Shown here: one piece after another, positions 1 to 64,000 of the stretch
Numbering within the stretch: the stretch's first letter is position 1
Layout: every line of letters starts with the position of its first letter
Origin: Amycolatopsis sp. NBC_01480
GTDB lineage: Bacteria > Actinomycetota > Actinomycetes > Mycobacteriales > Pseudonocardiaceae
Reading direction: 5' to 3'
NCBI RefSeq assembly: GCF_036227205.1
Contig: NZ_CP109442.1
Location: 3,038,001 to 3,102,000 of the forward strand
Length of the DNA: 64,000 bases
Position numbers and translations under genes: made by a program
Notes under the pieces: model-generated
What the model was told of the DNA's origin: nothing
The model's database searches: none
What the model saw: only the letters and a program-made list of their open reading frames with translations

Positions 1-311
1 CGCTGCCGCAGCTGCGCGAACGCGGGACCGGCGAAGCCGCCGAACTGCACGTCACCGACCCCGGAGCCGCCCGGTCCGCCCGGGTTGATCAGCAACGAGC
101 CGATGCGGTGCGCCGGGTCGGTCGCGGGCAGCTCCGCCACCGCGAGCCGCGCGGTGCCGGCCTCGGGCCGAGCGCGGTCGAGGGGGACCTCAACCTGCGC
201 GCACCGGGCTGTCGGCTCCGCCTGCGTCGCGCACGGCCTCCACTGAAGCGCCGGAGTAGCGGGAACTGTCAGCAGTGGCAAGACAAGTAGAGCCGCAGCA
301 ACGAGCTTCAC
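1..311 (-). CDS. Secreted alpha/beta-hydrolase, tripeptidyl aminopeptidase (SlpD/SlpE-like), N-terminal part
   Basis: Only the first 103 codons lie in the window; the rest is beyond base 1. The GTG start (309-311) gives a hydrophobic leader (KLVAAALLVLPLLTVPATPA), then the W-x-C...C-A-x-V-x-VPLD pattern typical of exported tripeptidyl aminopeptidases, then LLINPGGPGGSG, the oxyanion-hole strand of this family. The catalytic Ser, Asp and His would lie outside the window. The start overlaps the stop of the upstream lipoprotein gene by 4 bp (GTGA), so the two are probably translationally coupled. Family assignment is good; exact substrate is unknown. Confidence 0.8.
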   Translation of the reverse strand, partial: MKLVAAALLVLPLLTVPATPALQWRPCATQAEPTARCAQVEVPLDRARPEAGTARLAVAELPATDPAHRIGSLLINPGGPGGSGVGDVQFGGFAGPAFAQLRQ

Positions 312-979
312 GCCGTACGCACCGTGATGCTGCCGGTGTCGACGCGCAGGTCGAGCCGGTTCGGTGACGCCGGGTCCTGTGCCACGCCCAGGTTCGTCCG
401 GCCGGTGCCGACGTGCGCGTCCACGCGGTAGGCGGCCGCCGGGACGGAGACGGTCAGGTCGCCGGTGTTCACCGTGGCCTGCACGGCGCCGGGCTGCTCC
501 AGCCCGATCTCCGCGGTGCCGGTGCCGCCGTCGAGCTTGACCGGGCCGGTCACGCGGGTGAGCGTGGTGCTCCCGGTGCCGCGCCGCAGGTCGACGTCGG
601 AGGGACGGTCGAGCGTGACCGTCCCGGTGTCGAGCGAGCCGCTCACCGGCAGGGCGCGCGGGACGACGACGTCGTAGCGGACCTCGCAGTCCTGGCCGCA
701 GCCGGAAAGCACGAGGGTGGTGCCCTCGACCCGGTGCGTCCGGCCCGGGCGGTTGCCGCGGTACTCGACGTCGCGGCGCACCGAAACCGGCGCGCCGTCC
801 TCCACGCGCAGCTGTACCCCGCCCGCCGGGACGTCGACCCGGACGGCGGTGATCGGCGTGGTCACCGGCCGGCCGTCGGAGAAGGCGGCCGGGCGGCCGA
901 TCCCCGAGCAGCCGGCCACGGCGACCGCCGAGCCCAGCAGGACGGCGCCGATCAGCAGCCGCTTTGTGTTGTGCCCCAT
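308..979 (-). CDS. DUF4097 (toastrack) lipoprotein
   Basis: This 223-residue protein has a lipoprotein leader ending in a lipobox (AVAGC, Cys about residue 24), so it is probably lipid-anchored outside the cytoplasmic membrane. The rest is a ladder of short Gly/Thr/Asp beta strands (for example GSLDTGTVTLD, DGGTGTAEIGL, VNTGDLTVSV) typical of the DUF4097 beta-strand-repeat family. It carries a Cys pair in CGQDC. It is a clear paralogue of the next gene upstream, with the same order CG-x-x-C, VVVP, PVSGS, VKLDGGTG. It lies 26 bp after that gene and overlaps the aminopeptidase gene by 4 bp. Function in other bacteria is mostly unknown; an envelope stress or adhesin-like role is only a family-level guess. 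Confidence 0.8.
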   Translation of the reverse strand: MGHNTKRLLIGAVLLGSAVAVAGCSGIGRPAAFSDGRPVTTPITAVRVDVPAGGVQLRVEDGAPVSVRRDVEYRGNRPGRTHRVEGTTLVLSGCGQDCEVRYDVVVPRALPVSGSLDTGTVTLDRPSDVDLRRGTGSTTLTRVTGPVKLDGGTGTAEIGLEQPGAVQATVNTGDLTVSVPAAAYRVDAHVGTGRTNLGVAQDPASPNRLDLRVDTGSITVRTA

Positions 980-1005
980 GACTTCGCGGTTCCCCCGTGG
1001 ATGTT

Positions 1006-1773
1006 TCAGGCGGCCTTGACCGAGACGGAGCCGCTGCTGGTGTTCAGGTCGAGCGTCTTCACTTCGGACGTGCCCTGCGGGATGTCGATCGACCGGCTGC
1101 CGCTGTCGCTGCCGCCGATCACCCGGTACGAGCCGTCGGGCACGCGCAGCTTGACGCTGCCGGAGTCCGCCTTCACCTTGACGTCGCTGGGCTGGGCGAG
1201 CGTGAGGTCCACACTGCCGCTGTCCGAGGAGACGTCGACCGGCCCGCGCAGACCGTCGCCGGAGACGTGGCCGGAGTCGCTGTGCGCCTGGACCCCGCCG
1301 ACGTCACGCAGGTCGATGGACCCGCTGTCGAGGGTGAGCTTCACCAGCCCGGCGACGTTCTCCACCTTCGCGTCGCCGGAGCCGGCGGACACGTCGACGC
1401 TGCCCACCCCCGAGATGTCCACCCCGCCCGAGCTGGTGGAGCCGGTGACCGGCACGCCGGCCGGGACGACCACCTCGAAGTCGGCGCTGCAGTTGCGGCC
1501 GCAGCTTTCGAGCACCAGCTGGTCGCCCTCCACGCGGAAGGCGTCGTCCGGCGCCGAGCGGAAGTTGTAGTGCAGCTTCTGGTGCACGGTCACGGCCCCG
1601 GTGCCGACGCGGATCTTGACGTCCCCCGAATCAGCGGACAGCTTCACGCTGTGGATCGGCTGCGCCAGCTTCGTGTCACGCTCCACCGAAGAGCCCAGCC
1701 CCCAGCCGAGCGCGATGGCCACGCCGGCCCCGATCAGAACTATCCCACCTAGTGCCAGCAGCGGGCGCGCCAT
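1006..1773 (-). CDS. DUF4097 (toastrack) membrane-anchored protein
   Basis: The protein has 255 residues from the ATG at 1771-1773, which has GGGGAC 8 bases upstream; a longer in-frame start at 1875 adds residues with no coding character. An N-terminal hydrophobic segment (residues 5-25) has no lipobox, so it is probably a signal anchor. The exported part is a beta ladder with repeated DSGSVDL / DSGSVKL turns, the DUF4097 signature, and the Cys pair CGRNC also found in the downstream paralogue. It is the first gene of a three-gene minus-strand operon (this gene, the lipoprotein, the aminopeptidase). Confidence 0.8.
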   Translation of the reverse strand: MARPLLALGGIVLIGAGVAIALGWGLGSSVERDTKLAQPIHSVKLSADSGDVKIRVGTGAVTVHQKLHYNFRSAPDDAFRVEGDQLVLESCGRNCSADFEVVVPAGVPVTGSTSSGGVDISGVGSVDVSAGSGDAKVENVAGLVKLTLDSGSIDLRDVGGVQAHSDSGHVSGDGLRGPVDVSSDSGSVDLTLAQPSDVKVKADSGSVKLRVPDGSYRVIGGSDSGSRSIDIPQGTSEVKTLDLNTSSGSVSVKAA

Positions 1774-1931
1774 TTCGATCCGTCCCCTCAGTAACGATCC
1801 GTCCGGAATGACCTTAGGAGCAGGCCAGGGGGCTCGACATCCGGTAAACCCCCCGATACATCCCTGAGGAGACATCCGGGGTCGGGGGTCATAGCCTGGC
1901 GTCGTCCGGACATCCGTGTTCAGGAGGATTC

Positions 1932-2471
1932 ATGCCTCAGTCACCCAATCCCTACGACTCCCTGCCCTCGGTGCCCTCGTTCACGTTGAGCAGCACCGAC
2001 ATCGCCGACGGCGAAACGCTGGCGACCCCGCACCTGTCCGGCATCTTCGGCGCCGGCGGCGAGGACCGTTCGCCGCAGCTGGCCTGGACGGGCTTCCCGG
2101 CCGGGACCAAGAGCTTCGCGGTGACGGTGTACGACCCGGACGCCCCCACGGCCAGCGGGTTCTGGCACTGGGCGGTGTTCAACATCCCGGCCTCGGTGAC
2201 GGAGCTGGCGGCGAACGCCGGCGACGCGGAGGGCTCGGGCCTGCCCGAGGGCGCCGTGACGCTCAAGGGCGACGGCGGCGTGAAGCAGTTCCTCGGCGCC
2301 GCCCCGCCTCCCGGGCACGGCCCGCACCGTTACTACTTCGTGGTGCACGCCCTCGACGTCGACTCGCTCGACATCGACGGCGACGCCACCCCGGCGTTCC
2401 TCGGCTTCAACATGTTCGGCCACACCCTCGGCCGGGCGACCCTGACGCCGGTTTACGAGAACAAGGGCTGA
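1932..2471 (+). CDS. PEBP family protein (YbhB/YbcL type)
   Basis: A 179-residue phosphatidylethanolamine-binding-protein fold. The family landmarks are all visible: [20 protein letters not shown], the ligand-pocket motif [16 protein letters not shown], the [13 protein letters not shown] strand and a C-terminal [14 protein letters not shown]. Length is usual for bacterial members. A strong ribosome-binding site (AGGAGG, 1922-1927) fixes the ATG. No signal peptide, so it is probably cytoplasmic. The gene stands alone and is followed by a hairpin. The bacterial role is unclear beyond ligand binding. Confidence 0.9.
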
Positions 2472-2477
2472 GCCCCG

Positions 2478-2512
2478 CGGCCGGGATTTCCCGCTCGGTG
2501 AAATCCCGGCCG
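2478..2512. terminator. Hairpin after the PEBP gene
   Basis: The arms CGGCCGGGATTTC and GAAATCCCGGCCG pair perfectly around a short loop, 6 bases after the PEBP stop codon. There is no T-run, so it may be a hairpin-only terminator or an RNA-stabilising structure. Confidence 0.6.
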
Positions 2513-2573
2513 TTGACCCCGCCTCGCGGGCGTTCGACGATCAAAGGACGTCGACGAGGACGAGGAGCGGGTC

Positions 2574-3599
2574 ATGAAAGCGGTGCGGGTCCACGAGTAC
2601 GAAAAACGCCCGGTGGTGGAGGACGTCGCCCAACCGGAGGTGAGCGGTCCGCTCGACGTGGTGGTGCGGATCGGCGGCGCCGGGTTGTGCCGCACCGACC
2701 TGCACATCATCGAGGGGCAGTGGGCCGAGAAGTCCGGCGTCACGCTGCCTTACACGATCGGCCACGAGAACGCGGGCTGGGTCGAGGCGGTCGGCTCGGC
2801 AGTGTCCACAGTGGAGCCCGGTGACCCGGTCATCCTGCACCCGCTGGCTACCTGCGGGCTGTGCCGCGCCTGCCGCGCCGGCGACGACGTGCACTGCGAG
2901 AACTCGAAGTTCCCCGGCATCGACACCGACGGCGGCATGGCCGAGTACCTGCTCACCAACGCGCGCTCGGTGGTCAAGCTCGATCCCTCGCTGCAGCCCG
3001 CGGACGTCGCCGCGCTGGCGGACGCCGGGCTGACCGCGTACCACGCCGTGCGCAAGGCCGTGCCGCTGTTGTACGCGGGCACGAAGGTCGCGGTGATCGG
3101 CGCTGGCGGGCTCGGCCACATCGGCATCCAGTGCCTGGCCGCGATGGTGCCGGCCGAGGTGATCGTGATCGACGCCAACCAGGCCGCGCTCGACCTCGCC
3201 AAGTCCTACGGCGCCGCGCACACCGTGCTCGCCGACGGCGGCCAGGTCGACGCCGTGCTCGACCTGACCGGCGGCGCGGGCGCGCAGGTGGTGCTCGACT
3301 TCGTCGGCGAGAAGGGCACGGAGGCCCAGGGCATCAAGATGCTGCGCCGCGCCGGCTCGTACTTCGTGATCGGCTACGGCGGCCACGTGGACGTGCCCAC
3401 CATCGACATCATCTCGACCGAGATCAACATCGTCGGCAACCTGGTCGGCTCCTACAACGACCTCGACGAGCTGATGGCGCTCGCGGCTCAGGGCAAGGTC
3501 AGCCTGCACACCAGGACGTACCCGCTGGACGCGGTCAACGAAGCCATGGACGACTTGGACAACGGCCGGCTCCAGGGCCGCGGAATCCTCGTACCGTAA
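2574..3599 (+). CDS. Zinc-dependent NAD(P)-alcohol dehydrogenase
   Basis: A 341-residue medium-chain dehydrogenase. Catalytic zinc ligands are visible at Cys39 (GLCRTD) and His64-Glu65 (GHEN); the structural zinc site is Cys94, Cys97, Cys100, Cys108. The Rossmann motif GAGGLG is at about 177-182, followed by an Asp (VIDAN) that favours NAD over NADP. It probably oxidises a secondary or short-chain alcohol. It is the first gene of a tight operon (13 bp to the amidohydrolase, which overlaps the DUF59 gene). The same trio accompanies binuclear-iron propane/acetone monooxygenases (prm/mim operons) in mycobacteria and relatives, where the dehydrogenase oxidises 2-propanol-type products. No monooxygenase subunits are in this window. 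Confidence 0.9.
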   Translation: MKAVRVHEYEKRPVVEDVAQPEVSGPLDVVVRIGGAGLCRTDLHIIEGQWAEKSGVTLPYTIGHENAGWVEAVGSAVSTVEPGDPVILHPLATCGLCRACRAGDDVHCENSKFPGIDTDGGMAEYLLTNARSVVKLDPSLQPADVAALADAGLTAYHAVRKAVPLLYAGTKVAVIGAGGLGHIGIQCLAAMVPAEVIVIDANQAALDLAKSYGAAHTVLADGGQVDAVLDLTGGAGAQVVLDFVGEKGTEAQGIKMLRRAGSYFVIGYGGHVDVPTIDIISTEINIVGNLVGSYNDLDELMALAAQGKVSLHTRTYPLDAVNEAMDDLDNGRLQGRGILVP

Positions 3600-3612
3600 G
3601 GGAGTTCAGCTC

Positions 3613-4653
3613 ATGTACGAAAAGGACGGCGAGCGCTACTTCATCGTCGACGGGCACGTGCACTTCTGGGACGCGCGCCCGGCCAACCAGGCCAACCGCT
3701 ACGGCGAGGGCTTCATCAACTGCTTCTACGACTACCACAAGAACCTCTCGCCGGACCACGCGAAGTGGACGCTGGAGCAGTTCTGGCAGCAGAGCGAGGA
3801 GCAGATCCTGCACGACCTGTTCGAGGTCGGCTACGTGGACCACGCGGTGTTCCAGCCGACCTACCTCACCGACTTCTACGTCAACGGCTTCAACACCACC
3901 GAGCAGGACGGCGTGCTCGCCGAGAAGCACCCGGACAAGTTCACCGTCAACGGCGCTTGGGACCCGCGTGACGGCGAGGCCGGCCTGGACAAGCTGGAAG
4001 CGCTCGCGGAGCGCTGGAATCTCAAGGGCGTCAAGCTCTACACGGCCGAGTGGAAGGGCGATTCCAAAGGCTGGAAGCTGTCCGACCCGTGGTCGTACCG
4101 GTACCTGGAGAAGTGCCAGGAACTCGGCATCCGCAACATTCACGTCCACAAAGGACCGACGATCTACCCGCTCAACCGCGACGCGTTCGACGTGGCCGAC
4201 ATCGACGACGTGGCCAGCGCGTTCCCGGACCTGCGGTTCATCGTCGAGCACGTCGGCCTGCCGCGGCTGGAGGACTACTGCTGGATCGCGACACAGGAGC
4301 CGAACGTGTACGGCGGGCTCGCCGTCGCGCTGCCGTTCATCCACACGCGGCCGCGGTACTTCGCGCAGATCATCGGCGAACTGCTGTACTGGACGGACGA
4401 AAACCGCATCACCTTCGCCAGCGACTACGCGATCTGGACGCCCAAGTGGCTGATCGAGGCCTTTGTGGACTTCCAGATCCCGGAGGACATGCAGAGCGAG
4501 TACGGCGTGCTGACCACCGACATCAAGAAGAAGATCCTCGGCCTGAACGTGGCGAAGCTGTACGACCTCGAAGTGCCCGAAGGCCTCGGCGTCAGCGAGG
4601 TGCCCGCCGACAGCGGCGAGGCCGTCGGGTCCGCGCCGAAGGTGCCGGCGTGA
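3613..4653 (+). CDS. Amidohydrolase family protein (monooxygenase-cluster type)
   Basis: A 346-residue TIM-barrel amidohydrolase of the amidohydrolase-2 group. Metal-binding landmarks are His15 and His17 (DGHVHFWD), a mid-barrel His (NIHVHKG), VEHVGLP and the late Asp in FASDYAIW. The ATG at 3613 follows GGGAG. It overlaps the DUF59 gene by 4 bases (GTGA), which implies coupled expression. Homologues sit between the monooxygenase and alcohol dehydrogenase genes of mim/prm operons, where their role is not settled and may be maturation or metabolite handling. Substrate cannot be read from sequence. Confidence 0.85.
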   Translation: MYEKDGERYFIVDGHVHFWDARPANQANRYGEGFINCFYDYHKNLSPDHAKWTLEQFWQQSEEQILHDLFEVGYVDHAVFQPTYLTDFYVNGFNTTEQDGVLAEKHPDKFTVNGAWDPRDGEAGLDKLEALAERWNLKGVKLYTAEWKGDSKGWKLSDPWSYRYLEKCQELGIRNIHVHKGPTIYPLNRDAFDVADIDDVASAFPDLRFIVEHVGLPRLEDYCWIATQEPNVYGGLAVALPFIHTRPRYFAQIIGELLYWTDENRITFASDYAIWTPKWLIEAFVDFQIPEDMQSEYGVLTTDIKKKILGLNVAKLYDLEVPEGLGVSEVPADSGEAVGSAPKVPA

Positions 4654-5312
4654 ACCCGCGGCTGTGGGCCGCGCTCGACACGGTGCGCGACCCCGAGCTG
4701 GACGAACCCGTGACAGAGTTGGGTTTTGTGCACTCGGCGACGCTGGTCGAGGGGCACGCGGAGGTACGGCTGCGGCTGCCGACGTATTTCTGCGCGCCGA
4801 ACTTCGCCTACCTGATGGTGGCCGACGCGCACGACGCCGTCACCGCGGTCGAGGGCGTCACGTCGGTCGACATCCGGCTGGACGACCACTTCGCGTCCGA
4901 GGAGATCAACGCCGGTGTCGCGGGCCAGGCGGGCTTCGAGGGCACATTCCCGACGGAGGCGATCGGGGAGCTGGACGAGCTGCGGCTGATCTTCCGGCGC
5001 AAGGCCTACCTGGCCGGCCTCGACCGGCTGGGCACCAAGCTCGTGCAGGACGGGCGGACGCCGGCCGAGATCGCCGGGCTGACCCTCGGCGACGTGCCGG
5101 AGTCACCCGTTCGGTCCAGCCTGCTGCGAAGGCGCCGGGACCTCGACATCGACTGCGGCCCGGACGCGCCGTTGCTCGTGGACGAGAAGGGAGTGGTGAT
5201 CCCGGCGGGTGAAGCGGCGCTGCGGCTGCGGTTCGCGCGGGCGGTCCGGATCAGCATCGACGGCAACGCCGGGCTCTGCCGGGGATTGTTGCAGACCAGA
5301 TACTCCGCTTGA
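4650..5312 (+). CDS. DUF59 / MIP18 iron-sulfur assembly-type protein
   Basis: 220 residues from a GTG that overlaps the upstream stop codon. The N-terminal 100 residues are a DUF59 domain (ALDTVRDPELDEPVTELGFV, then VRLRLPTYFCAPNF with the conserved Cys). The C-terminal 120 residues are an extension seen in the monooxygenase-linked members. DUF59 proteins act in Fe-S cluster or metal-centre maturation; in this setting the partner would be a diiron enzyme, but none is nearby. Last gene of the dehydrogenase-amidohydrolase operon. Confidence 0.8.
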   Translation: MNPRLWAALDTVRDPELDEPVTELGFVHSATLVEGHAEVRLRLPTYFCAPNFAYLMVADAHDAVTAVEGVTSVDIRLDDHFASEEINAGVAGQAGFEGTFPTEAIGELDELRLIFRRKAYLAGLDRLGTKLVQDGRTPAEIAGLTLGDVPESPVRSSLLRRRRDLDIDCGPDAPLLVDEKGVVIPAGEAALRLRFARAVRISIDGNAGLCRGLLQTRYSA

Positions 5313-5389
5313 GCCGTTCGGAGCACGTATGGTGGAGGGCGCATAGCCTCGCCCGTTCACCGCCGAACGCCACTTGCGGAGGTCACGCC

Positions 5390-6202
5390 GTGTCAGTTCC
5401 CGCCCAGCCGACTCCGGCCGACCGGAATGCCGAGGAGCCCAGCGGCTTGATCGGTTCGGCGCAGCGGGCGCTGAGGGTGCTGGAGATCGTGGCCGGCGCG
5501 GGCGACGGCATTGCCGCCAAGGCCGTCGCCCGGCGCGCGGGCTACAAGCTCTCGACCACGTACCACCTGCTGAACACCCTGGTCCACGAAGGCTATTTGA
5601 TCCGGCTCGGCCACGGCCGGGGCTTCGGCCTCGGCTACAAGATCGGCGGGCTGCACGAGAGCCTGCTCGGCGAGCTGGACGTCGGCCGGGAGCTGCGCGA
5701 CGGCCTGCACAAGCTGCACCTGCGCGCGGGCGCGGCGGCGTATTACACGGTGTTCCGAGACACCGAGGTGGTCGTCGCCGCGGTCGCGGACTCGCCGGAG
5801 TTCCCACGCGCGCAGCCGCTGGACTTCGGCTTCCACGAGGCCGCGCACGCCACGGCGTTCGGCAAGGTGATGCTCGCGTCGCTGCCGGCCAAGCAGCGCC
5901 GCGAATACCTGACGAGCGCGGGCATGCCGCGCCTCACCGCGCACACCACGGTCCGCTCGCCCGACCTCGAGACGGAGCTGCAGGCCGTCGCGCATTCCGG
6001 GATGGCACTGGAGATCGAGGAGTTCCTGCCGGAGCTGGCGTGCCTCTCGGCGCCGGTGCTGGACGCGGCCCAGAACGTCACGGGCGCGGTCGCTTTCTCC
6101 GTTCCGGCGGAGCAGTTCGCGTCGCGCCGCTGGCACCTGGAGCGCGCGGCCCGCGCCGGGGCAGCGCGGTTTTCCCGGCTGCTGGCGGCAAAACCCTCGT
6201 GA
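5390..6202 (+). CDS. IclR family transcriptional regulator
   Basis: 270 residues. The GTG at 5390 is chosen because GGAGG lies 8 bases upstream; an earlier in-frame ATG at 5309 overlaps the DUF59 gene and adds a Trp/His-rich stretch with no homology character. The N-terminal winged helix is at about 20-80 (SAQRALRVLEIV, KLSTTYHLLNTLVHEGYL) and the C-terminal IclR effector domain runs to the end (HATAFGKVMLASLP, EEFLPELACLSAPVLD). It probably controls the dehydrogenase-amidohydrolase operon just upstream, with a small organic acid as effector; this is inference from position. It ends in a terminator shared with the convergent tetR gene. Confidence 0.88.
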   Translation: MSVPAQPTPADRNAEEPSGLIGSAQRALRVLEIVAGAGDGIAAKAVARRAGYKLSTTYHLLNTLVHEGYLIRLGHGRGFGLGYKIGGLHESLLGELDVGRELRDGLHKLHLRAGAAAYYTVFRDTEVVVAAVADSPEFPRAQPLDFGFHEAAHATAFGKVMLASLPAKQRREYLTSAGMPRLTAHTTVRSPDLETELQAVAHSGMALEIEEFLPELACLSAPVLDAAQNVTGAVAFSVPAEQFASRRWHLERAARAGAARFSRLLAAKPS

Positions 6203-6241
6203 GTGTTCATGCCGGTTCTAACCGTCATAGGCACTCACGAG
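6196..6241. terminator. Bidirectional hairpin between convergent iclR and tetR genes
   Basis: Arms CTCGTGAGTG (6196-6205) and CACTCACGAG (6232-6241) are perfect inverted repeats, with an inner CGGTT/AACCG stem in the loop. The left arm contains the stop codon of the IclR gene and the right arm ends 4 bases before the stop of the TetR gene, so it can terminate both transcripts. Confidence 0.7.
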
Positions 6242-6245
6242 CTGT

Positions 6246-6806
6246 TCAGCGCGGCTTGAGCAGGTAGTCGACCACCGGCCGCAGCTCCTCCGCCGACGGC
6301 GGCTCGTCGTCGATCAGCCCCTGGATCAACAGGCCGTCGATGCCCGCCAGGAACACCCGGAACGCCACCTCGTCGTCGTGCCGGACCATCGACGTCAGCA
6401 CGTCGAGCCACCGGCGCGCGGCGGGCCGCAGCTCGGGTTTGCGGGCGGCCAGCAGGTACAGCTCGTACTCCGCCATGGTGCGGCCGCGCCGCGGGCCCAG
6501 CGCCTCCGCGAGCAGCCCGGCCACCTCCTCGGCGCCGCGGCTGCCGCGCGAGCGCGCGCGGTCGATCATCCAGTACACCTCGGTCGCCATGTCCCGCGCG
6601 CACGAGATGAGCGTGGCCACGAGCAGGTCGTCGAGTGAGGAGAAGTGATAGGTCGTCGACGTCGTGGGCACGCCCGCCTCCGCCGCGACAGTGCGGTGGG
6701 TGACCCCGGCGACGCCGTCGCGCTCGATCACCCGCAGCGCGGCCGCGATGATGTCCGCGCGCCGCTTGTCCCCGCGCGCCTTGCGCCCGTCGACCTGGAT
6801 CTTCAC
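6246..6806 (-). CDS. TetR/AcrR family transcriptional regulator
   Basis: 186 residues starting at a GTG that overlaps the stop of the efflux gene (GTGA). The N-terminal helix-turn-helix is clear: KRRADIIAAALRVIERDGVAGVTHRTVAAEAGV followed by TTYHFSSLDDLL. The rest is an all-alpha ligand domain with a PF17940/TetR_C-like pattern. Because it is co-transcribed with an SMR efflux pump, it probably represses that operon and is released by a cationic drug or metabolite. Confidence 0.9.
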   Translation of the reverse strand: MKIQVDGRKARGDKRRADIIAAALRVIERDGVAGVTHRTVAAEAGVPTTSTTYHFSSLDDLLVATLISCARDMATEVYWMIDRARSRGSRGAEEVAGLLAEALGPRRGRTMAEYELYLLAARKPELRPAARRWLDVLTSMVRHDDEVAFRVFLAGIDGLLIQGLIDDEPPSAEELRPVVDYLLKPR

Positions 6807-7129
6807 TGGCTGCTCCCCACCTCGATCAGCACCACGCCGCCGATCACGAGCACCAGCCCGGCGGCCATCGCGAGGTTGAACGGCTCCTTGAGGAACAGCA
6901 CCCCGACGATCGCGACCAGCGCCACGCCCGCCGCGGCCCAGACCGCGTACGCCACGCCGATCGGCAGCCCGAGCTTCAGCACCTGTGACAGCGCGAAAAA
7001 CGCCACGCCGTAACCGATCACCACGAGGATCGAGGGGCCGAGGCGGGAGAACCCGTCGGAGAGTTTGAGCGACACGGTCGCGGTCACTTCTGCGGCGATG
7101 GCCAAAGCGAGGTACAAGTAAGCACCCAT
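6803..7129 (-). CDS. Small multidrug resistance (SMR/EmrE family) transporter
   Basis: 108 residues, the standard size for the family, with four predicted membrane helices. The conserved helix-1 Glu that binds substrate and protons is present (ALAIAAEVTATVSLK, Glu14), as are the Gly-rich helix 3 region (AYAVWAAAGVALVAIVG) and GVVLIEVG at the end. It should export lipophilic cations by proton antiport as a dimer. First gene of a two-gene operon with the TetR regulator. Confidence 0.92.
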   Translation of the reverse strand: MGAYLYLALAIAAEVTATVSLKLSDGFSRLGPSILVVIGYGVAFFALSQVLKLGLPIGVAYAVWAAAGVALVAIVGVLFLKEPFNLAMAAGLVLVIGGVVLIEVGSSQ

Positions 7130-7211
7130 GGTTGCGAAACTACCTGAACTATCGTCCCACTAGCCAGCGAGGCGTGCACCACATCGGTGGGACTTAGGGC
7201 TCGCCAACCAG

Positions 7212-7225
7212 TTACCCATCAGTAA
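7212..7225. promoter_or_regulatory. TTAC-N6-GTAA operator candidate upstream of the EtfD-like gene
   Basis: TTACCCATCAGTAA, 72 bases before the ATG at 7297. The same TTAC-N6-GTAA pattern occurs twice upstream of the fadE5-like gene (34190-34203 and 34214-34227). A TetR-type fatty-acid regulator is a reasonable guess; no such gene is identified here. The same 167-bp divergent region also has a looser inverted repeat, GTCCCAC at 7154-7160 and GTGGGAC at 7187-7193, which could serve the smr-tetR side. Confidence 0.5.
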
Positions 7226-7296
7226 GAAGCGTTACCCTGCTCGACAACCGGGGCTTCGGCACCGGCACCACCACACCGGACGAAAGGCACCCGACG

Positions 7297-9579
7297 ATGG
7301 GCGCTGTACAGCTGACGCTCGGGGGGATCTCCGTTCTCCTCGGCATCGTCGCCTGGGGAATGTTCATCGCGACCGTGGCCCGGTTCGTGCGCGTGATCCG
7401 CCTCGGCCAGCCCGACCCGACCCGCAACGGGCCGTTCACGCCGCGGCTGATGACCATGGTCAAGGAGTTCGCCGCCCACACCCGGATGGCCAAGTTCCGG
7501 CAGGTCGCCCCGTGGCACTGGATGGTGATGTGGGGCTTCCTGATCGGGTCCCTCGCGCTGTTCGAGGCCTACGGCGAGGTGTTCGTCCCGACCTGGGGCT
7601 GGCCGGTGCTCGAGGACTGGTCGCTGTGGAGCCTGCTGATGGAGCTGCTCGGCGTCGGCACCGTCGTCGGCGGCGTCGCGCTCGCGATCATCCGGCAGCT
7701 GAACCACCCCCGCCGCGCCGACCGGCAGTCGCGCTTCGCGGGCTCGAACTTCAAGTGGGCCTACTTCGTCGAGGCCGTGGTGATCGTCGAGGGCATCGGC
7801 ATCATCGGCGTGCGCGCGGGCAAGGCGGCACTGCACGTCCACGAGGTGCCGACCTGGTCCGCGTTCGTGTCGAACCCGCTGAGCGAGCTGCTGCCCTCGA
7901 GCGCGGCGCTGGTCTCGGTGTTCGCCTTCATCAAGCTGATGAGCGCCACCGTGTGGCTGATCGTGGTCGCCCGGACGATGACCATGGGCGTCGCGTGGCA
8001 CCGGTTCAGCGCGTTTTTCAACATCTACTTCAAGCGCGAGGCCGACGGCGGGGTCGCGCTCGGCGCGGTCAAGCCGATGATGTCCGGCGGCAAGGTGCTC
8101 GACCTCGAGGAGGCCGACCCGGACGAGGACACCTTCGGCGTCGGCCGGGTCGAGGACTTCAGCTGGAAGGGCTGGCTCGACTTCTCGACGTGCACCGAGT
8201 GCGGCCGTTGCCAGTCGCAGTGCCCCGCGTGGAACACCGGCAAGCCGCTTTCGCCGAAGCTGCTGATCACCCAGCTGCGCGACCACGCGTACGCCAAGGC
8301 GCCGTACCTGCTCGCGGGCGGCAAGCGTGACATGGCCGGCGACGAAATCGGCCTCACCGGCGACAACCCGCACGCCGGCATCGACGTGCTCGCGCTCGCC
8401 GAGTCCGAGCGGCCGCTGATCGGCGGCGCCGAGGAAAACGGCATCATCGACCCGGACATGCTCTGGTCCTGCACCAGCTGCGGCGCCTGCGTGGAGCAGT
8501 GCCCGGTGGACATCGAGCACGTCGACCACATCGTCGACATGCGCCGGTACCAGGTGATGATCGAGTCGTCGTTCCCCACGGAGCTGAACGGCATGTTCAA
8601 GAACCTGGAGAACAAGGGCAATCCGTGGGGCCAGAACGCCAAGGACCGTCTACAGTGGACGGAAGACCTCGACTTCGAGGTGCCGGTGTTCGAGGGCGAC
8701 CTCGGCGACGCGGAGTACCTCTTCTGGGTCGGCTGCGCCGGCGCGTTCGAGGACCGCGCGAAGAAGACCACCCGCGCGGTGGCCGAGCTGCTGCACATCG
8801 CGGGCGTGAAGTACACCGTGCTCGGCTCGGAGGAGTCGTGCACCGGTGACCCGGCGCGCCGCGCGGGCAACGAGTTCCTGTTCCAGATGCTCGCCCAGCA
8901 GAACGTCGAGGTGCTGAACTCGGTGTTCGAGGGCCGCGAACGCAAGGCGCGCAAGGTGGTCGTCACCTGTGCGCACTGCTTCAACACCCTCGCCAACGAA
9001 TACCCGGAGCTGGGCGGCCAGTTCGACGTCGTGCACCACACGCAGCTGCTGAACCGCCTGGTGCGCGAGAAGTACCTGACGCCGGTGGCGCCCGTCGCCG
9101 AGGACGTCACCTACCACGACCCGTGTTACCTGGGCCGGCACAACAAGGTCTACGACGCGCCGCGTGAGCTCGTCGGGGCTTCGGGGGCCAAGCTGCGCGA
9201 AATGCCGCGGCACGGCGACCGGTCCATGTGCTGCGGCGCCGGCGGCGCGCGGATGTGGATGGAGGAGAAGATCGGCAAGCGGATCAACGTCGAGCGCGTG
9301 GACGAGGCGCTCGGCACCGCCCCGTCGAAGATCGCGACCGGCTGCCCGTTCTGCCGCGTGATGCTCACCGACGGCGTCACCGCGCGCCAGAGCGACGGCC
9401 TGGCGAGCGAACGGGTCGAGGTCGTCGACGTCGCGCAGCTGCTGCTCACCTCCGTGAAACGGAAGCCGGAGCCGGCGCTGGTGGCGGCGGGCGCGCCTTC
9501 ACTGGAAGACGAGGCGGACGCGGACCTGACGGCTGAGCCCGCCGAGGAGACGGCGGACCCCTTGCCGGACAAGGAGTAA
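7297..9579 (+). CDS. Membrane Fe-S reductase, heterodisulfide-reductase-like (EtfD / Rv0338c type)
   Basis: 760 residues. The N-terminal third (1-270) has several membrane helices in a respiratory cytochrome-b-like (NarI/HdrE) arrangement. Two 4Fe-4S ferredoxin motifs follow: CTECGRCQSQCP at about residue 299 and CTSCGACVEQCP at about 392. The C-terminal half has two CCG domains (GCAGAFED...CTGDPARR...TCAHCFNT; YHDPCYLGR...CCGAGGARM...GCPFC). This architecture matches mycobacterial EtfD, which passes electrons from ETF, reduced by acyl-CoA dehydrogenases, to the quinone pool; the mycobacterial protein is somewhat longer. The C-terminal 40 residues are acidic and disordered. A shared operator with the fadE5-like gene supports a role in fatty-acid oxidation. 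Confidence 0.9.
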   Translation: MGAVQLTLGGISVLLGIVAWGMFIATVARFVRVIRLGQPDPTRNGPFTPRLMTMVKEFAAHTRMAKFRQVAPWHWMVMWGFLIGSLALFEAYGEVFVPTWGWPVLEDWSLWSLLMELLGVGTVVGGVALAIIRQLNHPRRADRQSRFAGSNFKWAYFVEAVVIVEGIGIIGVRAGKAALHVHEVPTWSAFVSNPLSELLPSSAALVSVFAFIKLMSATVWLIVVARTMTMGVAWHRFSAFFNIYFKREADGGVALGAVKPMMSGGKVLDLEEADPDEDTFGVGRVEDFSWKGWLDFSTCTECGRCQSQCPAWNTGKPLSPKLLITQLRDHAYAKAPYLLAGGKRDMAGDEIGLTGDNPHAGIDVLALAESERPLIGGAEENGIIDPDMLWSCTSCGACVEQCPVDIEHVDHIVDMRRYQVMIESSFPTELNGMFKNLENKGNPWGQNAKDRLQWTEDLDFEVPVFEGDLGDAEYLFWVGCAGAFEDRAKKTTRAVAELLHIAGVKYTVLGSEESCTGDPARRAGNEFLFQMLAQQNVEVLNSVFEGRERKARKVVVTCAHCFNTLANEYPELGGQFDVVHHTQLLNRLVREKYLTPVAPVAEDVTYHDPCYLGRHNKVYDAPRELVGASGAKLREMPRHGDRSMCCGAGGARMWMEEKIGKRINVERVDEALGTAPSKIATGCPFCRVMLTDGVTARQSDGLASERVEVVDVAQLLLTSVKRKPEPALVAAGAPSLEDEADADLTAEPAEETADPLPDKE

Positions 9580-9586
9580 CCCGGTC

Positions 9587-9617
9587 AACGGCCCCTTCAC
9601 CTTGCGGAGGGGCCGTT
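9587..9617 (+). terminator. Terminator of the EtfD-like gene
   Basis: Perfect arms AACGGCCCCT and AGGGGCCGTT begin 8 bases after the TAA stop. The hairpin is followed by TCGG rather than a T-run. Confidence 0.65.
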
Positions 9618-9698
9618 CGGCTGTCCGGGACATTTGTCATGGCCCGATCGTGATCGACGGCCTGAGTGCGCGCGGTCGCGCGGCGGAACCATCAGGGG

Positions 9699-10673
9699 AT
9701 GCCGAAACGGAAGATCGCGCTCGCCACCCTGGCCCTGCTCGCCCCGTTCGTCGCCGAGTTCCTGCTCGGTGACCAGTACCTGGCCGGTCCACCGGCGGTC
9801 GGGAAGCAGCTGGGCATGTACTCGATGTACGTCGCGCTGTACGGCTCGGGCGCGCTGCTGATCCGCGAGGTCGCGCGCCGCCGAGGCCTGGGCTGGCCGA
9901 CGATCTTGGTGCTGGCGCTGGCTTTCGGCGTCGCCGAAGAGGGTCTGCTCACCGAAACGCTGTTCAACCCGCACTACCTCGGCCTCGATCTGCTCAGCCC
10001 GGGCCACATCCCGCTGCTCGGCCTCGGCGCACCGTGGACGGTGTACGTGCTGACGCTGCACGTGGTCTGGAGCATCGCCACCCCGATCGCGATCGCGGAG
10101 GCGTTTTTCGGCCGCTCGCCGTGGCTGCGAACGCCCGGCACGTGGGCGTGGAGCGTCCTGCTGGCGGTGGGCGCGGTGGGGACTTTCGCGGTGTCCTTCG
10201 GACTGGACGCCGCGCACTTCCTGGCCGCGCCGGGCCAGCTGGCCGGAGCGCTTGTTGTGGTGGTGGCGCTGATCCTGGTGGCGTTGCGCCTGCGCGCGCC
10301 GTCGCAGGGGCTTTCGGGCAACCCGTGGCTGGGCTTCGCGGTCGGGCTCGGGCTGAGCACCGCGTTCCAGGTGCTGAAAACGGGGCTCGGCACGTCGCCG
10401 TGGGTGCAGACCGGCTTGATGCTGGGTCTGGAGGCCGTGGCCGTCGCTTATGCGCTGAAGGTGCGCCCGCCCGCCTTCTCCCTGGCCGCGGGCGCCGCTG
10501 TCACCTACTGCTGGCTAGGCCTCGCCACCGCCGCCGACGCGGGTTCCGTCGCTCTCGCGGAGCAGAGCGTGCTCGTGGCGGGGACGCTCGTGTTACTTGG
10601 AAGCGCGACTAGGCGAAACATTCTGTTAACCCGTTCAAAGAAAGGTACGACCGTACCGGAATTCCGCCGGTAA
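9699..10673 (+). CDS. Polytopic membrane protein, function unknown
   Basis: 324 residues from the ATG at 9699 (AGGGG directly upstream; an in-frame GTG at 9666 is the alternative). There are about eight to nine hydrophobic segments across the whole length. The stretch FGVAEEGLLTETLFNP has a di-Glu motif and a later His in LHVVWSIATPIA, which recalls the CPBP/Abi intramembrane protease pattern (EExxxR...H), but the Arg is missing, so this is not claimed. The C terminus is basic. No partner gene is evident. Confidence 0.65.
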   Translation: MPKRKIALATLALLAPFVAEFLLGDQYLAGPPAVGKQLGMYSMYVALYGSGALLIREVARRRGLGWPTILVLALAFGVAEEGLLTETLFNPHYLGLDLLSPGHIPLLGLGAPWTVYVLTLHVVWSIATPIAIAEAFFGRSPWLRTPGTWAWSVLLAVGAVGTFAVSFGLDAAHFLAAPGQLAGALVVVVALILVALRLRAPSQGLSGNPWLGFAVGLGLSTAFQVLKTGLGTSPWVQTGLMLGLEAVAVAYALKVRPPAFSLAAGAAVTYCWLGLATAADAGSVALAEQSVLVAGTLVLLGSATRRNILLTRSKKGTTVPEFRR

Positions 10674-10832
10674 ACGGTTTCCGCAGCGCCTTGGTGCATA
10701 TTCGCTGCACACTCGAACGCTGGGTGTCACATTCGATCCAAAGGACTGGACAACGGGCGTATCCTGGCTTTTCCTCGCGACCACCGCCGCCCGCGGGGTC
10801 GGAATTGAGCACGGGGAAAAGGGGAGCGCAGG

Positions 10833-12503
10833 ATGGGCGGGCACCGGGAAGCACGACCGACCGGCCGTTCCGGCGCCCGGTTTCCCTCGGCCAAACAAGC
10901 GGACCGCCTGACGGGGGAAACCCCGGTGGTAACGGATTCCCCTGCCGCCGAACCGGTTCCTGTACCGCCTGGCGAGCCGGGTGTTTCCCAGCCTGCGAAG
11001 GAGCGGGATCTGCCCCGGGCCGCGAACCAGCGGGATGTTCCTGAGTCCGCGAGTTGGCAGGACTTCCGCTCGCCCTCGGCTCAGCGCGAGTCTTCGCAGC
11101 CCTCGAGCCCGCGAGACCTTCCCCAGCCGGCGAGTCGCCGGACCCGCCCCTCGCCCACGGTTCGGCAGGACTCTCCCCAGGCCTCGAGCCAGCGAGACCT
11201 TGCCCGTCCCGCGAGTCGGCAGGACCTGCCTTCGCCCACGGTTCGGCAAGACTCTTCCCAGCCCTCGGCTTCGGAGCCCACCTCCGCCGCTCCGGCCCCG
11301 AAGAGGGCTGTCGGCCGGGCAGGCGCGCGGTTCCCGAGCGCGAAGGTGACCGAGCGACTGGCCGAGCCGGAGTCCGAACTGGAGCCGGAACCCGTCCAGG
11401 GTCCCGTCGGCGCCCGCTTCCCCAGTGCCAAGGTCACCAAGCGACGAGCTAAATCCAAGCAAGGCAAGGCCGATCCAGCCAAGTCCAGCCCTGCCGATTC
11501 CGACGCGGCCCAACCGGAAGCCGACGCACCCGTCCACAGCCCGACCGGCGCCCGTTTCCCCGCCCCGCAACTCGCCGACCGGCTGAGCGGCGAGCCGGAG
11601 CCCGAGGCCGTCACTCGGGTGCGGGCGAAGTTCGCCAGTGCCGAGCTGGCCGAGCGCATGGCGGAGGTGCCCGAGCCGGATCACAGCACCGTCGGCCGTG
11701 CTGGAGCCCGTTTCCCCACTCCGAAAGCCGCCGATCGCTTCAGCGAAACCGAAAACCGGGATACCCCAACAGACGCGAGCGCGGACCAGACCCCCCAACC
11801 CGACCGGGCCGACGAGACCAACCCCACCGACGACCCCGACCGGACCGACTGGGCTGACGAAGCCGACCAGCCGGACTGGGCCGATTGGTCCGACCGGACC
11901 GACTGGGGCAGCCAGACCGACCCGACCGACCAGCCCGCCCCGGCCACCTGGACCGCTCAAACCAACCACTCTGGCCGCGCCGACTACCCCGGTCACGCCG
12001 ACCGCACCGATGCCGCCTACTCCGGCACCCTCGGCGAAGGCACGGTCCGGCCGCACCTCCACTCGGATCCCACCGAGCCGCCGGACGAACTCGCGCCGGC
12101 GCCGGACTTCACTCACGGCCAGTGGGACGACTGGGCCGAAGAGCCGCCGTCCCAGCCTGGGCCGCGCACGCTCGTCCGCCCGTATGTCCTCACCCGGGGA
12201 CGCACCCAGTCGCGGCGGCATCTCGCGATCGAGGCGCTCGTGTCGACCTGCGCGGGGGAGGCGCAGTGGGACGGGCCGCAGGTGAGCGGGGAATTCCGGT
12301 CCGTGCGGACGATGTGCTACTCCCCGCGCTCGGTCGCCGAGGTGGCCGCGACGCTGAGCGTGCCACTCGGCGTCGCACGCATCCTCCTCGACGACATGGC
12401 CGAGCTGGGCCTGGTCCGGATCCACGAAAACGATGGCGCAGCCGACGGCAGGCCGGCCCTGGAATTGATGGAACGAGTGCTCTCCGGCCTCCAGCGCCTC
12501 TGA
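10833..12503 (+). CDS. Orphan DUF742 (CvnC-like) protein with long repeat-bearing disordered region
   Basis: 556 residues. Only the last 95 or so are a recognised fold: a DUF742 winged-helix-like domain (RHLAIEALVSTC...YSPRSVAEVAATLSVPLGVARILLDDMAELGLVRIH). The first 460 residues are low-complexity and contain three kinds of repeats: six copies of a GARFPSAK-x-ADRL module (for example GARFPSAKQADRL, GARFPSAKVTERL, GARFPAPQLADRL, AKFASAELAERM, GARFPTPKAADRF), Ser/Pro/Arg units around PSPTVRQDS, and a Trp-Asp-Thr stretch (DRTDWADEADQPDWADW). DUF742 proteins normally sit in four-gene conservons with a histidine kinase, a roadblock protein and a small GTPase; none is adjacent. Probably a regulatory scaffold; function unknown. 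Confidence 0.8.
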   Translation: MGGHREARPTGRSGARFPSAKQADRLTGETPVVTDSPAAEPVPVPPGEPGVSQPAKERDLPRAANQRDVPESASWQDFRSPSAQRESSQPSSPRDLPQPASRRTRPSPTVRQDSPQASSQRDLARPASRQDLPSPTVRQDSSQPSASEPTSAAPAPKRAVGRAGARFPSAKVTERLAEPESELEPEPVQGPVGARFPSAKVTKRRAKSKQGKADPAKSSPADSDAAQPEADAPVHSPTGARFPAPQLADRLSGEPEPEAVTRVRAKFASAELAERMAEVPEPDHSTVGRAGARFPTPKAADRFSETENRDTPTDASADQTPQPDRADETNPTDDPDRTDWADEADQPDWADWSDRTDWGSQTDPTDQPAPATWTAQTNHSGRADYPGHADRTDAAYSGTLGEGTVRPHLHSDPTEPPDELAPAPDFTHGQWDDWAEEPPSQPGPRTLVRPYVLTRGRTQSRRHLAIEALVSTCAGEAQWDGPQVSGEFRSVRTMCYSPRSVAEVAATLSVPLGVARILLDDMAELGLVRIHENDGAADGRPALELMERVLSGLQRL

Positions 12504-12612
12504 ACCACCGCTGAACCGCCACCGGAACCCGCCGCCGAACCCACGGCCAAACTCCACCCCCGCACCCCCGTCAACCCGCCCCAACCCGTTCACCCCGACT
12601 ACGCTTCGCCGA

Positions 12613-13617
12613 GTGACCGAGGAAGAAGAAAAGGGCGGCGAGAGCACCCTCACCGTCCTGCTGGCCGGTGGGGTCAACCTGGCCATCGCGATCCTGAAGC
12701 TGGTCGCGGGCATCATCACCGGCTCCGGCGCGATGCTGTCGGAGGCCGCGCACTCAGTCGCCGACACGATCACCGAGGTCCTGCTGCTCACCGCGCTCAA
12801 GCGTTCAGAGCGCCCGGCCGACCGCATCCACCCCTTCGGTTACGGCAAGGAGCGCTACTTCTGGTCGCTGCTGGCCGCGGTCTCGATCTTCGCCTCGGGC
12901 GCGATGTTCGCGCTGTACGAGGGGTTCACCACGGTGTTCGGCGAGAACACCGAGCAGGAGAGCCCGATCGTCGGCTACGGCGTGCTGGCGGTGGCCTTCG
13001 TGCTCGAAGGCACGTCGTGGCTGCAGGCGATGAAGCAGGTGCGCAAGGAGGCGAAGGCCGAGAGCCGCTCGTTCTTCGGTTACCTGCGGATGATCGACGA
13101 CCCCGCGCCCAAGACCGTGCTGTTCGAGGACTCCGCCGCGCTTGTCGGGCTGGTGCTCGCGTTCGCCGGCATCGGGCTGCACCAGCTCACCGGCTCGTCG
13201 GTCTGGGACGGCATTGCGTCGATCCTGATCGGGCTGCTGCTCGCCTGCGTCGCGTATCTGCTGGGGCGCACCAACCGCGGCCTGCTCATCGGGCGCCAGG
13301 CCGACCCGCGGATCGTGCGCGGGGTGCGTGATCACCTCGCCGCCGCGCCCGAAATCGAGGCGCTGGTGGACCTGCAGACCATGCTCATGGGCACCGACCA
13401 GGTCCTGGTGTGCGCCCGCGTCGACTTCGACGACGCGCTGGGCGCGGCCGACGTGGAACGCGCCTGCGTGCGCATGGCCGCCGAGCTGACCGAGGGGTTC
13501 CACGACGTCACCGAGGTGTTCATCGAGCCCGTGCCGCGCACCGACCCGAACCTGCGCGCGACGGTGCTGGCGCGTTACGGCGACCTCCGGGCGAACCCGG
13601 TCGAGGACTATCAGTAG
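12613..13617 (+). CDS. Cation diffusion facilitator (CDF) transporter
   Basis: 334 residues from a GTG start, usual CDF length. Six membrane helices, with the helix-2 metal site as HSVAD (SEAAHSVADTITEVLLL) and the helix-5 site as FEDSAALVG. A cytoplasmic C-terminal domain (DPRIVRGVRDHLAAAPEIEALVDLQT...DQVLVCARVDFDD) closes the protein. It should export a divalent metal such as zinc, iron or manganese by proton antiport; specificity cannot be read. No good ribosome-binding site is visible, so the mRNA may be leaderless. Its end overlaps the convergent CAP gene by 7 bases. Confidence 0.9.
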   Translation: MTEEEEKGGESTLTVLLAGGVNLAIAILKLVAGIITGSGAMLSEAAHSVADTITEVLLLTALKRSERPADRIHPFGYGKERYFWSLLAAVSIFASGAMFALYEGFTTVFGENTEQESPIVGYGVLAVAFVLEGTSWLQAMKQVRKEAKAESRSFFGYLRMIDDPAPKTVLFEDSAALVGLVLAFAGIGLHQLTGSSVWDGIASILIGLLLACVAYLLGRTNRGLLIGRQADPRIVRGVRDHLAAAPEIEALVDLQTMLMGTDQVLVCARVDFDDALGAADVERACVRMAAELTEGFHDVTEVFIEPVPRTDPNLRATVLARYGDLRANPVEDYQ

Positions 13618-14324
13618 CCGAAGTCCTGCGTCCAGTACCAGCCGGATTTGGTGACGCCCACGCCGAGTTTCGTCAGCGAGCAGTTCAGGATGTTCGCCCG
13701 GTGGCCGCTGGAGTTCATCCACATCTCCATCACCTGCGTGGCGCTGGTGGCGCCCTTCGCGATGTTCTCCGCGCCCGGCTTGCTGTAGCCGGCGTCGCGG
13801 ATGCGCTCGTCGAAATGCACGCCCTCGGGGGTGTCGTGCGAGAAGTAGTCGCGGGCCGACATGTCGTCGCTGTGCTTCTGCGCGGCCGTGTCGAGGTGCG
13901 GCTCCTCGGCGACGGGGTCGCAGCCGGCGTCCGCGCGCTCGTTGTTGACCAGGCTCACGATCTGGCCCGCCAGCGAAGTGTCCGCCTTCGGCTGAGGCGT
14001 CGGCGTCGGGGTGCTGGGCGGCGAGGACGACGGAGTCGGGGCCTGCGACGAGGAAGGCGTCGGGGTCGGGCTGTCGGAGGTCGACGGGGCCGGCGCGGAA
14101 CTCGTGCTCGTCGGAGTGCTCGAGGTACTGGGCGAGGGCGGCTTCGCGAACGACCCGCTGGTGGCGTCTCCGCCGAGGTCGGGCTGGCCGGACGCGACGT
14201 TACTGAGGGTCGCCGCGCCGGCGGGCTCATGGAGCCACATCGTCCCCCCAGCGGCGGCAAACCCGCCCAGAAGAACACTCAGCGACACCAAAACCACACG
14301 ACCACGAGCACCAATGGGGGACAC
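13611..14324 (-). CDS. Secreted CAP-domain protein
   Basis: 237 residues from a GTG. An N-terminal signal anchor (residues 9-30) is followed by a long Ser/Thr/Pro linker (about 50-115) and a C-terminal CAP (SCP/PR-1-like) domain of about 120 residues with the family motifs VSLVNNERADAGC, HSDDM, YFSHDTPEG, GENIAKG and SGHRANIL. It is exported and possibly wall-associated. Bacterial CAP proteins have no single known activity; binding of lipids or peptidoglycan is suggested for some. Monocistronic. Confidence 0.9.
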   Translation of the reverse strand: MSPIGARGRVVLVSLSVLLGGFAAAGGTMWLHEPAGAATLSNVASGQPDLGGDATSGSFAKPPSPSTSSTPTSTSSAPAPSTSDSPTPTPSSSQAPTPSSSPPSTPTPTPQPKADTSLAGQIVSLVNNERADAGCDPVAEEPHLDTAAQKHSDDMSARDYFSHDTPEGVHFDERIRDAGYSKPGAENIAKGATSATQVMEMWMNSSGHRANILNCSLTKLGVGVTKSGWYWTQDFGY

Positions 14325-14405
14325 GAAGCGGAAAGTATCACGAACAGATTACGACCGTTACCACCGAAAGGCGCAGCGCCTCGCTCCGTCAAATGGGGGA
14401 AATGA

Positions 14406-15830
14406 TCAAGAAACGTCCTCGATCGCGGTCCCCTTGGTCTCGCGGATGAACTTCAGCGTGAACGGGATCGACAGCACCGCGAAGGCCGCGTAAATCCAGT
14501 ACGTGACGCTCAGATTCCAGTCCGACATGCTCGGAAAACTGACCGTCACCAGCCAGTTCGCCACCCAGTTCGCGGCCGTGCCGACGGCGAGGGCGGCACT
14601 GCGGATGCGCAGCGGGAACATCTCGCCGAGCAGCACCCAGAGGATCACGCCCCAGGACAGCGCGAACGAGAGCACGAAGACGTTCGCGAACACCAGCGCC
14701 ACCGGGCCCCACGCGCCGGGCAGGCTCAGGTCGCCGTTCACCTTCTGCGCGTGGCCGAACGCGATGGCCGCGACGCCGAGCCCGATCGCCATGCCGACCG
14801 AGCCGATCAGCAGCAGCGGCTTGCGCCCGACGCGGTCGATGAATGCGATCGCGATGAACGTGCCGAGGATGTTGATCACCGGGCTGACCATGGAGATCAG
14901 CAGCGAGTCGGTGTTCTGGCCGACCGAGTGCCACAGCGTGTCGGAGTAGTAGAAGATCACGTTGATGCCGACGAACTGCTGGAACACGGCCAGCGCGATG
15001 CCGATCCAGACCACCGGCAGCAGCCCGAACTTCCCGCCGAGCAGGTCGCGCACCTTGGACTGGCGCTCGGTGCGCAGGCCGCGGCTGATGTCGGCCAGCT
15101 TCGCCTCGACCCCGTCGGCGCCCTCGACCTCGGCGAGCACCTTGCGCGCGCGGTCGGTCTTGCCGATCGAAAGCAGGTAGTGCGGCGACTCGGGGATGAT
15201 CGAGGCGAGCACGAAGTAGACCACCGCGGGAATGGCGGCGGCGCCCAGCATCCACTGCCAGGCCTCGAGGCCGCCGAGGTGGCCGTTCAGGTCGTGGGAG
15301 CCGTCGGGCAGGACCGGCGCGAACGCCTTGATCACCCAGTTGACCAGCGCGGAAACCCCGATGCCGAGCACGATCGCGAGCTGCTGGAGGCTCGCCAGGC
15401 GGCCGCGGTAAGCGGGCGGCGCGACCTCCGCGATGTAGGACGGCCCGATCACCGACGCGACGCCGATCGCCGCCCCGCCGATCACCCGCCACAGCGCGAG
15501 GTCCCAGATGCCGAACGGGAACATCGCCCCGATCGCGCTGATGAAAAACAGCACCGCGGCCAGCTGCATCGTCCGGATGCGCCCGACCCGGTCGGACAGC
15601 AGCCCGCCGAACCAGGCGCCGACGGCCGAGCCGATCAGCGCGCTGGAGACGGTGAGCCCGGTGGCGGCGGCGCCGACCTCGAAGTGCTTCTGGATGCCGA
15701 GCACGGCCCCGTTGATGTTGGAGCTGTCATAACCGAACAGGAACCCGCCGACCGCCGCCGCGCCCGCGATGAACACGACGTGGGCGAGGTGCTGCTGGCC
15801 GGCCCGCTCGCCGGGAACTACGTCGGTCAT
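14406..15830 (-). CDS. Sugar porter family MFS transporter
   Basis: 474 residues, 12 membrane helices. Family signatures are FGYDSSNINGA in helix 1, DRVGR (loop 2-3), PESPHYLLSIGK after helix 6, QQFVGINVIFYYSDTLW in helix 7 and DRVGRKPLL in loop 8-9. It most likely imports a hexose or pentose with protons. Upstream, between 15851 and 15880, is a TTAC...GTAA inverted repeat around TTCGAA with a 9-base spacer that could be a regulator site. The gene lies 103 bp after the giant surface-protein gene on the same strand but probably has its own promoter. Confidence 0.92.
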   Translation of the reverse strand: MTDVVPGERAGQQHLAHVVFIAGAAAVGGFLFGYDSSNINGAVLGIQKHFEVGAAATGLTVSSALIGSAVGAWFGGLLSDRVGRIRTMQLAAVLFFISAIGAMFPFGIWDLALWRVIGGAAIGVASVIGPSYIAEVAPPAYRGRLASLQQLAIVLGIGVSALVNWVIKAFAPVLPDGSHDLNGHLGGLEAWQWMLGAAAIPAVVYFVLASIIPESPHYLLSIGKTDRARKVLAEVEGADGVEAKLADISRGLRTERQSKVRDLLGGKFGLLPVVWIGIALAVFQQFVGINVIFYYSDTLWHSVGQNTDSLLISMVSPVINILGTFIAIAFIDRVGRKPLLLIGSVGMAIGLGVAAIAFGHAQKVNGDLSLPGAWGPVALVFANVFVLSFALSWGVILWVLLGEMFPLRIRSAALAVGTAANWVANWLVTVSFPSMSDWNLSVTYWIYAAFAVLSIPFTLKFIRETKGTAIEDVS

Positions 15831-15933
15831 GACCCCGCCTTTCGCCGTGGAAAATTACTTACCCGTTCGAAGTAACCTCTGCCCCGGGCCGGATCGTTTC
15901 AGTCGCCGGAGTGACCTCTCGCACCCCTGATGA

Positions 15934-18900
15934 TCAAGGACGGCGGGTGATCCGCAACAGGAGCGCGCCGGCGCCGAGCAGCCCGAGCCCGGCCAGCCCG
16001 TAGGTCGGCAGGTCAGGGTCGGTTTCGGGAAACGCCCGCGGGGTCACCCTCGCAGCGGCGCCGGGCGGGACGACCCGGACAGTGGCCACCGCCCTGACCG
16101 TGAGGGCGAACGGCGTCTCGGTATCCGCTTCGACGGTGGCCGCGACGTTGTCGGTGAGCGCGCCACCGGCCGGGGCTTGAGCGGTCCTGGTCCATTCCCG
16201 CCGTTCGCCGGGCTCGAGCCGGTAGTCGGGGGCGACCAGCGCGGCGTCCCCGGTATTGACGGCTTCGACACTGAAGGTGACCACATCCCCGGGCCGCGCG
16301 GTGGGCTCGGCCTGTTCGGTGAGCTGGAGACTCGGCCGTGCGACGCGTGGTTCGGCCTGGGCTTGAGCGCTGACCTGCGCCCCGTCGGCGGTGGTTCCGG
16401 CTGCGGTGAACGTGCCGGTGGAACAACGCCACGGCGGCGAGGCGGCGCCGGGGGCGAGGTCCAGCGGAGCGGTTGCACAGGCTGGGCCAGTTTCGGCACC
16501 AGAGAGGACAACGGCGTGCAGCGGAACGTCACCGGTGTTCGTCACCACCGCGCTCACCTGGGCGGGCTGCCCGGACAGCACCGGTTTCGCCGGGCCGGTC
16601 GCGGTCACGGTGAGGCCGGGCCCGGTGACGTCAAGCGTGGTGGCCGTGTCGCTCGTGACGGTCCGCCCGGCCGGATCTGTGCCGGTCACGGTGGTCACCG
16701 TCGTGCCGTCGACGCGCGCTGGCACCGTGCAGTCCCGCACCGCGGTTGCCCCCGCGGCCAGGGAAGCCAGCGTGAACGTGCAGCCCGCCGCCGGGTCGCG
16801 AACGGTCACCTCGCGCAGTGGGGCATCCCCACTGTTACGGACCGTCGTGAAGTAGGTGACCGGATCCCCTGGCCGAATCGGCTGCCGCAAGTAGTCCCGC
16901 TCAACCCGGACGGCCGGGTGGACGACGTCGATCGGAGTCTCCGCCGACGCTCTGACCGGTTGGGACGCCGAGCTACGCGGGCTCACGACTGGTACGGCCG
17001 TGCCCGTCACGGCGTCGGCCACCCCAGCCGCGGGAGCCGGGACCGTGCAGGGGAACCGCTGAATCCCGTTGACCGGCAGGTTCGCGAACGTCCGGGCGCA
17101 CTCCGGTGCGCCCGGGTCGGTCACCACGACGTCACGCAACGCCGAATCGCCGGTGTTCATGACCGTCACCTCGAACGGAACCGAGTCGCCGGCACGGAAC
17201 GGTCCGCCGTCAATGCGTCGGCTGATCGTGAAACCGGGCTGCTTCACCACAAACGACGCTTGCGTCGAGGCGTCCACCGGCCGCTCGGTCGGGTCGGTCC
17301 CGGTCACCTTCACCGTGTTCGTCAGCCCCGTGGCGCCCGCGACAGTGGTGCAGCTGTACGTCTCCTCCGCGTCCGGCGCCAGCAAAGGCACCTGGTGCGC
17401 ACACGACGGCACCTGACCGTCCACAACGGACACCGACTTGAGCGGCACGTCACCGACGTTCTTCACCAGCACGGAGAACGTCACCGTGTCGCCCTGGCGC
17501 ACCTCGTACGGCTCAGCGTCCGCCATGATCGCGAGCTCCGGGTGGATCACGTCGACCGCGGCGCTGCCCGAGGCCGTCACCACGCGGTTGGTCGGGTCAG
17601 TGCCGGTGACCGAAGCAGTGTTCGTGAAATCGTCCGGCGTCGCCTTGATCTTGCACTGGTAGGTCTCCGCGGCGCTGACATCTAACATGTCAATCGACTT
17701 GGCGCAGCCGGGATCCGTGACCGAAAGCTTCGTCAGCGGGACGTCGCCGGTGTTGGTGACGACCACGGTGAACGTGACGTCGTCGCCCGCGCGCACCACC
17801 GTCGGCCCGGCGTCCGGCTTGACTGTGACGGCCGGGTGGATCACGTCGATCTTCGCGTCGGCCGTCGCAGTGAGCGGCGGGCCGCTCGCGGCGGTGCCGG
17901 TGGCCGTCGCGGTGGTGATCGTGTCGTCCGCCGGCGCGGGCGCGGTGCAGTCGTACGTCTGCTTCGCGCCCGCCGCGAGCGTGTCGAACGTCTTCGTGCA
18001 CGCCGGATCGGCGACCTTGACCGCGGTGACGGGTGAGTCGCCCGTGTTGGTGACGGTCAGGGTGAAGGTGACCGGGTCGCCGGCGCGAAAGGGACCACCG
18101 TGCACGGTCTTGGTGAGCGAGAGTCCCGGATGCACCACGGTGAACGTCGCGTCGGCGGAGGCTGTCACGGTGCCGCCGAGCGGATCGGCCGCGGTCACCA
18201 CGGCGGTGTTCGTGTACCCGTCCGTGCCCGCTTTGGTGTCACAGCTGTACTTCTCCACCGCGCGCGGCGCCAACGCCGCGAAATCACGTCCACACGACGG
18301 CGTTCGAGAGTCCACAACGGACACATGAGTCAGCGGCACGTCGCCGGGGTTGCTCACCGTGATCGTAAAGGTAACGGAGTCCCCTTCGCGGACCGCAGCA
18401 GGAGCAACCACCGAAGCCACCGCTATCGCCGGGTGCACGACGTCCACGTGCGCATCAGCCGCCGCCGTGACCGGGCGGTTCGTCGCGTCCATGCCGGTGA
18501 CCCGGGTGTTGCTGGTGAAGTCGTCCCCGGCGGCATGCGTGCACGAGTACGTCTGCTTCGCTTGTGCGGCAACAACTCCAAGCCGTTTGACGCACTCGGG
18601 CGCGGCCGGATCGTCCACGCTCACATCGTGCAGGTCACTGTCGCCGGTGTTGGTGACCACCACCGTGAACGTCACCGGCTGCCCCGCGCGGACGACCGCT
18701 GGCGCCGCGCTCTGCGTGATCGTGACGGCCGAGTGGATCACGTCCACCGCCGCCTCGTCACCCGCCGTGACCGGAGCGCCGACCGGTGGTGTGCCGGTGA
18801 CCGTGGCCGAGTTCGTGAAATCGTCGGCGGGCGCGGTGCCGGCGCACGCGAAAGTCCAGGTCGCGCCGGCTGCGAGCGCGCCGTTGTTCGGCCGTGCGCA

Positions 18901-21540
18901 ATCCGCGACCAGAGCGTCGGCCACGTGGACATCGGTGAGCGGCACGTCGCCGGTGTTCTTCACCGTGAGCTGGAACGGCACGCTGTCGTGCTCGCGGAAC
19001 GGGCCGCCCTGCACGTCCGCGGCGAGCGTCAGCGCGGGATGCACCACAGAAAACGCCGCGCCAGCCGATCCCGTCACCGGCCGCGCCGTCGGGTCGGTCC
19101 CGGTCACCGCCACGGTGGTCGTGAGCCCACCCGACCCGGCGACCGTCGTGCAGCTGTAGACCTGCTCCCCTTGCGGTGCAATGGTTCCCAGTGAACGTAC
19201 GCAATCCGGCAGCTGAGCGTCCGCGGTGGAAACGTCGTGCAACGGCACATCCCCGGTATTGCTCACCGTGACCGTGAAGGTCACCGAGTCCCCTTCGCGG
19301 ACGACCGACGGCGCGGCCGCCACCGCAACGGCCACCGCGGGGTGGATGACGTCCACCGGCGCGTCCGCGGTCACCTTCAGTACCCGGCCGAGCTGATCCT
19401 TGCCGGTCGCGGCGGCGGTGTTGGTGAAGTCGTCCGCCGGCGCGAGCATCATGCAGCCGTACGTCTGCTTCCCTTGTGGCGCAAGGGTTCCGAATGTCCG
19501 CACACAGCCCGGCGTGCGATCGTCCGTCACGCCGACGTCGTCAAGCGGTACGTCGCCGACGTTCGCCACGGTGATCGTGAAGGTCACCTGGTCCCCGGCG
19601 CGGACGGCCGCAGGCGCGGCCGTTTTCGTGATCGTCAGCTGCGGGTGGATCACCGTCACGGTGGTCGTGGCCGTGCTGGTGACCGTCTGGCCGGACAGGT
19701 CGGTGCCGCTCGCGGTGACGGTGTTCGTGCTGGTCAACGACGGATTTGCGGTACACGTATAACGCTGTGAAGCGCCGGCGCCGAGCGCGCCGAACGTCCG
19801 TGAGCACGACGTGGTGGTGTCGTCGGCCACCGTCACCGGGTCCAGCGGGCTGTCGCCGGTGTTGGTGACCTCCACGGTGAACGTCACCGGCTCACCCGCG
19901 TGAACCACGGCCTGGTCCACGGTTTTCGTCACCTTGATGGCGGGCGCGATGACAGGGACTTTCGCGTCGGCCGTCGCGGTGACAACCTGGCCGAGCGGGT
20001 CGGTTCCGGCGACGTTTGCGGTGGTCACGCTGTCCGGCACCGGCGCCTTCGTCACGCAAGTGCCCGTGGTGGATTGACCCGGCGCGAGAGTCCCCACCGT
20101 CCTCGCGCACGCGCCGGTCACGGCGACGTCATGCAGCGCGACGTCACCGGTATTCGTCGCGGTGACCGTGGACGTCACCTGGTCGCCGGCGCGATAAGCC
20201 GCTTTGTCGACTACGTGCGTCAGGCCGATCGCGGGGTGGACGACGTCAACGCGACTGGTGCTGGAACCGTCCAGTACGTCACCGAGCGTGCTGGTTCCGG
20301 TCACGACCGCCGTGCTCGTGAAATCGTCGCCCGGCGCGGTCACGGTGCACTGGTAACCGGTGGTAGCGCCCGCGGCCAGGGTGCCGATCTTCTTGGCACA
20401 GGCCGGAAACCGGTCGTCGGCGACCGAAACATTGTCAGCGGGAGTGTCGTTCGGATTGGTGACGCCGACGGTGAACGTCACCTGGTCGCCCGCGTGCACC
20501 CGAGCGGACGAGGCATGGTTCACCACCCGCAAGTCGGGCACCGGCACCGAAAACACCAGCCCCTGCGCCAGGAATCCGCTGCCGCTGAAGCCGAGTTTCA
20601 CACTCGTCGCGCCGCTGGGCACGGCGTCGCTGTTGAACGCCTTGGCATCCACGCCGAAGTTGTTCTTCGCGTTGGGGCGGGTGGAGTTGTCGGCCGCGGA
20701 GATGAAGAAGTTGTCCGTCGCGCCCGTGGCCGGCTCCGCGACGGGCTTGCCGTTGATCAGAAACCGGTCGCCCACCGTGCCCCAGTCGCCGCCGAACGCG
20801 GTCACGCCGATGTGCGCGTCGGCGGACGCGGCACGAAACCCGCTGATGGTGGCGGTGGTGTTCACAGTGCCGCGCGCGTGGCCGTCGTAGACGAACACCG
20901 CGCGCTTGTCCGGCGCGTACTGCGGATCGCGGTCCGGATAGGCGAACACCACCGCCACCGACCAGCCGCCACTGCACCCGCGTCCGACAGCGGTCCAGAC
21001 ATTTCCCGCGGTCAGCTCCACCGGCGCACCCGTGCGCGCCGACGCGAACTGCCCGGTGACGTCGGCGTACGCGGAGTAGGACTGCGGATCGTCGCTGTAC
21101 GAACCGGGCCGGACGTCAGTGGCTTTCCCGCCGCCGACGGTGAATCGCACCGCCTGAGCGTTCGCGGTCCCCGGCGGCCGCGCGCAATCCGACCCCAGCG
21201 AGCCGCCCCAGCTCAGCCGCGCGAAGGTGACCTTCGCGCCGGGCGGAATGGTCACCGACGCGGCGGACGAGTCGAACGTCGCAGGGTCTTTGTCCACATC
21301 GGACCATCGCAGCGCGAACCCGGCGGCGGGCTTTTTATCCGTACGCGCGGCGGTTTTCGCACAAGCAGCGTCGTCCGGGGCGCATTCCACCACGCTGTTG
21401 CCGGCATAGAGGAAATCGCCGTACACCACTTGGTGGGAATTCTGGCGGAAATCCTTGACGTCGTCCGCGTGCGCGATCGGCACCAGCGTCGTGGCCATCA
21501 GGCCGAGCACCACGAGCAGACGTTTGCCGGCCGAGAACAT
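15934..21540 (-). CDS. Giant cell-surface protein with 15 DUF11-like domains
   Basis: 1868 residues. A signal peptide (MFSAGKRLLVVLGLMATT...AHA) leads a 300-residue N-terminal domain (to about 340) that resembles the DUF3344-like head of surface adhesins. Then come 15 Ig-like DUF11 domains of about 95-100 residues, each with the pattern R-x-G-D-x-VTFTV-x-V-x-NTGD-x-PL and mostly two Cys residues, consistent with one disulfide each. Domains 4-6, 7-9 and 10-12 form a three-domain super-repeat. The C terminus has LPTYG, a hydrophobic helix and RITRRP: a sortase-like layout, but LPTYG is not a canonical LPXTG. It probably forms a long wall stalk. The upstream MarR gene is on the same strand 63 bp away. 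Confidence 0.85.
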   Translation of the reverse strand: MFSAGKRLLVVLGLMATTLVPIAHADDVKDFRQNSHQVVYGDFLYAGNSVVECAPDDAACAKTAARTDKKPAAGFALRWSDVDKDPATFDSSAASVTIPPGAKVTFARLSWGGSLGSDCARPPGTANAQAVRFTVGGGKATDVRPGSYSDDPQSYSAYADVTGQFASARTGAPVELTAGNVWTAVGRGCSGGWSVAVVFAYPDRDPQYAPDKRAVFVYDGHARGTVNTTATISGFRAASADAHIGVTAFGGDWGTVGDRFLINGKPVAEPATGATDNFFISAADNSTRPNAKNNFGVDAKAFNSDAVPSGATSVKLGFSGSGFLAQGLVFSVPVPDLRVVNHASSARVHAGDQVTFTVGVTNPNDTPADNVSVADDRFPACAKKIGTLAAGATTGYQCTVTAPGDDFTSTAVVTGTSTLGDVLDGSSTSRVDVVHPAIGLTHVVDKAAYRAGDQVTSTVTATNTGDVALHDVAVTGACARTVGTLAPGQSTTGTCVTKAPVPDSVTTANVAGTDPLGQVVTATADAKVPVIAPAIKVTKTVDQAVVHAGEPVTFTVEVTNTGDSPLDPVTVADDTTTSCSRTFGALGAGASQRYTCTANPSLTSTNTVTASGTDLSGQTVTSTATTTVTVIHPQLTITKTAAPAAVRAGDQVTFTITVANVGDVPLDDVGVTDDRTPGCVRTFGTLAPQGKQTYGCMMLAPADDFTNTAAATGKDQLGRVLKVTADAPVDVIHPAVAVAVAAAPSVVREGDSVTFTVTVSNTGDVPLHDVSTADAQLPDCVRSLGTIAPQGEQVYSCTTVAGSGGLTTTVAVTGTDPTARPVTGSAGAAFSVVHPALTLAADVQGGPFREHDSVPFQLTVKNTGDVPLTDVHVADALVADCARPNNGALAAGATWTFACAGTAPADDFTNSATVTGTPPVGAPVTAGDEAAVDVIHSAVTITQSAAPAVVRAGQPVTFTVVVTNTGDSDLHDVSVDDPAAPECVKRLGVVAAQAKQTYSCTHAAGDDFTSNTRVTGMDATNRPVTAAADAHVDVVHPAIAVASVVAPAAVREGDSVTFTITVSNPGDVPLTHVSVVDSRTPSCGRDFAALAPRAVEKYSCDTKAGTDGYTNTAVVTAADPLGGTVTASADATFTVVHPGLSLTKTVHGGPFRAGDPVTFTLTVTNTGDSPVTAVKVADPACTKTFDTLAAGAKQTYDCTAPAPADDTITTATATGTAASGPPLTATADAKIDVIHPAVTVKPDAGPTVVRAGDDVTFTVVVTNTGDVPLTKLSVTDPGCAKSIDMLDVSAAETYQCKIKATPDDFTNTASVTGTDPTNRVVTASGSAAVDVIHPELAIMADAEPYEVRQGDTVTFSVLVKNVGDVPLKSVSVVDGQVPSCAHQVPLLAPDAEETYSCTTVAGATGLTNTVKVTGTDPTERPVDASTQASFVVKQPGFTISRRIDGGPFRAGDSVPFEVTVMNTGDSALRDVVVTDPGAPECARTFANLPVNGIQRFPCTVPAPAAGVADAVTGTAVPVVSPRSSASQPVRASAETPIDVVHPAVRVERDYLRQPIRPGDPVTYFTTVRNSGDAPLREVTVRDPAAGCTFTLASLAAGATAVRDCTVPARVDGTTVTTVTGTDPAGRTVTSDTATTLDVTGPGLTVTATGPAKPVLSGQPAQVSAVVTNTGDVPLHAVVLSGAETGPACATAPLDLAPGAASPPWRCSTGTFTAAGTTADGAQVSAQAQAEPRVARPSLQLTEQAEPTARPGDVVTFSVEAVNTGDAALVAPDYRLEPGERREWTRTAQAPAGGALTDNVAATVEADTETPFALTVRAVATVRVVPPGAAARVTPRAFPETDPDLPTYGLAGLGLLGAGALLLRITRRP
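16919..19646 (-). repeat. Three copies of a 0.9-kb three-domain super-repeat inside the surface-protein gene
   Basis: Units start near 19646, 18732 and 17833 and end near 16919, a spacing of about 900-915 bp. In each copy the first domain has A-x-x-VVRAG, the second has VREGDSVTF or VRQGDTVTF and ends in a VVHP/VKQP variant, and the third has GGPFRAGD or GGPFREHD. The order proves duplication of blocks of three domains rather than of single domains. Confidence 0.75.
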
Positions 21541-21603
21541 GCCCGCGAGCTTTCCAGGAACCGGTGCGCGAAGGGCCCTTTCCTACCCGGCCGTGGCCGC
21601 AAG

Positions 21604-22068
21604 TCACTCCGCTGAGCGATCTCCCACGCGCACAGTTGACTCGTGGGTGATCGCCGCGGCCTCGCGCACAAACCCGACTACCGTACGAAGCTCCTCATCC
21701 GTGTACTGCTCGGTGAGCGCCTTGACCGCGCCGACGATGTAGTCCCACACCGAGGACCGGACCTTGCTCTGGTCCAGCTCGATCAGCACCCGGCGCCGGT
21801 CACCGGGGTGCGGGGTGCGGTTGACCATCCCCTTGCGCTCGAGCCGGTCGACCAGCGCGGTGATCGACGCGGGCGCCAGGCCGGAGTACTTGACCAGGTC
21901 CTTCGGGGTGAGCGGGCCGAGCCGCGCGAGGTAGTCCAGCATCTTGCTCTCGACCGCCGACAGCCCCCCTTGCTCGGCGAGCGCGGCATGGAACATCACC
22001 GTCTCCGTGGACAGCACCCGGGACTGCAGCAGCAGCTCGTCGACCAGCTTCTCGCGCTCGCTTGACAC
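21604..22068 (-). CDS. MarR family transcriptional regulator
   Basis: 154 residues from a GTG. The winged helix is clear: SAVESKMLDYLARLGPLTPKDLVKYSGLAPASITALVDRLERKGMVNRTPHPGDRRRVLIEL, with the usual DxR wing. N- and C-terminal helices should form the dimer interface. It is divergent from a flavin monooxygenase gene and a palindrome lies between them, so it probably represses that gene in response to an aromatic compound. It could also read into the surface-protein gene 63 bp downstream. Confidence 0.92.
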   Translation of the reverse strand: MSSEREKLVDELLLQSRVLSTETVMFHAALAEQGGLSAVESKMLDYLARLGPLTPKDLVKYSGLAPASITALVDRLERKGMVNRTPHPGDRRRVLIELDQSKVRSSVWDYIVGAVKALTEQYTDEELRTVVGFVREAAAITHESTVRVGDRSAE

Positions 22069-22090
22069 AACCCCAGTCTACCCGGAGTAT

Positions 22091-22112
22091 TTAGTTCGAC
22101 AGAACGAATTAG
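22091..22112. promoter_or_regulatory. MarR operator candidate
   Basis: TAGTTCG and CGAATTA (22092-22098, 22105-22111) form a near-perfect palindrome with a 6-base centre, between the divergent marR and monooxygenase starts. Size and A/T-rich ends fit a MarR site. Confidence 0.5.
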
Positions 22113-22141
22113 TTACAGAGATACTTTGCAGGGGAGTAGAC

Positions 22142-23332
22142 ATGGCACGGGTACTGATCGCCGGCGGGGGCATCGCGGGCACGATCACGGCGATCGCGCT
22201 GCACGAGGTGGGGCACGAGCCCGCGCTGTACGAGGCGTACGACAGGACCGCGGACGGCGTCGGGGCGTTCCTCACGCTCGCCGTGAACGGGCTCGACGCG
22301 CTGGCGCCGTTCGGGCTGAAACCGCTGGTCAAAGGCCTCGGTTTCAACACCCCGCGGATGTCGATGGGGCTCGGCAACGGCAAGCGGCTGGCGGAGTTCC
22401 CGCTCGGCGGAGCACTGCCGGACGGGACCGTGGGCCAGACCGTCTGGCGCGCCGACCTGTACGCAGCCCTTCGCGACGAAGCAGCCAGACGCGGCGTGCC
22501 GACCGCGTACAACAAGCGGCTGGTCGACGCGACTCAGACGTCTTCGCAGGTCACCGCGCAGTTCGAGGACGGCACCACGGCGTCCGGCGACCTGCTGATC
22601 GGCGCCGACGGCCTGCGCTCACGCGTGCGCCGGATCATCGACCCGTCGGCGCCGAAGCCGCGCTATGTGCCGCTGCTGAACACCGGCGGCCGCGTCACCT
22701 GCGTCGATCTCGGTGACGAGCCGGGCGTGATGCACATGGCGTTCGGCCGGAAGGCGTTCTTCGCGCACGTCGTGCACCCGGACGGCTCAGTGTGGTGGTT
22801 CGCGAACGTGCCGCACGCCGACGAGCCCGACCGCGCCGAGCTGGCCGCGCTCTCGGGCCCGGCCTGGCGGGCGGAGCTGCTGCGCCTGTTCGCGCGCGAC
22901 CGGATCCCGGCCGCGCGGATCATCGAGGCGACCGAGGAGATCTACCAGCCGTGGGCGACGTACGACTTCCCGTCGGTCCCGGTCTGGCACCGCGGCCGGA
23001 TCGGCATCATCGGCGACGCGGCGCACGCGACGTCACCGGCCGCCGGCCAAGGCGCGTCGATGGCGATCGAGGACGCCGCCACGCTGGCGCGGTGCCTGCG
23101 CGACGTGCCGGAAACCGCGCTGGCGACGTTCGAATCGCTACGCCGCGCCCGCGTCGAAGCGGTGGTCGCGCAGGGCAAGCGCAACGGTGACGCGAAGGGC
23201 GCGCCCGGGCTCGTCGGCCGCCTGGTGCGCGATTTCTTCATCACGCGCGCGATGAGCAAGCCGTCCGCCGATGACCCGAACGAATTCATGTGGAGCCACC
23301 GGATCGATTGGGCGGAGCCGGTTTCGGCCTAA
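22142..23332 (+). CDS. FAD-dependent aromatic-type monooxygenase
   Basis: 396 residues from an ATG preceded by GGGGAG (a longer in-frame start overlaps the divergent marR gene). All three flavoprotein monooxygenase signatures are visible: the FAD-binding GGGIAG loop ([29 protein letters not shown]), the DG motif ([13 protein letters not shown]) and the GD motif ([26 protein letters not shown]). It hydroxylates an unknown substrate with NAD(P)H and O2. The neighbouring MarR regulator suggests induction by substrate. Confidence 0.92.
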
Positions 23333-23910
23333 CGCCAGGTGTCGACGCGGTGGAAGTTCTTGTACGCGCGGCTGGGCGTCGGCCCGCGCTGGCCCTGGTA
23401 ACGGGAGCCGGCCTGGGTCGAGCCGTACGGGAATTCCGCCGCGCTGGACAGCCGGAAAATGCACAGCTGGCCGATTTTCATGCCCGGCCAGAGCGTGATC
23501 GGCAGGTTCGCCACGTTCGACAGCTCCAGCGTGATGTGGCCGGAGAAACCGGGGTCGATGAAGCCCGCGGTCGAGTGCGTGAGCAGCCCGAGGCGGCCGA
23601 GCGAGGATTTGCCCTCGAGCCGGCCCGCGAGGTCGTCGGCCAGCGTGACCAGCTCGAACGTGGAGCCGAGCACGAACTCGCCGGGGTGCAGCACAAACGG
23701 CTCGTCACCCTCTTTTTCGACCAGCGACGTCAGCTCGTCCTGCTGCAGCTGGGGGTCGATGTGGGTGTACTTGCTGTTGTCGAACACGCGGAAGAACCGG
23801 TCCAGCCGGACGTCGATGCTGGACGGCTGGACCATGGCGGGGTCGAAGGGGTCGATGCCGAGCCGGCCGGCATCGAGCTCTTTGCGGAGGTCACGGTCAC
23901 TGAGCAACAC
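23329..23910 (-). CDS. dcd: dCTP deaminase (probably bifunctional dCTP deaminase/dUTPase)
   Basis: 193 residues from a GTG, exact family length. Trimeric dUTPase-like fold signatures are present: [35 protein letters not shown], and [19 protein letters not shown] with the catalytic Glu. Actinobacterial and mycobacterial members convert dCTP directly to dUMP, and the close match to that type suggests the same here. It is convergent with the monooxygenase gene, overlapping by 4 bases. Confidence 0.95.
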
Positions 23911-23934
23911 GGGGCGAAGCCTATCCGGGCCGGT

Positions 23935-25185
23935 TCAGGCCGCGCGCATGTGCCGCTGGTACGACGTGTCCAGCTTGAACGCTTCGCGCAGCCGCTTGAG
24001 GTAGCGGCGGCGCCCGGCCTCGCCGAGCAGCTCCTGCAACGCGGTCGCGCCCGGCACGCACAGCCGTACCGTCTCGGCCGCGAAGTTCAGCCCCGCCACC
24101 GCGAACACGGCCGCCTGCGCGACCGGATCGTTCGGCAGCTCCAGGAAGTCGGCGTTGTCCTTCCCGAGCACCAGCCGGCTGATCGCGGAGTGGACGCCGA
24201 CGTTCACGTGCGCCAGCACCTTCCCGGCCGCACCCCGCCCGGCCCCGATCGACGCGTGGCTTTCGACCAGGGCTTTGGCCAGCCGTTTCGAGTCCTCGTC
24301 CGGGATGAACTCGGTCGCGGCGAGCACCCAGAGCAGCCGCCACGCGTCGTCCTCGTCGGCGGGCAGCAGCCCCTCGTCGACGCCCATCAGCCAGCCGATG
24401 TAGCGCCAGAGGTGCAGGATGTCGGCGCGCTCGCGGGCGGAGTAGCGCAGGCCCAGCAGCTGCGTGCCGAAGACGTAAACGAGGGAGAAGAGCAGGAGGG
24501 TGCCGGCGGTCTGGACCTGGTTGACGGGCCGGTCCCAGGCCTCGTAATCCCAGTCCTCCCGCTCGTTCATGGCCCGGCGGACATGCGCGTGCACCAGCCG
24601 GATCCGCACCGCGGCGGTGTAGCCGGTCTGGTGCTTGGCCATGGCGCCGGGCGTGGTGACGTCGATCCACCACGTCGCGGTCTCGACCAGCCGGCGCGTG
24701 GCCCGATACTCGATCTCCCTGGTCCCGACCAGCGATTTCGTCGCGCGTGAGGCCAGGTAGCCGCCCATCAGGGACATGTCGCCCAGCGGGAAGAGGCCGA
24801 GCAGGCCGGCGCGGGTGATCGCTTTGGCGCCGCGGTGGAGTCGTTCGGTGTCGACCCAGTACGGGGTGGCTTCGACTTGGCGGAAGAACGTTTCCAGTTG
24901 TGGGGCGGGGTTCGGTACGGCGTCGATGCCTTGAGTGAGGGCCAGCTCCAGCTGCTCCTGGTTGTCACGGCTCGCCTGGCTTCCCCTGCTGCCTCGGGTT
25001 CCCTGGTCTTCCTGGTTCTCGTCGGCCCCCCGGATCCACGCCACGAGTTCGTCCGCAGCCTGATCCTCCCGCTGCGCGAACTCCCGCAACCGCCTGACCT
25101 GGGCCTCATCCGCGCTGGCCCCGGCGCCGCGCACGCGGGCCGCCAGCCGGAACCCACCCTGCCGGAACAACACCGGGTCGTCCAT
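23935..25185 (-). CDS. Oxygenase MpaB family protein (DUF2236)
   Basis: 416 residues. The ATG at 25183-25185 is chosen because GGAGGT lies 8 bases upstream. The core carries the DUF2236/latex-clearing-protein landmarks: WWIDVTTPGAMAKHQTGYTAAVRIRLVHAHVRRAM with His residues that would bind haem b, and a later YIGWLMGVDE...FIPD helix pair. Residues 45-60 are a Gln/Asn/Arg-rich linker. Family members are haem-b oxygenases or peroxygenase-like enzymes such as MpaB and Lcp; the substrate here is unknown. A perfect palindrome lies just upstream. Confidence 0.85.
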   Translation of the reverse strand: MDDPVLFRQGGFRLAARVRGAGASADEAQVRRLREFAQREDQAADELVAWIRGADENQEDQGTRGSRGSQASRDNQEQLELALTQGIDAVPNPAPQLETFFRQVEATPYWVDTERLHRGAKAITRAGLLGLFPLGDMSLMGGYLASRATKSLVGTREIEYRATRRLVETATWWIDVTTPGAMAKHQTGYTAAVRIRLVHAHVRRAMNEREDWDYEAWDRPVNQVQTAGTLLLFSLVYVFGTQLLGLRYSARERADILHLWRYIGWLMGVDEGLLPADEDDAWRLLWVLAATEFIPDEDSKRLAKALVESHASIGAGRGAAGKVLAHVNVGVHSAISRLVLGKDNADFLELPNDPVAQAAVFAVAGLNFAAETVRLCVPGATALQELLGEAGRRRYLKRLREAFKLDTSYQRHMRAA

Positions 25186-25207
25186 CACCGCCACCTCCGC
25201 AGGAGTC

Positions 25208-25223
25208 GACAACAAGTGTTGTC
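25208..25223. promoter_or_regulatory. Operator candidate upstream of the MpaB-type gene
   Basis: GACAACA-AG-TGTTGTC is a perfect 7+7 palindrome 23 bases upstream of the start codon. Its size fits a TetR-type repressor site. No regulator gene is adjacent. Confidence 0.5.
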
Positions 25224-25291
25224 ACTTCCCCGACGCGCCGTCAACCCACTGGACAGCCGCTCCTCGGCCCCGTGTATGCTGGCGAGGCACT

Positions 25292-25362
25292 GCGGATGTA
25301 GTTCAATGGTAGAACATCAGCTTCCCAAGCTGAATACGCGGGTTCGATTCCCGTCATCCGCT
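25292..25362 (+). tRNA. tRNA-Gly (anticodon CCC)
   Basis: A 71-nt cloverleaf. The acceptor arms GCGGATG and CATCCGC pair, the anticodon stem TCAGC/GCTGA holds the loop TTCCCAA with anticodon CCC, and the T-arm has GGTTCGATTCC. CCA is not encoded. It is followed by a terminator. Confidence 0.95.
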
Positions 25363-25370
25363 CTGATAAC

Positions 25371-25408
25371 GCCTTCGGCAAGAGAACCTCTCGCCGAAGG
25401 CGCTTTTC
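25371..25408 (+). terminator. Terminator of tRNA-Gly
   Basis: Arms GCCTTCGGC and GCCGAAGGC pair perfectly and are followed by GCTTTTC, 9 bases after the tRNA. Confidence 0.8.
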
Positions 25409-25429
25409 ATTGCCAGAATCTCGACCAGC

Positions 25430-25609
25430 TCAGGTCAGGTCCACGATCTCCGCGTCCGCGGCGTTCCGCTTGACGGACTCGACACCCTTCTGGGCGGAGG
25501 CCTTCGCCGGGTACGATTCGCCCGTTGCGATGATCTCGCCGTTTCCGGCCTTGAGACGGAAACGGAACTCGCCCGACTTGTCCTTGTACAGCTCGAACTT
25601 CCCAGCCAT
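25430..25609 (-). CDS. DUF1508 (YegP family) small protein
   Basis: 59 residues: begins MAGKFELYKDKSGEFRFRLK, then GNGEIIATGESY, and ends AADAEIVDLT. This is one complete DUF1508 unit (FELYKDKxGEFRFRLKAxNGEIIATSE), a family often found as one or two tandem units. A strong ribosome-binding site (GAGGAG, 7 bases before the ATG) supports it. The function of the family is unknown; a stress-related role is often proposed. The gene is preceded by an A/T-rich promoter region with a perfect palindrome. Confidence 0.9.
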   Translation of the reverse strand: MAGKFELYKDKSGEFRFRLKAGNGEIIATGESYPAKASAQKGVESVKRNAADAEIVDLT

Positions 25610-25693
25610 GATCTTCTCCTCTTCGATTTATTACGGAACTTCACGTCGCGCCCGGCCGATTGATTGTTACGGAATACGGTCGAAGAGATTTCA

Positions 25694-25705
25694 GAAAGCG
25701 CTTTC
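25694..25705. promoter_or_regulatory. GAAAGCGCTTTC palindrome in an A/T-rich promoter region
   Basis: A perfect 12-bp palindrome, 85 bases upstream of the DUF1508 start, with the AAGCGCTT core seen in LacI-family operators. It lies in 25610-25758, which is visibly A/T-rich compared with the rest of the window and holds no convincing gene. Confidence 0.4.
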
Positions 25706-25758
25706 CCGATTATCAGAGAAGAATATTACCAACCAACTATTTACACGGTAAAGGAAAA

Positions 25759-25785
25759 CCGGCGCACGGGGCAACCGTGCGCCGG
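25759..25785 (-). terminator. Terminator of the minus-strand gene ending at 25806
   Basis: Arms CCGGCGCACGG and CCGTGCGCCGG are an 11-bp perfect stem. Read on the minus strand the stem is followed by TTTTCC, as in a rho-independent terminator. Confidence 0.8.
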
Positions 25786-25805
25786 CTCTTCACCGGAGAG
25801 CGGCC

Positions 25806-26456
25806 TCAGCCCTCGACCAGCTCCCACTCCGCACCCGGAGCCTCGCGGTCGAAAACCTGACCCGGCGCCGCCTGCAGCACGTTCACGACGTCCGGGTAAA
25901 GCCGCACGACGTGTTCCAACTCCATGCCCTCGACCTCGAAATCCTCGGCTTCCGGGACCTCGAAGCCGACGAACAGCCAGGTGCCGTCGGTTTCCCGGAC
26001 TACCTGGCGGACGGCGCGGGCCGGGGCGTCCGGGCCTGTTCCGACCTCGGCGAGGCCGGTGCTGAGCTGCACTTCCTCGACCGGGGAGCCGGGGTGTTGC
26101 CAGGCGGCGACGCGCGTTTCGCGGATCGCGACGTCCTCGGCCTCGTCGTCGGAGTCCGCGACGGAGCTGAGGAGCCAGGTGGCGCGGTCCGGGTCCCAGT
26201 CCGCGGCCATCCCCGGCGGCAGGTCGGCCAGCGCCTTGAGTTGCGGGATCCGCTCGACCGCCTCGCGCAGGCGCAGGGCGCCGAACTGCTCGCGGTTGAC
26301 GTCCATGTCCTCGTCGAACTCGGCGCCATCGCTGATGAACCAGTCGTCGTCATCGTCGAGGACGACAAAAGCCAGCTGGTCGGGGTCCTCGATCAGCGCG
26401 TGCGCGAAGATCACCGGAGACTCCGGATCCTGTCGCAGCGGCCATTCGGTCGACAT
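25806..26456 (-). CDS. Uncharacterised acidic protein, DUF2185-like
   Basis: 216 residues from the ATG at 26454-26456, preceded by GGGGAG; longer in-frame starts add an Arg-rich tail. The first 60 residues (FAHALIEDPDQLAFVVLDDDDDWFISDGAEFDE) resemble DUF2185/Imm33-type domains that read 'value ... displayed on' patterns, and the rest is two further alpha/beta segments. It is strongly acidic with no signal peptide. Possibly an immunity-type or SUFU-like cytosolic protein; no toxin gene is adjacent, so this stays a guess. Confidence 0.6.
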   Translation of the reverse strand: MSTEWPLRQDPESPVIFAHALIEDPDQLAFVVLDDDDDWFISDGAEFDEDMDVNREQFGALRLREAVERIPQLKALADLPPGMAADWDPDRATWLLSSVADSDDEAEDVAIRETRVAAWQHPGSPVEEVQLSTGLAEVGTGPDAPARAVRQVVRETDGTWLFVGFEVPEAEDFEVEGMELEHVVRLYPDVVNVLQAAPGQVFDREAPGAEWELVEG

Positions 26457-26597
26457 GCTCACTCCCCGCGTAGTTCCGGTGTGTGCGCACATCCCACCAG
26501 ACCGGCGGCCCGGCCGCGCGCACCGCCTCACCGAACGGCGCGCGGCCCCGGATCACCGCACGTCAGGCAGTAATTCCACGCCAGTTGGATTATCGTC

Positions 26598-26981
26598 ATG
26601 GGCATGGTGCTGCCAGAACGTCTCGCCCGCTTCAACCGCGTGGTGACAAACCGGATCTCGGGGCCGTTTGTCGGGTGGCTGCCCGGCTTCGGCCTGCTCG
26701 TGCACAAAGGGCGCCGCTCCGGCAAGGAGTTCCGGACGCCGCTGAACGTGTTCCGCACCGAAGACGGCTTCGCCGTGGCGCTGACCTACGGCCCCGGCGC
26801 CGACTGGGTCAAGAACGTGCTGGCCGCGGGTGGCGCGGAGATCATCACGCGGCACCGAAAATACCGCGTCACCGATCCGGAACTCGTGCATGATGAGTCC
26901 CGCCGGGCGATGCCGACACCGGTTCGGCAGTTCCTCGGCCTGCTCGACGTTCAGGATTTCCTGCTGGTCAAACGGGAGTGA
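26598..26981 (+). CDS. Deazaflavin (F420)-dependent nitroreductase family protein (DDN/DUF385)
   Basis: 127 residues, the usual size of the split beta-barrel DDN family. Landmarks are LVHKGRRSGKEFRTPLNV and GADWVKNVLAAGGAEI, the F420-binding surface. Met3 (26604) is an alternative start. F420H2-dependent reduction or a quinone-related role is known for the family. It lies 10 bp before the acetyltransferase gene, so they form an operon. Confidence 0.88.
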   Translation: MGMVLPERLARFNRVVTNRISGPFVGWLPGFGLLVHKGRRSGKEFRTPLNVFRTEDGFAVALTYGPGADWVKNVLAAGGAEIITRHRKYRVTDPELVHDESRRAMPTPVRQFLGLLDVQDFLLVKRE

Positions 26982-26991
26982 GGGGGAGCGG

Positions 26992-27519
26992 ATGCTCACC
27001 GGGGAACTGGTCCGGCTGCGGGCGCTGGAGTCGTCGGACGCCGAGTCGTTGTACCGCTGGGTCAACGACTGGGAGCTCGGCCAGTGGCTGACCAGCGGCC
27101 ACCCGCGCTCACTCGACCAGATCCGCAAACGCTGCGAGGACCGCAAGGTCAACACGTACGAACTCGTGGTGCTGGGCATCGAGAAGATCGCCGACGGCAA
27201 GCTGCTCGGCGTCGTCGACCTGCGTGACGCCGAGCCCGAGCAGGGCCGCGCCGAGGTCGACATCTACATCGGCGACAAGGACCACTGGGACGGCGGCTAC
27301 GGCACCGAAGCGCTGCGGCTGATGTGCAATTACGGCTTCACGATGATGCGCCTGCACCTGATCGCGCTGTGGGTGGTCGCGGAGAACGAGCGCGCCCGCC
27401 ACGTCTACCGCAAGCTGGGCTTCGTCGAGGACGGCCGGCACCGCGAGTGTTTCCGCGGCCAGGACGGCAAGTACCACGACATGTACCTGATGAGCCTGCT
27501 CGAGGGGGAACTCAAGTGA
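26992..27519 (+). CDS. GNAT family N-acetyltransferase
   Basis: 175 residues from an ATG with GGGGAG 5 bases upstream. A complete GNAT fold: VRLRALESSDAESLYRWVND, the acetyl-CoA loop region KDHWDGGYGTEALRLMCNYGF, and VVAENERARHVYRKLGFVEDGRHRE. It resembles the RimJ/SpeG-type subgroup that acetylates protein N termini or polyamines, but the substrate is unknown. Second gene of an operon with the DDN protein. Confidence 0.9.
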   Translation: MLTGELVRLRALESSDAESLYRWVNDWELGQWLTSGHPRSLDQIRKRCEDRKVNTYELVVLGIEKIADGKLLGVVDLRDAEPEQGRAEVDIYIGDKDHWDGGYGTEALRLMCNYGFTMMRLHLIALWVVAENERARHVYRKLGFVEDGRHRECFRGQDGKYHDMYLMSLLEGELK

Positions 27520-27552
27520 GGGCCCGCTTTTCCGGTCCCGCCGCTCGACCGC

Positions 27553-27879
27553 TCAGCTGACCAGCCGGCGCGGGGCCTTCCGTCGCCAGGACTCCGTCAG
27601 CAGCTCCCGCAGCTGCTGCCCGTCCACCCGGTCCAGGTCGACCAGGATCGAGCCGTGCCCGTCGTAGTGCGGGGTGGTGAAAAACGCCGGATCGCCCGTG
27701 GCGAGCAGCGCCGCCTTCTCGTCGAGGCCGCAGAACAGGACGAGCCCGCCCTCGGCCTCGGTCCGCAGCCGCGCGAATCCCTTGCCCGCCACCTTCAACG
27801 CGGGGGTGCGGTACCAGGTGGACTCCTCGGTCTCCGGCAGCTCCGCCCCGAGCGCCACCACTTCTTCCCAGGTCGTCAT
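27553..27879 (-). CDS. MmcQ/YjbR family DNA-binding-like protein
   Basis: 108 residues from the ATG at 27877-27879. The family pattern is plain: TTWEEVVALGAELPETEESTWYRTPALKVAGKGFARL, then GLVLFCGLDEKAALL, and a C-terminal DGQQLRELLTESWRRKAP. CyaY-like fold; members are single-gene, widespread and of uncertain function. The region upstream to 27920 has no other gene. Confidence 0.88.
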   Translation of the reverse strand: MTTWEEVVALGAELPETEESTWYRTPALKVAGKGFARLRTEAEGGLVLFCGLDEKAALLATGDPAFFTTPHYDGHGSILVDLDRVDGQQLRELLTESWRRKAPRRLVS

Positions 27880-27921
27880 GGCCCCATCGTCGCCGACCGC
27901 GCCGCGGTTGTCTTGGAGAAA

Positions 27922-27960
27922 ACGGAACCCCGCCTCGAAGGTGCCGAGGCGGGGTTCCGT
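27922..27960 (-). terminator. Strong terminator of the 5'-nucleotidase gene
   Basis: Arms ACGGAACCCCGCCTCG and CGAGGCGGGGTTCCGT form a perfect 16-bp stem with a 7-base loop. On the minus strand it is followed by TTTTCTCC. Confidence 0.88.
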
Positions 27961-27971
27961 GAATCGGGAAA

Positions 27972-29660
27972 CTACGGCGTGACCGTGATCCGGTCCGCCG
28001 GCGGCGGCGCGACGCCCGGGTGCGCGCCGAGGTAGGCGATCAGCGCGTCCAGGTCGACCGGCCCGCCCGCCAGGTCGGTGCCCTTCGTGAACTCGGTGAA
28101 CCCGTCCCCGCCCGCGGCGAGGAAGTTGTTCACCGACACGCGGAACGTCGCGGCCGGGTCCACCGGCGTGCCGTTCACGGTGATGTTCGAGATGCGCGAG
28201 CCGACCGGCGCCGACGCCGAGTACGTGTAGTGCAGCGTGCTCGAGATCTGCAGGATCTTGGTGCCGCCCGACTGACCCCACTGCTGCTCCAGCACGTTCT
28301 TCAGGTTCGCGCCGGTGAGCGTGATCGTCTGCATGATGTTGGCGAACGGCTGCACGGTGAACGCTTCGCCGTACGTGACCACGCCGTCGCCCTCGCCGTT
28401 CGGCGACGAGGCGTAGTTCAGGTCGCCGCGGATGCCGCCGGGGTTGGTGATGGCGATCTGCGCGTTGTTGGCCTTGGTGCCTTCGAGCTGCGCGTCGGCG
28501 AGGACGTCGCCGAGCGTCGACTCGCCCGAAGCCGCGCCGGCCGCCTTGAGGTCCGCGGTGATGGTGCCGACCTGCTTGTTCGCGATCGGGGCGGACTTGG
28601 TCTTGGCCTCATCGACGAGCTTGGCCACGGCCGGGTCCGGCGTGACGTCGCGGGTGACGATCTCGTTGTGCGCCTTGGTCTGAGACCGCACGACGTCGCG
28701 CGTGCGCAGGTCGATCTTCAGGTCCAGGACGGAAAGCAGCCGCCCGAACGAAGCGCCCTGCATCACCGCGCGCGGCTGGCCGGCGGGGTCGTTGATCACG
28801 CAGTTGTACTGCTGGTGGCTGTGCCCGGTGAAGATGGCGTCGACCTTGGGGCTGACGTTCTTCGCGATGGTCGCCGCCGGGCCGTCCGCCTGCAGCTTGC
28901 AGTCGTTGGGGCCGGAGTTGACCTCGGTGCTGTCGCCCTGGTGCAGCAGCACGACCTGGGCCTTGATGCCGAGCGCGTCGAGCAGGTTCGCGGTGCGGTT
29001 GATGGCCTGCACCTCGTCGCCGAACTTCAGGCCCTTGATGGCTTCCGGCGTGACGACGGTGGGCAGGTCCTTCAGCGTGGCACCGATGACGCCGATCGGC
29101 ACGCCGCCGGAGAACTGGACGGTGAACGGCAGCAGCGCGGGCAGGCCGTTGGTGAAGTACACATTGGACCCGAGGAACGGGAACTTCGCGCCGTCGAAGG
29201 AACTGCGGAACTGGCAGCCGTCGGTCTTGTTGCAGCCGCCGAACTGCATGCGCAGCAGTTCCTGGTAGCCCTCGTCGAATTCGTGGTTACCCACCACGGA
29301 CGCCTTGACGCCGAGCATGTTGAGGAAGTCGATGGTCGGCTCGTCGTGGAAGAGCGCGGAGACCACCGGCGACGCGCCGATGTTGTCACCCGCGGACAGC
29401 ACCATCGAGTTGCGGACCTGCGACTGCAGCTGCTTCACGTGCGTCGCCAGGTAAGCGGCGCCGCCCGCGTCCACAGTGGAGCCGTCCGACTGCGTCACGC
29501 GCCCGCTCGAACCGGCGGGCGGCTCGAGGTTCCCGTGCAGGTCGTTGAACGTGATGATCCGGACGTCCGTGGTCTGGGCCGCCGACGCGGGTGCGCTCGT
29601 GACGGCCACCGTCGCCAGTGCGGCCGCGGCGGTGACCGCGAGCCGGGTGAAGAGCCTCAT
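27972..29660 (-). CDS. Secreted bifunctional metallophosphatase/5'-nucleotidase
   Basis: 562 residues with a cleavable signal peptide (MRLFTRLAVTAAAALATVAV...ASA). The metallophosphatase half has all motifs: FNDLHGNLEPP, GDNIGASP, VVGNHEFDEGY and FTGHSHQQYNC. The C-terminal 5'-nucleotidase domain follows from about residue 360 (TLGDVLADAQLEGT, ITNPGGIRGDL, VQPFANIMQTITLTG, AAGGDGFTEF). It should hydrolyse extracellular nucleotides for phosphate or nucleoside uptake. GGAGGAAAC before the ATG gives a strong start. Monocistronic. Confidence 0.94.
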   Translation of the reverse strand: MRLFTRLAVTAAAALATVAVTSAPASAAQTTDVRIITFNDLHGNLEPPAGSSGRVTQSDGSTVDAGGAAYLATHVKQLQSQVRNSMVLSAGDNIGASPVVSALFHDEPTIDFLNMLGVKASVVGNHEFDEGYQELLRMQFGGCNKTDGCQFRSSFDGAKFPFLGSNVYFTNGLPALLPFTVQFSGGVPIGVIGATLKDLPTVVTPEAIKGLKFGDEVQAINRTANLLDALGIKAQVVLLHQGDSTEVNSGPNDCKLQADGPAATIAKNVSPKVDAIFTGHSHQQYNCVINDPAGQPRAVMQGASFGRLLSVLDLKIDLRTRDVVRSQTKAHNEIVTRDVTPDPAVAKLVDEAKTKSAPIANKQVGTITADLKAAGAASGESTLGDVLADAQLEGTKANNAQIAITNPGGIRGDLNYASSPNGEGDGVVTYGEAFTVQPFANIMQTITLTGANLKNVLEQQWGQSGGTKILQISSTLHYTYSASAPVGSRISNITVNGTPVDPAATFRVSVNNFLAAGGDGFTEFTKGTDLAGGPVDLDALIAYLGAHPGVAPPPADRITVTP

Positions 29661-29769
29661 GTTTCCTCCGGTTTCGCGCCCGATGTCCCCTAAACGGGCG
29701 CACGGCGTCGCAGTCTGCCCAAAGAGGAGGGTTCGTCACCAGAGGAAAAGGGAGGGCGATAGGGAAATG

Positions 29770-30561
29770 TCACCCGGCGTTGGCGCTGCCGTCGAGCAGC
29801 ACGCGCGCGACGACGTCCGGCGCGTCGCTCATGGGCACGTGCCCGCAACCGCGCAGCGTGATCAGGCGAGCCTGCGGAGCGACGGCCTTGAGCGCTTCCG
29901 CCTTGGGGCGCGCGAGCACCCGGTCGCGCTCGGCCCACGCGATGGTGACCGGGACGTCGGCGCGGACCGGCCCGGTGAAGTGGAAACCGCCCTTGGCCTG
30001 GGCGAGTGTCGGGAGGAACCCTTCGGCGCGGCCGAGCGCGCGAACATCGTCGACGACCACTTGCGGGGTGAGCACCGAGGGGTTGGCGTAGATCAACCCG
30101 GTCAGCGCCTTCCGGCCGGCGGCCGTGGTGGCGAGTTGCCGGACGCGCCGCTCGGGCGTGTGCCGGGCGAGCGTGTGGAGGGTGCGCAGGACGGTCAGCG
30201 CGTACTGCTGCTGCCACGGCGTCCACAGCCCGGCGGGCGACAGCGCGGTGACGCTGCGGACCAGCCCGGCCTCCCCGAGCGCGAGGGACAGCAGTCCGCC
30301 AAGCGAGTTCCCCGCGACGTGCGGCTTTTCGATCCCGAGCCGCCGGAACAACCGCGCGAACGTCTCGAGCGCCGGCTCGATCCCGTAGGCCCCATCCCGA
30401 TGCGGCGACTCCCCGAACCCGGGCAGGTCAACCGCGATCACGTCCCGGTGCGGCGCCAGCAACGGCACCACGGGATCCCACGCCTGCCGCCGATGCCCGA
30501 CCCCGTGGATCAACACCAGCGGCGCGCCTTCCCCCACGCGTGTGTAGACGACGTCGTCCAT
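29770..30561 (-). CDS. Alpha/beta-fold hydrolase
   Basis: 263 residues, cytoplasmic. The oxyanion loop is LIHGVGHRRQAWD, the nucleophile elbow GNSLGG (Ser about 94), the acid is expected in WAERDRV and the His in GCGHVPM. Similar to esterases and C-C bond hydrolases; substrate unknown. A 15-bp palindrome lies 44 bases upstream of the start and may control it. Confidence 0.88.
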   Translation of the reverse strand: MDDVVYTRVGEGAPLVLIHGVGHRRQAWDPVVPLLAPHRDVIAVDLPGFGESPHRDGAYGIEPALETFARLFRRLGIEKPHVAGNSLGGLLSLALGEAGLVRSVTALSPAGLWTPWQQQYALTVLRTLHTLARHTPERRVRQLATTAAGRKALTGLIYANPSVLTPQVVVDDVRALGRAEGFLPTLAQAKGGFHFTGPVRADVPVTIAWAERDRVLARPKAEALKAVAPQARLITLRGCGHVPMSDAPDVVARVLLDGSANAG

Positions 30562-30604
30562 GATCGAGAGCGTAAGCGCTGGTGGCGGGGATTTCTAGTA
30601 CTTC

Positions 30605-30619
30605 GAGTAACAGTTACTC
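30605..30619. promoter_or_regulatory. Palindrome GAGTAAC-A-GTTACTC
   Basis: A perfect 7+1+7 inverted repeat in the 189-bp region between the hydrolase gene (minus) and the small membrane gene (plus). The half-site GTTACTC also occurs before the fadE5-like gene (34189-34195) and before the Pls/PosA gene (61178-61184). Confidence 0.4.
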
Positions 30620-30750
30620 TCGCGTCCGCCTTTTGCTGGGGTGGCTGGCGGACAACTCGGGCCAACCCCCACGACGAGCACAGCCGTAACACCCGCCCCG
30701 GCCGCACCGATGACCCGGACGCCGCATTGCGACACGCACCCGGGGAGCGC

Positions 30751-30894
30751 ATGGAACTGCAGATCGTCCTGACCGTGATCGTGGTCGTCGGGGTTTTGGT
30801 GGGCGGGACGATCTTCAGCGCCTGGCGGGCCGAGCGCGCCGAAGACCGGGAGCGGGAGCGCGACGCCGAGCAAGAGCCTGGCCAATCGGCTTGA
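30751..30894 (+). CDS. Small single-span membrane protein
   Basis: 47 residues: MELQIVLTVIVVVGVLVGG, then a short FSAWRAE and a strongly charged tail of Glu/Asp/Arg. GGGGAG lies 4 bases before the ATG. One membrane helix with a charged cytoplasmic tail is the whole protein. No family recognised. Confidence 0.5.
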   Translation: MELQIVLTVIVVVGVLVGGTIFSAWRAERAEDRERERDAEQEPGQSA

Positions 30895-30984
30895 CACCAC
30901 CTCGGCCAGATGGCCGACCCCCGGCCGGAGCACCTGGCTCTTCGACCGAAGTGGCCGGGGCCCAAGATCCATAACGTTCAAGCC

Positions 30985-31626
30985 ATGACGAACGCACAGG
31001 TCACGGCCCTGCAGTACGGCCTCATCGGGTTCCTCGCGGTGTGGGCGACGATCCTCGTCCCCCAGCTGGTGCTGCAGTTCGCCCGCTATGGGCGGCCATG
31101 GGTGCGCGGGCTGGTGACCACGGCCGCCGTCGTGTTCTACGCGTGCATGACGCTTGCCGTTGTGTTTCTGCCGTTGCCCGGGCCGCACAGTCGGCGGCTC
31201 GAGCAGACCGTGCAGTTGCGGCCGTTCCAGTGGATCAGCGACATCCACACCGAACTGCTGAAGCACGGCCTGTCGACCTCGCACTGGTTCACCACTCAGA
31301 CCTTCCAGCAGGTCGCGCTGAACGTGCTGCTGTTCGTGCCGCTGGGGGTGTTCGCCCGGATCCTGTGGCGCCGCGGGCTGGTCGGGACGCTGGCGATCGG
31401 CGCCGCCGCTTCACTGGCCATCGAGATCACGCAGCTCACCGCGAACTTCGGCACCGCGCCGTTCGTCTACCGCATCTTCGACGTCGACGACATCATGACC
31501 AACACGGTCGGCGCCGGCGTCGGCTGGCTCTTCGCGGCTTTGCTGCTCGCTCTGCGCGCCGTTCCTTCAGCGGTCCACGCGCAGACGTCCCGGCGCGAGC
31601 GGGTCGACCTCGCCCATACGCGCTAA
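30985..31626 (+). CDS. VanZ family membrane protein
   Basis: 213 residues from the ATG at 30985. Five or so membrane helices; the VanZ signatures are RPFQWISDIH, LNVLLFVPLGVFARIL, ASLAIEITQL and FDVDDIMTNTVGAGVGW. VanZ gives low-level teicoplanin resistance in enterococci, but most actinobacterial homologues have no known role and no resistance genes are nearby. The 3' end is overlapped by a small antisense gene. Confidence 0.88.
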   Translation: MTNAQVTALQYGLIGFLAVWATILVPQLVLQFARYGRPWVRGLVTTAAVVFYACMTLAVVFLPLPGPHSRRLEQTVQLRPFQWISDIHTELLKHGLSTSHWFTTQTFQQVALNVLLFVPLGVFARILWRRGLVGTLAIGAAASLAIEITQLTANFGTAPFVYRIFDVDDIMTNTVGAGVGWLFAALLLALRAVPSAVHAQTSRRERVDLAHTR

Positions 31627-31743
31627 CCGGGCCTTGCGCCGCAGCGCCGCCCGCTTGGCGGCGCGCCGGTCCTCCAGGACCACGATCAGCGCGGCGACGG
31701 CGATGACCAGGGCCACCAGCCCGAGAACGAGCGAAACCGGCAC
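31567..31743 (-). CDS. Small single-span membrane protein, overlapping VanZ antisense
   Basis: 58 residues from a GTG with GGAGG 6 bases upstream. Residues 2-23 are a clean membrane helix (PVSLVLGLVALVIAVAALIV), followed by ED and a run of Arg/Ala/Lys (DRRAAKRAALRRKARLARM). Its last 60 bases overlap the end of vanZ on the other strand. No family recognised. The strong ribosome-binding site and the helix-plus-basic-tail design argue that it is real. Confidence 0.6.
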   Translation of the reverse strand: MPVSLVLGLVALVIAVAALIVVLEDRRAAKRAALRRKARLARMGEVDPLAPGRLRVDR

Positions 31744-31789
31744 GTGGCCTCCTCTCCGACGTCGTTGTGCGAGAGATCACACAGGCTAC

Positions 31790-32455
31790 CTAGCCCGGTG
31801 GCGGCTTCGCTACCCCGTGTGCGGAGAACCAGTCCCGGTCAGCGGTCACCCAGCGGTCGAAAGCCAGATCGGCCGAGGTCAGGGCCTTGCTGAGGGCTTC
31901 GGGAGACAGCCGGCGGCAGGTGAATTCCTGCCGCCAAGCCTCGCCGCCGACGCTGTATCGGACGGCCGCGGACAGCAGGTCGCCATCGCGGGCGACGTCC
32001 TCCAGCGCGACGGCCACGTCGCCCAGCTGCCCGCCCGAACCGCTCGCCACGCGGTCGAACCACTCCGGCTGATGCCATTCGACCAGCACCACCCCGCCGG
32101 GAACGAGATGTCGCCGGGCTGCCGCCAGCAGCGCCCGCGCTTCCACCGGGTCAGGCGTGTTGAGCAGGTGGCTGCCGAGCAGCACGACGTCGAAGCACCG
32201 CCCCAGCCTCAGGTCGCCGATCCGCGAGCAGACCGTCTCGGCCTCGCGGACGTGCGCGAGCATCTCCGGCGAGTCATCCACCGCGACGACTCGGTGGCCG
32301 AGCGCCACGAGCGGATGCGTCACGCGGCCACACCCGCTGCCCAGCTCCAGGATCGAAGCGCCGGCAGGCACCGCGCCGTGCACGATCTCGGGTTCCCCCG
32401 ACGTCGGCAGCCGGAGGTAGACGTCCACCGGGCAACCGACGGCCGTGACACCCAT
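31790..32455 (-). CDS. Class I SAM-dependent methyltransferase
   Basis: 221 residues. The SAM-binding motif I is LELGSGCGRVTHPLVALGHRVVAVDDS with the acidic loop after strand 2, and motif II/III is FDVVLLGSHLLNT...VPGGVVLVEWHQPEW. Substrate domain unknown. Divergent from mug with only 29 bp between the starts. Confidence 0.88.
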   Translation of the reverse strand: MGVTAVGCPVDVYLRLPTSGEPEIVHGAVPAGASILELGSGCGRVTHPLVALGHRVVAVDDSPEMLAHVREAETVCSRIGDLRLGRCFDVVLLGSHLLNTPDPVEARALLAAARRHLVPGGVVLVEWHQPEWFDRVASGSGGQLGDVAVALEDVARDGDLLSAAVRYSVGGEAWRQEFTCRRLSPEALSKALTSADLAFDRWVTADRDWFSAHGVAKPPPG

Positions 32456-32484
32456 GGCGCCCAGCGTGCCGGAGACTGGGCGGC

Positions 32485-33063
32485 ATGAGCACCCGGCCGA
32501 CGAAGGAACAGCTCGCCGCCGCGTATGGCACCACCGTTCCGGACGTGGTGGCGCCCGGCCTCGATGTGCTGTTCTGCGGCATCAATCCGAGCCTCTACTC
32601 CGCCGTGCTCGGCGTGCATTTCGCGCGGCCCGGCAACCGGTTCTGGCCGGCCCTGCATCGCAGCGGTTTCACGCCGCGGCAGTTCGACCCGAGTGAGCAG
32701 CACGAGCTCCTCGCGTTGAAGCTCGGCGTCACCAACGTCGTGGACCGGGCCACCGCGCGGGCGGACGAGCTGGACGACGAAGAGCTGCGCGCGGGCGGCC
32801 AGGCGCTGGTCGCGAAGGTCGAGCAGGCGAAACCGCGCTGGCTGGCCGTACTGGGCATCACGGCTTATCGCCTCGCGTTCGGCGAGTCGAAGGCGCGTGT
32901 CGGGCGTCAAGCAGGCATGATCGGGGCCACGAACGTGTGGGCACTGCCCAACCCGAGCGGCCTCAACGCCCATTGGACGCCTGTCGGACTGGCTGAGGAG
33001 TTCGCCGCGCTCCGCACACAGCTTGTTACCGAGCGTCCATCTAACGGGTTACACCCTCAGTAG
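32485..33063 (+). CDS. mug: G/U mismatch-specific DNA glycosylase
   Basis: 192 residues. The Mug/TDG active-site motif is FCGINPSLYSAVLGVHFARPGNRFWPALH and the DNA-intercalation motif is LPNPSGLNAHWT; both are conserved. It removes uracil and ethenocytosine from mismatches in base-excision repair, which is relevant in G+C-rich DNA with high cytosine deamination load. Length is close to the family norm. Confidence 0.92.
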   Translation: MSTRPTKEQLAAAYGTTVPDVVAPGLDVLFCGINPSLYSAVLGVHFARPGNRFWPALHRSGFTPRQFDPSEQHELLALKLGVTNVVDRATARADELDDEELRAGGQALVAKVEQAKPRWLAVLGITAYRLAFGESKARVGRQAGMIGATNVWALPNPSGLNAHWTPVGLAEEFAALRTQLVTERPSNGLHPQ

Positions 33064-33327
33064 CAGACCGACGTACGAACTCGGCTGAAGCCCGTCGAAT
33101 AGGCCCTGATCACAGCCACTTTTCTACGGAGAGTTTGCTGCGACCAACCGATACGGCCATGAGGGGGAAACTGCGTCACGAGGGGCCTCCCAGGGACTCG
33201 AATCAGAGACAAGGTGTCGTTCCCGTCCGGTCCCAGCAGGGGGGATCGGGTGGCGCCGGACGGCACGCCGGGGGGCGTGCCGAGTAGTCCGGAAGCCCGG
33301 GAACGACCTGGAGTACGGAGGCCCGAG

Positions 33328-34116
33328 ATGCGCGGCATCGAGCCCCACCGACCGACCGTCACGCCGGGGCAGCCCGGCGCGAGCCGCAGCCTCGGGGTCG
33401 CAGTGGTCGATCCCATTCCGATCTTCCGCGAGGGCCTGGCCGCGATGGTGCACCGCAGCCCCGGCCTGCACTGGGCGGGCCAGGCGGCGAGCCACCACTC
33501 CGCGCTCCAGCTGTGCGAACAGGTGCGCCCCGACGTCGTCATCCTCGACTCGGCGCTGGACCCCAATGGCCACCTCACCAAGCTGCTGGCCTCGGGCGAT
33601 CCGGCATTGCTGCTGGTCGTGCTGGTCCGCGACGCGAACCGGACGCAGCAGTACCTGGCCACCGCCATCGGCGCGGGCGCGCACGCGATCGTGCCGCGCT
33701 CGGTGGACCCGCGCCGGCTCGCGGAGGCCATCCGGCGCGCGCACTCCGACCGTCGTTACATCGACCCGGCGCTGGCCGCGCTCACCGCCAGACCAAAACG
33801 GCAGCCGTCCCCCAGAGCGGCGCCGGACGCGGACCACCTGGCGCAGCCGAAGGGCGCGATGCCGCTTTCGCGCCGTGAGTACCAGGTGTTGCAACTCGTG
33901 GCCGAAGGCTTGGAGAACTCGGCGATCGCGAAGCTGCTGTTCCTGTCCGTGGAAACGGTCCGGACGCACGTGAAGAGCATCCTGCGCAAGCTTTCCGCAC
34001 GCGACCGGACACATGCCGTGACCATCGCGTTCCGCACCGGCATCCTGATCCCGCGCGCGGACGACGGCCACAACCCCGCGCCCGCCCAGCCCGCCGTGGC
34101 GCGCGGCACCCCCTGA
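33328..34116 (+). CDS. LuxR-family response regulator with atypical receiver
   Basis: 262 residues from an ATG with GGAGG 6 bases upstream. The receiver (about 20-140) has the phospho-acceptor-like Asp in VVILDSALD, but the usual N-terminal acidic pair is VVDP (second acidic residue lost) and the strand-5 Lys is replaced (IVPRSVDP). It may therefore work without phosphorylation. The C-terminal LuxR helix-turn-helix is standard: LSRREYQVLQLVAEGLENSAIAKLLFLSVETVRTHVKSILRKL. No sensor kinase is nearby. The 264 bp upstream (33064-33327) holds no gene. Confidence 0.88.
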   Translation: MRGIEPHRPTVTPGQPGASRSLGVAVVDPIPIFREGLAAMVHRSPGLHWAGQAASHHSALQLCEQVRPDVVILDSALDPNGHLTKLLASGDPALLLVVLVRDANRTQQYLATAIGAGAHAIVPRSVDPRRLAEAIRRAHSDRRYIDPALAALTARPKRQPSPRAAPDADHLAQPKGAMPLSRREYQVLQLVAEGLENSAIAKLLFLSVETVRTHVKSILRKLSARDRTHAVTIAFRTGILIPRADDGHNPAPAQPAVARGTP

Positions 34117-34189
34117 CCTCGTCGTCCAGGTGGATGTGGGTTTTTCGGCTGAATTCCACCCCTGGAAGCAGGGTTTCACTTGCTCGGAG

Positions 34190-34227
34190 TTACTCGTAGG
34201 TAATATCCTGAAGTTACCGGCGAGTAA
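34190..34227. promoter_or_regulatory. Twin TTAC-N6-GTAA operators upstream of the fadE5-like gene
   Basis: TTACTCGTAGGTAA at 34190-34203 and TTACCGGCGAGTAA at 34214-34227; the second, reverse-complemented, reads TTACTCGCCGGTAA, so the two are nearly the same site in opposite orientation. Centres are 24 bp apart. The same pattern precedes the EtfD-like gene. Confidence 0.6.
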
Positions 34228-34274
34228 GGGAACTGCGCCCGGCCGGAAAGCCGAACACAAAACGGAGTGACGAC

Positions 34275-36119
34275 ATGGGCCACTACAAGAGCAACGTCCG
34301 AGACCTGGAGTTCAACCTCTTCGAGGTGCTCGGCGTACAGGAACGCCTGGGCAAGGGCGTGCTCGCCGAATCGGACGAGGAGACCGCGCGCGGGGTGCTG
34401 ACCGAGCTGAACAAGCTCGCCACCGGCCCGCTGGCCGAGTCCTACGCCGATGCGGACCGGAACCCGCCGGTGTACGACCCCAAGACGTTCAGCGTCAAGA
34501 TCCCCGAGTCGTTCAAGAAGAGCTACCAGCAGCTGATGGACGGCGAGTGGTGGCGCCTCGGGCTGACCAACGACCTCGGCGGCTTCGGCCTGCCCCCGAC
34601 GGTGCAGTGGGCCGCGGCCGAGCTGATCCTCGGCGCGAACGCCCCGCTGTTCATGTACATGGCGGGCCCGAACTTCGCGATGATCGTGAACAAGAACGGC
34701 ACCGAAGAGCAGCAGCACTGGGCGCAGATCATGATCGACCGCGCCTGGGGCGCGACGATGGTGCTGACCGAGCCGGACGCCGGCTCCGACGTCGGCGCGG
34801 GCCGCACCAAGGCCGTCAAGCAGGAAGACGGCTCCTGGCACATCGACGGCGTGAAGCGGTTCATCACCTCCGCCGAGCACGACATGAGCGAAAACATCAT
34901 GCACCTCGTGCTGGCGCGTCCCGAGGGCCCCGGCATCGAGACCAAGCCCGGCACGAAGGGCCTTTCGCTCTTCCTGGTGCCGAAGTACCACTTCGACTCG
35001 AAGACCGGCGAGCTGGGCGAGCGCAACGGCGCCTACGTCACCAACGTCGAGCACAAGATGGGCATCAAGGCGTCCACCACCTGCGAGCTGACCTTCGGCC
35101 AGCACGGCACCCCGGCCAAGGGCTGGCTGCTCGGCGAGGTGCACAACGGCATCGCGCAGATGTTCCAGGTCATCGAGTACGCCCGGATGATGGTCGGCAC
35201 CAAGGCCATCGCCACGCTGTCCACCGGCTACCTGAACGCGCGCGACTACGCCAAGGAGCGCGTGCAGGGCGCCGACCTGCCGAACATGCTGAACAAGGCC
35301 GCGCCGCGCGTCACGATCACGCACCACCCGGACGTCCGCCGTTCGCTGATGCTGCAGAAGGCGTACGCGGAGGGCCTGCGCGCGGTGTACCTGTACACGG
35401 CTTCGTTCCAGGACCAGCTGTGGACCGGCGAAGGCGACGAGGCTTCGCTGAAGCTGGCGCACGGCGTCAACGACCTGCTGCTGCCGATCGTCAAGGGCGT
35501 CGGCTCCGAGCGCGCGACCGAGCAGCTCGTGCAGTCGCTGCAGACCCTTGGCGGGTCCGGCTTCCTGCAGGACTACCCCATCGAGCAGTACATCCGCGAC
35601 GCGAAGATCGACTCGCTGTACGAGGGCACCACGGCGATCCAGTCGCTGGACTTCTTCTTCCGCAAGATCGTCCGCGACAAGGGCCAGTCGCTCGCGTACG
35701 TGGCCGGCGAGATCACGAAGTTCCTCGAAGCCGAGGCGGGCAACGGCCGGCTCAAGAACGAGCGCGCGCTGCTGAAGCAGGCCCTCGAGGACACGCAGGG
35801 CATGCTCGGCTCGCTGATCGGCTACCTGACCGCTTCGCAGGAGGACTCGCAGAGCATCAACAAGGTCGGCCAGCACACGGTGCGGCTGCTGATGTCGGTG
35901 GGCGACCTGCTGGTCGGCTGGCAGCTGCTCAAGGGCGCCGAGGTGGCCATCGCCAAGCTGGACGCCGGCGCATCGGCCAAGGACGTGCCGTTCTACGAGG
36001 GCAAGGTCGCCGTGGCCTCGTTCTTCGCCAAGTCCGTGCTGCCGGAGCTGACCGCGCGCCGCGCGATCGTCGAGACGGCCGACAACACGCTGATGGACCT
36101 GGACGAGGCGGCCTTCTGA
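34275..36119 (+). CDS. fadE5: Acyl-CoA dehydrogenase, FadE5 type
   Basis: 614 residues. The start [20 protein letters not shown] matches the characteristic FadE5 head (FadE5 of mycobacteria is about 611 residues). The acyl-CoA dehydrogenase core has the FAD/substrate motif [17 protein letters not shown], and the catalytic Glu in [18 protein letters not shown], then a C-terminal extension (to 614) typical of this long subgroup. It oxidises acyl-CoA to trans-2-enoyl-CoA and passes electrons to ETF. Twin operators shared with the EtfD-like gene suggest co-regulation. Followed by a strong terminator. Confidence 0.93.
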
Positions 36120-36132
36120 GCCACTGAGCGAG

Positions 36133-36166
36133 AAAAACCCCCGGTGCCCGCGCACCGGGGGTTTTT
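36133..36166 (+). terminator. Rho-independent terminator of fadE5
   Basis: Arms AAAAACCCCCGGTGC and GCACCGGGGGTTTTT with a 4-base loop, ending in a T-run, 14 bases after the stop. Confidence 0.93.
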
Positions 36167-36319
36167 CTTTCGGGTGACTTCGCCGGTTGTGACTGGCGGG
36201 GCGGTGGTGCCCGGTGGGTGTAATGCCCTGGAACCGAGGTTTCGACCGCCCCGGCGAGGGGAATTCCGACAGCGTCCGCGGCCGGTACCGCGGACTCCGT
36301 TTCAGGCAGAGGAGTTTCG

Positions 36320-36595
36320 ATGACCGTCTCAGGCATCATCAGCGCCATCGTGATCGGCTTGATCCTCGGCCTGCTCGGCCGGTTGTTCGCGCCCGGCAAG
36401 CAGTCCATCCCGATCTGGCTGACGATCGTGGTCGGCATCGTGGCGGCCTTCGTCGGCACCTGGATCGCCCGCGGGATCGGCTACGCCGACACGAAGGGCA
36501 TCGACTGGCTCGAGATCATCACGCAGGTGGTGATCGCCGCGATCGGCGTCAGCCTGGTGGCCGGGATCTACGGCAGGCGCAGCGTCAACAGGTAG
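36320..36595 (+). CDS. GlsB/YeaQ/YmgE family stress membrane protein
   Basis: 91 residues, three membrane helices with the family's Gly-rich packing: ISAIVIGLILGLLGRLFAPGK, PIWLTIVVGIVAAFVGTWIARGIG, WLEIITQVVIAAIGVSLVAGIYGRR. Known as transglycosylase-associated or stress-response proteins; mechanism unknown. GAGGAG precedes the ATG. Monocistronic. Confidence 0.92.
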   Translation: MTVSGIISAIVIGLILGLLGRLFAPGKQSIPIWLTIVVGIVAAFVGTWIARGIGYADTKGIDWLEIITQVVIAAIGVSLVAGIYGRRSVNR

Positions 36596-36617
36596 CACCT
36601 TCGGTTCTCGTTCGCTC

Positions 36618-36656
36618 CCGATCCGGCCCGCTTTGCTTGACAGCGGGCCGGATCGG
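36618..36656 (+). terminator. Terminator after the GlsB-type gene
   Basis: Arms CCGATCCGGCCCGCT and AGCGGGCCGGATCGG pair over 15 bp and are followed by CCTTTTCC. Confidence 0.85.
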
Positions 36657-36718
36657 CCTTTTCCGGGCCGTTATTTTGTCCACATCGGACACTCAGACAA
36701 CGGCAGCTCGATCTTCAG

Positions 36719-38590
36719 CTAGCACAACACGATCGGCTGCGGCGCATAAGTCGTGTTGCGGGTTTCCTCGCGGATTTCGTTGCCGGTAGCCAAATCGTAG
36801 AAGACCCGGGTGTCCGAAACGCTGAACCCGGTGGCACCGACCGAGGCCTGGCAGGTGCCGTCCGGGCCGGGGCCGAACTGGATGGGCGGCGAGACCTGGT
36901 TCGTCTCAGCGCCCGTGCGGCCTTCCACCCGGTACTGCTTGGTGCCCCAGATCCGCACCGTCACCGAGCCGCCGCCGGCGTAGGCCTGGATGGCGAAGCC
37001 GGTCGGCATGGTGTCCGCGATCTTCAGCTCCACCGGGTTTCCCGACGCGTCGACGGCCGCCGCGTCGCGGCCCGCCGGGTAGCGGTCCAGGTAGTGGTCG
37101 TGCGCGGCGTGGCCGCCGTCGCCGAGGCCGGCCAGGTACGCCGCGTTGTACAAAGTGGACGCGAGCTGCGAAACTCCGCCGCCCACCACCGAAGGGCCCG
37201 TGCCGTCCTCGTCGACGGGTGCGCTGACGTAGCCGTTCGCCGTGGTCCGGGCGCCCGAGCGCGCGCCGAGGCTGAACGTCTCGCCCGGCTTCACGATGGC
37301 GCCCGAGACGCGGTCGGCGAGCGTCTGGATGTTCGTGGCCGCCGGGCCGCTGAAGCCGCTGGTGGTGAACTCGCCGATCACCTCCTTGATGCCCAGCGCC
37401 GACGCCGCTTCCGTGGTCATGCTCGGCTTCGTCGCGTCGTACGCCACGCTCAGGTCCCGGCCGTCCGGCTTCGCCAGCACCTGCGTGATCGGCTTGAAAG
37501 TGTTGGCCCAGTTGATCTTCCGCGCGTCCTCGGACGGCTGCACGGCCGGCACGCCCGCGGTGAACACGATCTGCGCGTCGCGCCCGTCGGTCTCGGTCGA
37601 CGCCAGGTCCGCCTGCACGGCCTGCTGCAGCTTGCCCTGGTCGATCCGCAGCTCCAGGCTGCCGCCGTCGCGCGGCGCGAACTGGAACGACGCCGCGATG
37701 GCGGCCGGCGTCAGCGTCGCGTCCTTGTCCTGGCCGTGCACCACGACGGGCTTCGCCACCGCGGGCGTCACCACCTGCTCCAGCAGCGCGTGCACTCCGG
37801 CCGACGTCGATTTCGGCGGCGTCACGTCCATCCGCAGCGGCACGCCGCCCGGCGCGAGCCAGTCCGCGATCACCGCCTGCACCGCCGCGGGAATGTCGGT
37901 CAGCGACTGGCCCTGTCGCGGCTCGACGGGGTACGGCGTCACGTCCGTCCCGGCCTTCGGCAGGAACCCGATGCTGCCCTCGACCAGCGGGTGGTTCAGC
38001 CGCACGTCGGCCAGCGACTGCACCGCCTGGCGGACCTCCTGCTGGTCCGAGCGCGTGACCACCCCGACCTCGCGGGTGCTGAAGAACGACATGATCCGCG
38101 TGATCGGGCTCAACGGCTGGTGCCCGGCCTGCGCGAGGGTCGCCGGCCAGTCCAGGCCGAGGCCGGACTCGGCGGGTAGCAACGTCGTCGTGACGTCGCC
38201 GCCGTGCACCTGCACCGGCTGCGTCAGCCGCGGCTGGAGCTCGGCGCGCAGCTTGGCCTCGGCGTCGGCGTGCGAGAGGCCGCCGACGTCGATGCCCGCC
38301 ACGACCACCCCACGCGGCACGTCGCCCGCGCTGACGATCAGGTCGAGGCCGTACAGCAGCACGAACAACCCCATCAGACCGCCGACGACCATGAACGTGC
38401 GGCCGATCTTGCGGCGGACCCGCCGCGCCGGCGTATCGGGCGGCGGGGGCGAGCCGACGACGGCGAAGATCTCCGTGGCCAGGTCGTCCGGGAGAAGGTC
38501 TTCGGAGAGCGAGCCGGCGGCCCGGTCTTCCTCGGAACCGTGCAGCAGGTCGTCGAAGAAGAGGTCTTGCGAGGTCTCGTCTTCGCGCAC
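36719..38590 (-). CDS. VanW family protein with peptidoglycan-binding-like repeats
   Basis: 623 residues from a GTG with GGGAGG upstream. A cytoplasmic acidic head (1-60) precedes one membrane helix (about 65-90), then tandem PG_binding_4-like domains (GGLSHADAEAKLRAEL...) and a C-terminal VanW domain (about 410-560: IGEFTTSGFSG...NIQTLADRVSGAIVKPGETFSLGARSG...VGGGVSQLASTLYNAAYLAGL). The exported part probably binds peptidoglycan. VanW occurs in vancomycin-resistance clusters but most homologues, like this one, stand elsewhere. Third gene of a minus operon. Confidence 0.88.
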   Translation of the reverse strand: MREDETSQDLFFDDLLHGSEEDRAAGSLSEDLLPDDLATEIFAVVGSPPPPDTPARRVRRKIGRTFMVVGGLMGLFVLLYGLDLIVSAGDVPRGVVVAGIDVGGLSHADAEAKLRAELQPRLTQPVQVHGGDVTTTLLPAESGLGLDWPATLAQAGHQPLSPITRIMSFFSTREVGVVTRSDQQEVRQAVQSLADVRLNHPLVEGSIGFLPKAGTDVTPYPVEPRQGQSLTDIPAAVQAVIADWLAPGGVPLRMDVTPPKSTSAGVHALLEQVVTPAVAKPVVVHGQDKDATLTPAAIAASFQFAPRDGGSLELRIDQGKLQQAVQADLASTETDGRDAQIVFTAGVPAVQPSEDARKINWANTFKPITQVLAKPDGRDLSVAYDATKPSMTTEAASALGIKEVIGEFTTSGFSGPAATNIQTLADRVSGAIVKPGETFSLGARSGARTTANGYVSAPVDEDGTGPSVVGGGVSQLASTLYNAAYLAGLGDGGHAAHDHYLDRYPAGRDAAAVDASGNPVELKIADTMPTGFAIQAYAGGGSVTVRIWGTKQYRVEGRTGAETNQVSPPIQFGPGPDGTCQASVGATGFSVSDTRVFYDLATGNEIREETRNTTYAPQPIVLC

Positions 38591-38613
38591 GCCTGCCCTC
38601 CCCCTGTCCCGAG

Positions 38614-38946
38614 CTACAGGTACAGCCCCGTGCCGTGTTCGGTCCGCTCGGTGGCGACGGCGTGGATGTCCCGCTCGCGCATCACCAGGTGCCCCTCGCC
38701 CTTGATCTCGACCTCGAACTGGTCTTCAGGGTTGAAAAGCACCCGGTCGCCCGGCTTGACGTTGCGCACGCTGTTGCCCACGCCCAGTACATCACCCCAG
38801 GCGAGCCTGCGCGCCACTTGCGCGGTCGCCGGGATGACGATGCCGCCGCTGCTGCGTCGCTCGCCCTCCTCGGGGGACAGCCGCACGAGCACCCGGTCGT
38901 GCAGCATCTGGATCTCGAGCTGGGGGCCGTCGGACACGTCGCTCAT
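38614..38946 (-). CDS. GroES (Cpn10)-like co-chaperonin family protein
   Basis: 110 residues from the ATG at 38944-38946 (a longer in-frame start overlaps the Trx-NHL gene). GroES-fold pattern: IQMLHDRVLVRLSPEEGERRSSGGIVIPATAQ...GDVLGVGN...VKPGDRVLFNPEDQFEVEIKGEGHLVMRERDIHAV. It is not next to groEL, so it is a divergent paralogue. One base separates it from the upstream stop, and the VanW gene follows after 23 bp, so all three genes are coupled. Confidence 0.85.
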   Translation of the reverse strand: MSDVSDGPQLEIQMLHDRVLVRLSPEEGERRSSGGIVIPATAQVARRLAWGDVLGVGNSVRNVKPGDRVLFNPEDQFEVEIKGEGHLVMRERDIHAVATERTEHGTGLYL

Positions 38947-38947
38947 G

Positions 38948-40810
38948 CTACTGACCGGGCGGGGTCCCCTTCGGCTCGCCCGCCATGACCAGGCTGAGCT
39001 GTCGCTGGCCGCCGGCCTCGAACCGCACCGGCACGCCCCAGTCCTGTCGCGTGATGCGGCACGCGGGGTGCTCGCCGCCCTCGTCGCAGCTCGCGGCCTG
39101 CGCGACAACCTGAAGCACGCCTTCGGTTACGCCCTCGGCGAACCGGACCCGGCGCACCAGGTCCGTGCCGACCCCGGCGCCGTCGGCGAGCAGTTCCGGA
39201 GGCGACGCGCTGATCTCCAGCCGCGTCGACGGCCCGTAGCGCTCGTCCAGCTTTTCGCCCGGCGGCGGGGCGAAAACGACGGAGAACTCGACGTTTCCGG
39301 GCGCCAGCACGGTCGGCGGCCGGCGCACGGCGTGCGCGGTGCCCGCGACGGTGGTCGCCTCGACGCCGACCGGCGCGACGCGGTTGCCCGCCGACTCGAC
39401 GACCAGCAGCACGCCGTCGTGCAGAAGCAGGCCTTGCGGCTCCGCGAGCCCGTTGGCGAGCGTCGTGACTTCGCGCGTGAAGGGGTCGTAGCGGCGTACA
39501 GCGCCGTTGTACGTGTCGGCGATGGCGATGCGGTCGCCCGGCAGCACGGCGAGGCCCAGCGGGTGCTGCAACAGGGCCTGGTCGGCCGGGCCGTCGGAGT
39601 GGCCGAAGGAGAACAGGTCGACGCCGATCGCGGTGTGCACGGTGAACGACTCGCCCTCGGGCTCGATCCAGCGCAGCGCGGACGTTTCGGCGTCGGCGAG
39701 CCAGAGCTTGTCGCCGTCGGGCGCGAGGCCGGAGGTCTGCGCGAAGAACGCTTCGTGCACGTCGCCGTCTCGCAGGCCTTCGACGGTGGTGCCCGCGAAG
39801 CGCCGGATGTCGCCGGAAGCCGGGTCGAAGACGCTCAGCGTGTGGTTGCCCGCCATGGCGACCACCACGCCGCCCGCGGGGGCCCACCACGCGACGTCCC
39901 ACGGGCTGGTGAGGTCGACGTCCACGGCCTTGCCGGTGTCGGAGCCGTCGCGCCACTGCCGGCCCGTGCCCGCGATGGTGCTGACCTCGCCGGTGTTGAG
40001 GTCGAGGCCGCGCAGCCGGTGGCCGGCTGTGTCGGCGACGACGGCGTGGTACCCGACGCGCTGGGCAACGTCGTTGGGCAGCAGCGCGATGCCGGACGGC
40101 TCGGTGAAGGTGGCGAGGTCGAACGGGCCGTCCTGCGCGCCGCGCTCGCCGCTGCCGAAGCGGCGGATCACGGTCTCGCCGTCGGAAGCGAATTCGACGA
40201 CGGAGTGGTGGCCGGTGTCGGCGACCAGGATCCGGCCCTCTGCGGTGGCGACGGCCTTGCTCGGGAAGCGCAGCTCGCCGTCCTGCTCCTCGACCGGCAC
40301 GTACGGGTTGCCGCCGCGGCGAAGCGTGCCTTTGGCCGCGTGTTTCACCACGAGGTCGGCGACGACGCGGCGAAGCGCCTCGCCATGGCCCTCACCCGCG
40401 GCGACGTGCACGACGTAGCCCTCGGGGTCGACGACCACCAGCGTCGGCCACGCGCGCACGGCGTACTGCGACCACAGCGCCATTTGCGGATCGTTGACGA
40501 CGGGGTGGTGCACCTCGTAACGCCGGACGGCGGCCTCGATCGACGCGCGTTCGCCCTCGTGCAGGAACTTCGGCGAGTGCACACCCACGGTGACCATGAC
40601 GTCGGAAAACTCCTCCTCGAGCGGCCGGAGCTCGTCGAGGACGTGCAGGCAGTTGACGCAGCCGCTGGTCCAGAAATCGAGCAGCACGATGCGTCCGCGC
40701 AGCTCGGCGAGGGTGAGCCGGTGGCCACCGGTGTTGAGCCAGACGTCGCCGGCGAGTTCGGGCGCGCGCACCCGCGCCTGCGGCTTTGCGGGCTGCGGTG
40801 AGGTAGTCAC
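38948..40810 (-). CDS. Thioredoxin-like protein fused to NHL beta-propeller (NHLRC2 type)
   Basis: 620 residues from a GTG. Residues 15-150 are a thioredoxin/TlpA-like domain with a CxxC active site (WTSGCVNCLHVL). Residues 190-500 are an NHL propeller with blades such as GRILVADTGHHSVVEF, YHAVVADTAGHRLRG, DKLWLADAETSALRW and DRIAIADTYNGAVRRY. A C-terminal 110-residue beta domain completes it. This is the layout of animal NHLRC2 and its bacterial counterparts. No signal peptide, so probably cytoplasmic. First gene of the operon with the GroES-like and VanW genes. Confidence 0.9.
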   Translation of the reverse strand: MTTSPQPAKPQARVRAPELAGDVWLNTGGHRLTLAELRGRIVLLDFWTSGCVNCLHVLDELRPLEEEFSDVMVTVGVHSPKFLHEGERASIEAAVRRYEVHHPVVNDPQMALWSQYAVRAWPTLVVVDPEGYVVHVAAGEGHGEALRRVVADLVVKHAAKGTLRRGGNPYVPVEEQDGELRFPSKAVATAEGRILVADTGHHSVVEFASDGETVIRRFGSGERGAQDGPFDLATFTEPSGIALLPNDVAQRVGYHAVVADTAGHRLRGLDLNTGEVSTIAGTGRQWRDGSDTGKAVDVDLTSPWDVAWWAPAGGVVVAMAGNHTLSVFDPASGDIRRFAGTTVEGLRDGDVHEAFFAQTSGLAPDGDKLWLADAETSALRWIEPEGESFTVHTAIGVDLFSFGHSDGPADQALLQHPLGLAVLPGDRIAIADTYNGAVRRYDPFTREVTTLANGLAEPQGLLLHDGVLLVVESAGNRVAPVGVEATTVAGTAHAVRRPPTVLAPGNVEFSVVFAPPPGEKLDERYGPSTRLEISASPPELLADGAGVGTDLVRRVRFAEGVTEGVLQVVAQAASCDEGGEHPACRITRQDWGVPVRFEAGGQRQLSLVMAGEPKGTPPGQ

Positions 40811-40949
40811 GGAACGAGTGAACTACATCCGCTCACGCTGTGTTCCCATATTCGCGGTCTGAGAGAAGAACCTCACCCCGCCGAGGGAGGCGTCAACGGA
40901 GCGGAAAAGGACGCGCGGCGCGATGCTTCCGCTACGTACGCTTCTTCGC

Positions 40950-41525
40950 ATGTCGACAGTCCACCCGGCCGGCGCACTCAGCGTGGAGGAGGCCCGGAGC
41001 CTTCAGGAGAACCTCCGCGAACCCTTGCGGCCCGGCCTCACGGACGCCGAACTCGACGACGTCCAGCAGCAATTCGGCTTCCGCTTCGCCGAAGACCACC
41101 GCGTGTTCCTGCGCGCGGGCGTCCCGGTCGGCGACCGCTGGCCGGACTGGCGCTGCGGCAACCCGGACCAGCTGCGCAAACGCCTGGACTGGCCCGTCGA
41201 CGGCGTCCTCTACGACGTCGAGCACAGCGCGCTGTGGTTACCCGATTGGGGGCCGCGCCCGCGTGTCCTGTCGAACGCGCTGGCGGCCGCGCGGCGGCAC
41301 CTCGCCTCGGTGCCGCAGCTCGTGCCGGTGTGCGGGCACCGCTACCTGCCGGCCACGCCCGGCGAGTCGGGTTATCCGGTGTTGTCGGTTTATCAGACGG
41401 ACATCGTGCCGTACGGCTGGAATCTGCGCGGTTACCTTCGCCACGAGTTCGGCGGGGAGCCGCTGGGGGAGCCGCCGTCCGAGGGCGTGCGGGAAGTGCC
41501 GTTCTGGTCGCGTTTCGTGGACTGA
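40950..41525 (+). CDS. Uncharacterised protein, SMI1/KNR4-like
   Basis: 191 residues from the ATG at 40950. Pattern: SLQENLREPLRPGLTDAELDDVQQQFGFRFAEDHRVFLRAGVPVG, then WLPDWGPRPRVLSNALAAARR, VPVCGHRYLPATPGESGYPVLSVYQTDIVPYG. This matches the SMI1/KNR4 family, whose bacterial members are often immunity-like proteins to contact-dependent toxins. No toxin gene is adjacent, and stand-alone copies are common. Confidence 0.75.
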   Translation: MSTVHPAGALSVEEARSLQENLREPLRPGLTDAELDDVQQQFGFRFAEDHRVFLRAGVPVGDRWPDWRCGNPDQLRKRLDWPVDGVLYDVEHSALWLPDWGPRPRVLSNALAAARRHLASVPQLVPVCGHRYLPATPGESGYPVLSVYQTDIVPYGWNLRGYLRHEFGGEPLGEPPSEGVREVPFWSRFVD

Positions 41526-41534
41526 GGCTGGTTT

Positions 41535-41996
41535 TCAAGCTTCCACGGTGGCTTTGAGGCGGATGAGCGTCTCGGCGATGTTCAGCTCGTTGGCGGACTT
41601 GCGGTCCCGGACACCGGTGCCCAGCACGGAAAGCCGGCGAAACCACGCCGGGCGACGATCGTAGGTGCGCTCCGTGACCGTGCAGCCCGTCGGCGTCGGT
41701 TCGATCGCGTATTCCCAGCGGGCGACCGGAACCGGGCCGAACGCCACGTCGAAGGCGAAGCGGCGGGCCTCGTCCGCAGCGGTGACCGTGGACGTGGTGT
41801 TCCAGCGGAACAGGCCGTTTCGGTTGGTGCCGCGCCAGCGCGCGCCGACGGCCGACGCGCGGGCGCCGTCCAGCCAGCGGTGCCCCTGGTATTCCGCCGC
41901 GATGCCCGCGAGCTGCGCCGGGTCGCTGACCAGGGCGTACACCTGCGCGGGCGAAACGGCGACGTCGATGTGGCCGGTGGCGTCAGAGGAGTTCAC
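41535..41996 (-). CDS. SRPBCC family lipid/ligand-binding protein
   Basis: 153 residues from a GTG (41994-41996). START-like fold: HIDVAVSPAQVYALVSDPAQLAGI at the start, then VGARWRGTNR, VARWEYAIEPTPTGCTVTE and a long C-terminal helix (SANELNIAETLIRLKATVE). Polyketide-cyclase/dehydrase-like binding pocket; ligand unknown. The start codon lies inside a palindrome, so a repressor there would block transcription or translation. Confidence 0.82.
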   Translation of the reverse strand: MNSSDATGHIDVAVSPAQVYALVSDPAQLAGIAAEYQGHRWLDGARASAVGARWRGTNRNGLFRWNTTSTVTAADEARRFAFDVAFGPVPVARWEYAIEPTPTGCTVTERTYDRRPAWFRRLSVLGTGVRDRKSANELNIAETLIRLKATVEA

Positions 41997-42010
41997 ATAC
42001 CGAGGGTATG
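41996..42010. promoter_or_regulatory. Palindrome at the SRPBCC gene start
   Basis: CATACC-GAG-GGTATG, perfect 6+3+6, overlapping the first base of the GTG start codon and lying 3 bases from the stop of the upstream beta-helix gene. There is no good ribosome-binding site, which fits a leaderless message with an operator at the start. Confidence 0.4.
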
Positions 42011-42013
42011 GGA

Positions 42014-44341
42014 TCAGTTGTCGCGGCGCAGCATCCGGCTGACACCGGCCGCGACGGTCGTCGCCAGGATCCAGCCGGACGCCGTGATGCCCGCGGCCAC
42101 CCAGTTGTCCGCGCCGTGCATATACCAGCGCGACTTGTTGCCGAAGTCCACGATCGGCACGAGCAGGTCGGCCGTGTAGATCACCGGATTCCACTGCAGG
42201 CCGGTGTCCTGCTGGTTGACCAGGCAGCGCTTGCCGTCGCTGATCGCGTACAGGCCGGGGTGCGTGACGCAGTCGTCGGTGCCGAGGCCGAACCACAGGC
42301 TGCCGACCACGAGCAACATCAGCAGCCAGCCCAGCGCGCGCACCGGCCGGTAGCCGTAGCCGACCATCGACCGCTGCAGCCAGCTCCACAACAGCACGCC
42401 GGGGCCGAAGATCTTGAAGCCCTTGGCCAGCGCTTCGTAGCGGAACTGCTGCTTGCGCAACCCCACCGTCGACGCGTGCTCTTCGTTTCCCGCCGCGCGC
42501 AGAGTGGAAGCGAGCTGGTCGTACGGGCCGGGCCGGTAACCGCGCATCGCCTTGCGCAGCAGGACGATCCGGTGGTCGAGGGACCGGTCGTCGTCGAGCG
42601 CGATGCCGACTTTCAGGGCGTCGTAACGGAAGTCGTCAAGCTCGATGCCGTCGGCGGAGGCCCAGAAGTGCTCGTTGTCGCCGAGGGTGCCGCAGTGCGC
42701 GCGGCGCAGGATGACCCGGCCGGCGGGCGGTTCGGCGGGCGTGAGCAGGAACTCGTCGGCGGCGACGTCGCTGGCGTCGAGGGCGATCCCGTGCGGGGCA
42801 AGGGATCCGAGCCGCGCGCCCCGCAGTTCGAGGCGCCGTGCGATCTGCGCGCCGTCGAGGTTGACGCCGCCCTCCGCGAGGAACGGGCGGTCCTTGTCCT
42901 CGGTGAGCACGACGTCACGGCCGATCCGCGCGGTGCGCACGTCGAGCGAGAAGCTGCTGGAGGTGCGCCGGCCGGGGTCGGTGATCTTGGTGCCGCACAG
43001 GTTCAGGCTGCCGCCGACCTCCACGCCCTGCAGGCGCAGCGTGCCCTGCACTGTGGCGTCCGTGAGCTGGAGATTTCCGGAGATCTTGGCGCGGCGCGCG
43101 GAAAACGCGTCGCGGCCGGGGTGCAGGAACATCGAGTTCCAGGCGAGGAAGTTGCCGCCGACGGTGACGTCCGCCAGCCGCAGCTGGCCGACCGGCACGC
43201 GCAGGCTGGTGGCCTCGACGTCGCCGCCGATGGTGGAGCCGTCGAGGTGCAGGGCGCGGTCGTAGAACGGCGCCTGGCGGCCGCGGGCCATCTTGATCTC
43301 GGCGCCGGCGAGCCGCAGGGAGCCGCCGATGCGCGCGTTGACCATGCGCAGCGTGCCGAACGCCTGGAGCCCGTCGGACAGCTCGAGGTTCCCGTCGACC
43401 TTCAGCCGATCGGCGACGAGCGCGGGCCGCGGGTCGAGGTACGGGTCGTTGGACTTCCACGCGTCCACGACGATGGGCCCGTTCTGGTCCACGGTCAGCT
43501 TGGCCTCGCGCAGCACGATGTCACTGTCCACAGTGGCGCTGGGTAGGTAGAGGATCCCGTTGGCGGAGAAGCGTTTGCGCTCACTGGCAGGCCCGTAGTT
43601 GTCCACCTCGCAGAGCAGGCTGCCGCCGATGTGGAGGCCGTTGCCGTTGAGCGCGAAGCCGTCCGGGTTGTCGAACGTGGCGCCGGAGAAGTTGACGTTG
43701 CCACCCGTGCGCATGCCGGGCAGGCGGACCTCGCCGTTCGCGACCATGCGGTACGCGAGCAGCGCGCCGGTGATCACGAGCCGGTCGCCCTGGATGGCTT
43801 TGCCGTGCCGGTGGCTGATGGTGGTGCGGGTGAGCACGACGGACCCGTCGATGACCGCGTCGGTGAGGTTGACGGCGGCGTTGGGCACGCCGCGCTCCCG
43901 ATCGTCCCCACGCTGGACGGTCGTCTCCTCGATCTCGCGTTCCTCCGGCCCGACCTCCACCATGCTCCGGATCAACCGCAAGTCGTTGCGGCTGCGGAGG
44001 TTGCGCGCCTTGAGCCCCGGCAGCCAGCACTTGCGGAAGACCAGCCCCAGCAACGTCGCCTCACGCACGTCCGGCGGATGCTCGAACCGGCACCGCTCGA
44101 ACCGGAACAGGTAGTTGAGGTCCGCGGCCCGCAGGTCGAGCGTCCCGGTGATGTAGGCGTCCTCGACCTGCACGATGGGCGCGTTGGTGGCCTGCCTGCG
44201 CCACCGCAGGATCCCGCCGCTCCCGGGCTTCAGCAGGTCCGCGGCCTTCACCTCGTACCGCTTGTCGGGCACCCCGTCGAACGGATCCAGCGGCGGCAAC
44301 GTCGTGTCGGTCGGCACGTGCTCCCTTACTCCCCCGGGCAT
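42014..44341 (-). CDS. Beta-helix (pentapeptide-like) protein with two C-terminal membrane helices
   Basis: 775 residues. Residues 60-560 are a ladder of about 20-residue units of the form LRL-x-GA-x-I-x-G-x-L-x-L (for example LRMVNARIGGSLRLAGAEI, LRLADVTVGGNFLAWNS, LRLQGVEVGGSLNLCGT), which should fold as a right-handed solenoid. A helical region then leads to two membrane helices near the end (ALGWLLMLLVVGSLWFGL and WVAAGITASGWILATTVAAGV) separated by a Cys-containing loop. Start may instead be the GTG 9 codons in (44314), which has AAGGGAG upstream. Similar to actinobacterial oxidoreductase-annotated or hypothetical proteins; function unknown. Confidence 0.75.
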   Translation of the reverse strand: MPGGVREHVPTDTTLPPLDPFDGVPDKRYEVKAADLLKPGSGGILRWRRQATNAPIVQVEDAYITGTLDLRAADLNYLFRFERCRFEHPPDVREATLLGLVFRKCWLPGLKARNLRSRNDLRLIRSMVEVGPEEREIEETTVQRGDDRERGVPNAAVNLTDAVIDGSVVLTRTTISHRHGKAIQGDRLVITGALLAYRMVANGEVRLPGMRTGGNVNFSGATFDNPDGFALNGNGLHIGGSLLCEVDNYGPASERKRFSANGILYLPSATVDSDIVLREAKLTVDQNGPIVVDAWKSNDPYLDPRPALVADRLKVDGNLELSDGLQAFGTLRMVNARIGGSLRLAGAEIKMARGRQAPFYDRALHLDGSTIGGDVEATSLRVPVGQLRLADVTVGGNFLAWNSMFLHPGRDAFSARRAKISGNLQLTDATVQGTLRLQGVEVGGSLNLCGTKITDPGRRTSSSFSLDVRTARIGRDVVLTEDKDRPFLAEGGVNLDGAQIARRLELRGARLGSLAPHGIALDASDVAADEFLLTPAEPPAGRVILRRAHCGTLGDNEHFWASADGIELDDFRYDALKVGIALDDDRSLDHRIVLLRKAMRGYRPGPYDQLASTLRAAGNEEHASTVGLRKQQFRYEALAKGFKIFGPGVLLWSWLQRSMVGYGYRPVRALGWLLMLLVVGSLWFGLGTDDCVTHPGLYAISDGKRCLVNQQDTGLQWNPVIYTADLLVPIVDFGNKSRWYMHGADNWVAAGITASGWILATTVAAGVSRMLRRDN

Positions 44342-44603
44342 CGGCCCCCAGCGAATCGGATGAGCGACGGGGACGCAAGCGGCCTAATGGAGTAGCCCGG
44401 TCAGCGTGTCCAATGCCGGTAACTTGCCGCTCCGCGATGACTACTCATCGTGATATTCGGAGGTAACGCCCGAGCCGGGTGATCTTGCCTGAACCGGACT
44501 TGTGCGTGTTCCGTGCCTGCTAAGGTCACTAGCCGGAGCTGGAACAGAACAGAGGGTAGGCCGCACCCCAGGACCCGAGCGGCCCGTGCGGGGAGGCACG
44601 ACC

Positions 44604-45125
44604 ATGGGAGATCAAGGGACCGGCGGACAGCCGTTCGTGAATCAGTACCTGCAGTCGACCACGTCCGGCAGTTCGACGCAGCCACCTCGGGGGAGCCCGT
44701 CAATGCCGCTGCCCGTGGTCGGGCAGGTGGCAACCACGGGTGAGCCGCCGAACTACAAGACGCTCGGTGCCGGCCAGGCGCAAGCGGACTTCGCGTCCGC
44801 CGCCGCGAATGGTGGATGGAAATTCGAGCCTGCGGCCATGGCCAAGGTCATCAAAGAGATCGATCAGACCCTCCACACCGACCTCCGCACCGCCCGGAAC
44901 GAAGCCGCCAACCTCGTGCAGGTCCGAGCGCCCGGCAGCGAAGTCGGCAGCCAGGGCTACGCGGCTACGGCCAAGAACTCCGGCGTCGCCTATCAGCAGT
45001 TCCTGGATAGCGCGGTCAACTACCTGACCGCCTACCGTGACAAACTGCAAGAGATCAGCGATGCGTACCAGCGGCAGGACCAAGCCGCGCTCGATGCACT
45101 TCGAGGAACCGGAAAGGCCGACTGA
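44604..45125 (+). CDS. Type VII secretion substrate-like protein (EspC-like helical hairpin)
   Basis: 173 residues from an ATG with a strong GGGGAGG 8 bases upstream. A Thr/Ser/Pro-rich head (1-60) precedes a helical region (70-173). The C terminus contains AYQRQD, which fits the YxxxD/E type VII secretion signal after a helix pair. Adjacent to DUF3558, WXG and EspG genes, which supports secretion by an ESX system. Stop and next start are directly adjacent. A possible promoter is GACTTG-N18-TAAGGT at about 44497-44526; the rest of the 262-bp gap upstream shows nothing more. Confidence 0.7.
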   Translation: MGDQGTGGQPFVNQYLQSTTSGSSTQPPRGSPSMPLPVVGQVATTGEPPNYKTLGAGQAQADFASAAANGGWKFEPAAMAKVIKEIDQTLHTDLRTARNEAANLVQVRAPGSEVGSQGYAATAKNSGVAYQQFLDSAVNYLTAYRDKLQEISDAYQRQDQAALDALRGTGKAD

Positions 45126-45737
45126 ATGCACAACCGCCGGATCGCCGCGTCTGCACTCGCGCTTGCCGTTGTCACCATTACCTCCGGCTGTGACGGCACA
45201 TCGTCGGGTACTGCCACGACGCCGCCTCCTTCGACCACTTCCGGCGGAGGACTTCCGTCCGACGGAGCGCCGAACGTCGCCGAACCTTTGACGAACGCCT
45301 CCGCTCTCGAGTCCGACCCTTGCAGCGCAGCAACCTCAGCTCAGATCGAATCACTCGGCGGAAAAGTCGAGAGTGCAACTCCTGAGGACTTGTCCACAGG
45401 GCGCCAGTGCGTTTGGACCTACACAGGCGAGTACGGCACGATCAGCGCCGGGCTCGTGGTGGCCAACAAACAGGGCCTGAGTAGCCTCTACGCCAGCAGC
45501 AAAGACGGCTCGCTGACAACTTTCAAACCCCAACCGCCGATCAACGGCTACCCGGCCGTTGTCTACGCGCAAGGCGGCGAGGGCGACGGGCGGTGCACAC
45601 TGGCCGTAGGTATGCGCAACGATCTCACCTATACAATAGACGCTCTCCTCGACACTTCCAATCCGAACCGATCCGACCCATGTAGTATCGCAACAAAGGT
45701 AGCTCAATTCGCGATCCAACATTTGAAGGGTGCGTGA
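45126..45737 (+). CDS. DUF3558 lipoprotein
   Basis: 203 residues. Lipoprotein signal with lipobox ITSGC (Cys22), a Thr/Ser/Pro linker, then a DUF3558 domain with the expected Cys pattern (DPCSAAT...RQCVWTYTG...GRCTLAVG...SDPCSIA). DUF3558 proteins are abundant in Pseudonocardiaceae and mycobacteria, lie in the outer face of the membrane and often accompany type VII substrates. Base composition is visibly less G+C-rich than neighbours. Starts directly after the previous stop. Confidence 0.9.
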   Translation: MHNRRIAASALALAVVTITSGCDGTSSGTATTPPPSTTSGGGLPSDGAPNVAEPLTNASALESDPCSAATSAQIESLGGKVESATPEDLSTGRQCVWTYTGEYGTISAGLVVANKQGLSSLYASSKDGSLTTFKPQPPINGYPAVVYAQGGEGDGRCTLAVGMRNDLTYTIDALLDTSNPNRSDPCSIATKVAQFAIQHLKGA

Positions 45738-45738
45738 A

Positions 45739-46989
45739 ATGACCTACAGCGGCTGGGAGATCTACCAGAAGATACACGAACCTGGCGACACATCCACGCT
45801 TACTGCCGCCCAAAATTCCTCCGGGAAACTCAAGGGTATTCACGAGCAGTTGGCGCAGACGATTACCGACACTCAAAGCTCGCTCAACTCCTTTTGGAAA
45901 GGCGAAGCCGCGGACGGCGCTGCCGCAGGATTGCGACCACTGATCCAGTCTTCGCAGATCGCAGCTGAGAATCTGGACCGGGCGCAGCGCTCGATGCAGG
46001 AACAGGTCACAGCCTTCGCTCACGTACGCGACACGGCACGGCCTGTAGACAAGGATCGGCCGGACGACAATTCGTTCGGAGACTGGATCTCGATCGGCGC
46101 GAGCGACGACGAAAAGAAGGCCGCACAGTTCGACTCGGATACCAGATTCAATGTCGATCTGTACGAGCCTTACTACCAGAGCACCCAGCCGCGCTCCTCA
46201 ACGCTGGCACCCGATTATCCCGCTGCACATGATCCGAACGTGTCGGCCGGTGGGATCACGCCCGATCCGGTTGCCCCCGGGACCACCTCAGGCGGGCATC
46301 ACAGTTCCGGCAGTGGCGGGCATTCCTCCAGCCATTCCGGTGGTTACAGCGGCGGTCCCAGCTCCTACAGCGCGCCGCCGGGGGCGGCTGGGTATCAGGC
46401 GCCTCCGCCGCCCGGGAGTCATGGGGGTGGGCCTGGCGGTGGGGTGAACGTGCCGTCGCCGGGGAGTCCTGGGGACGACCACACCAGTGCGGCCTGGGCG
46501 AATCCCTCACCGCCGCCTGCGCAGAGCGGGCCGGTGACCGGTGTGATCGGCAACGGGTTCGGGCCGGGAAGTGGCGGGCCCGGCGGAGGTTCCGGCGGGG
46601 GCGGGTTTTCCGGTGGGTTCGGGCCCGTTGGCGGGTTCGGCGGGAGCGGAAGCAGCGGCGGCGGGTTCGGGCCAGGCGCCGGAGCCAAGGCAGGCGGCTT
46701 CGGCAGCGGCGGGGCGTCCGGCGGTCGTGCCGGGATCGGGGGCGGGGCAGGCAGCGGAGCCGGCGCCGGCGGCGAAAGTGCCGGGGCCGCGCGGACCGGG
46801 ATGGGGGCCGGCGCCGCCGGGGCCAAGGGGCAGCCCGGAATGGGCGGCATGGGCCAGGGGGCCAAGGGCGGCAAAGGTGCGGAAGACGAAGAGCACCAAC
46901 GCAAAGTCCTACTGTCCGAAGAGGACCCGGACTCCATCTTCGGCGGTTACGACGGGGACAAGCCGACGCCACCGGTGATCGGGGCCTAG
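45739..46989 (+). CDS. WXG/PPE-like type VII secretion protein with Gly-rich tail
   Basis: 416 residues from the ATG at 45739 (GAAGGG 8 bases upstream; a GTG at 45730 is possible). Residues 1-105 form a helical hairpin with the WXG turn (SLNSFWKGEAADGAA), as in ESX substrates. Residues 165-385 are Gly/Ser/Pro-rich low-complexity sequence. The end (EDEEHQRKVLLSEEDPDSIFGGYDG) is a conserved acidic tail in such actinobacterial proteins. The following espG-like gene encodes the expected chaperone. Secreted effector or surface protein; target unknown. Confidence 0.8.
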   Translation: MTYSGWEIYQKIHEPGDTSTLTAAQNSSGKLKGIHEQLAQTITDTQSSLNSFWKGEAADGAAAGLRPLIQSSQIAAENLDRAQRSMQEQVTAFAHVRDTARPVDKDRPDDNSFGDWISIGASDDEKKAAQFDSDTRFNVDLYEPYYQSTQPRSSTLAPDYPAAHDPNVSAGGITPDPVAPGTTSGGHHSSGSGGHSSSHSGGYSGGPSSYSAPPGAAGYQAPPPPGSHGGGPGGGVNVPSPGSPGDDHTSAAWANPSPPPAQSGPVTGVIGNGFGPGSGGPGGGSGGGGFSGGFGPVGGFGGSGSSGGGFGPGAGAKAGGFGSGGASGGRAGIGGGAGSGAGAGGESAGAARTGMGAGAAGAKGQPGMGGMGQGAKGGKGAEDEEHQRKVLLSEEDPDSIFGGYDGDKPTPPVIGA

Positions 46990-47011
46990 GCGTGCCGAAG
47001 GGGGGAATACT

Positions 47012-47758
47012 GTGCTGCGCAAGCCCGTGGAGCTGAGCCTGCAGACCTACGAGGTGCTGCTCGAACGCCAGAACCTCGGCGACATCCACCCGACACTCGT
47101 TCGCGGGGCGTTGTGGTATTCGCCGGACGAGCGGCGGCAGCTGGCGGCCGACACGGATGCCGAGTTGGCTCAGCGGGGTCTGGTGCGGGGTGGGCGGCTT
47201 GACGACGACTTCGTCGAGACACTCAATGTCCTGCAGCGGCCCGGCGTCGAGTACTACTCGTGGGTTAAGTCGGACCGGGGGGAGCGGACCGTTCGGGTCG
47301 CGGCGAGTGGGCGGGATGCGGTGTCGGTGGTCACGGTGAACCAGACGCTCTATTTGGCGCCGTGCACGCCGGACGCGCTGGCGCGCGAGTTCACCGCGAT
47401 GCTGCCGGAAGCGCCCGCCGCGCACATCGCTTCTCTGAATTGCTCCGACACCGACCTGAACCTGATCAAGAGCGGCGAAATCCCCAGCACGAGCAACCCG
47501 AGCATCCGCGACGCCAAAAAGGTGCTGCAGTGGCTGAAAGCCCCGCACACCTACTTCGGACGGCTGTACGTCGCCGTGCGCGACAGCCGCGGAAAACGGC
47601 TGCGCAACGAGAATCCGCCCGGCTGGGTCGACACCGAGCAGGGCCGCATCCTGTTCGGCGTCGACAAGTCCGGCTGGGTCAGCCTGGCCGGCGCCGGGCC
47701 GCAGGACATCGCGAAGAAAGTCCAGCAGCTGGAAGGCGAACTGCGCAGCGGACGCTGA
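47012..47758 (+). CDS. EspG family ESX secretion chaperone
   Basis: 248 residues from a GTG with GAAGGGGGG upstream. The EspG fold pattern is visible: ELSLQTYEVLLERQNLGDIHPTLV, then a YYSWVKSDRGERTVRVAASGRDAVSVV strand pair and a C-terminal TYFGRLYVAVRDSRGKRLR...GWVSLAGAGPQDIAKKVQQLEGEL. EspG proteins hold PE/PPE-like substrates in the cytoplasm for the ESX machine, so the WXG/PPE-like protein just upstream is the likely client. No ESX core genes (EccC, EccB) are in the window. Confidence 0.88.
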   Translation: MLRKPVELSLQTYEVLLERQNLGDIHPTLVRGALWYSPDERRQLAADTDAELAQRGLVRGGRLDDDFVETLNVLQRPGVEYYSWVKSDRGERTVRVAASGRDAVSVVTVNQTLYLAPCTPDALAREFTAMLPEAPAAHIASLNCSDTDLNLIKSGEIPSTSNPSIRDAKKVLQWLKAPHTYFGRLYVAVRDSRGKRLRNENPPGWVDTEQGRILFGVDKSGWVSLAGAGPQDIAKKVQQLEGELRSGR

Positions 47759-47769
47759 AAGACGCTGAA

Positions 47770-47811
47770 ACCGGTGTGGCCGCCCCCAAATCAGGAGGCG
47801 GCCACACCGGT
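47770..47811. terminator. Bidirectional terminator
   Basis: Perfect 15-bp arms ACCGGTGTGGCCGCC and GGCGGCCACACCGGT between the convergent espG-like and ABC-ATPase genes. Confidence 0.85.
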
Positions 47812-47821
47812 CAGGCAAAAC

Positions 47822-48595
47822 TCAGGCGTTCGGGTTCAACACCCGGGCCAGGAATTCCTTCGTACGCTCGTGCTGAGGATTGCCGATCACCTGCGCCGGC
47901 GGACCTTCCTCGACCACGACGCCGCCGTCCATGAAGAGGACCTTGTCGGCCACCTCGCGGGCGAACTGCATTTCGTGGGTGACCACGACCATCGTCATGC
48001 CGTCCTTCGCCAGTTGGCGCATGACGCCGAGGACGTCGCCGACCAGTTCCGGGTCCAGGGCTGACGTGGGCTCGTCGAAGAGCATCAGCTTGGGCTGCAT
48101 GGCCAACGCGCGCGCGATGGCCACGCGTTGCTGCTGCCCGCCCGAGAGCTGCGCCGGATAATTCGGCGCCTTGTCCCCGAGGCCGACGCGCTCCAACAAC
48201 TCCAGCGCTCGCTCGCGGACTTGCGCCTTCGGCTCGCGGCGGACCTGGATCGGCGCCTCCATGACGTTCTCCAGCGCCGTCATGTGCGGGAAGAGGTTGA
48301 AGCGCTGGAACACCATGCCGATGTCCTTGCGCTGGAACGCGACCTCCTTCTCCCGCAGCTCGTGCAGCTTGTCGCCGCGCTGGCGGTAGCCCACCAGGAC
48401 ACCGTCGACGTACAGCCGGCCGGCGTCGATCTTCTCCAGGTGGTTGATGCAGCGCAGCAAGGTCGACTTGCCCGAGCCGGACGGGCCGATCAGGCAGAGC
48501 ACCTCGCGATCGTGCACCTCCAGGTCGATGCCCTTCAGCACTTCGAGGTTGCCGAAGCTCTTACAGATCTTCTGCGCGGAAACGACCGGGGTCAC
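47822..48595 (-). CDS. Polar amino-acid ABC transporter ATPase (GlnQ type)
   Basis: 257 residues from a GTG that overlaps the permease stop (GTGA). Walker A is GPSGSGKST, the Q loop is [13 protein letters not shown], the signature is [15 protein letters not shown], Walker B is [14 protein letters not shown], and the switch His is in VVVTHEM. An insertion ([20 protein letters not shown]) typical of actinobacterial GlnQ homologues is present. It powers import of a polar or acidic amino acid with the two genes upstream. Confidence 0.94.
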
Positions 48596-49554
48596 GGCTG
48601 GCCACCGCCGCCCTGGCCACCGCCGCCGTTGCCGAACCGGAAGCCGAGCATTCGTGAACCCCACTTGTTCTTCTCGGCGACTGTCCGCGAACTACCACGC
48701 GCGAACCGCTTTTCGATCTGCACCTGGATGATCGTCAGGATCGACGTCATGAACAGGTACCAGATCACGGCCGTCAGCAGCAGGGGGATGGTCTTGAAGT
48801 TCTGCGCGTAAATGGTCTGGACCGCGACCATCAGCTCGAAGTACCCGATGGACACCACCAGCGACGTGGTCTTCAGCATCGCGATCGTCTCGTTGCCGGT
48901 CGGCGGGACGATCACGCGCATGGCCTGCGGCAGGATGATCCGGCGCAACGTGGTGGTGCGCTTCATGCCCAGCGCGGACGCAGCCTCCAGTTGGCCGCCG
49001 TCGATCGACTGGATGCCGCCGCGGACGATCTCGGCCATGTACGCCGCTTCGTTGAGCCCGAGGCCCAGCAGCGAGGCGGTGAACTGGTTGATCAGCGTGT
49101 TCGTGTCCCACGAGACGAACTCCGGGCCGAACGGGATGCCCAGGCCGAGCCGCGGGTACGCGAACGCCAGGAAGTTCCAGAACACCAGCTGGGTGAGCAG
49201 CGGGGTGCCGCGGAACAGCCAGATGTAGATGCCCGCCGCGCCCTTCATCAGCGGGTTCGGCGAAAGCCGCATGACGGCCAGCAGCACGCCGCCGACCACG
49301 CCGATGACCATGGAGATCACGGTCAGGATCAGGGTGTTCTGCAGGCCGCGCAGCACCCGGTCGTTGAACAGGTACTCCCAGACGACCGGCCAGCCCAGGT
49401 TGTCGTTCGTGATCAGGCTGCGGACGATGATGAACGCGAGGAAGAGGATGACCACCCCGGCCACCCAGCGCCCGTAGTGGCGCACCGGGACGGCCTTGAT
49501 GGGTTCGGTGTCGACGGAGGCCTCGGGCGGAGGCGCGTCGAGTGAACTGGACAC
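48592..49554 (-). CDS. Amino-acid ABC transporter permease (HisM/GlnP family)
   Basis: 320 residues from a GTG. Five to six membrane helices and the permease EAA loop ([30 protein letters not shown]). A Gly/Gln-rich tail ends the protein. Only one permease gene is present, so it should work as a homodimer. Middle gene of the three-gene importer operon, 28 bases after the binding-protein gene. Confidence 0.93.
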
Positions 49555-49582
49555 GGAAAACTACGTCCTATCTCCTACGACC

Positions 49583-50503
49583 TCAGGAAGCCGGGTTGAT
49601 CTCGGACGTGGCGACCGCGCCGGCACTCGAAAGACCCCACTTCTCCAGGATCTTCTTGTACGTGCCGTCGGTGATCAGGGCCTGGACCGCGCCCTGCACC
49701 GCCTTGCCGTAGTCGCCGCTGCCCTTCTTCAGCACGATGCCGTAGGGCGCGGTGTCGTACGGCGCGCCGACGACCTCGAGCTGCCCGCCGGTCTGCTTGA
49801 CCGCGTAGTCGACGACCGGGGAGTCGGCCAGCTCGCCCTGCACGCGCTTGGCCGTGAGGGCCAGGTTGACGTCGGTCTGGGCCTGCAGCTGGGTGACGTC
49901 GATGGCCGGCTTGCCCGCGGCTGTACAGGTGTCGGAGCGCTTCTGCAGGTCGTCGACCTGCGTGGTGCCCTTCTGGACGCCCATCTTCTTGCCGCAGAGG
50001 TCGTCGACGCTCAGCTTGTCGGGGTTGCCCTTGAGCACGGCCATCGAGGTGCCGGCCTTGTAGTAGCTGATCATGTCGACGGTCTGGAGCCGTTCGGCGT
50101 TGATGCTGAACGACGACATCGCCATCTCGTACTTGGCGGACTGGATGCCGGGGATGATGCCGTCGAAGGCGGCGTTCTGGAACTCCATCTTGAGGCCGAG
50201 CTTCTGCCCGACCGCGGTGCCCAGGTCGACGTCGAAGCCGCTGACCTTGCCGCTCTCGTCCTGGAACTCGTTCGGCGGGTAGCTCTGGTCCTGGCCGACC
50301 AGGATCTTGCCGTCGGCCGAGATCGCCGCCGGGACCATCGCCGCGAGCTTGTCGTCCTTGGCCGCCGCCGGGATGTCCGCCGAGCCGCCCGGGGCCGCCG
50401 CGGAGGAATTGCCCCCGGCGTCACCCGCGCCGCTTCCGCCCGCGCCGCAGGCCATGGTCAGGCCGACCAACGCGAAAGCAGGGAGAAGGGCGAGCGCCTT
50501 CAT
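49583..50503 (-). CDS. Amino-acid ABC transporter substrate-binding lipoprotein
   Basis: 306 residues from the ATG at 50501-50503 (GAGGA 8 bases upstream). Lipobox LTMAC (Cys19), a Gly/Ser linker, then a family-3 solute-binding protein: GQDQSYPPNEFQDESGKVSGFDVDLGTAVGQKLGLK, FDGIIPGIQSAKYEMAMSSFS, LCGKKMGVQKGTTQ, and GIVLKKGSGDYGKAVQGAVQALI. It captures an amino acid for the permease-ATPase pair. First gene of the operon. Confidence 0.94.
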   Translation of the reverse strand: MKALALLPAFALVGLTMACGAGGSGAGDAGGNSSAAAPGGSADIPAAAKDDKLAAMVPAAISADGKILVGQDQSYPPNEFQDESGKVSGFDVDLGTAVGQKLGLKMEFQNAAFDGIIPGIQSAKYEMAMSSFSINAERLQTVDMISYYKAGTSMAVLKGNPDKLSVDDLCGKKMGVQKGTTQVDDLQKRSDTCTAAGKPAIDVTQLQAQTDVNLALTAKRVQGELADSPVVDYAVKQTGGQLEVVGAPYDTAPYGIVLKKGSGDYGKAVQGAVQALITDGTYKKILEKWGLSSAGAVATSEINPAS

Positions 50504-50669
50504 CTGGTGTCCTCGGGCCACTTCGTCACTCCTCGTAGTTCTCAACTGTCGAGAGCACGCATATTGCCACTCGTAAGCGGGTATGCCCAGCACCCGTACG
50601 TTACGGGGCCGTTTCGCACTGGACAGGTATCACAGTGAGTGTCGCGCCGAGGCCTCGCTGTAGGTCAGG

Positions 50670-52331
50670 ATGTCGACCATGAACAGTTACCCGGGTCCCC
50701 GCCTGCCGCCTGCCGGGCGACGTGCGCGAACGGTGAAGGGGCGGCGCGCCGCGAAACCCGGAGCGCAGTTCGACGGGTACCTCGCGCCGGAGCGGCCGCA
50801 CGCCGGCGCGTACGACGAGATGTTCGACGGCGACGGCACCGTTCGCGGGCCGTACCGCGCGCTGTACGAGTCCATCGCCTCGCTCGACGCGGCCGACCTC
50901 ACCAACCGCTCCCAGGCGCTCGACCGCGCGATGGTCGACCAGGGCATCACGTTCTCGCTGTCCGGCCAGGAGCGGCCCTTCCCGCTGGACCTGGTGCCCC
51001 GCGTGATCCAGGCCGCCGAATGGGCCAAGCTGGAACGCGGGGTGGCGCAGCGGGTGCGCGCGCTCGAGGCGTTCCTGGCGGACATCTACGGCGACCGGCA
51101 AATCCTGCGCGACGGCGTGCTGCCGCGCCGGCTGATCACCTCGTGCGAGCACTTCCAGCGCGAGGCGTACGGCATCAACCCGCCCAACGGCGTCCGCATC
51201 CACGTGTCCGGTGTGGACCTGGTCCGTGACGAGGAGGGCACCTTCCGGGTGCTCGAGGACAACCTCCGGAACCCGTCCGGGGTCTCCTACGTGATGGAGA
51301 ACCGCCGGACCATGGCGCGGGTGTTCCCGGACCTGTTCGCCCAGCACCGGGTACGGCCGGTCGGTGATTACGCGTCGCACCTGCTGCGGGCCCTGCGCGC
51401 GGCGGCCGCGCCGAACGTCGCCGACCCGACGGTCGTGGTGCTCACCCCCGGCGTCTACAACTCCGCCTACTTCGAGCATTCGCTGCTCGCCCGCCAGATG
51501 GGCGTCGAGCTGGTCGAGGGCCGCGACATGTTCTGCCGCGACAACGTCGTCTACCTGCGCACCACCGAGGGCGAGCGGCCGGTGGACGTGATCTACCGGC
51601 GGATCGACGACGAGTTCCTCGACCCCGTGCACTACCGGCCGGACTCCGTGCTCGGCATCGCCGGGGTGCTCAACGCGGCCCGCGCGGGCAACGTGGTGGT
51701 CGCGAACGCCATCGGCAACGGCGTCGGCGACGACAAGCTGATGTACACCTACGTGCCCGAGATGGTCCGCTACTACCTGGGCGAGAAGCCGCTGCTGCCC
51801 AATGTGGACACCTTCCGGTGCTGGCTGCCGGACGAGTTCGACCACGTCATGCAGCACACCGACGAGCTGGTGGTCAAGCCCGTGGAGGGCTCCGGTGGCT
51901 ACGGCATCGTGTTCGGCCCGGAGGCGGACAAGAAGGAGCTGGACGCGCTGCGCCGCAAGGTGCGCGCGAACCGGCGCGGCTGGATCGCGCAGCCGGTGGT
52001 GCAGCTGTCCACCGTGCCGTCCAAGGTGGACGATCGGCTCGCTCCGCGGCACGTGGACCTGCGCCCGTTCGCGGTGAACGACGGCAAGGACATCTTCGTG
52101 CTGCCCGGCGGGCTGACCCGGGTGGCGCTGCCCGAGGGCAGCCTGGTGGTCAACTCATCGCAGGGCGGCGGCTCGAAGGACACCTGGGTGCTCGCCTCGC
52201 GCTCGTCCACAGTGGAACGCGAGCTGGACCGCCCGGCGCTCGGCGAAGTGTCCGCAGTGGACGGTCTGGCCGCCGAGCAGGGGCCGGAGCTGTCCGCGGC
52301 CCAGCAGCAACAGCAGCAGCAACAGAGCTGA
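50670..52331 (+). CDS. Circularly permuted type-2 ATP-grasp protein
   Basis: 553 residues. Family patterns (DUF404/407/403) are continuous: GITFSLSGQERPFPLDLVPRVI, SGVDLVRDEEGTFRVLEDNLRNPSGVSYVMENR, VYLRTTEGERPVDVIYRRIDDEFLDP, VKPVEGSGGYGIVFGPEA and FAVNDGKDIFVLPGGLTRVAL. It heads the conserved trio ATP-grasp, alpha-E, transglutaminase, thought to make or modify a peptide. The C terminus ends in a run of Gln. Start may be Met4 (50679). Confidence 0.9.
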   Translation: MSTMNSYPGPRLPPAGRRARTVKGRRAAKPGAQFDGYLAPERPHAGAYDEMFDGDGTVRGPYRALYESIASLDAADLTNRSQALDRAMVDQGITFSLSGQERPFPLDLVPRVIQAAEWAKLERGVAQRVRALEAFLADIYGDRQILRDGVLPRRLITSCEHFQREAYGINPPNGVRIHVSGVDLVRDEEGTFRVLEDNLRNPSGVSYVMENRRTMARVFPDLFAQHRVRPVGDYASHLLRALRAAAAPNVADPTVVVLTPGVYNSAYFEHSLLARQMGVELVEGRDMFCRDNVVYLRTTEGERPVDVIYRRIDDEFLDPVHYRPDSVLGIAGVLNAARAGNVVVANAIGNGVGDDKLMYTYVPEMVRYYLGEKPLLPNVDTFRCWLPDEFDHVMQHTDELVVKPVEGSGGYGIVFGPEADKKELDALRRKVRANRRGWIAQPVVQLSTVPSKVDDRLAPRHVDLRPFAVNDGKDIFVLPGGLTRVALPEGSLVVNSSQGGGSKDTWVLASRSSTVERELDRPALGEVSAVDGLAAEQGPELSAAQQQQQQQQS

Positions 52332-52344
52332 GGGAGGTTCGCAA

Positions 52345-53292
52345 ATGCTGGCACGCAACGCGGAGTCGCTGTACTGGATCGGCCGGTACGTCGAACGCGC
52401 CGATGACACCTCCCGCATCCTCAACGTCTCGGTCCACCAGCTGCTGGAGGACGCGAGCGTCGACCCGGACCACGCGAGCCGGCAGCTGCTCGCCGTCCTC
52501 GGCATCAAGACGGACGGGGCGGACTCGCTGGACGTCTGGAAGCTCACCGAGCTGGTGGCGTACGCGAAGGACAACCCGGCGTCCATCGTCGGCTCCATCA
52601 ACTCCGCCCGGGAGAACACCCGCGGCGCGCGCGAGGTGGTGTCCACCGAGCTGTGGGAGTGCCTCAACGCGACCTGGAACGCGGTCCCGGACCGCCAGCG
52701 GTACGCGCGGCGCGCCGGGCCGCACGCGTTCCTGTCCTTTGTGGAGGAACGCGCGGCCATGTTCGCCGGGCTCGCCGACTCCACCATGAGCCGCGACGAC
52801 GGCTGGCTGTTCATGGTGCTCGGCCGCTCGGTGGAGCGCGCGGACATGGTCGTGCGGCTGCTGCTCTCGCGGGTCTCGGACCGCGCTTCGTCGCCGGGCT
52901 GGATGACGGTGCTCAGCTCGGCCGGCGCGCAGGACACCTACCTGCGCACCAACCGCGGCGCGCTCGACGCCGGCCGGGTGGTGCAGTTCCTGTTGCGGGA
53001 CACGCTGTTCCCGCGTTCGGTCTTCCACGCGCTGCGCCAGGCGGAGGACTGCCTGCGCCAGCTCGACCCGGGTGTGAACGCGCGTGGCAACGAGAAGTCC
53101 GAGGCGCTGCGGCTGGTCGGCCGGGCGCGCAGCGAGCTGGAGTTCCTGCACCCGTCGGCGCTGCTGGACGACCTGCCCCGCCGGCTCGGCGGGCTGCAGA
53201 CCACGATCAAGGACCTCGGTGAGGCGGTTTCGGTGCAGTACTTCCACACGTCGCCGTGGGTGGCCTGGAGCGGGGCGGAGGTTTCGCTGTGA
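52345..53292 (+). CDS. Alpha-E domain-containing protein
   Basis: 315 residues, all-alpha, with the family signature at the start (MLARNAESLYWIGRYVERADDTSRILNV) and internal repeats of WIGRY/RADMVVRLLL type. Co-encoded with the ATP-grasp protein 13 bp upstream and overlapping the transglutaminase gene by 4 bases, so it is the middle of a fixed module. Molecular function is not known. Confidence 0.92.
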   Translation: MLARNAESLYWIGRYVERADDTSRILNVSVHQLLEDASVDPDHASRQLLAVLGIKTDGADSLDVWKLTELVAYAKDNPASIVGSINSARENTRGAREVVSTELWECLNATWNAVPDRQRYARRAGPHAFLSFVEERAAMFAGLADSTMSRDDGWLFMVLGRSVERADMVVRLLLSRVSDRASSPGWMTVLSSAGAQDTYLRTNRGALDAGRVVQFLLRDTLFPRSVFHALRQAEDCLRQLDPGVNARGNEKSEALRLVGRARSELEFLHPSALLDDLPRRLGGLQTTIKDLGEAVSVQYFHTSPWVAWSGAEVSL

Positions 53293-54131
53293 CCTGGCAG
53301 CTCCGGGTGACGCACCGGACCGGATACCGGTACGCGACGCCGGCCACGCAGTCGTACAACGAGGCGCGCCTGACCCCGCGGTCCGACCGCCGGCAGACCG
53401 CGCTGGCGACGCGCATCGAGACCACCCCCGCCACGCGCGCCTACCGGTACACGGATTACTGGGGCACCGTCGTGACGTCCTTCGACCTGCACGCGCCGCA
53501 CACCGAGTTCACCGTGCTGGCGACGTCGGTGGTCGAGACCGCGGACGAGGCCGAGCCGCTGCGTTCGGCGTCGTGGAAGGAATTGCACGGCGAGACCGTC
53601 ATCGACCACCGCACCGAGTACCTGACGCCGACGGACTACACGCCGCGGGACCAGGAGCTGTCCAAACAGGCCCGTGAGCTGCGCAAGGGCCTCGACCCGG
53701 CGGACGCGGTGCTGGCGGTGTGCGAGTGGGTGAACCAACAGCTCAAGTACCAGCCGGGCACCACCGGCGTGCACAGCACGGCGACCGATTCGTGGCGGGC
53801 GCGCGAGGGCGTCTGCCAGGACTTCGCGCACGTCACGCTGGTGATGCTGCGCGCCATCGGCGTCCCGGCGCGGTACGTCTCGGGTTACCTGCACACGAAG
53901 TCCGACGCCAAGCTCGGCGAGACGGTGGAGGGCGAAAGCCACGCCTGGGTCGACGTATGGACCGGCGGCTGGTGGGCCTACGACCCGACGAACGGCATCC
54001 CGGTCGGCCCGCGGCACGTGTGGGTCGCGACCGGGCGGGACTACGCGGACGTGGCGCCGTTGAAGGGGATCTTCACCGGCGGTGGCCAGTCCACTTTGGA
54101 CGTCTCGGTGCAGCTGACCCGGCTGGCCTGA
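53289..54131 (+). CDS. Transglutaminase-like cysteine protease family protein
   Basis: 280 residues from the GTG at 53289, which overlaps the upstream stop (GTGA). N-terminal domain LRVTHRTGYRYATPATQSYNEARLTPR is the usual partner of the catalytic core. The triad is visible as Cys in AREGVCQDFAHV, His in ESHAWVDVW and Asp in AYDPTNG. Third gene of the ATP-grasp/alpha-E module. It ends 34 bp before the palindromic element that carries the IS110 insertion. Confidence 0.92.
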   Translation: MTWQLRVTHRTGYRYATPATQSYNEARLTPRSDRRQTALATRIETTPATRAYRYTDYWGTVVTSFDLHAPHTEFTVLATSVVETADEAEPLRSASWKELHGETVIDHRTEYLTPTDYTPRDQELSKQARELRKGLDPADAVLAVCEWVNQQLKYQPGTTGVHSTATDSWRAREGVCQDFAHVTLVMLRAIGVPARYVSGYLHTKSDAKLGETVEGESHAWVDVWTGGWWAYDPTNGIPVGPRHVWVATGRDYADVAPLKGIFTGGGQSTLDVSVQLTRLA

Positions 54132-54164
54132 CTCAGGCGACGCGCTGAACCGCTTCGCCCGAAA

Positions 54165-54204
54165 CGCCCCAATGTGGCGTTGGTTGCGTCCAACGCACCC
54201 AATG
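54165..54204. repeat. Left part of intergenic palindromic repeat, interrupted by the IS
   Basis: Outer arm CGCCCCAATGTGGCGTT (54165-54181) and one full 30-bp unit (54168-54197, starting CCCAATGTGGCGTT and ending TGCGTCCAACGCA), followed by CCCAATG (54198-54204), the start of a second unit. The second unit resumes at 55601, after the IS. Confidence 0.8.
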
Positions 54205-54220
54205 ATGCTCCTATGGTTGG

Positions 54221-55357
54221 TCAAGGGGTGAGGTGTTGGAGGGCGGCGAGGTCTGCTGTGAGGTGTGGGTAGATGTTGCGGGCGATGTAGCGTTTGAGTT
54301 TGCGGATGATGTGTTTTCCGTTGCTGCGGTTGGGTGTTCGGTGTGTGGTGACGTAGTCGCGGGTGGGTTGGTGGGTGGCCATGCGGGTGATGGTGATGCG
54401 GTAGAGGGCGGCGTTGGCGTGGCGGTCGCCGCCGCGGTTGAGTCGGTGCCGGTCGGTGAGGCCTGAGCTGGCTTGGTGGGGTGCGGTGCCGGTGAGCATG
54501 GCGAAGGCGGGTTCGCTGCGGAGGCGGTCGGGGTTGTTGCCGGCGGTGATGAGCAGTTGGCCGGTGGTGTCGGGGCCGAGGCCGTGCTGGGCGAGGGTGC
54601 GGGGCGCGATGAGGGTGATCAGGGCGGTGAGCTGGGTGTTGAGCCGGGTGACGGCCTGGTCGTAGTGGCTGATCATGGTGGCGAGATCGTGCAGCGCGAT
54701 GCGGGTGGCGGTGCCGGCGTCGAGCAGGGCGTGGGCGAGGCCGGTGCCGGTGTTGTCGGTGCCGGGCAGGGCCAGGCAGGCTGCCAGCAGCCGTGCCGGG
54801 GTGAGTCCGGTGAGCTGTTCGCGCAGATCGTCGGGTGCGGTGACGAGCAGGGCGCGCAGGGTGTTCCAGGCGGCGGTGCGGGCTTTGATCCAGGTGTCGC
54901 GGGTGCCGCGCAGCACCCGCACCGACTCGATCGGGCCGGTGCGGAGTTTAGGGGCGGCGGTGGCGTCGCCGGACTGCGTCGCCGCGGCGGCGCTGATCGC
55001 GTCCAGCGGGTCTGTCTTGCCTTGCCGGCGTCGTTTCTGCCGGTTCGGCCGGTTGACCTCCACCACCCGGACGTGCTCACCGGTCAGGTAGCGGGTCAGC
55101 CCGGCCCCGTAGGAGCCGGTGCCCTCCACCCCGACCGCGGTGACCGTGCCGAAGCCACGCAACCAGGCCAGCAGTGCCTGGTAGCCGGCACCGGTCGCGG
55201 CGAACCGGCGGGTGCCCAGCACCTGCCCGAGCGCGTTCTTCACCGCGGCCCAGTGGAAGTCACGATGGGTGTCCACCCCCGCCGTGATCACCTGCCCGGT
55301 GGCCGCGGCATCGGCGGTGACAGGGGCGGGCTGGGTTTTACCGGGGAGTTTTGCCAT
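54221..55357 (-). CDS. IS110 family transposase/recombinase
   Basis: 378 residues from the ATG at 55355-55357 (AGAAGGAA about 14 bases upstream; an in-frame GTG at 55405 would add 16 residues). The N-terminal RuvC-like DEDD domain is complete: Asp in GVDTHRDFHW, Glu in GVEGTGSYG, and the DPLDA pair. The C-terminal Tnp domain has the conserved Ser region (APHQASSGLTDRHRLNRGGDRHANAALYR). No frameshift or stop, so it is probably active. RNA-guided recombination by bridge RNA is established for IS621 in this family. Confidence 0.93.
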   Translation of the reverse strand: MAKLPGKTQPAPVTADAAATGQVITAGVDTHRDFHWAAVKNALGQVLGTRRFAATGAGYQALLAWLRGFGTVTAVGVEGTGSYGAGLTRYLTGEHVRVVEVNRPNRQKRRRQGKTDPLDAISAAAATQSGDATAAPKLRTGPIESVRVLRGTRDTWIKARTAAWNTLRALLVTAPDDLREQLTGLTPARLLAACLALPGTDNTGTGLAHALLDAGTATRIALHDLATMISHYDQAVTRLNTQLTALITLIAPRTLAQHGLGPDTTGQLLITAGNNPDRLRSEPAFAMLTGTAPHQASSGLTDRHRLNRGGDRHANAALYRITITRMATHQPTRDYVTTHRTPNRSNGKHIIRKLKRYIARNIYPHLTADLAALQHLTP

Positions 55358-55439
55358 GCTGGTCGTGTCGTTCCTTCTCGGATGGTTCTGGGCGGGCAAC
55401 GGCACCCCACCGAACCGCGGTGAGCGGACAACACTGTGA

Positions 55440-55598
55440 TCAGCGGCCTGCGGCTACAGGCTCCTATCAGGTCACACACCCCGCACCCGGTGAGGCAAGC
55501 GGGACCACCGGGCCGGCCGACAGATCATTGGACAGACACCAACGGTCAGTGGCATACAGAGTCACACCGGCCCGGTGACCCCACCCCCACATCCTCAC
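55440..55598 (-). ncRNA. Bridge RNA candidate of the IS110 element
   Basis: In the non-coding end upstream of the transposase, read on the minus strand, an 11-bp stem (55567-55577 with 55506-55516; CACCGGGCCGG/CCGGCCCGGTG) encloses a loop. Within it, 55547-55556 reads TATGCCACTG, containing GCCAC of the adjoining flank, and 55524-55531 reads CCAATGAT, complementary to the CATTGG flank on the other side. A small ACC/GGT stem separates them. Further on, CCTCAC (55490-55495) is complementary to GTGAGG at the element's right end and ATAGGAGC (55460-55467) is identical to the other end (54207-54214). Exact 5' and 3' ends are estimates. Confidence 0.75.
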
Positions 55599-55600
55599 AG

Positions 55601-55643
55601 TGGCGTTCGGTGCGTCCAACGCACCGAACGCCACATTGGGGCG
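55601..55643. repeat. Right part of the interrupted palindromic repeat
   Basis: Rest of the second 30-bp unit (55601-55623) and the outer arm AACGCCACATTGGGGCG (55627-55643), the perfect complement of the left outer arm at 54165-54181. The element ends 26 bases before the stop of the convergent peptidase gene. Confidence 0.8.
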
Positions 55644-55669
55644 CAAGCCGGGAAGCCGGGACCGGCGGT

Positions 55670-57100
55670 TCAGCCCCGCGCGTGGGCGTCCAGGATGTGC
55701 GCCACTGCCTCGGTGACCTGGTGCGCGTAGTCCAGGTTCAGCCATTCGTCCGGGACGTGGATGTTCGAGTCGGCCCCGCAGGCGCCGGTGACCAGGAACT
55801 GCGCGTCCGGGTACTTCTCGCCGAGCAGGCCCATGAACGGGATGGACCCGCCCATGCCGGCGGCGCGGTGCGGGCGGCCGAAGACCTCGTCGCTGACGCG
55901 GCGCAGCGCGGCGGTCAGCCACGGCGCCTCCTCGGGGGCGTTCCAGCCGTCCTCGGCCTGGGCGTCGTCCGCGATGGTCACCTTCGCGCCGTACGGGACG
56001 TCCGTGGTCAGCGCCGTGCGGACGGCCGCGAGGGCCGCGTCCGAGTCAGCCGTCGGCGGGAGGCGGAAGGACAGCGTGAGCGTGGTGCTCTCGCGCAGCA
56101 CGTTGCCGGCGTCGGCGGGCAGCGGGAAGCCGTCGGCGCCGATGATCGACAGCGTGGGCCGCCAGTAGTTGTTGAGCAGCAGCTCCAGCGCGTCCTCGCT
56201 GACCGTCTTGCCGCCGCTGACCAGCGGGAACACCGTGCGCAGGCCATCCGGGGCGACCTCGGCGACGGCCTCGATCTCGGCCAGCCGGCTGGCCGGGACC
56301 TCGACGTTCAGCTCGGCGAGCTTGATCTCGCCGGTCTCAGCGTCTTCCAGCCGCTCCAGCAGCTGGCGCAGGACGCGGAACGAGCTGGCGACCACGCCGC
56401 TGGCCAGGCCGGAGTGCTGCGCGGCGGCGAGCAGCTGCACGTTCACGGTCAGGTGCAGCATGCCGCGAAGGCTGGTGGTGAGCCAAAGCCGCTCGTAGTC
56501 CATGCCGCCCGCGTCGAGGCAGACGACCAGCGACACCTCGCCGAGCCGCTCGGCCAGGTGCGCCACGTACGCGGGCAGGTCCGGGCTGCCGGACTCCTCG
56601 CCCGTCTCGAGCAGCAGCACGGCGCGCGCGTGCTCACCGCCGGCGGCGTGCACGGCCTCGAGCGCCGACACCGCGGCGTACCCGGAATAACCGTCGTCCA
56701 CCGAGCCGCGGCCGTAGAGCCGGCCGTCGCGGACCACCGGGGTCCACGGGTCGAGGCCCTCGGACCAGCCGCCGACCGGGGGCTGTTTGTCGAGGTGGCC
56801 GTACATCAGCACGGTGCCCTGGTCGACGGCGCCGGCGGTGGCGGGCACGTCGACGTAGAGCAGCGGGGTCCGGCCGTCGAGCTGGACGACCTCGATCTTC
56901 GCGCCCGGCAGCGACCGGCCTTCGATCCACGTCTTCACGTGCTCGACGGCGGCGGCCAGGTGCCCCGAGTTCACCCAGTCCGCGTCGAACGCCGGGGACA
57001 GCGCCGGGATCGCGACCAGACCGGACAAGCTCGCCACGACGTCGCTGATCCACGTCGAGACCACGGTTTCACGTACGGATTTCTGTTCCACACCAGCCAT
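55670..57100 (-). CDS. M20 family metallodipeptidase
   Basis: 476 residues. Two-zinc M20 motifs are complete: MYGHLDKQP (His, Asp), GRGSVDDGYSG (bridging Asp), LETGEESGS (catalytic Glu pair) and VVCLDAGGMDY. The dimerisation/lid domain is about 200-330. The C-terminal His ligand is expected in the NIHVPDEWL stretch. It probably cleaves dipeptides or N-acyl amino acids in the cytoplasm. Confidence 0.92.
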   Translation of the reverse strand: MAGVEQKSVRETVVSTWISDVVASLSGLVAIPALSPAFDADWVNSGHLAAAVEHVKTWIEGRSLPGAKIEVVQLDGRTPLLYVDVPATAGAVDQGTVLMYGHLDKQPPVGGWSEGLDPWTPVVRDGRLYGRGSVDDGYSGYAAVSALEAVHAAGGEHARAVLLLETGEESGSPDLPAYVAHLAERLGEVSLVVCLDAGGMDYERLWLTTSLRGMLHLTVNVQLLAAAQHSGLASGVVASSFRVLRQLLERLEDAETGEIKLAELNVEVPASRLAEIEAVAEVAPDGLRTVFPLVSGGKTVSEDALELLLNNYWRPTLSIIGADGFPLPADAGNVLRESTTLTLSFRLPPTADSDAALAAVRTALTTDVPYGAKVTIADDAQAEDGWNAPEEAPWLTAALRRVSDEVFGRPHRAAGMGGSIPFMGLLGEKYPDAQFLVTGACGADSNIHVPDEWLNLDYAHQVTEAVAHILDAHARG

Positions 57101-57205
57101 CCTGCCACGGTGACCGACGTCACGGACGGGCTCGAGCCGGTGAGGCGCGACACCCGTGCGCGCCCGGCGGCCACCCGGTGACGCCTGGTGAACGCCGGTC
57201 GGGAA

Positions 57206-57223
57206 GACCGACCATCGTCGGTC
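57206..57223. promoter_or_regulatory. Palindrome in the 350-bp divergent region 57101-57450
   Basis: GACCGAC-CATC-GTCGGTC, a perfect 7+4+7 repeat. The region lies between the divergent peptidase and E1-alpha genes and holds no gene. A TAATCT -10-like hexamer at 57306-57311 on the plus strand is the only other feature noticed. Confidence 0.4.
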
Positions 57224-57450
57224 CCATACTCGGGCGTCCGAGCGTTTTCGCTGTTCAGGACCGGTTTCTCAGCAACAAATCAGCAACCACGGCTCACCAT
57301 CGGCCTAATCTTCGTGCCAGGATGTCGGCGAGAACCGTCAACGCCGACGGTGGCCTGACGCCTCGGACCCGAGGCGCCGGTCCCGCCGGTGCAGTCGCTG
57401 TGGCCGCCACAAGCGGCCGCCAGAGGCACCGACACCGAGGAGAACAGCGC

Positions 57451-58656
57451 ATGCCGTCCGAACAGTGGACGCACCCGGAACCTGGAGACGGACCGGCCGC
57501 GGTATCGGCCCAGCCATCCCCCGAACAGGTGATCGCCGGTTTGCGAGCAACAAGTGAAGGTGGCGCTGAGCTGACTCAGCTGCTCACCCCCGAGGGCGAG
57601 CGGATCCCGTCGCCGCAGTTCGACAAGTACATCGCCGACGTCGACGAAGAGATGCTCAAGAATCTCTACCGCGACATGGTGCTGGTGCGCCGCGCCGACC
57701 GCGAGGCCAACGCGATGCAGCGCCAGGGCCAGCTCGGCATCTGGGTCCCGCTGCTGGGCCAGGAGGCCGCGCAGATCGGCTCCGGCCGCGCGCTGGAACA
57801 GCGGGACATGGCCTTCCCGAGCTATCGCGAGCACGGCGTCGCGTACGCGCGCGGCGTGGACATGCGCGAGCTGCTGGGCATCTTCCGGTGCACGGACCAC
57901 AGTGGCTGGGACTACAAGGCCCACGGCTTCCACCCGTACACGATCGTCATCGGCAACCAGGTCCTGAACGCGGCCGGTTATGCGATGGGCCAGAAGTTCG
58001 AGGGCAAGGTCGGTGACGACGACGGCGAAGCCACGATCTGCTACTTCGGTGACGGCGCGACTTCGCAGGGCGACGTGCACGAGGGCTTCGTCTGGGCCGC
58101 GGTCTACGACGCGCCGCTCGTGTTCTTCTGCCAGAACAACCAGTGGGCCATCTCGGAGCCGACCGAGCGCCAGTCGCGCCTGCCGCTGTACCAGCGCGCC
58201 CGCGGCTACGGCTTCCCCGGCATCCGGGTGGACGGCAACGACGTGCTCGCCTGCCTCGCCGTGACCCGGTGGGCGCTGGAGGAGTGCCGGCACGGCAACG
58301 GCCCGGTGCTGATCGAGGCCTTCACCTACCGCATGGACGCCCACACCACCACCGACGACCCCTCCCGCTACCGGCTCTCGGACGAGCTGGAGGAGTGGAA
58401 GCTGAAGGACCCGATCGAGCGCGTCCGGGCCTACCTGGCCCGCGGCGGCGGCGCCGACCACGGCTTCTTCGACCAGGTCCAGGCCGAGGCCGACCAGTTC
58501 GCGGCCGAGCTGCGCGAGTACACGTTCAACATGCCGGAGCCGCCGCCGGAGCGGATCTTCGAGAACGTCTACGCCGAGCCCTCCCCGGTGCTGGACGCCC
58601 AGCGCGAAGAGTTCCTGTCCTATTTGGACGGTTTTGCCACGGCGGGTGAGCACTGA
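57451..58656 (+). CDS. 2-oxoacid dehydrogenase E1 component, alpha subunit
   Basis: 401 residues from an ATG with GAGGAG upstream; in-frame codons to 57178 lack coding character. The thiamine-diphosphate motif is GDGATSQGDVHEGFVWAAVYDAPLVFFCQNN (about 201-231) and the phosphorylation-loop region YRMDAHTTTDDPSRYR follows. It decarboxylates a branched-chain 2-oxoacid or pyruvate. The closest recognised layout is mycobacterial bkdABC, but substrate is not certain. Stop overlaps the next start by one base. Confidence 0.93.
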   Translation: MPSEQWTHPEPGDGPAAVSAQPSPEQVIAGLRATSEGGAELTQLLTPEGERIPSPQFDKYIADVDEEMLKNLYRDMVLVRRADREANAMQRQGQLGIWVPLLGQEAAQIGSGRALEQRDMAFPSYREHGVAYARGVDMRELLGIFRCTDHSGWDYKAHGFHPYTIVIGNQVLNAAGYAMGQKFEGKVGDDDGEATICYFGDGATSQGDVHEGFVWAAVYDAPLVFFCQNNQWAISEPTERQSRLPLYQRARGYGFPGIRVDGNDVLACLAVTRWALEECRHGNGPVLIEAFTYRMDAHTTTDDPSRYRLSDELEEWKLKDPIERVRAYLARGGGADHGFFDQVQAEADQFAAELREYTFNMPEPPPERIFENVYAEPSPVLDAQREEFLSYLDGFATAGEH

Positions 58657-59645
58657 TGGACCTCCAGAAGCTGACCATCGGCAAGGCGCTCAACCTCGGC
58701 CTTCGCCGGGCGATGGAAGAGGACCCGAAGGTCCTGATGATGGGCGAGGACGTCGGCAAGCTCGGCGGCGTCTTCCGGATCACCGACGGGCTGCAGAAGG
58801 ACTTCGGCGAGCAGCGCGTGCTGGACACGCCGCTGGCCGAGTCCGGCATTATCGGCACCGCGGTCGGCCTGGCCGTGCGCGGATTCCGGCCGGTGTGCGA
58901 GATCCAGTTCGAGGGCTTCATCTTCCCCGGGTTCGACCAGATCTCCTCGCAGCTGGCGAAGCTGCACTACCGCACGCAGGGCAAGATCAAGATGCCCGTG
59001 GTCATCCGGGTGCCGTTCGGCGGCGGGATCGGCGCGGTGGAGCACCACTCCGAGTCGCCGGAATCGCTGTTCTCGCACATCGCCGGGCTCAAGGTGGTCT
59101 CGATCTCCAACGCGGTGGACGCGTACTGGGGCATCCAGGAGGCCATCAAGTCCGACGACCCGGTGCTGTTCTTCGAGCCGAAGAAGCTGTACCACTCGGG
59201 CGCGCTGAAGATGGAGGTGGACACCGGCACGTCGCCGGGCCGCGTCTTCCGCTCGCAGGTGGTGCGCGAGGGGACCACGGCCACGGTCGTCGCGTACGGC
59301 CCGTCCGTGAAGGTGGCGCTCGACGCCGCCGCGGCCGCCGCCGACGAGGGCAAGTCGCTCGAGGTCATCGACCTGCGCACGCTCTCGCCGCTCGACCTCG
59401 GCCCGGTGTTCGAGTCGGTGCGCAAGACCGGACGGCTGATCGCGGTCAGCGAGGCGCCGTCGGAATCGTCGCTGACCTCGGAGATCGCCGCCCGCGTCCA
59501 GCAGGAGTGCTTCTACTCGCTGGAGGCCCCCGTGCTGCGCGTGGCCGGGTTCGACACGCCGTACCCGCCGGCCAAGCTCGAGGAGTACTACCTCCCCGAC
59601 CTGGACCGGGTGCTGCACACCGTCGACCGATCACTGGCCTGGTGA
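58656..59645 (+). CDS. 2-oxoacid dehydrogenase E1 component, beta subunit
   Basis: 329 residues; its ATG shares one base with the upstream stop (TGATG). Transketolase pyrimidine-binding domain (GEDVGKLGGVFRITDGLQKDFGEQRVLDTPLAESGIIG) and C-terminal domain (EVIDLRTLSPLDLGPVFESVRKTGRLIAVSEAP) are standard. It completes the alpha2beta2 E1 enzyme. Confidence 0.95.
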   Translation: MDLQKLTIGKALNLGLRRAMEEDPKVLMMGEDVGKLGGVFRITDGLQKDFGEQRVLDTPLAESGIIGTAVGLAVRGFRPVCEIQFEGFIFPGFDQISSQLAKLHYRTQGKIKMPVVIRVPFGGGIGAVEHHSESPESLFSHIAGLKVVSISNAVDAYWGIQEAIKSDDPVLFFEPKKLYHSGALKMEVDTGTSPGRVFRSQVVREGTTATVVAYGPSVKVALDAAAAAADEGKSLEVIDLRTLSPLDLGPVFESVRKTGRLIAVSEAPSESSLTSEIAARVQQECFYSLEAPVLRVAGFDTPYPPAKLEEYYLPDLDRVLHTVDRSLAW

Positions 59646-59654
59646 GGGGGGTTC

Positions 59655-61016
59655 ATGCCCGAGTACAAACAGTTCCCCCTGTCCGACACGGCCGAGGGGC
59701 TGACCGAGGCCGACATCCTCGCCTGGCACGTGAAGCCGGGCGACACGGTCACGGTCAACCAGATCGTGGTGGAGATCGAGACCGCGAAGGCGGCCGTCGA
59801 GCTGCCCATCCCGTGGGCCGGCGTGGTCACCGAGCTGCACGTGGAGCCGGGGCAGACGGTTGAGGTCGGCACGCCGATCCTGACCATGGACGTCGACCCC
59901 GGTGGCGCGGCTGCCCCGGTCGCCGCCCCCGTCACGGCTGCCGCTCCGGAGGCACCGGCCGAGGAGGAGATGAAGCCGCTGGTCGGCTACGGCTCCAAGG
60001 CCGTGGTCACGAAACGGCGGGAGCGCAAGGGTTCGGCGCCCGCTCCGGCGGCGGCCGTTGCCGCGCCGCCCCCTCCGTCGGTTCCGGCAGCTCCGGTGGC
60101 TCCGGTACCGGCTGTGGCGGAAAAGCCGCGCGGCGGTTACGTCCCGCTGGCCAAGCCGCCGGTCCGCAAGCTGGCCAAGGACCTGGGCGTCGACCTGCAC
60201 GCCCTGTCCGGTACGGCCGGCGGCGTCATCACGCGTGAAGACGTCGAGCGCGCGGCCAACGGATCGACGCCGGCCGTTACTCAGCCGTCCACTGTGGACG
60301 CCGGATACGACCCGGCCACGCGTGAGCGCCGGGTGCCGATCAAGGGCGTCCGCAAGGCGACCGCGAACGCGATGGTGCAGAGCGCCTTCACGGCCCCGCA
60401 CGTCACGGAGTTCCTGACCGTGGACGTCACGCCGATGATGGAGCTGCGCGAGAAGCTGAAGAAGTCGCGCGAGTTCGCCGGCACCAAGCTGACCCCGCTG
60501 GCGTTCGCGGCCAAGGCCGTGTGCCTGGCGGCGAGGCGCACGCCGGACGTCAACGCGGTGTGGGACGAGGCGGCGCAGGAGATCGTCTACAAGGACTACG
60601 TGCACCTCGGCATCGCGGCGGCGACCCCGCGCGGTCTGGTCGTGCCGAAGATCCGCGACGCCGATTCCCTGTCACTCAAGGAACTCGCGCTCGCGCTGAC
60701 GGACCTGACCGACGTCGCGCGCGAGGGCAAGACCACCCCCGCGGCGATGGCGAACGGCACCATCACGATCACCAACGTCGGCGTCTTCGGCGTCGACACC
60801 GGCACACCCATCATCAACCCGGGCGAGTCGGCGATCCTGGCGGTCGGCGCCATCCGCGACACCCCGTGGGTGGTGGACGGCGAGATCGTGGTCCGCAAGG
60901 TGATGCAGCTGTCGCTGAGCTTCGACCATCGCGTGATCGACGGCCAGCAGGGCTCGGAGTTCCTGGCCGACGTCGGCGCGCTGCTCGCCGACCCGGCGGT
61001 GGCGATCACGTACTGA
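59655..61016 (+). CDS. 2-oxoacid dehydrogenase E2 acyltransferase
   Basis: 453 residues. One lipoyl domain with the lipoylated Lys45 (IETAKAAVELP), an Ala/Pro hinge (80-155), a peripheral-subunit-binding domain (about 160-200: VPLAKPPVRKLAKDLGVDLHAL) and the catalytic core with His425 and Asp429 (SFDHRVIDGQQ). A single lipoyl domain is usual for branched-chain-type E2. It lies 9 bp after E1 beta. No E3 gene follows, so a shared E3 encoded elsewhere is needed. Terminator follows. Confidence 0.94.
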   Translation: MPEYKQFPLSDTAEGLTEADILAWHVKPGDTVTVNQIVVEIETAKAAVELPIPWAGVVTELHVEPGQTVEVGTPILTMDVDPGGAAAPVAAPVTAAAPEAPAEEEMKPLVGYGSKAVVTKRRERKGSAPAPAAAVAAPPPPSVPAAPVAPVPAVAEKPRGGYVPLAKPPVRKLAKDLGVDLHALSGTAGGVITREDVERAANGSTPAVTQPSTVDAGYDPATRERRVPIKGVRKATANAMVQSAFTAPHVTEFLTVDVTPMMELREKLKKSREFAGTKLTPLAFAAKAVCLAARRTPDVNAVWDEAAQEIVYKDYVHLGIAAATPRGLVVPKIRDADSLSLKELALALTDLTDVAREGKTTPAAMANGTITITNVGVFGVDTGTPIINPGESAILAVGAIRDTPWVVDGEIVVRKVMQLSLSFDHRVIDGQQGSEFLADVGALLADPAVAITY

Positions 61017-61027
61017 CCGAGTAGCCG

Positions 61028-61062
61028 AAAAGGGGCCTTCCGTACCTGGGAGGCCCCTTTTT
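61028..61062 (+). terminator. Rho-independent terminator of the E1-E2 operon
   Basis: Arms AAAAGGGGCCT and AGGCCCCTTTT with a T-run, 11 bases after the stop. Confidence 0.92.
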
Positions 61063-61170
61063 CGTGTGTTCGATTCCGGTGAAGTCCTTACCCTGCAACA
61101 GGTTCCTCCGCACAGCGCCAGCACAGCCAACTGACAGTACCGGCCCAGAAAACGATCTTACTGTGGGTTT

Positions 61171-61182
61171 GTAAGCAGTTAC
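61171..61182. promoter_or_regulatory. Palindrome GTAA-GCAG-TTAC before the Pls/PosA gene
   Basis: Perfect 12-bp inverted repeat 24 bases before the ATG at 61207. Half-site TTACTC also appears at 30605-30619. CAGGAG lies 9 bases upstream of the ATG. Confidence 0.35.
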
Positions 61183-61206
61183 TCAAGCTGTGCAGGAGTT
61201 TCCGAC

Positions 61207-64000
<2,794 letters not shown>

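Follow-up and report, generated by a model that had tools for sequence, protein, structure and literature searches.

The window, a 64,000-nucleotide stretch of a 10.1-Mb genome (G000:C1:3038001-3102000), contains an IS110-family element of 1396 bp on the minus strand, at 54204-55599. Its ends were set by comparing the four copies in this genome, which are 99-100% identical in DNA and protein. The first-pass annotation had placed the element at 54203-55643; in the four-copy comparison, 55600-55643 is host flank, chiefly palindrome, and lies outside it. In the sense of the transposase, the left junction reads ...GCCAC/TGTGAGG and the right junction reads ATAGGAGCATC/ATTGGG, where ATAGGAGCATC is the right end of the element. 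The element and its surroundings comprise:

54204-55599, minus strand: IS110-family element (comparison of the four own copies)
54221-55405, minus strand: DEDD recombinase (transposase), 394 aa from the first GTG, start codon provisional (Pfam, PDB)
55412-55599, minus strand: predicted bridge RNA region in the left end, both of its ends estimated from structure (fold, covariance model)
54220-54224, minus strand: -35-like TTGAC near the right end (TTGAC in 33 of 34 clusters of relatives; putative promoter element)
55591-55596, minus strand: -10-like GAGGAT in the left end (GA(T/G)GAT in 22 of 34 clusters; putative)
55600-55608, minus strand: left target GAACGCCAC, positions 1-9 (flank, copy comparison)
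54199-54203, minus strand: right target ATTGG, positions 10-14 (flank, copy comparison)
54164-54203, no strand assigned: host palindromic repeat, low-coordinate side, approximate (sequence)
55600-55641, no strand assigned: host palindromic repeat, high-coordinate side, approximate (sequence)

The recombinase matches PF01548 (E 4.7e-22) and PF02371 (E 1.5e-12), both above the gathering score, and thus combines the DEDD RuvC-like domain with the PF02371 domain, as in the IS110 group. Its sole sequence relative in the PDB at E 0.001 is the IS621 recombinase (8wt6, E 1.9e-4). According to extracts of one study, the catalytic serine of the IS110 group sits in a G--P----SG motif (PMC11187229), and by eye the translation contains a candidate for this motif, GTAPHQASSG. 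The gene is intact, as had been noted, with no internal stop in any of the four copies. The same extracts describe IS1111-group elements as having subterminal inverted repeats and usually carrying their long non-coding region downstream of the gene (PMC11187229), whereas here it lies upstream: 194 bp precede the first GTG and only 17 bp of element follow the stop codon. These features support assignment of the insertion sequence to the IS110 group (IS110/IS621 type). Its left end carries a bridge-RNA-like structure.

Relatives and the predicted bridge RNA

Relatives were collected from the genus (80 genomes, 15 of which gave a match at E 1e-60) and from the family, genus included (390 genomes, 37 of them at E 1e-75), plus further copies. 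These gave 80 loci, from which 67 usable copies were grouped into 34 left-end clusters. Six loci were dropped because they had no recognizable left donor guide (L048, L059, L076, L091, L098, L100) and seven because an end or flank could not be defined (L021, L022, L023, L061, L097, L099, L101); a scan of named genomes for close relatives gave three distant loci, all dropped for undefinable ends. Left ends were set by a motif rule, with hand choices for L054, L033, L044, L032, L092 and L093, and L102 was retained although its right flank looks misread. The left ends of L054 and L055 carry a GTGAGG-type start duplicated ~20 bp apart, giving two possible left ends. Since certain copies interrupt one and the same host sequence (L086-L088; L030, L066 and L089; L092 and L093), the 67 copies are not 67 independent insertions, and the tests took one per cluster.

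The first-pass annotation had proposed that the left end encodes a bridge RNA in which four segments match the flanks and the ends of the element. The structure and the target guides of that proposal are supported, while one of the four segments was misassigned and the element ends and the core were misread. The 11-bp stem it described (55567-55577 with 55506-55516) is present, as are GCCAC and CCAATG in the enclosed loop with a small ACC/GGT stem between them. The predicted target-binding loop contains:

55567-55577, minus strand: stem, 5' arm (sequence, fold, own-arm test)
55549-55557, minus strand: left target guide GTATGCCAC, which matches the window flank GAACGCCAC at 7 of 9 positions by Watson-Crick pairing plus 1 G.U (covariation)
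55538-55547, minus strand: small stem-loop GACCGTTGGT between the target guides (sequence; GAC/GTC pairs in the consensus fold)
55526-55531, minus strand: right target guide CCAATG, whose last G pairs with the core C (covariation)
55524-55525, minus strand: target-loop handshake guide AT, which could pair with donor T8 and A7 (fits 34/34 and 32/34 clusters)
55506-55516, minus strand: stem, 3' arm (sequence, fold, own-arm test)

When the guides were kept unpaired, the 190 nt downstream from 55599 folded into two stem-closed loops. The RNA extent first suggested, 55440-55598, is too short, since the right donor guide and its stem need a run to ~55412. Across the clusters, the arms of the target-loop stem pair with their own partner at a mean of -45.5 kcal/mol versus -28.6 with the arms of others, and those of the donor-loop stem at -19.0 versus -16.4 (0/20,000 for each); the own arm ranks first in 22/34 clusters for the target loop and 6/34 for the donor loop. 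A covariance model of the target loop trained without this element, on the 33 remaining clusters, hits 55491-55585 on the minus strand at 60.3 bits (E 8.5e-10), a score that rests largely on sequence because the model holds 12 pairs. The next match of this model in the window, 8088-8176 on the minus strand (15.7 bits, E 0.53), is probably due to chance. A consensus fold of all left ends keeps 14 pairs, for 10 of which at least one sequence differs at both paired bases, and loses the outer stem since arm lengths vary. The lack of a conserved stem-loop in homologous ends, named beforehand as evidence against a bridge RNA, was not found: these ends share the loop architecture and have covarying guides. 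Rfam 15 has no family at gathering score within the element and finds only a tRNA elsewhere in the window, and a permissive Rfam search of the element returned just two sub-threshold microRNA models.

Guides, handshake bases and core

All four copies in this genome are inserted in AYGCCAC^ATTGG (element target sequence, GAACGCCACATTGG). Without an insertion, this 12-mer is found 197 times across the genome (94 on one strand and 103 on the other; reversed control, 1). The target that the guides had been said to spell, GCCA-C-ATTGG, is the real insertion site. The two guides of the target loop match opposite strands of this target. Copies with the same guides in unrelated sites, which the first reading had listed as a possible refutation, did not occur among the four own copies, which all lie in one target.

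Comparison of left ends and flanks among relatives, as the first reading had proposed, revealed that the target guides covary with the targets across the 34 clusters. When each left end was searched for a match to its own flank, left-target matches summed to 255 and right-target matches to 204, whereas 100,000 permutations reached no more than 201 and 193, respectively. At target positions 1-8, the left guide matches its own target in 29, 27, 29, 29, 34, 29, 34 and 33 of 34 clusters, where 7.9-21.0 are expected from the guides of other clusters (0/20000 permutations each). The base just outside this guide is at background (4/34, 6.4 expected), and position 9, the core C, matches in 27/34 clusters versus 26.2 expected, giving no covariation signal. 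The right guide matches positions 10-14 in 29, 31, 22, 23 and 25 of 34 clusters (8.0-9.6 expected; 0-1/20000), and the five bases beyond it are at background. These permutations ignore phylogeny; grouping into 20 guide types that differ at at least 3 of 9 bases, which only lessens the effect of kinship, left both guides at 0/50000 permutations.

The quality of the match varies. The left guide pairs at 9 of 9 positions in 14 clusters, 8 in 10, 7 in 5 and 6 in 5, and over all 67 copies, taking the first guide of each cluster, at 9 positions in 36 copies, 8 in 12, 7 in 11 and 6 in 8. For the right guide, the match is 5 of 5 in 15 clusters, 4 in 7, 3 in 6, 2 in 4, 1 in 1 and 0 in 1; the 6/34 clusters at 0-2 are L102 (0), L068 (1) and L030, L032, L063 and L064 (2). 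The left target guide of the window element is among the weaker ones, with 6-7 of 9 Watson-Crick pairs over its own copies. Each of the four is mismatched at target position 2, and two are also mismatched at position 1. One sister copy, L080, is inserted in sequence unlike the targets of its sisters.

The predicted donor-binding loop contains:

55471-55489, minus strand: stem, 5' arm, approximate (constrained fold, own-versus-other duplex test)
55460-55467, minus strand: left donor guide ATAGGAGC (identical to the right-end ATAGGAGC; donor position 4 covaries, 32/34)
55434-55439, minus strand: right donor guide TCACAG, complement of the donor CTGTGA (position 10 covaries, 34/34)
55432-55433, minus strand: donor-loop handshake guide TG, which pairs with target A8 and C7 (covaries with target positions 8 and 7)
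55412-55431, minus strand: stem, 3' arm, approximate (constrained fold, own-versus-other duplex test)

As first described, ATAGGAGC in the non-coding end is identical to the other end of the element; the right donor guide follows on its 3' side. The guides of this loop match the element's own ends, with covariation limited to the few donor positions that vary, as most are nearly invariant and hence uninformative in this test. The left donor guide matches its own donor at position 4 (A/G) in 32/34 clusters versus 21.0 expected (0/20000) and at position 7 in 0/34. The right donor guide, anchored by a motif picked after looking, matches at position 10 in 34/34 versus 17.0 expected (0/20,000) and at position 12 in 33/34 versus 29.2 expected (39/20,000); positions 9, 11, 13 and 14 gave no informative covariation in the 34 clusters. 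An unanchored search gave 0/50000 (own sum 197, best permutation 191), with a search interval that began too late for L030 and L068. CCTCAC, originally named as one of the two segments that match the element's own ends, is indeed complementary to the terminal GTGAGG; we rejected it as the right donor guide because six bases complementary to the own left end occur upstream of the left donor guide in only 2/34 clusters (L024 and L063; 0.9% in mismatched pairs). The right donor guide is instead the TCAC(A/T)G-like sequence that lies beyond the left donor guide in the 3' direction, TCACAG in this element, which tracks the donor.

Judged by their covariation, the two bases after the right donor guide behave as the handshake pairing of IS621 predicts: they match target position 8 in 31/34 clusters (34 with G.U) versus 22.4 expected, and target position 7 in 33/34 versus 18.0 expected (0/20,000 for both). 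The corresponding target-loop handshake (GAT with donor ATC) agrees but proves nothing, as there is hardly any variation at these bases.

Position 9 is C in the donors of 67/67 copies and the targets of 66/67. Position 8 is T in 34/34 donors and A in 26/34 targets (52/67 copies), so that donor and target agree in 4/34 clusters. Any base can stand at position 10 of the target (C in 10 clusters, A in 8, T in 8 and G in 8 of 34), and the right target guide follows it in 29/34. In these alignments, the shared core is one C; the right target guide reads the base that comes next in the target, and the right donor guide the one that comes next in the donor. Of the CT dinucleotide shared in IS621, only the C is shared here, and we take CT as a feature of IS621 and not as defining the family. 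The first-pass annotation had called a one-base core mismatch (CT by one guide, CA by the other), which assumed the IS621 core; since the C is shared, and position 8 is T in donors and mostly A in targets, that mismatch is a feature of the clade. We rejected its reading as a defect because the base after the C varies freely in targets. The strands could be cut on either side of the core C.

We therefore estimate a probability of about 0.95 that this is an IS110-group insertion sequence that moves as a circle, steered by a DEDD/serine recombinase and a left-end bridge RNA. The ends of the element, the identity of the target, the covariation of guides with DNA and the conserved structure are given by the data, and from them we infer transcription, circle formation, cut positions and catalysis. 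On circle closure, TTGAC and GA(T/G)GAT could form a promoter. The recombinase and the bridge RNA would direct the movement of the circular element, with the donor loop reading the joined circle ends (ATAGGAGC on the left side and TCACAG on the right side), exchange occurring at the single common C, and the two handshake bases beside the right donor guide pairing with the incoming target strand. Such an element would have many landing sites, mostly outside genes, since its target guides fit an intergenic palindrome with well over a hundred copies in the host.

Host repeats, alternative readings and related systems

The target 12-mer belongs to a longer hairpin-like repeat that reaches well past the guide match. 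CCCCAATGTGGCG occurs 132 times in the genome (control, 0). Its sites recur at opposite-copy spacings of 36, 66, 89 and 119 bp among the 100 of 132 sites listed, like composite REP arrays. With genes called by a simple GC3 rule, the 15 distinct repeat loci examined (from 17 rows, in which two places appear twice; best BLAST matches, not a random draw) comprised 9 between convergent genes, 3 between plus-strand genes, 2 between minus-strand genes and 1 unclear, a placement compatible with a terminator-like role. CGCCACATTGGGG is present in 42 of the 80 genus genomes, this one among them. As several genomes rich in CGCCACATTGGGG contain no relative of the recombinase at E 1e-60 (G025, 186 copies; G069, 211; G075, 284), the palindromic repeat is, on this distribution, a feature of the host.

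The same genomes bear on whether the element itself spread the palindromes, so that the guide match would be the result of insertion and not its cause. Guide and repeat do share sequence, as this explanation would have it; given abundant repeats in genomes that lack a recombinase match, and a repeat that extends well past the guide match, we find it scarcely plausible. It is also very unlikely that the recombinase protein recognizes the palindrome and that the guide matches are coincidence or relics of recombination between end and flank. Palindromes can be protein-bound and the left guide of this element is imperfect, but the guides of 34 clusters, in 20 types, track their own targets at each position, agreement ending sharply at the guide edges, and the handshake bases, although no part of the target guides, track the target too. 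A region that folds strongly directly upstream of the gene might instead be a structured 5' leader or an antisense regulator of the transposase that guides nothing, and extracts of one report describe small-RNA regulation of the ISPpu9 transposase (PMC8450116). A leader has no need to covary with flanking host DNA, however, which makes this explanation extremely improbable, and a regulatory role could coexist with guiding. Steering by a left-end bridge RNA thus remains our preferred reading.

How do the guides relate to the repeats of different hosts? Three related elements, in G000, G020 and G058, have guides that each match the repeat of their own host. CGCCACATTGGGG is found 132, 0 and 0 times in these genomes, CGAAAGCCACTTTCG 0, 184 and 1 times, and TGAAAGCCACATTCA 0, 0 and 264 times; CGAAAGCCACTTTCG and TGAAAGCCACATTCA occur in 27 and 5 of the 80 genus genomes. 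The elements of G020 and G058 have their left guide in common, and the base that distinguishes their targets also distinguishes their right guides. The sample is small, with three repeats and three elements, and was picked because the repeats had already been seen in flanks. Counter to a general rule, G010 and G048 carry 60 and 119 copies of CGCCACATTGGGG, yet their elements lie in integrase genes. Since testing the targets for palindromes through exact arms gave a weak result (L025 was the only representative with arms of at least 8, and few were above the null), we claim palindromic targeting only for the counted repeats.

At least 10/34 clusters include a copy that interrupts another transposase gene, as judged by Pfam searches of the separate flank pieces; the 20 pieces searched were mostly picked for transposase-motif-like junctions. 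The interrupted genes match rve or rve_3 (L027, L042, L029, L078, L079, L034, L036), DDE_3 (L033), DDE_Tnp_4 (L069, L090), DDE_Tnp_1 (L086) and Transposase_mut (L092, L058). Flank pieces of L072, L102, L031, L062 and L054 contain no Pfam family, and that of L044 only helix-turn-helix-type families. Target base 9 is the third codon base in the pieces with a Pfam match, and in L034 it is G, not C. The motifs at the insertion points of these rival transposases are NGKV^ER, CDN^YG(P/T)H, YSG^KH, RYD^K and SYFPD^WLL. Insertions in L027, L029, L033, L034, L036, L058, L069, L078, L086 and L092 fall in conserved-looking motifs. We presume that the interrupted transposases belong to families such as IS481, IS630 and IS256, and likewise presume which of their residues are catalytic. 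Other sisters lie just after CTGAC, possibly at stop codons (TGA): L032, L035, L037, L060, L061, L064, L075, L077, L081 and L082. In elements at these sites the left guide ends in CTGAC, and the right guide matches 2 of 5 bases in L032 and L064, 3 in L060 and 4 in L035.

Taken as sequence comparisons, these sites suggest an evolutionary rule in which the guide follows whatever repeats the host offers, such as host-specific palindromes. We give roughly even odds to the broader proposal that the bridge RNAs of this actinobacterial clade evolve mainly by re-aiming at multi-copy sequences (host-private palindromes and the motif codons of rival transposases), with the core shrunk to one C and its neighbor base set independently for donor and target, helped by the handshake guides.

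The closest known system is IS621. Extracts of published work on IS621 and its relatives describe a bridge RNA in the left end, handshake guides and a promoter across the circle junction (PMC11208158, PMC11208160), top-strand cleavage after a CT core that is also found in related orthologues (PMC11208158), insertion in REP palindromes (PMC11187229) and bridge RNAs predicted for 85.7% of IS110 elements (PMC11208160). As far as these extracts go, the present element resembles IS621 in its DEDD/serine recombinase, its target loop followed by a donor loop, the guide order (left target, right target, left donor, right donor), the 9-nt left target guide, the handshake guides and a junction promoter, putative here. 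Donor position 7 is also special in both, tolerating mismatches in IS621 and matched in 0/34 clusters here. In contrast, the near-invariant core base at position 9 is T in IS621 and C here, one core base is shared here and the natural right target guides read 5 bases past the C, and the similarity between the two recombinases is remote (E 1.9e-4). Insertion of IS110 elements in REP sequences has long been known, according to extracts of two reports (PMC1525189, PMC8450116). ISPpu9, ISPpu10 and other REP-inserted IS110 elements likewise use multi-copy intergenic palindromes as landing sites in the portions of the sources seen (PMC1525189, PMC8450116, PMC11187229), but in other hosts and in other palindromes, a likeness by description. 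The seekRNAs of the IS1111 group are, in the extracts available, also guide RNAs from the non-coding region with segments that match both target strands (PMC11187229).

Among the matches listed in a search of open-licence titles and abstract starts, actinobacterial bridge RNAs, these palindromes and insertion in transposase genes were unreported, a silence that, given this scope, is weak evidence of novelty. The relatives provide a natural, sequence-only test of most bridge-RNA pairings, the donor-loop handshake included, and a clade whose donors and targets share one core base, and whose natural target spans 14 bases, could be useful for choosing recombinases to reprogram.

Finally, we note a second, different IS-like sequence of ~1.06 kb, with ends TTTTCATC...GATGAAAA and copies 99.5% identical, in the same host palindromes. 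It is found at L020 1546-2607 and at L024 from ~2707 (G000:C1 near 6.30 Mb and 3.47 Mb), and once it directly adjoins an IS110 copy.
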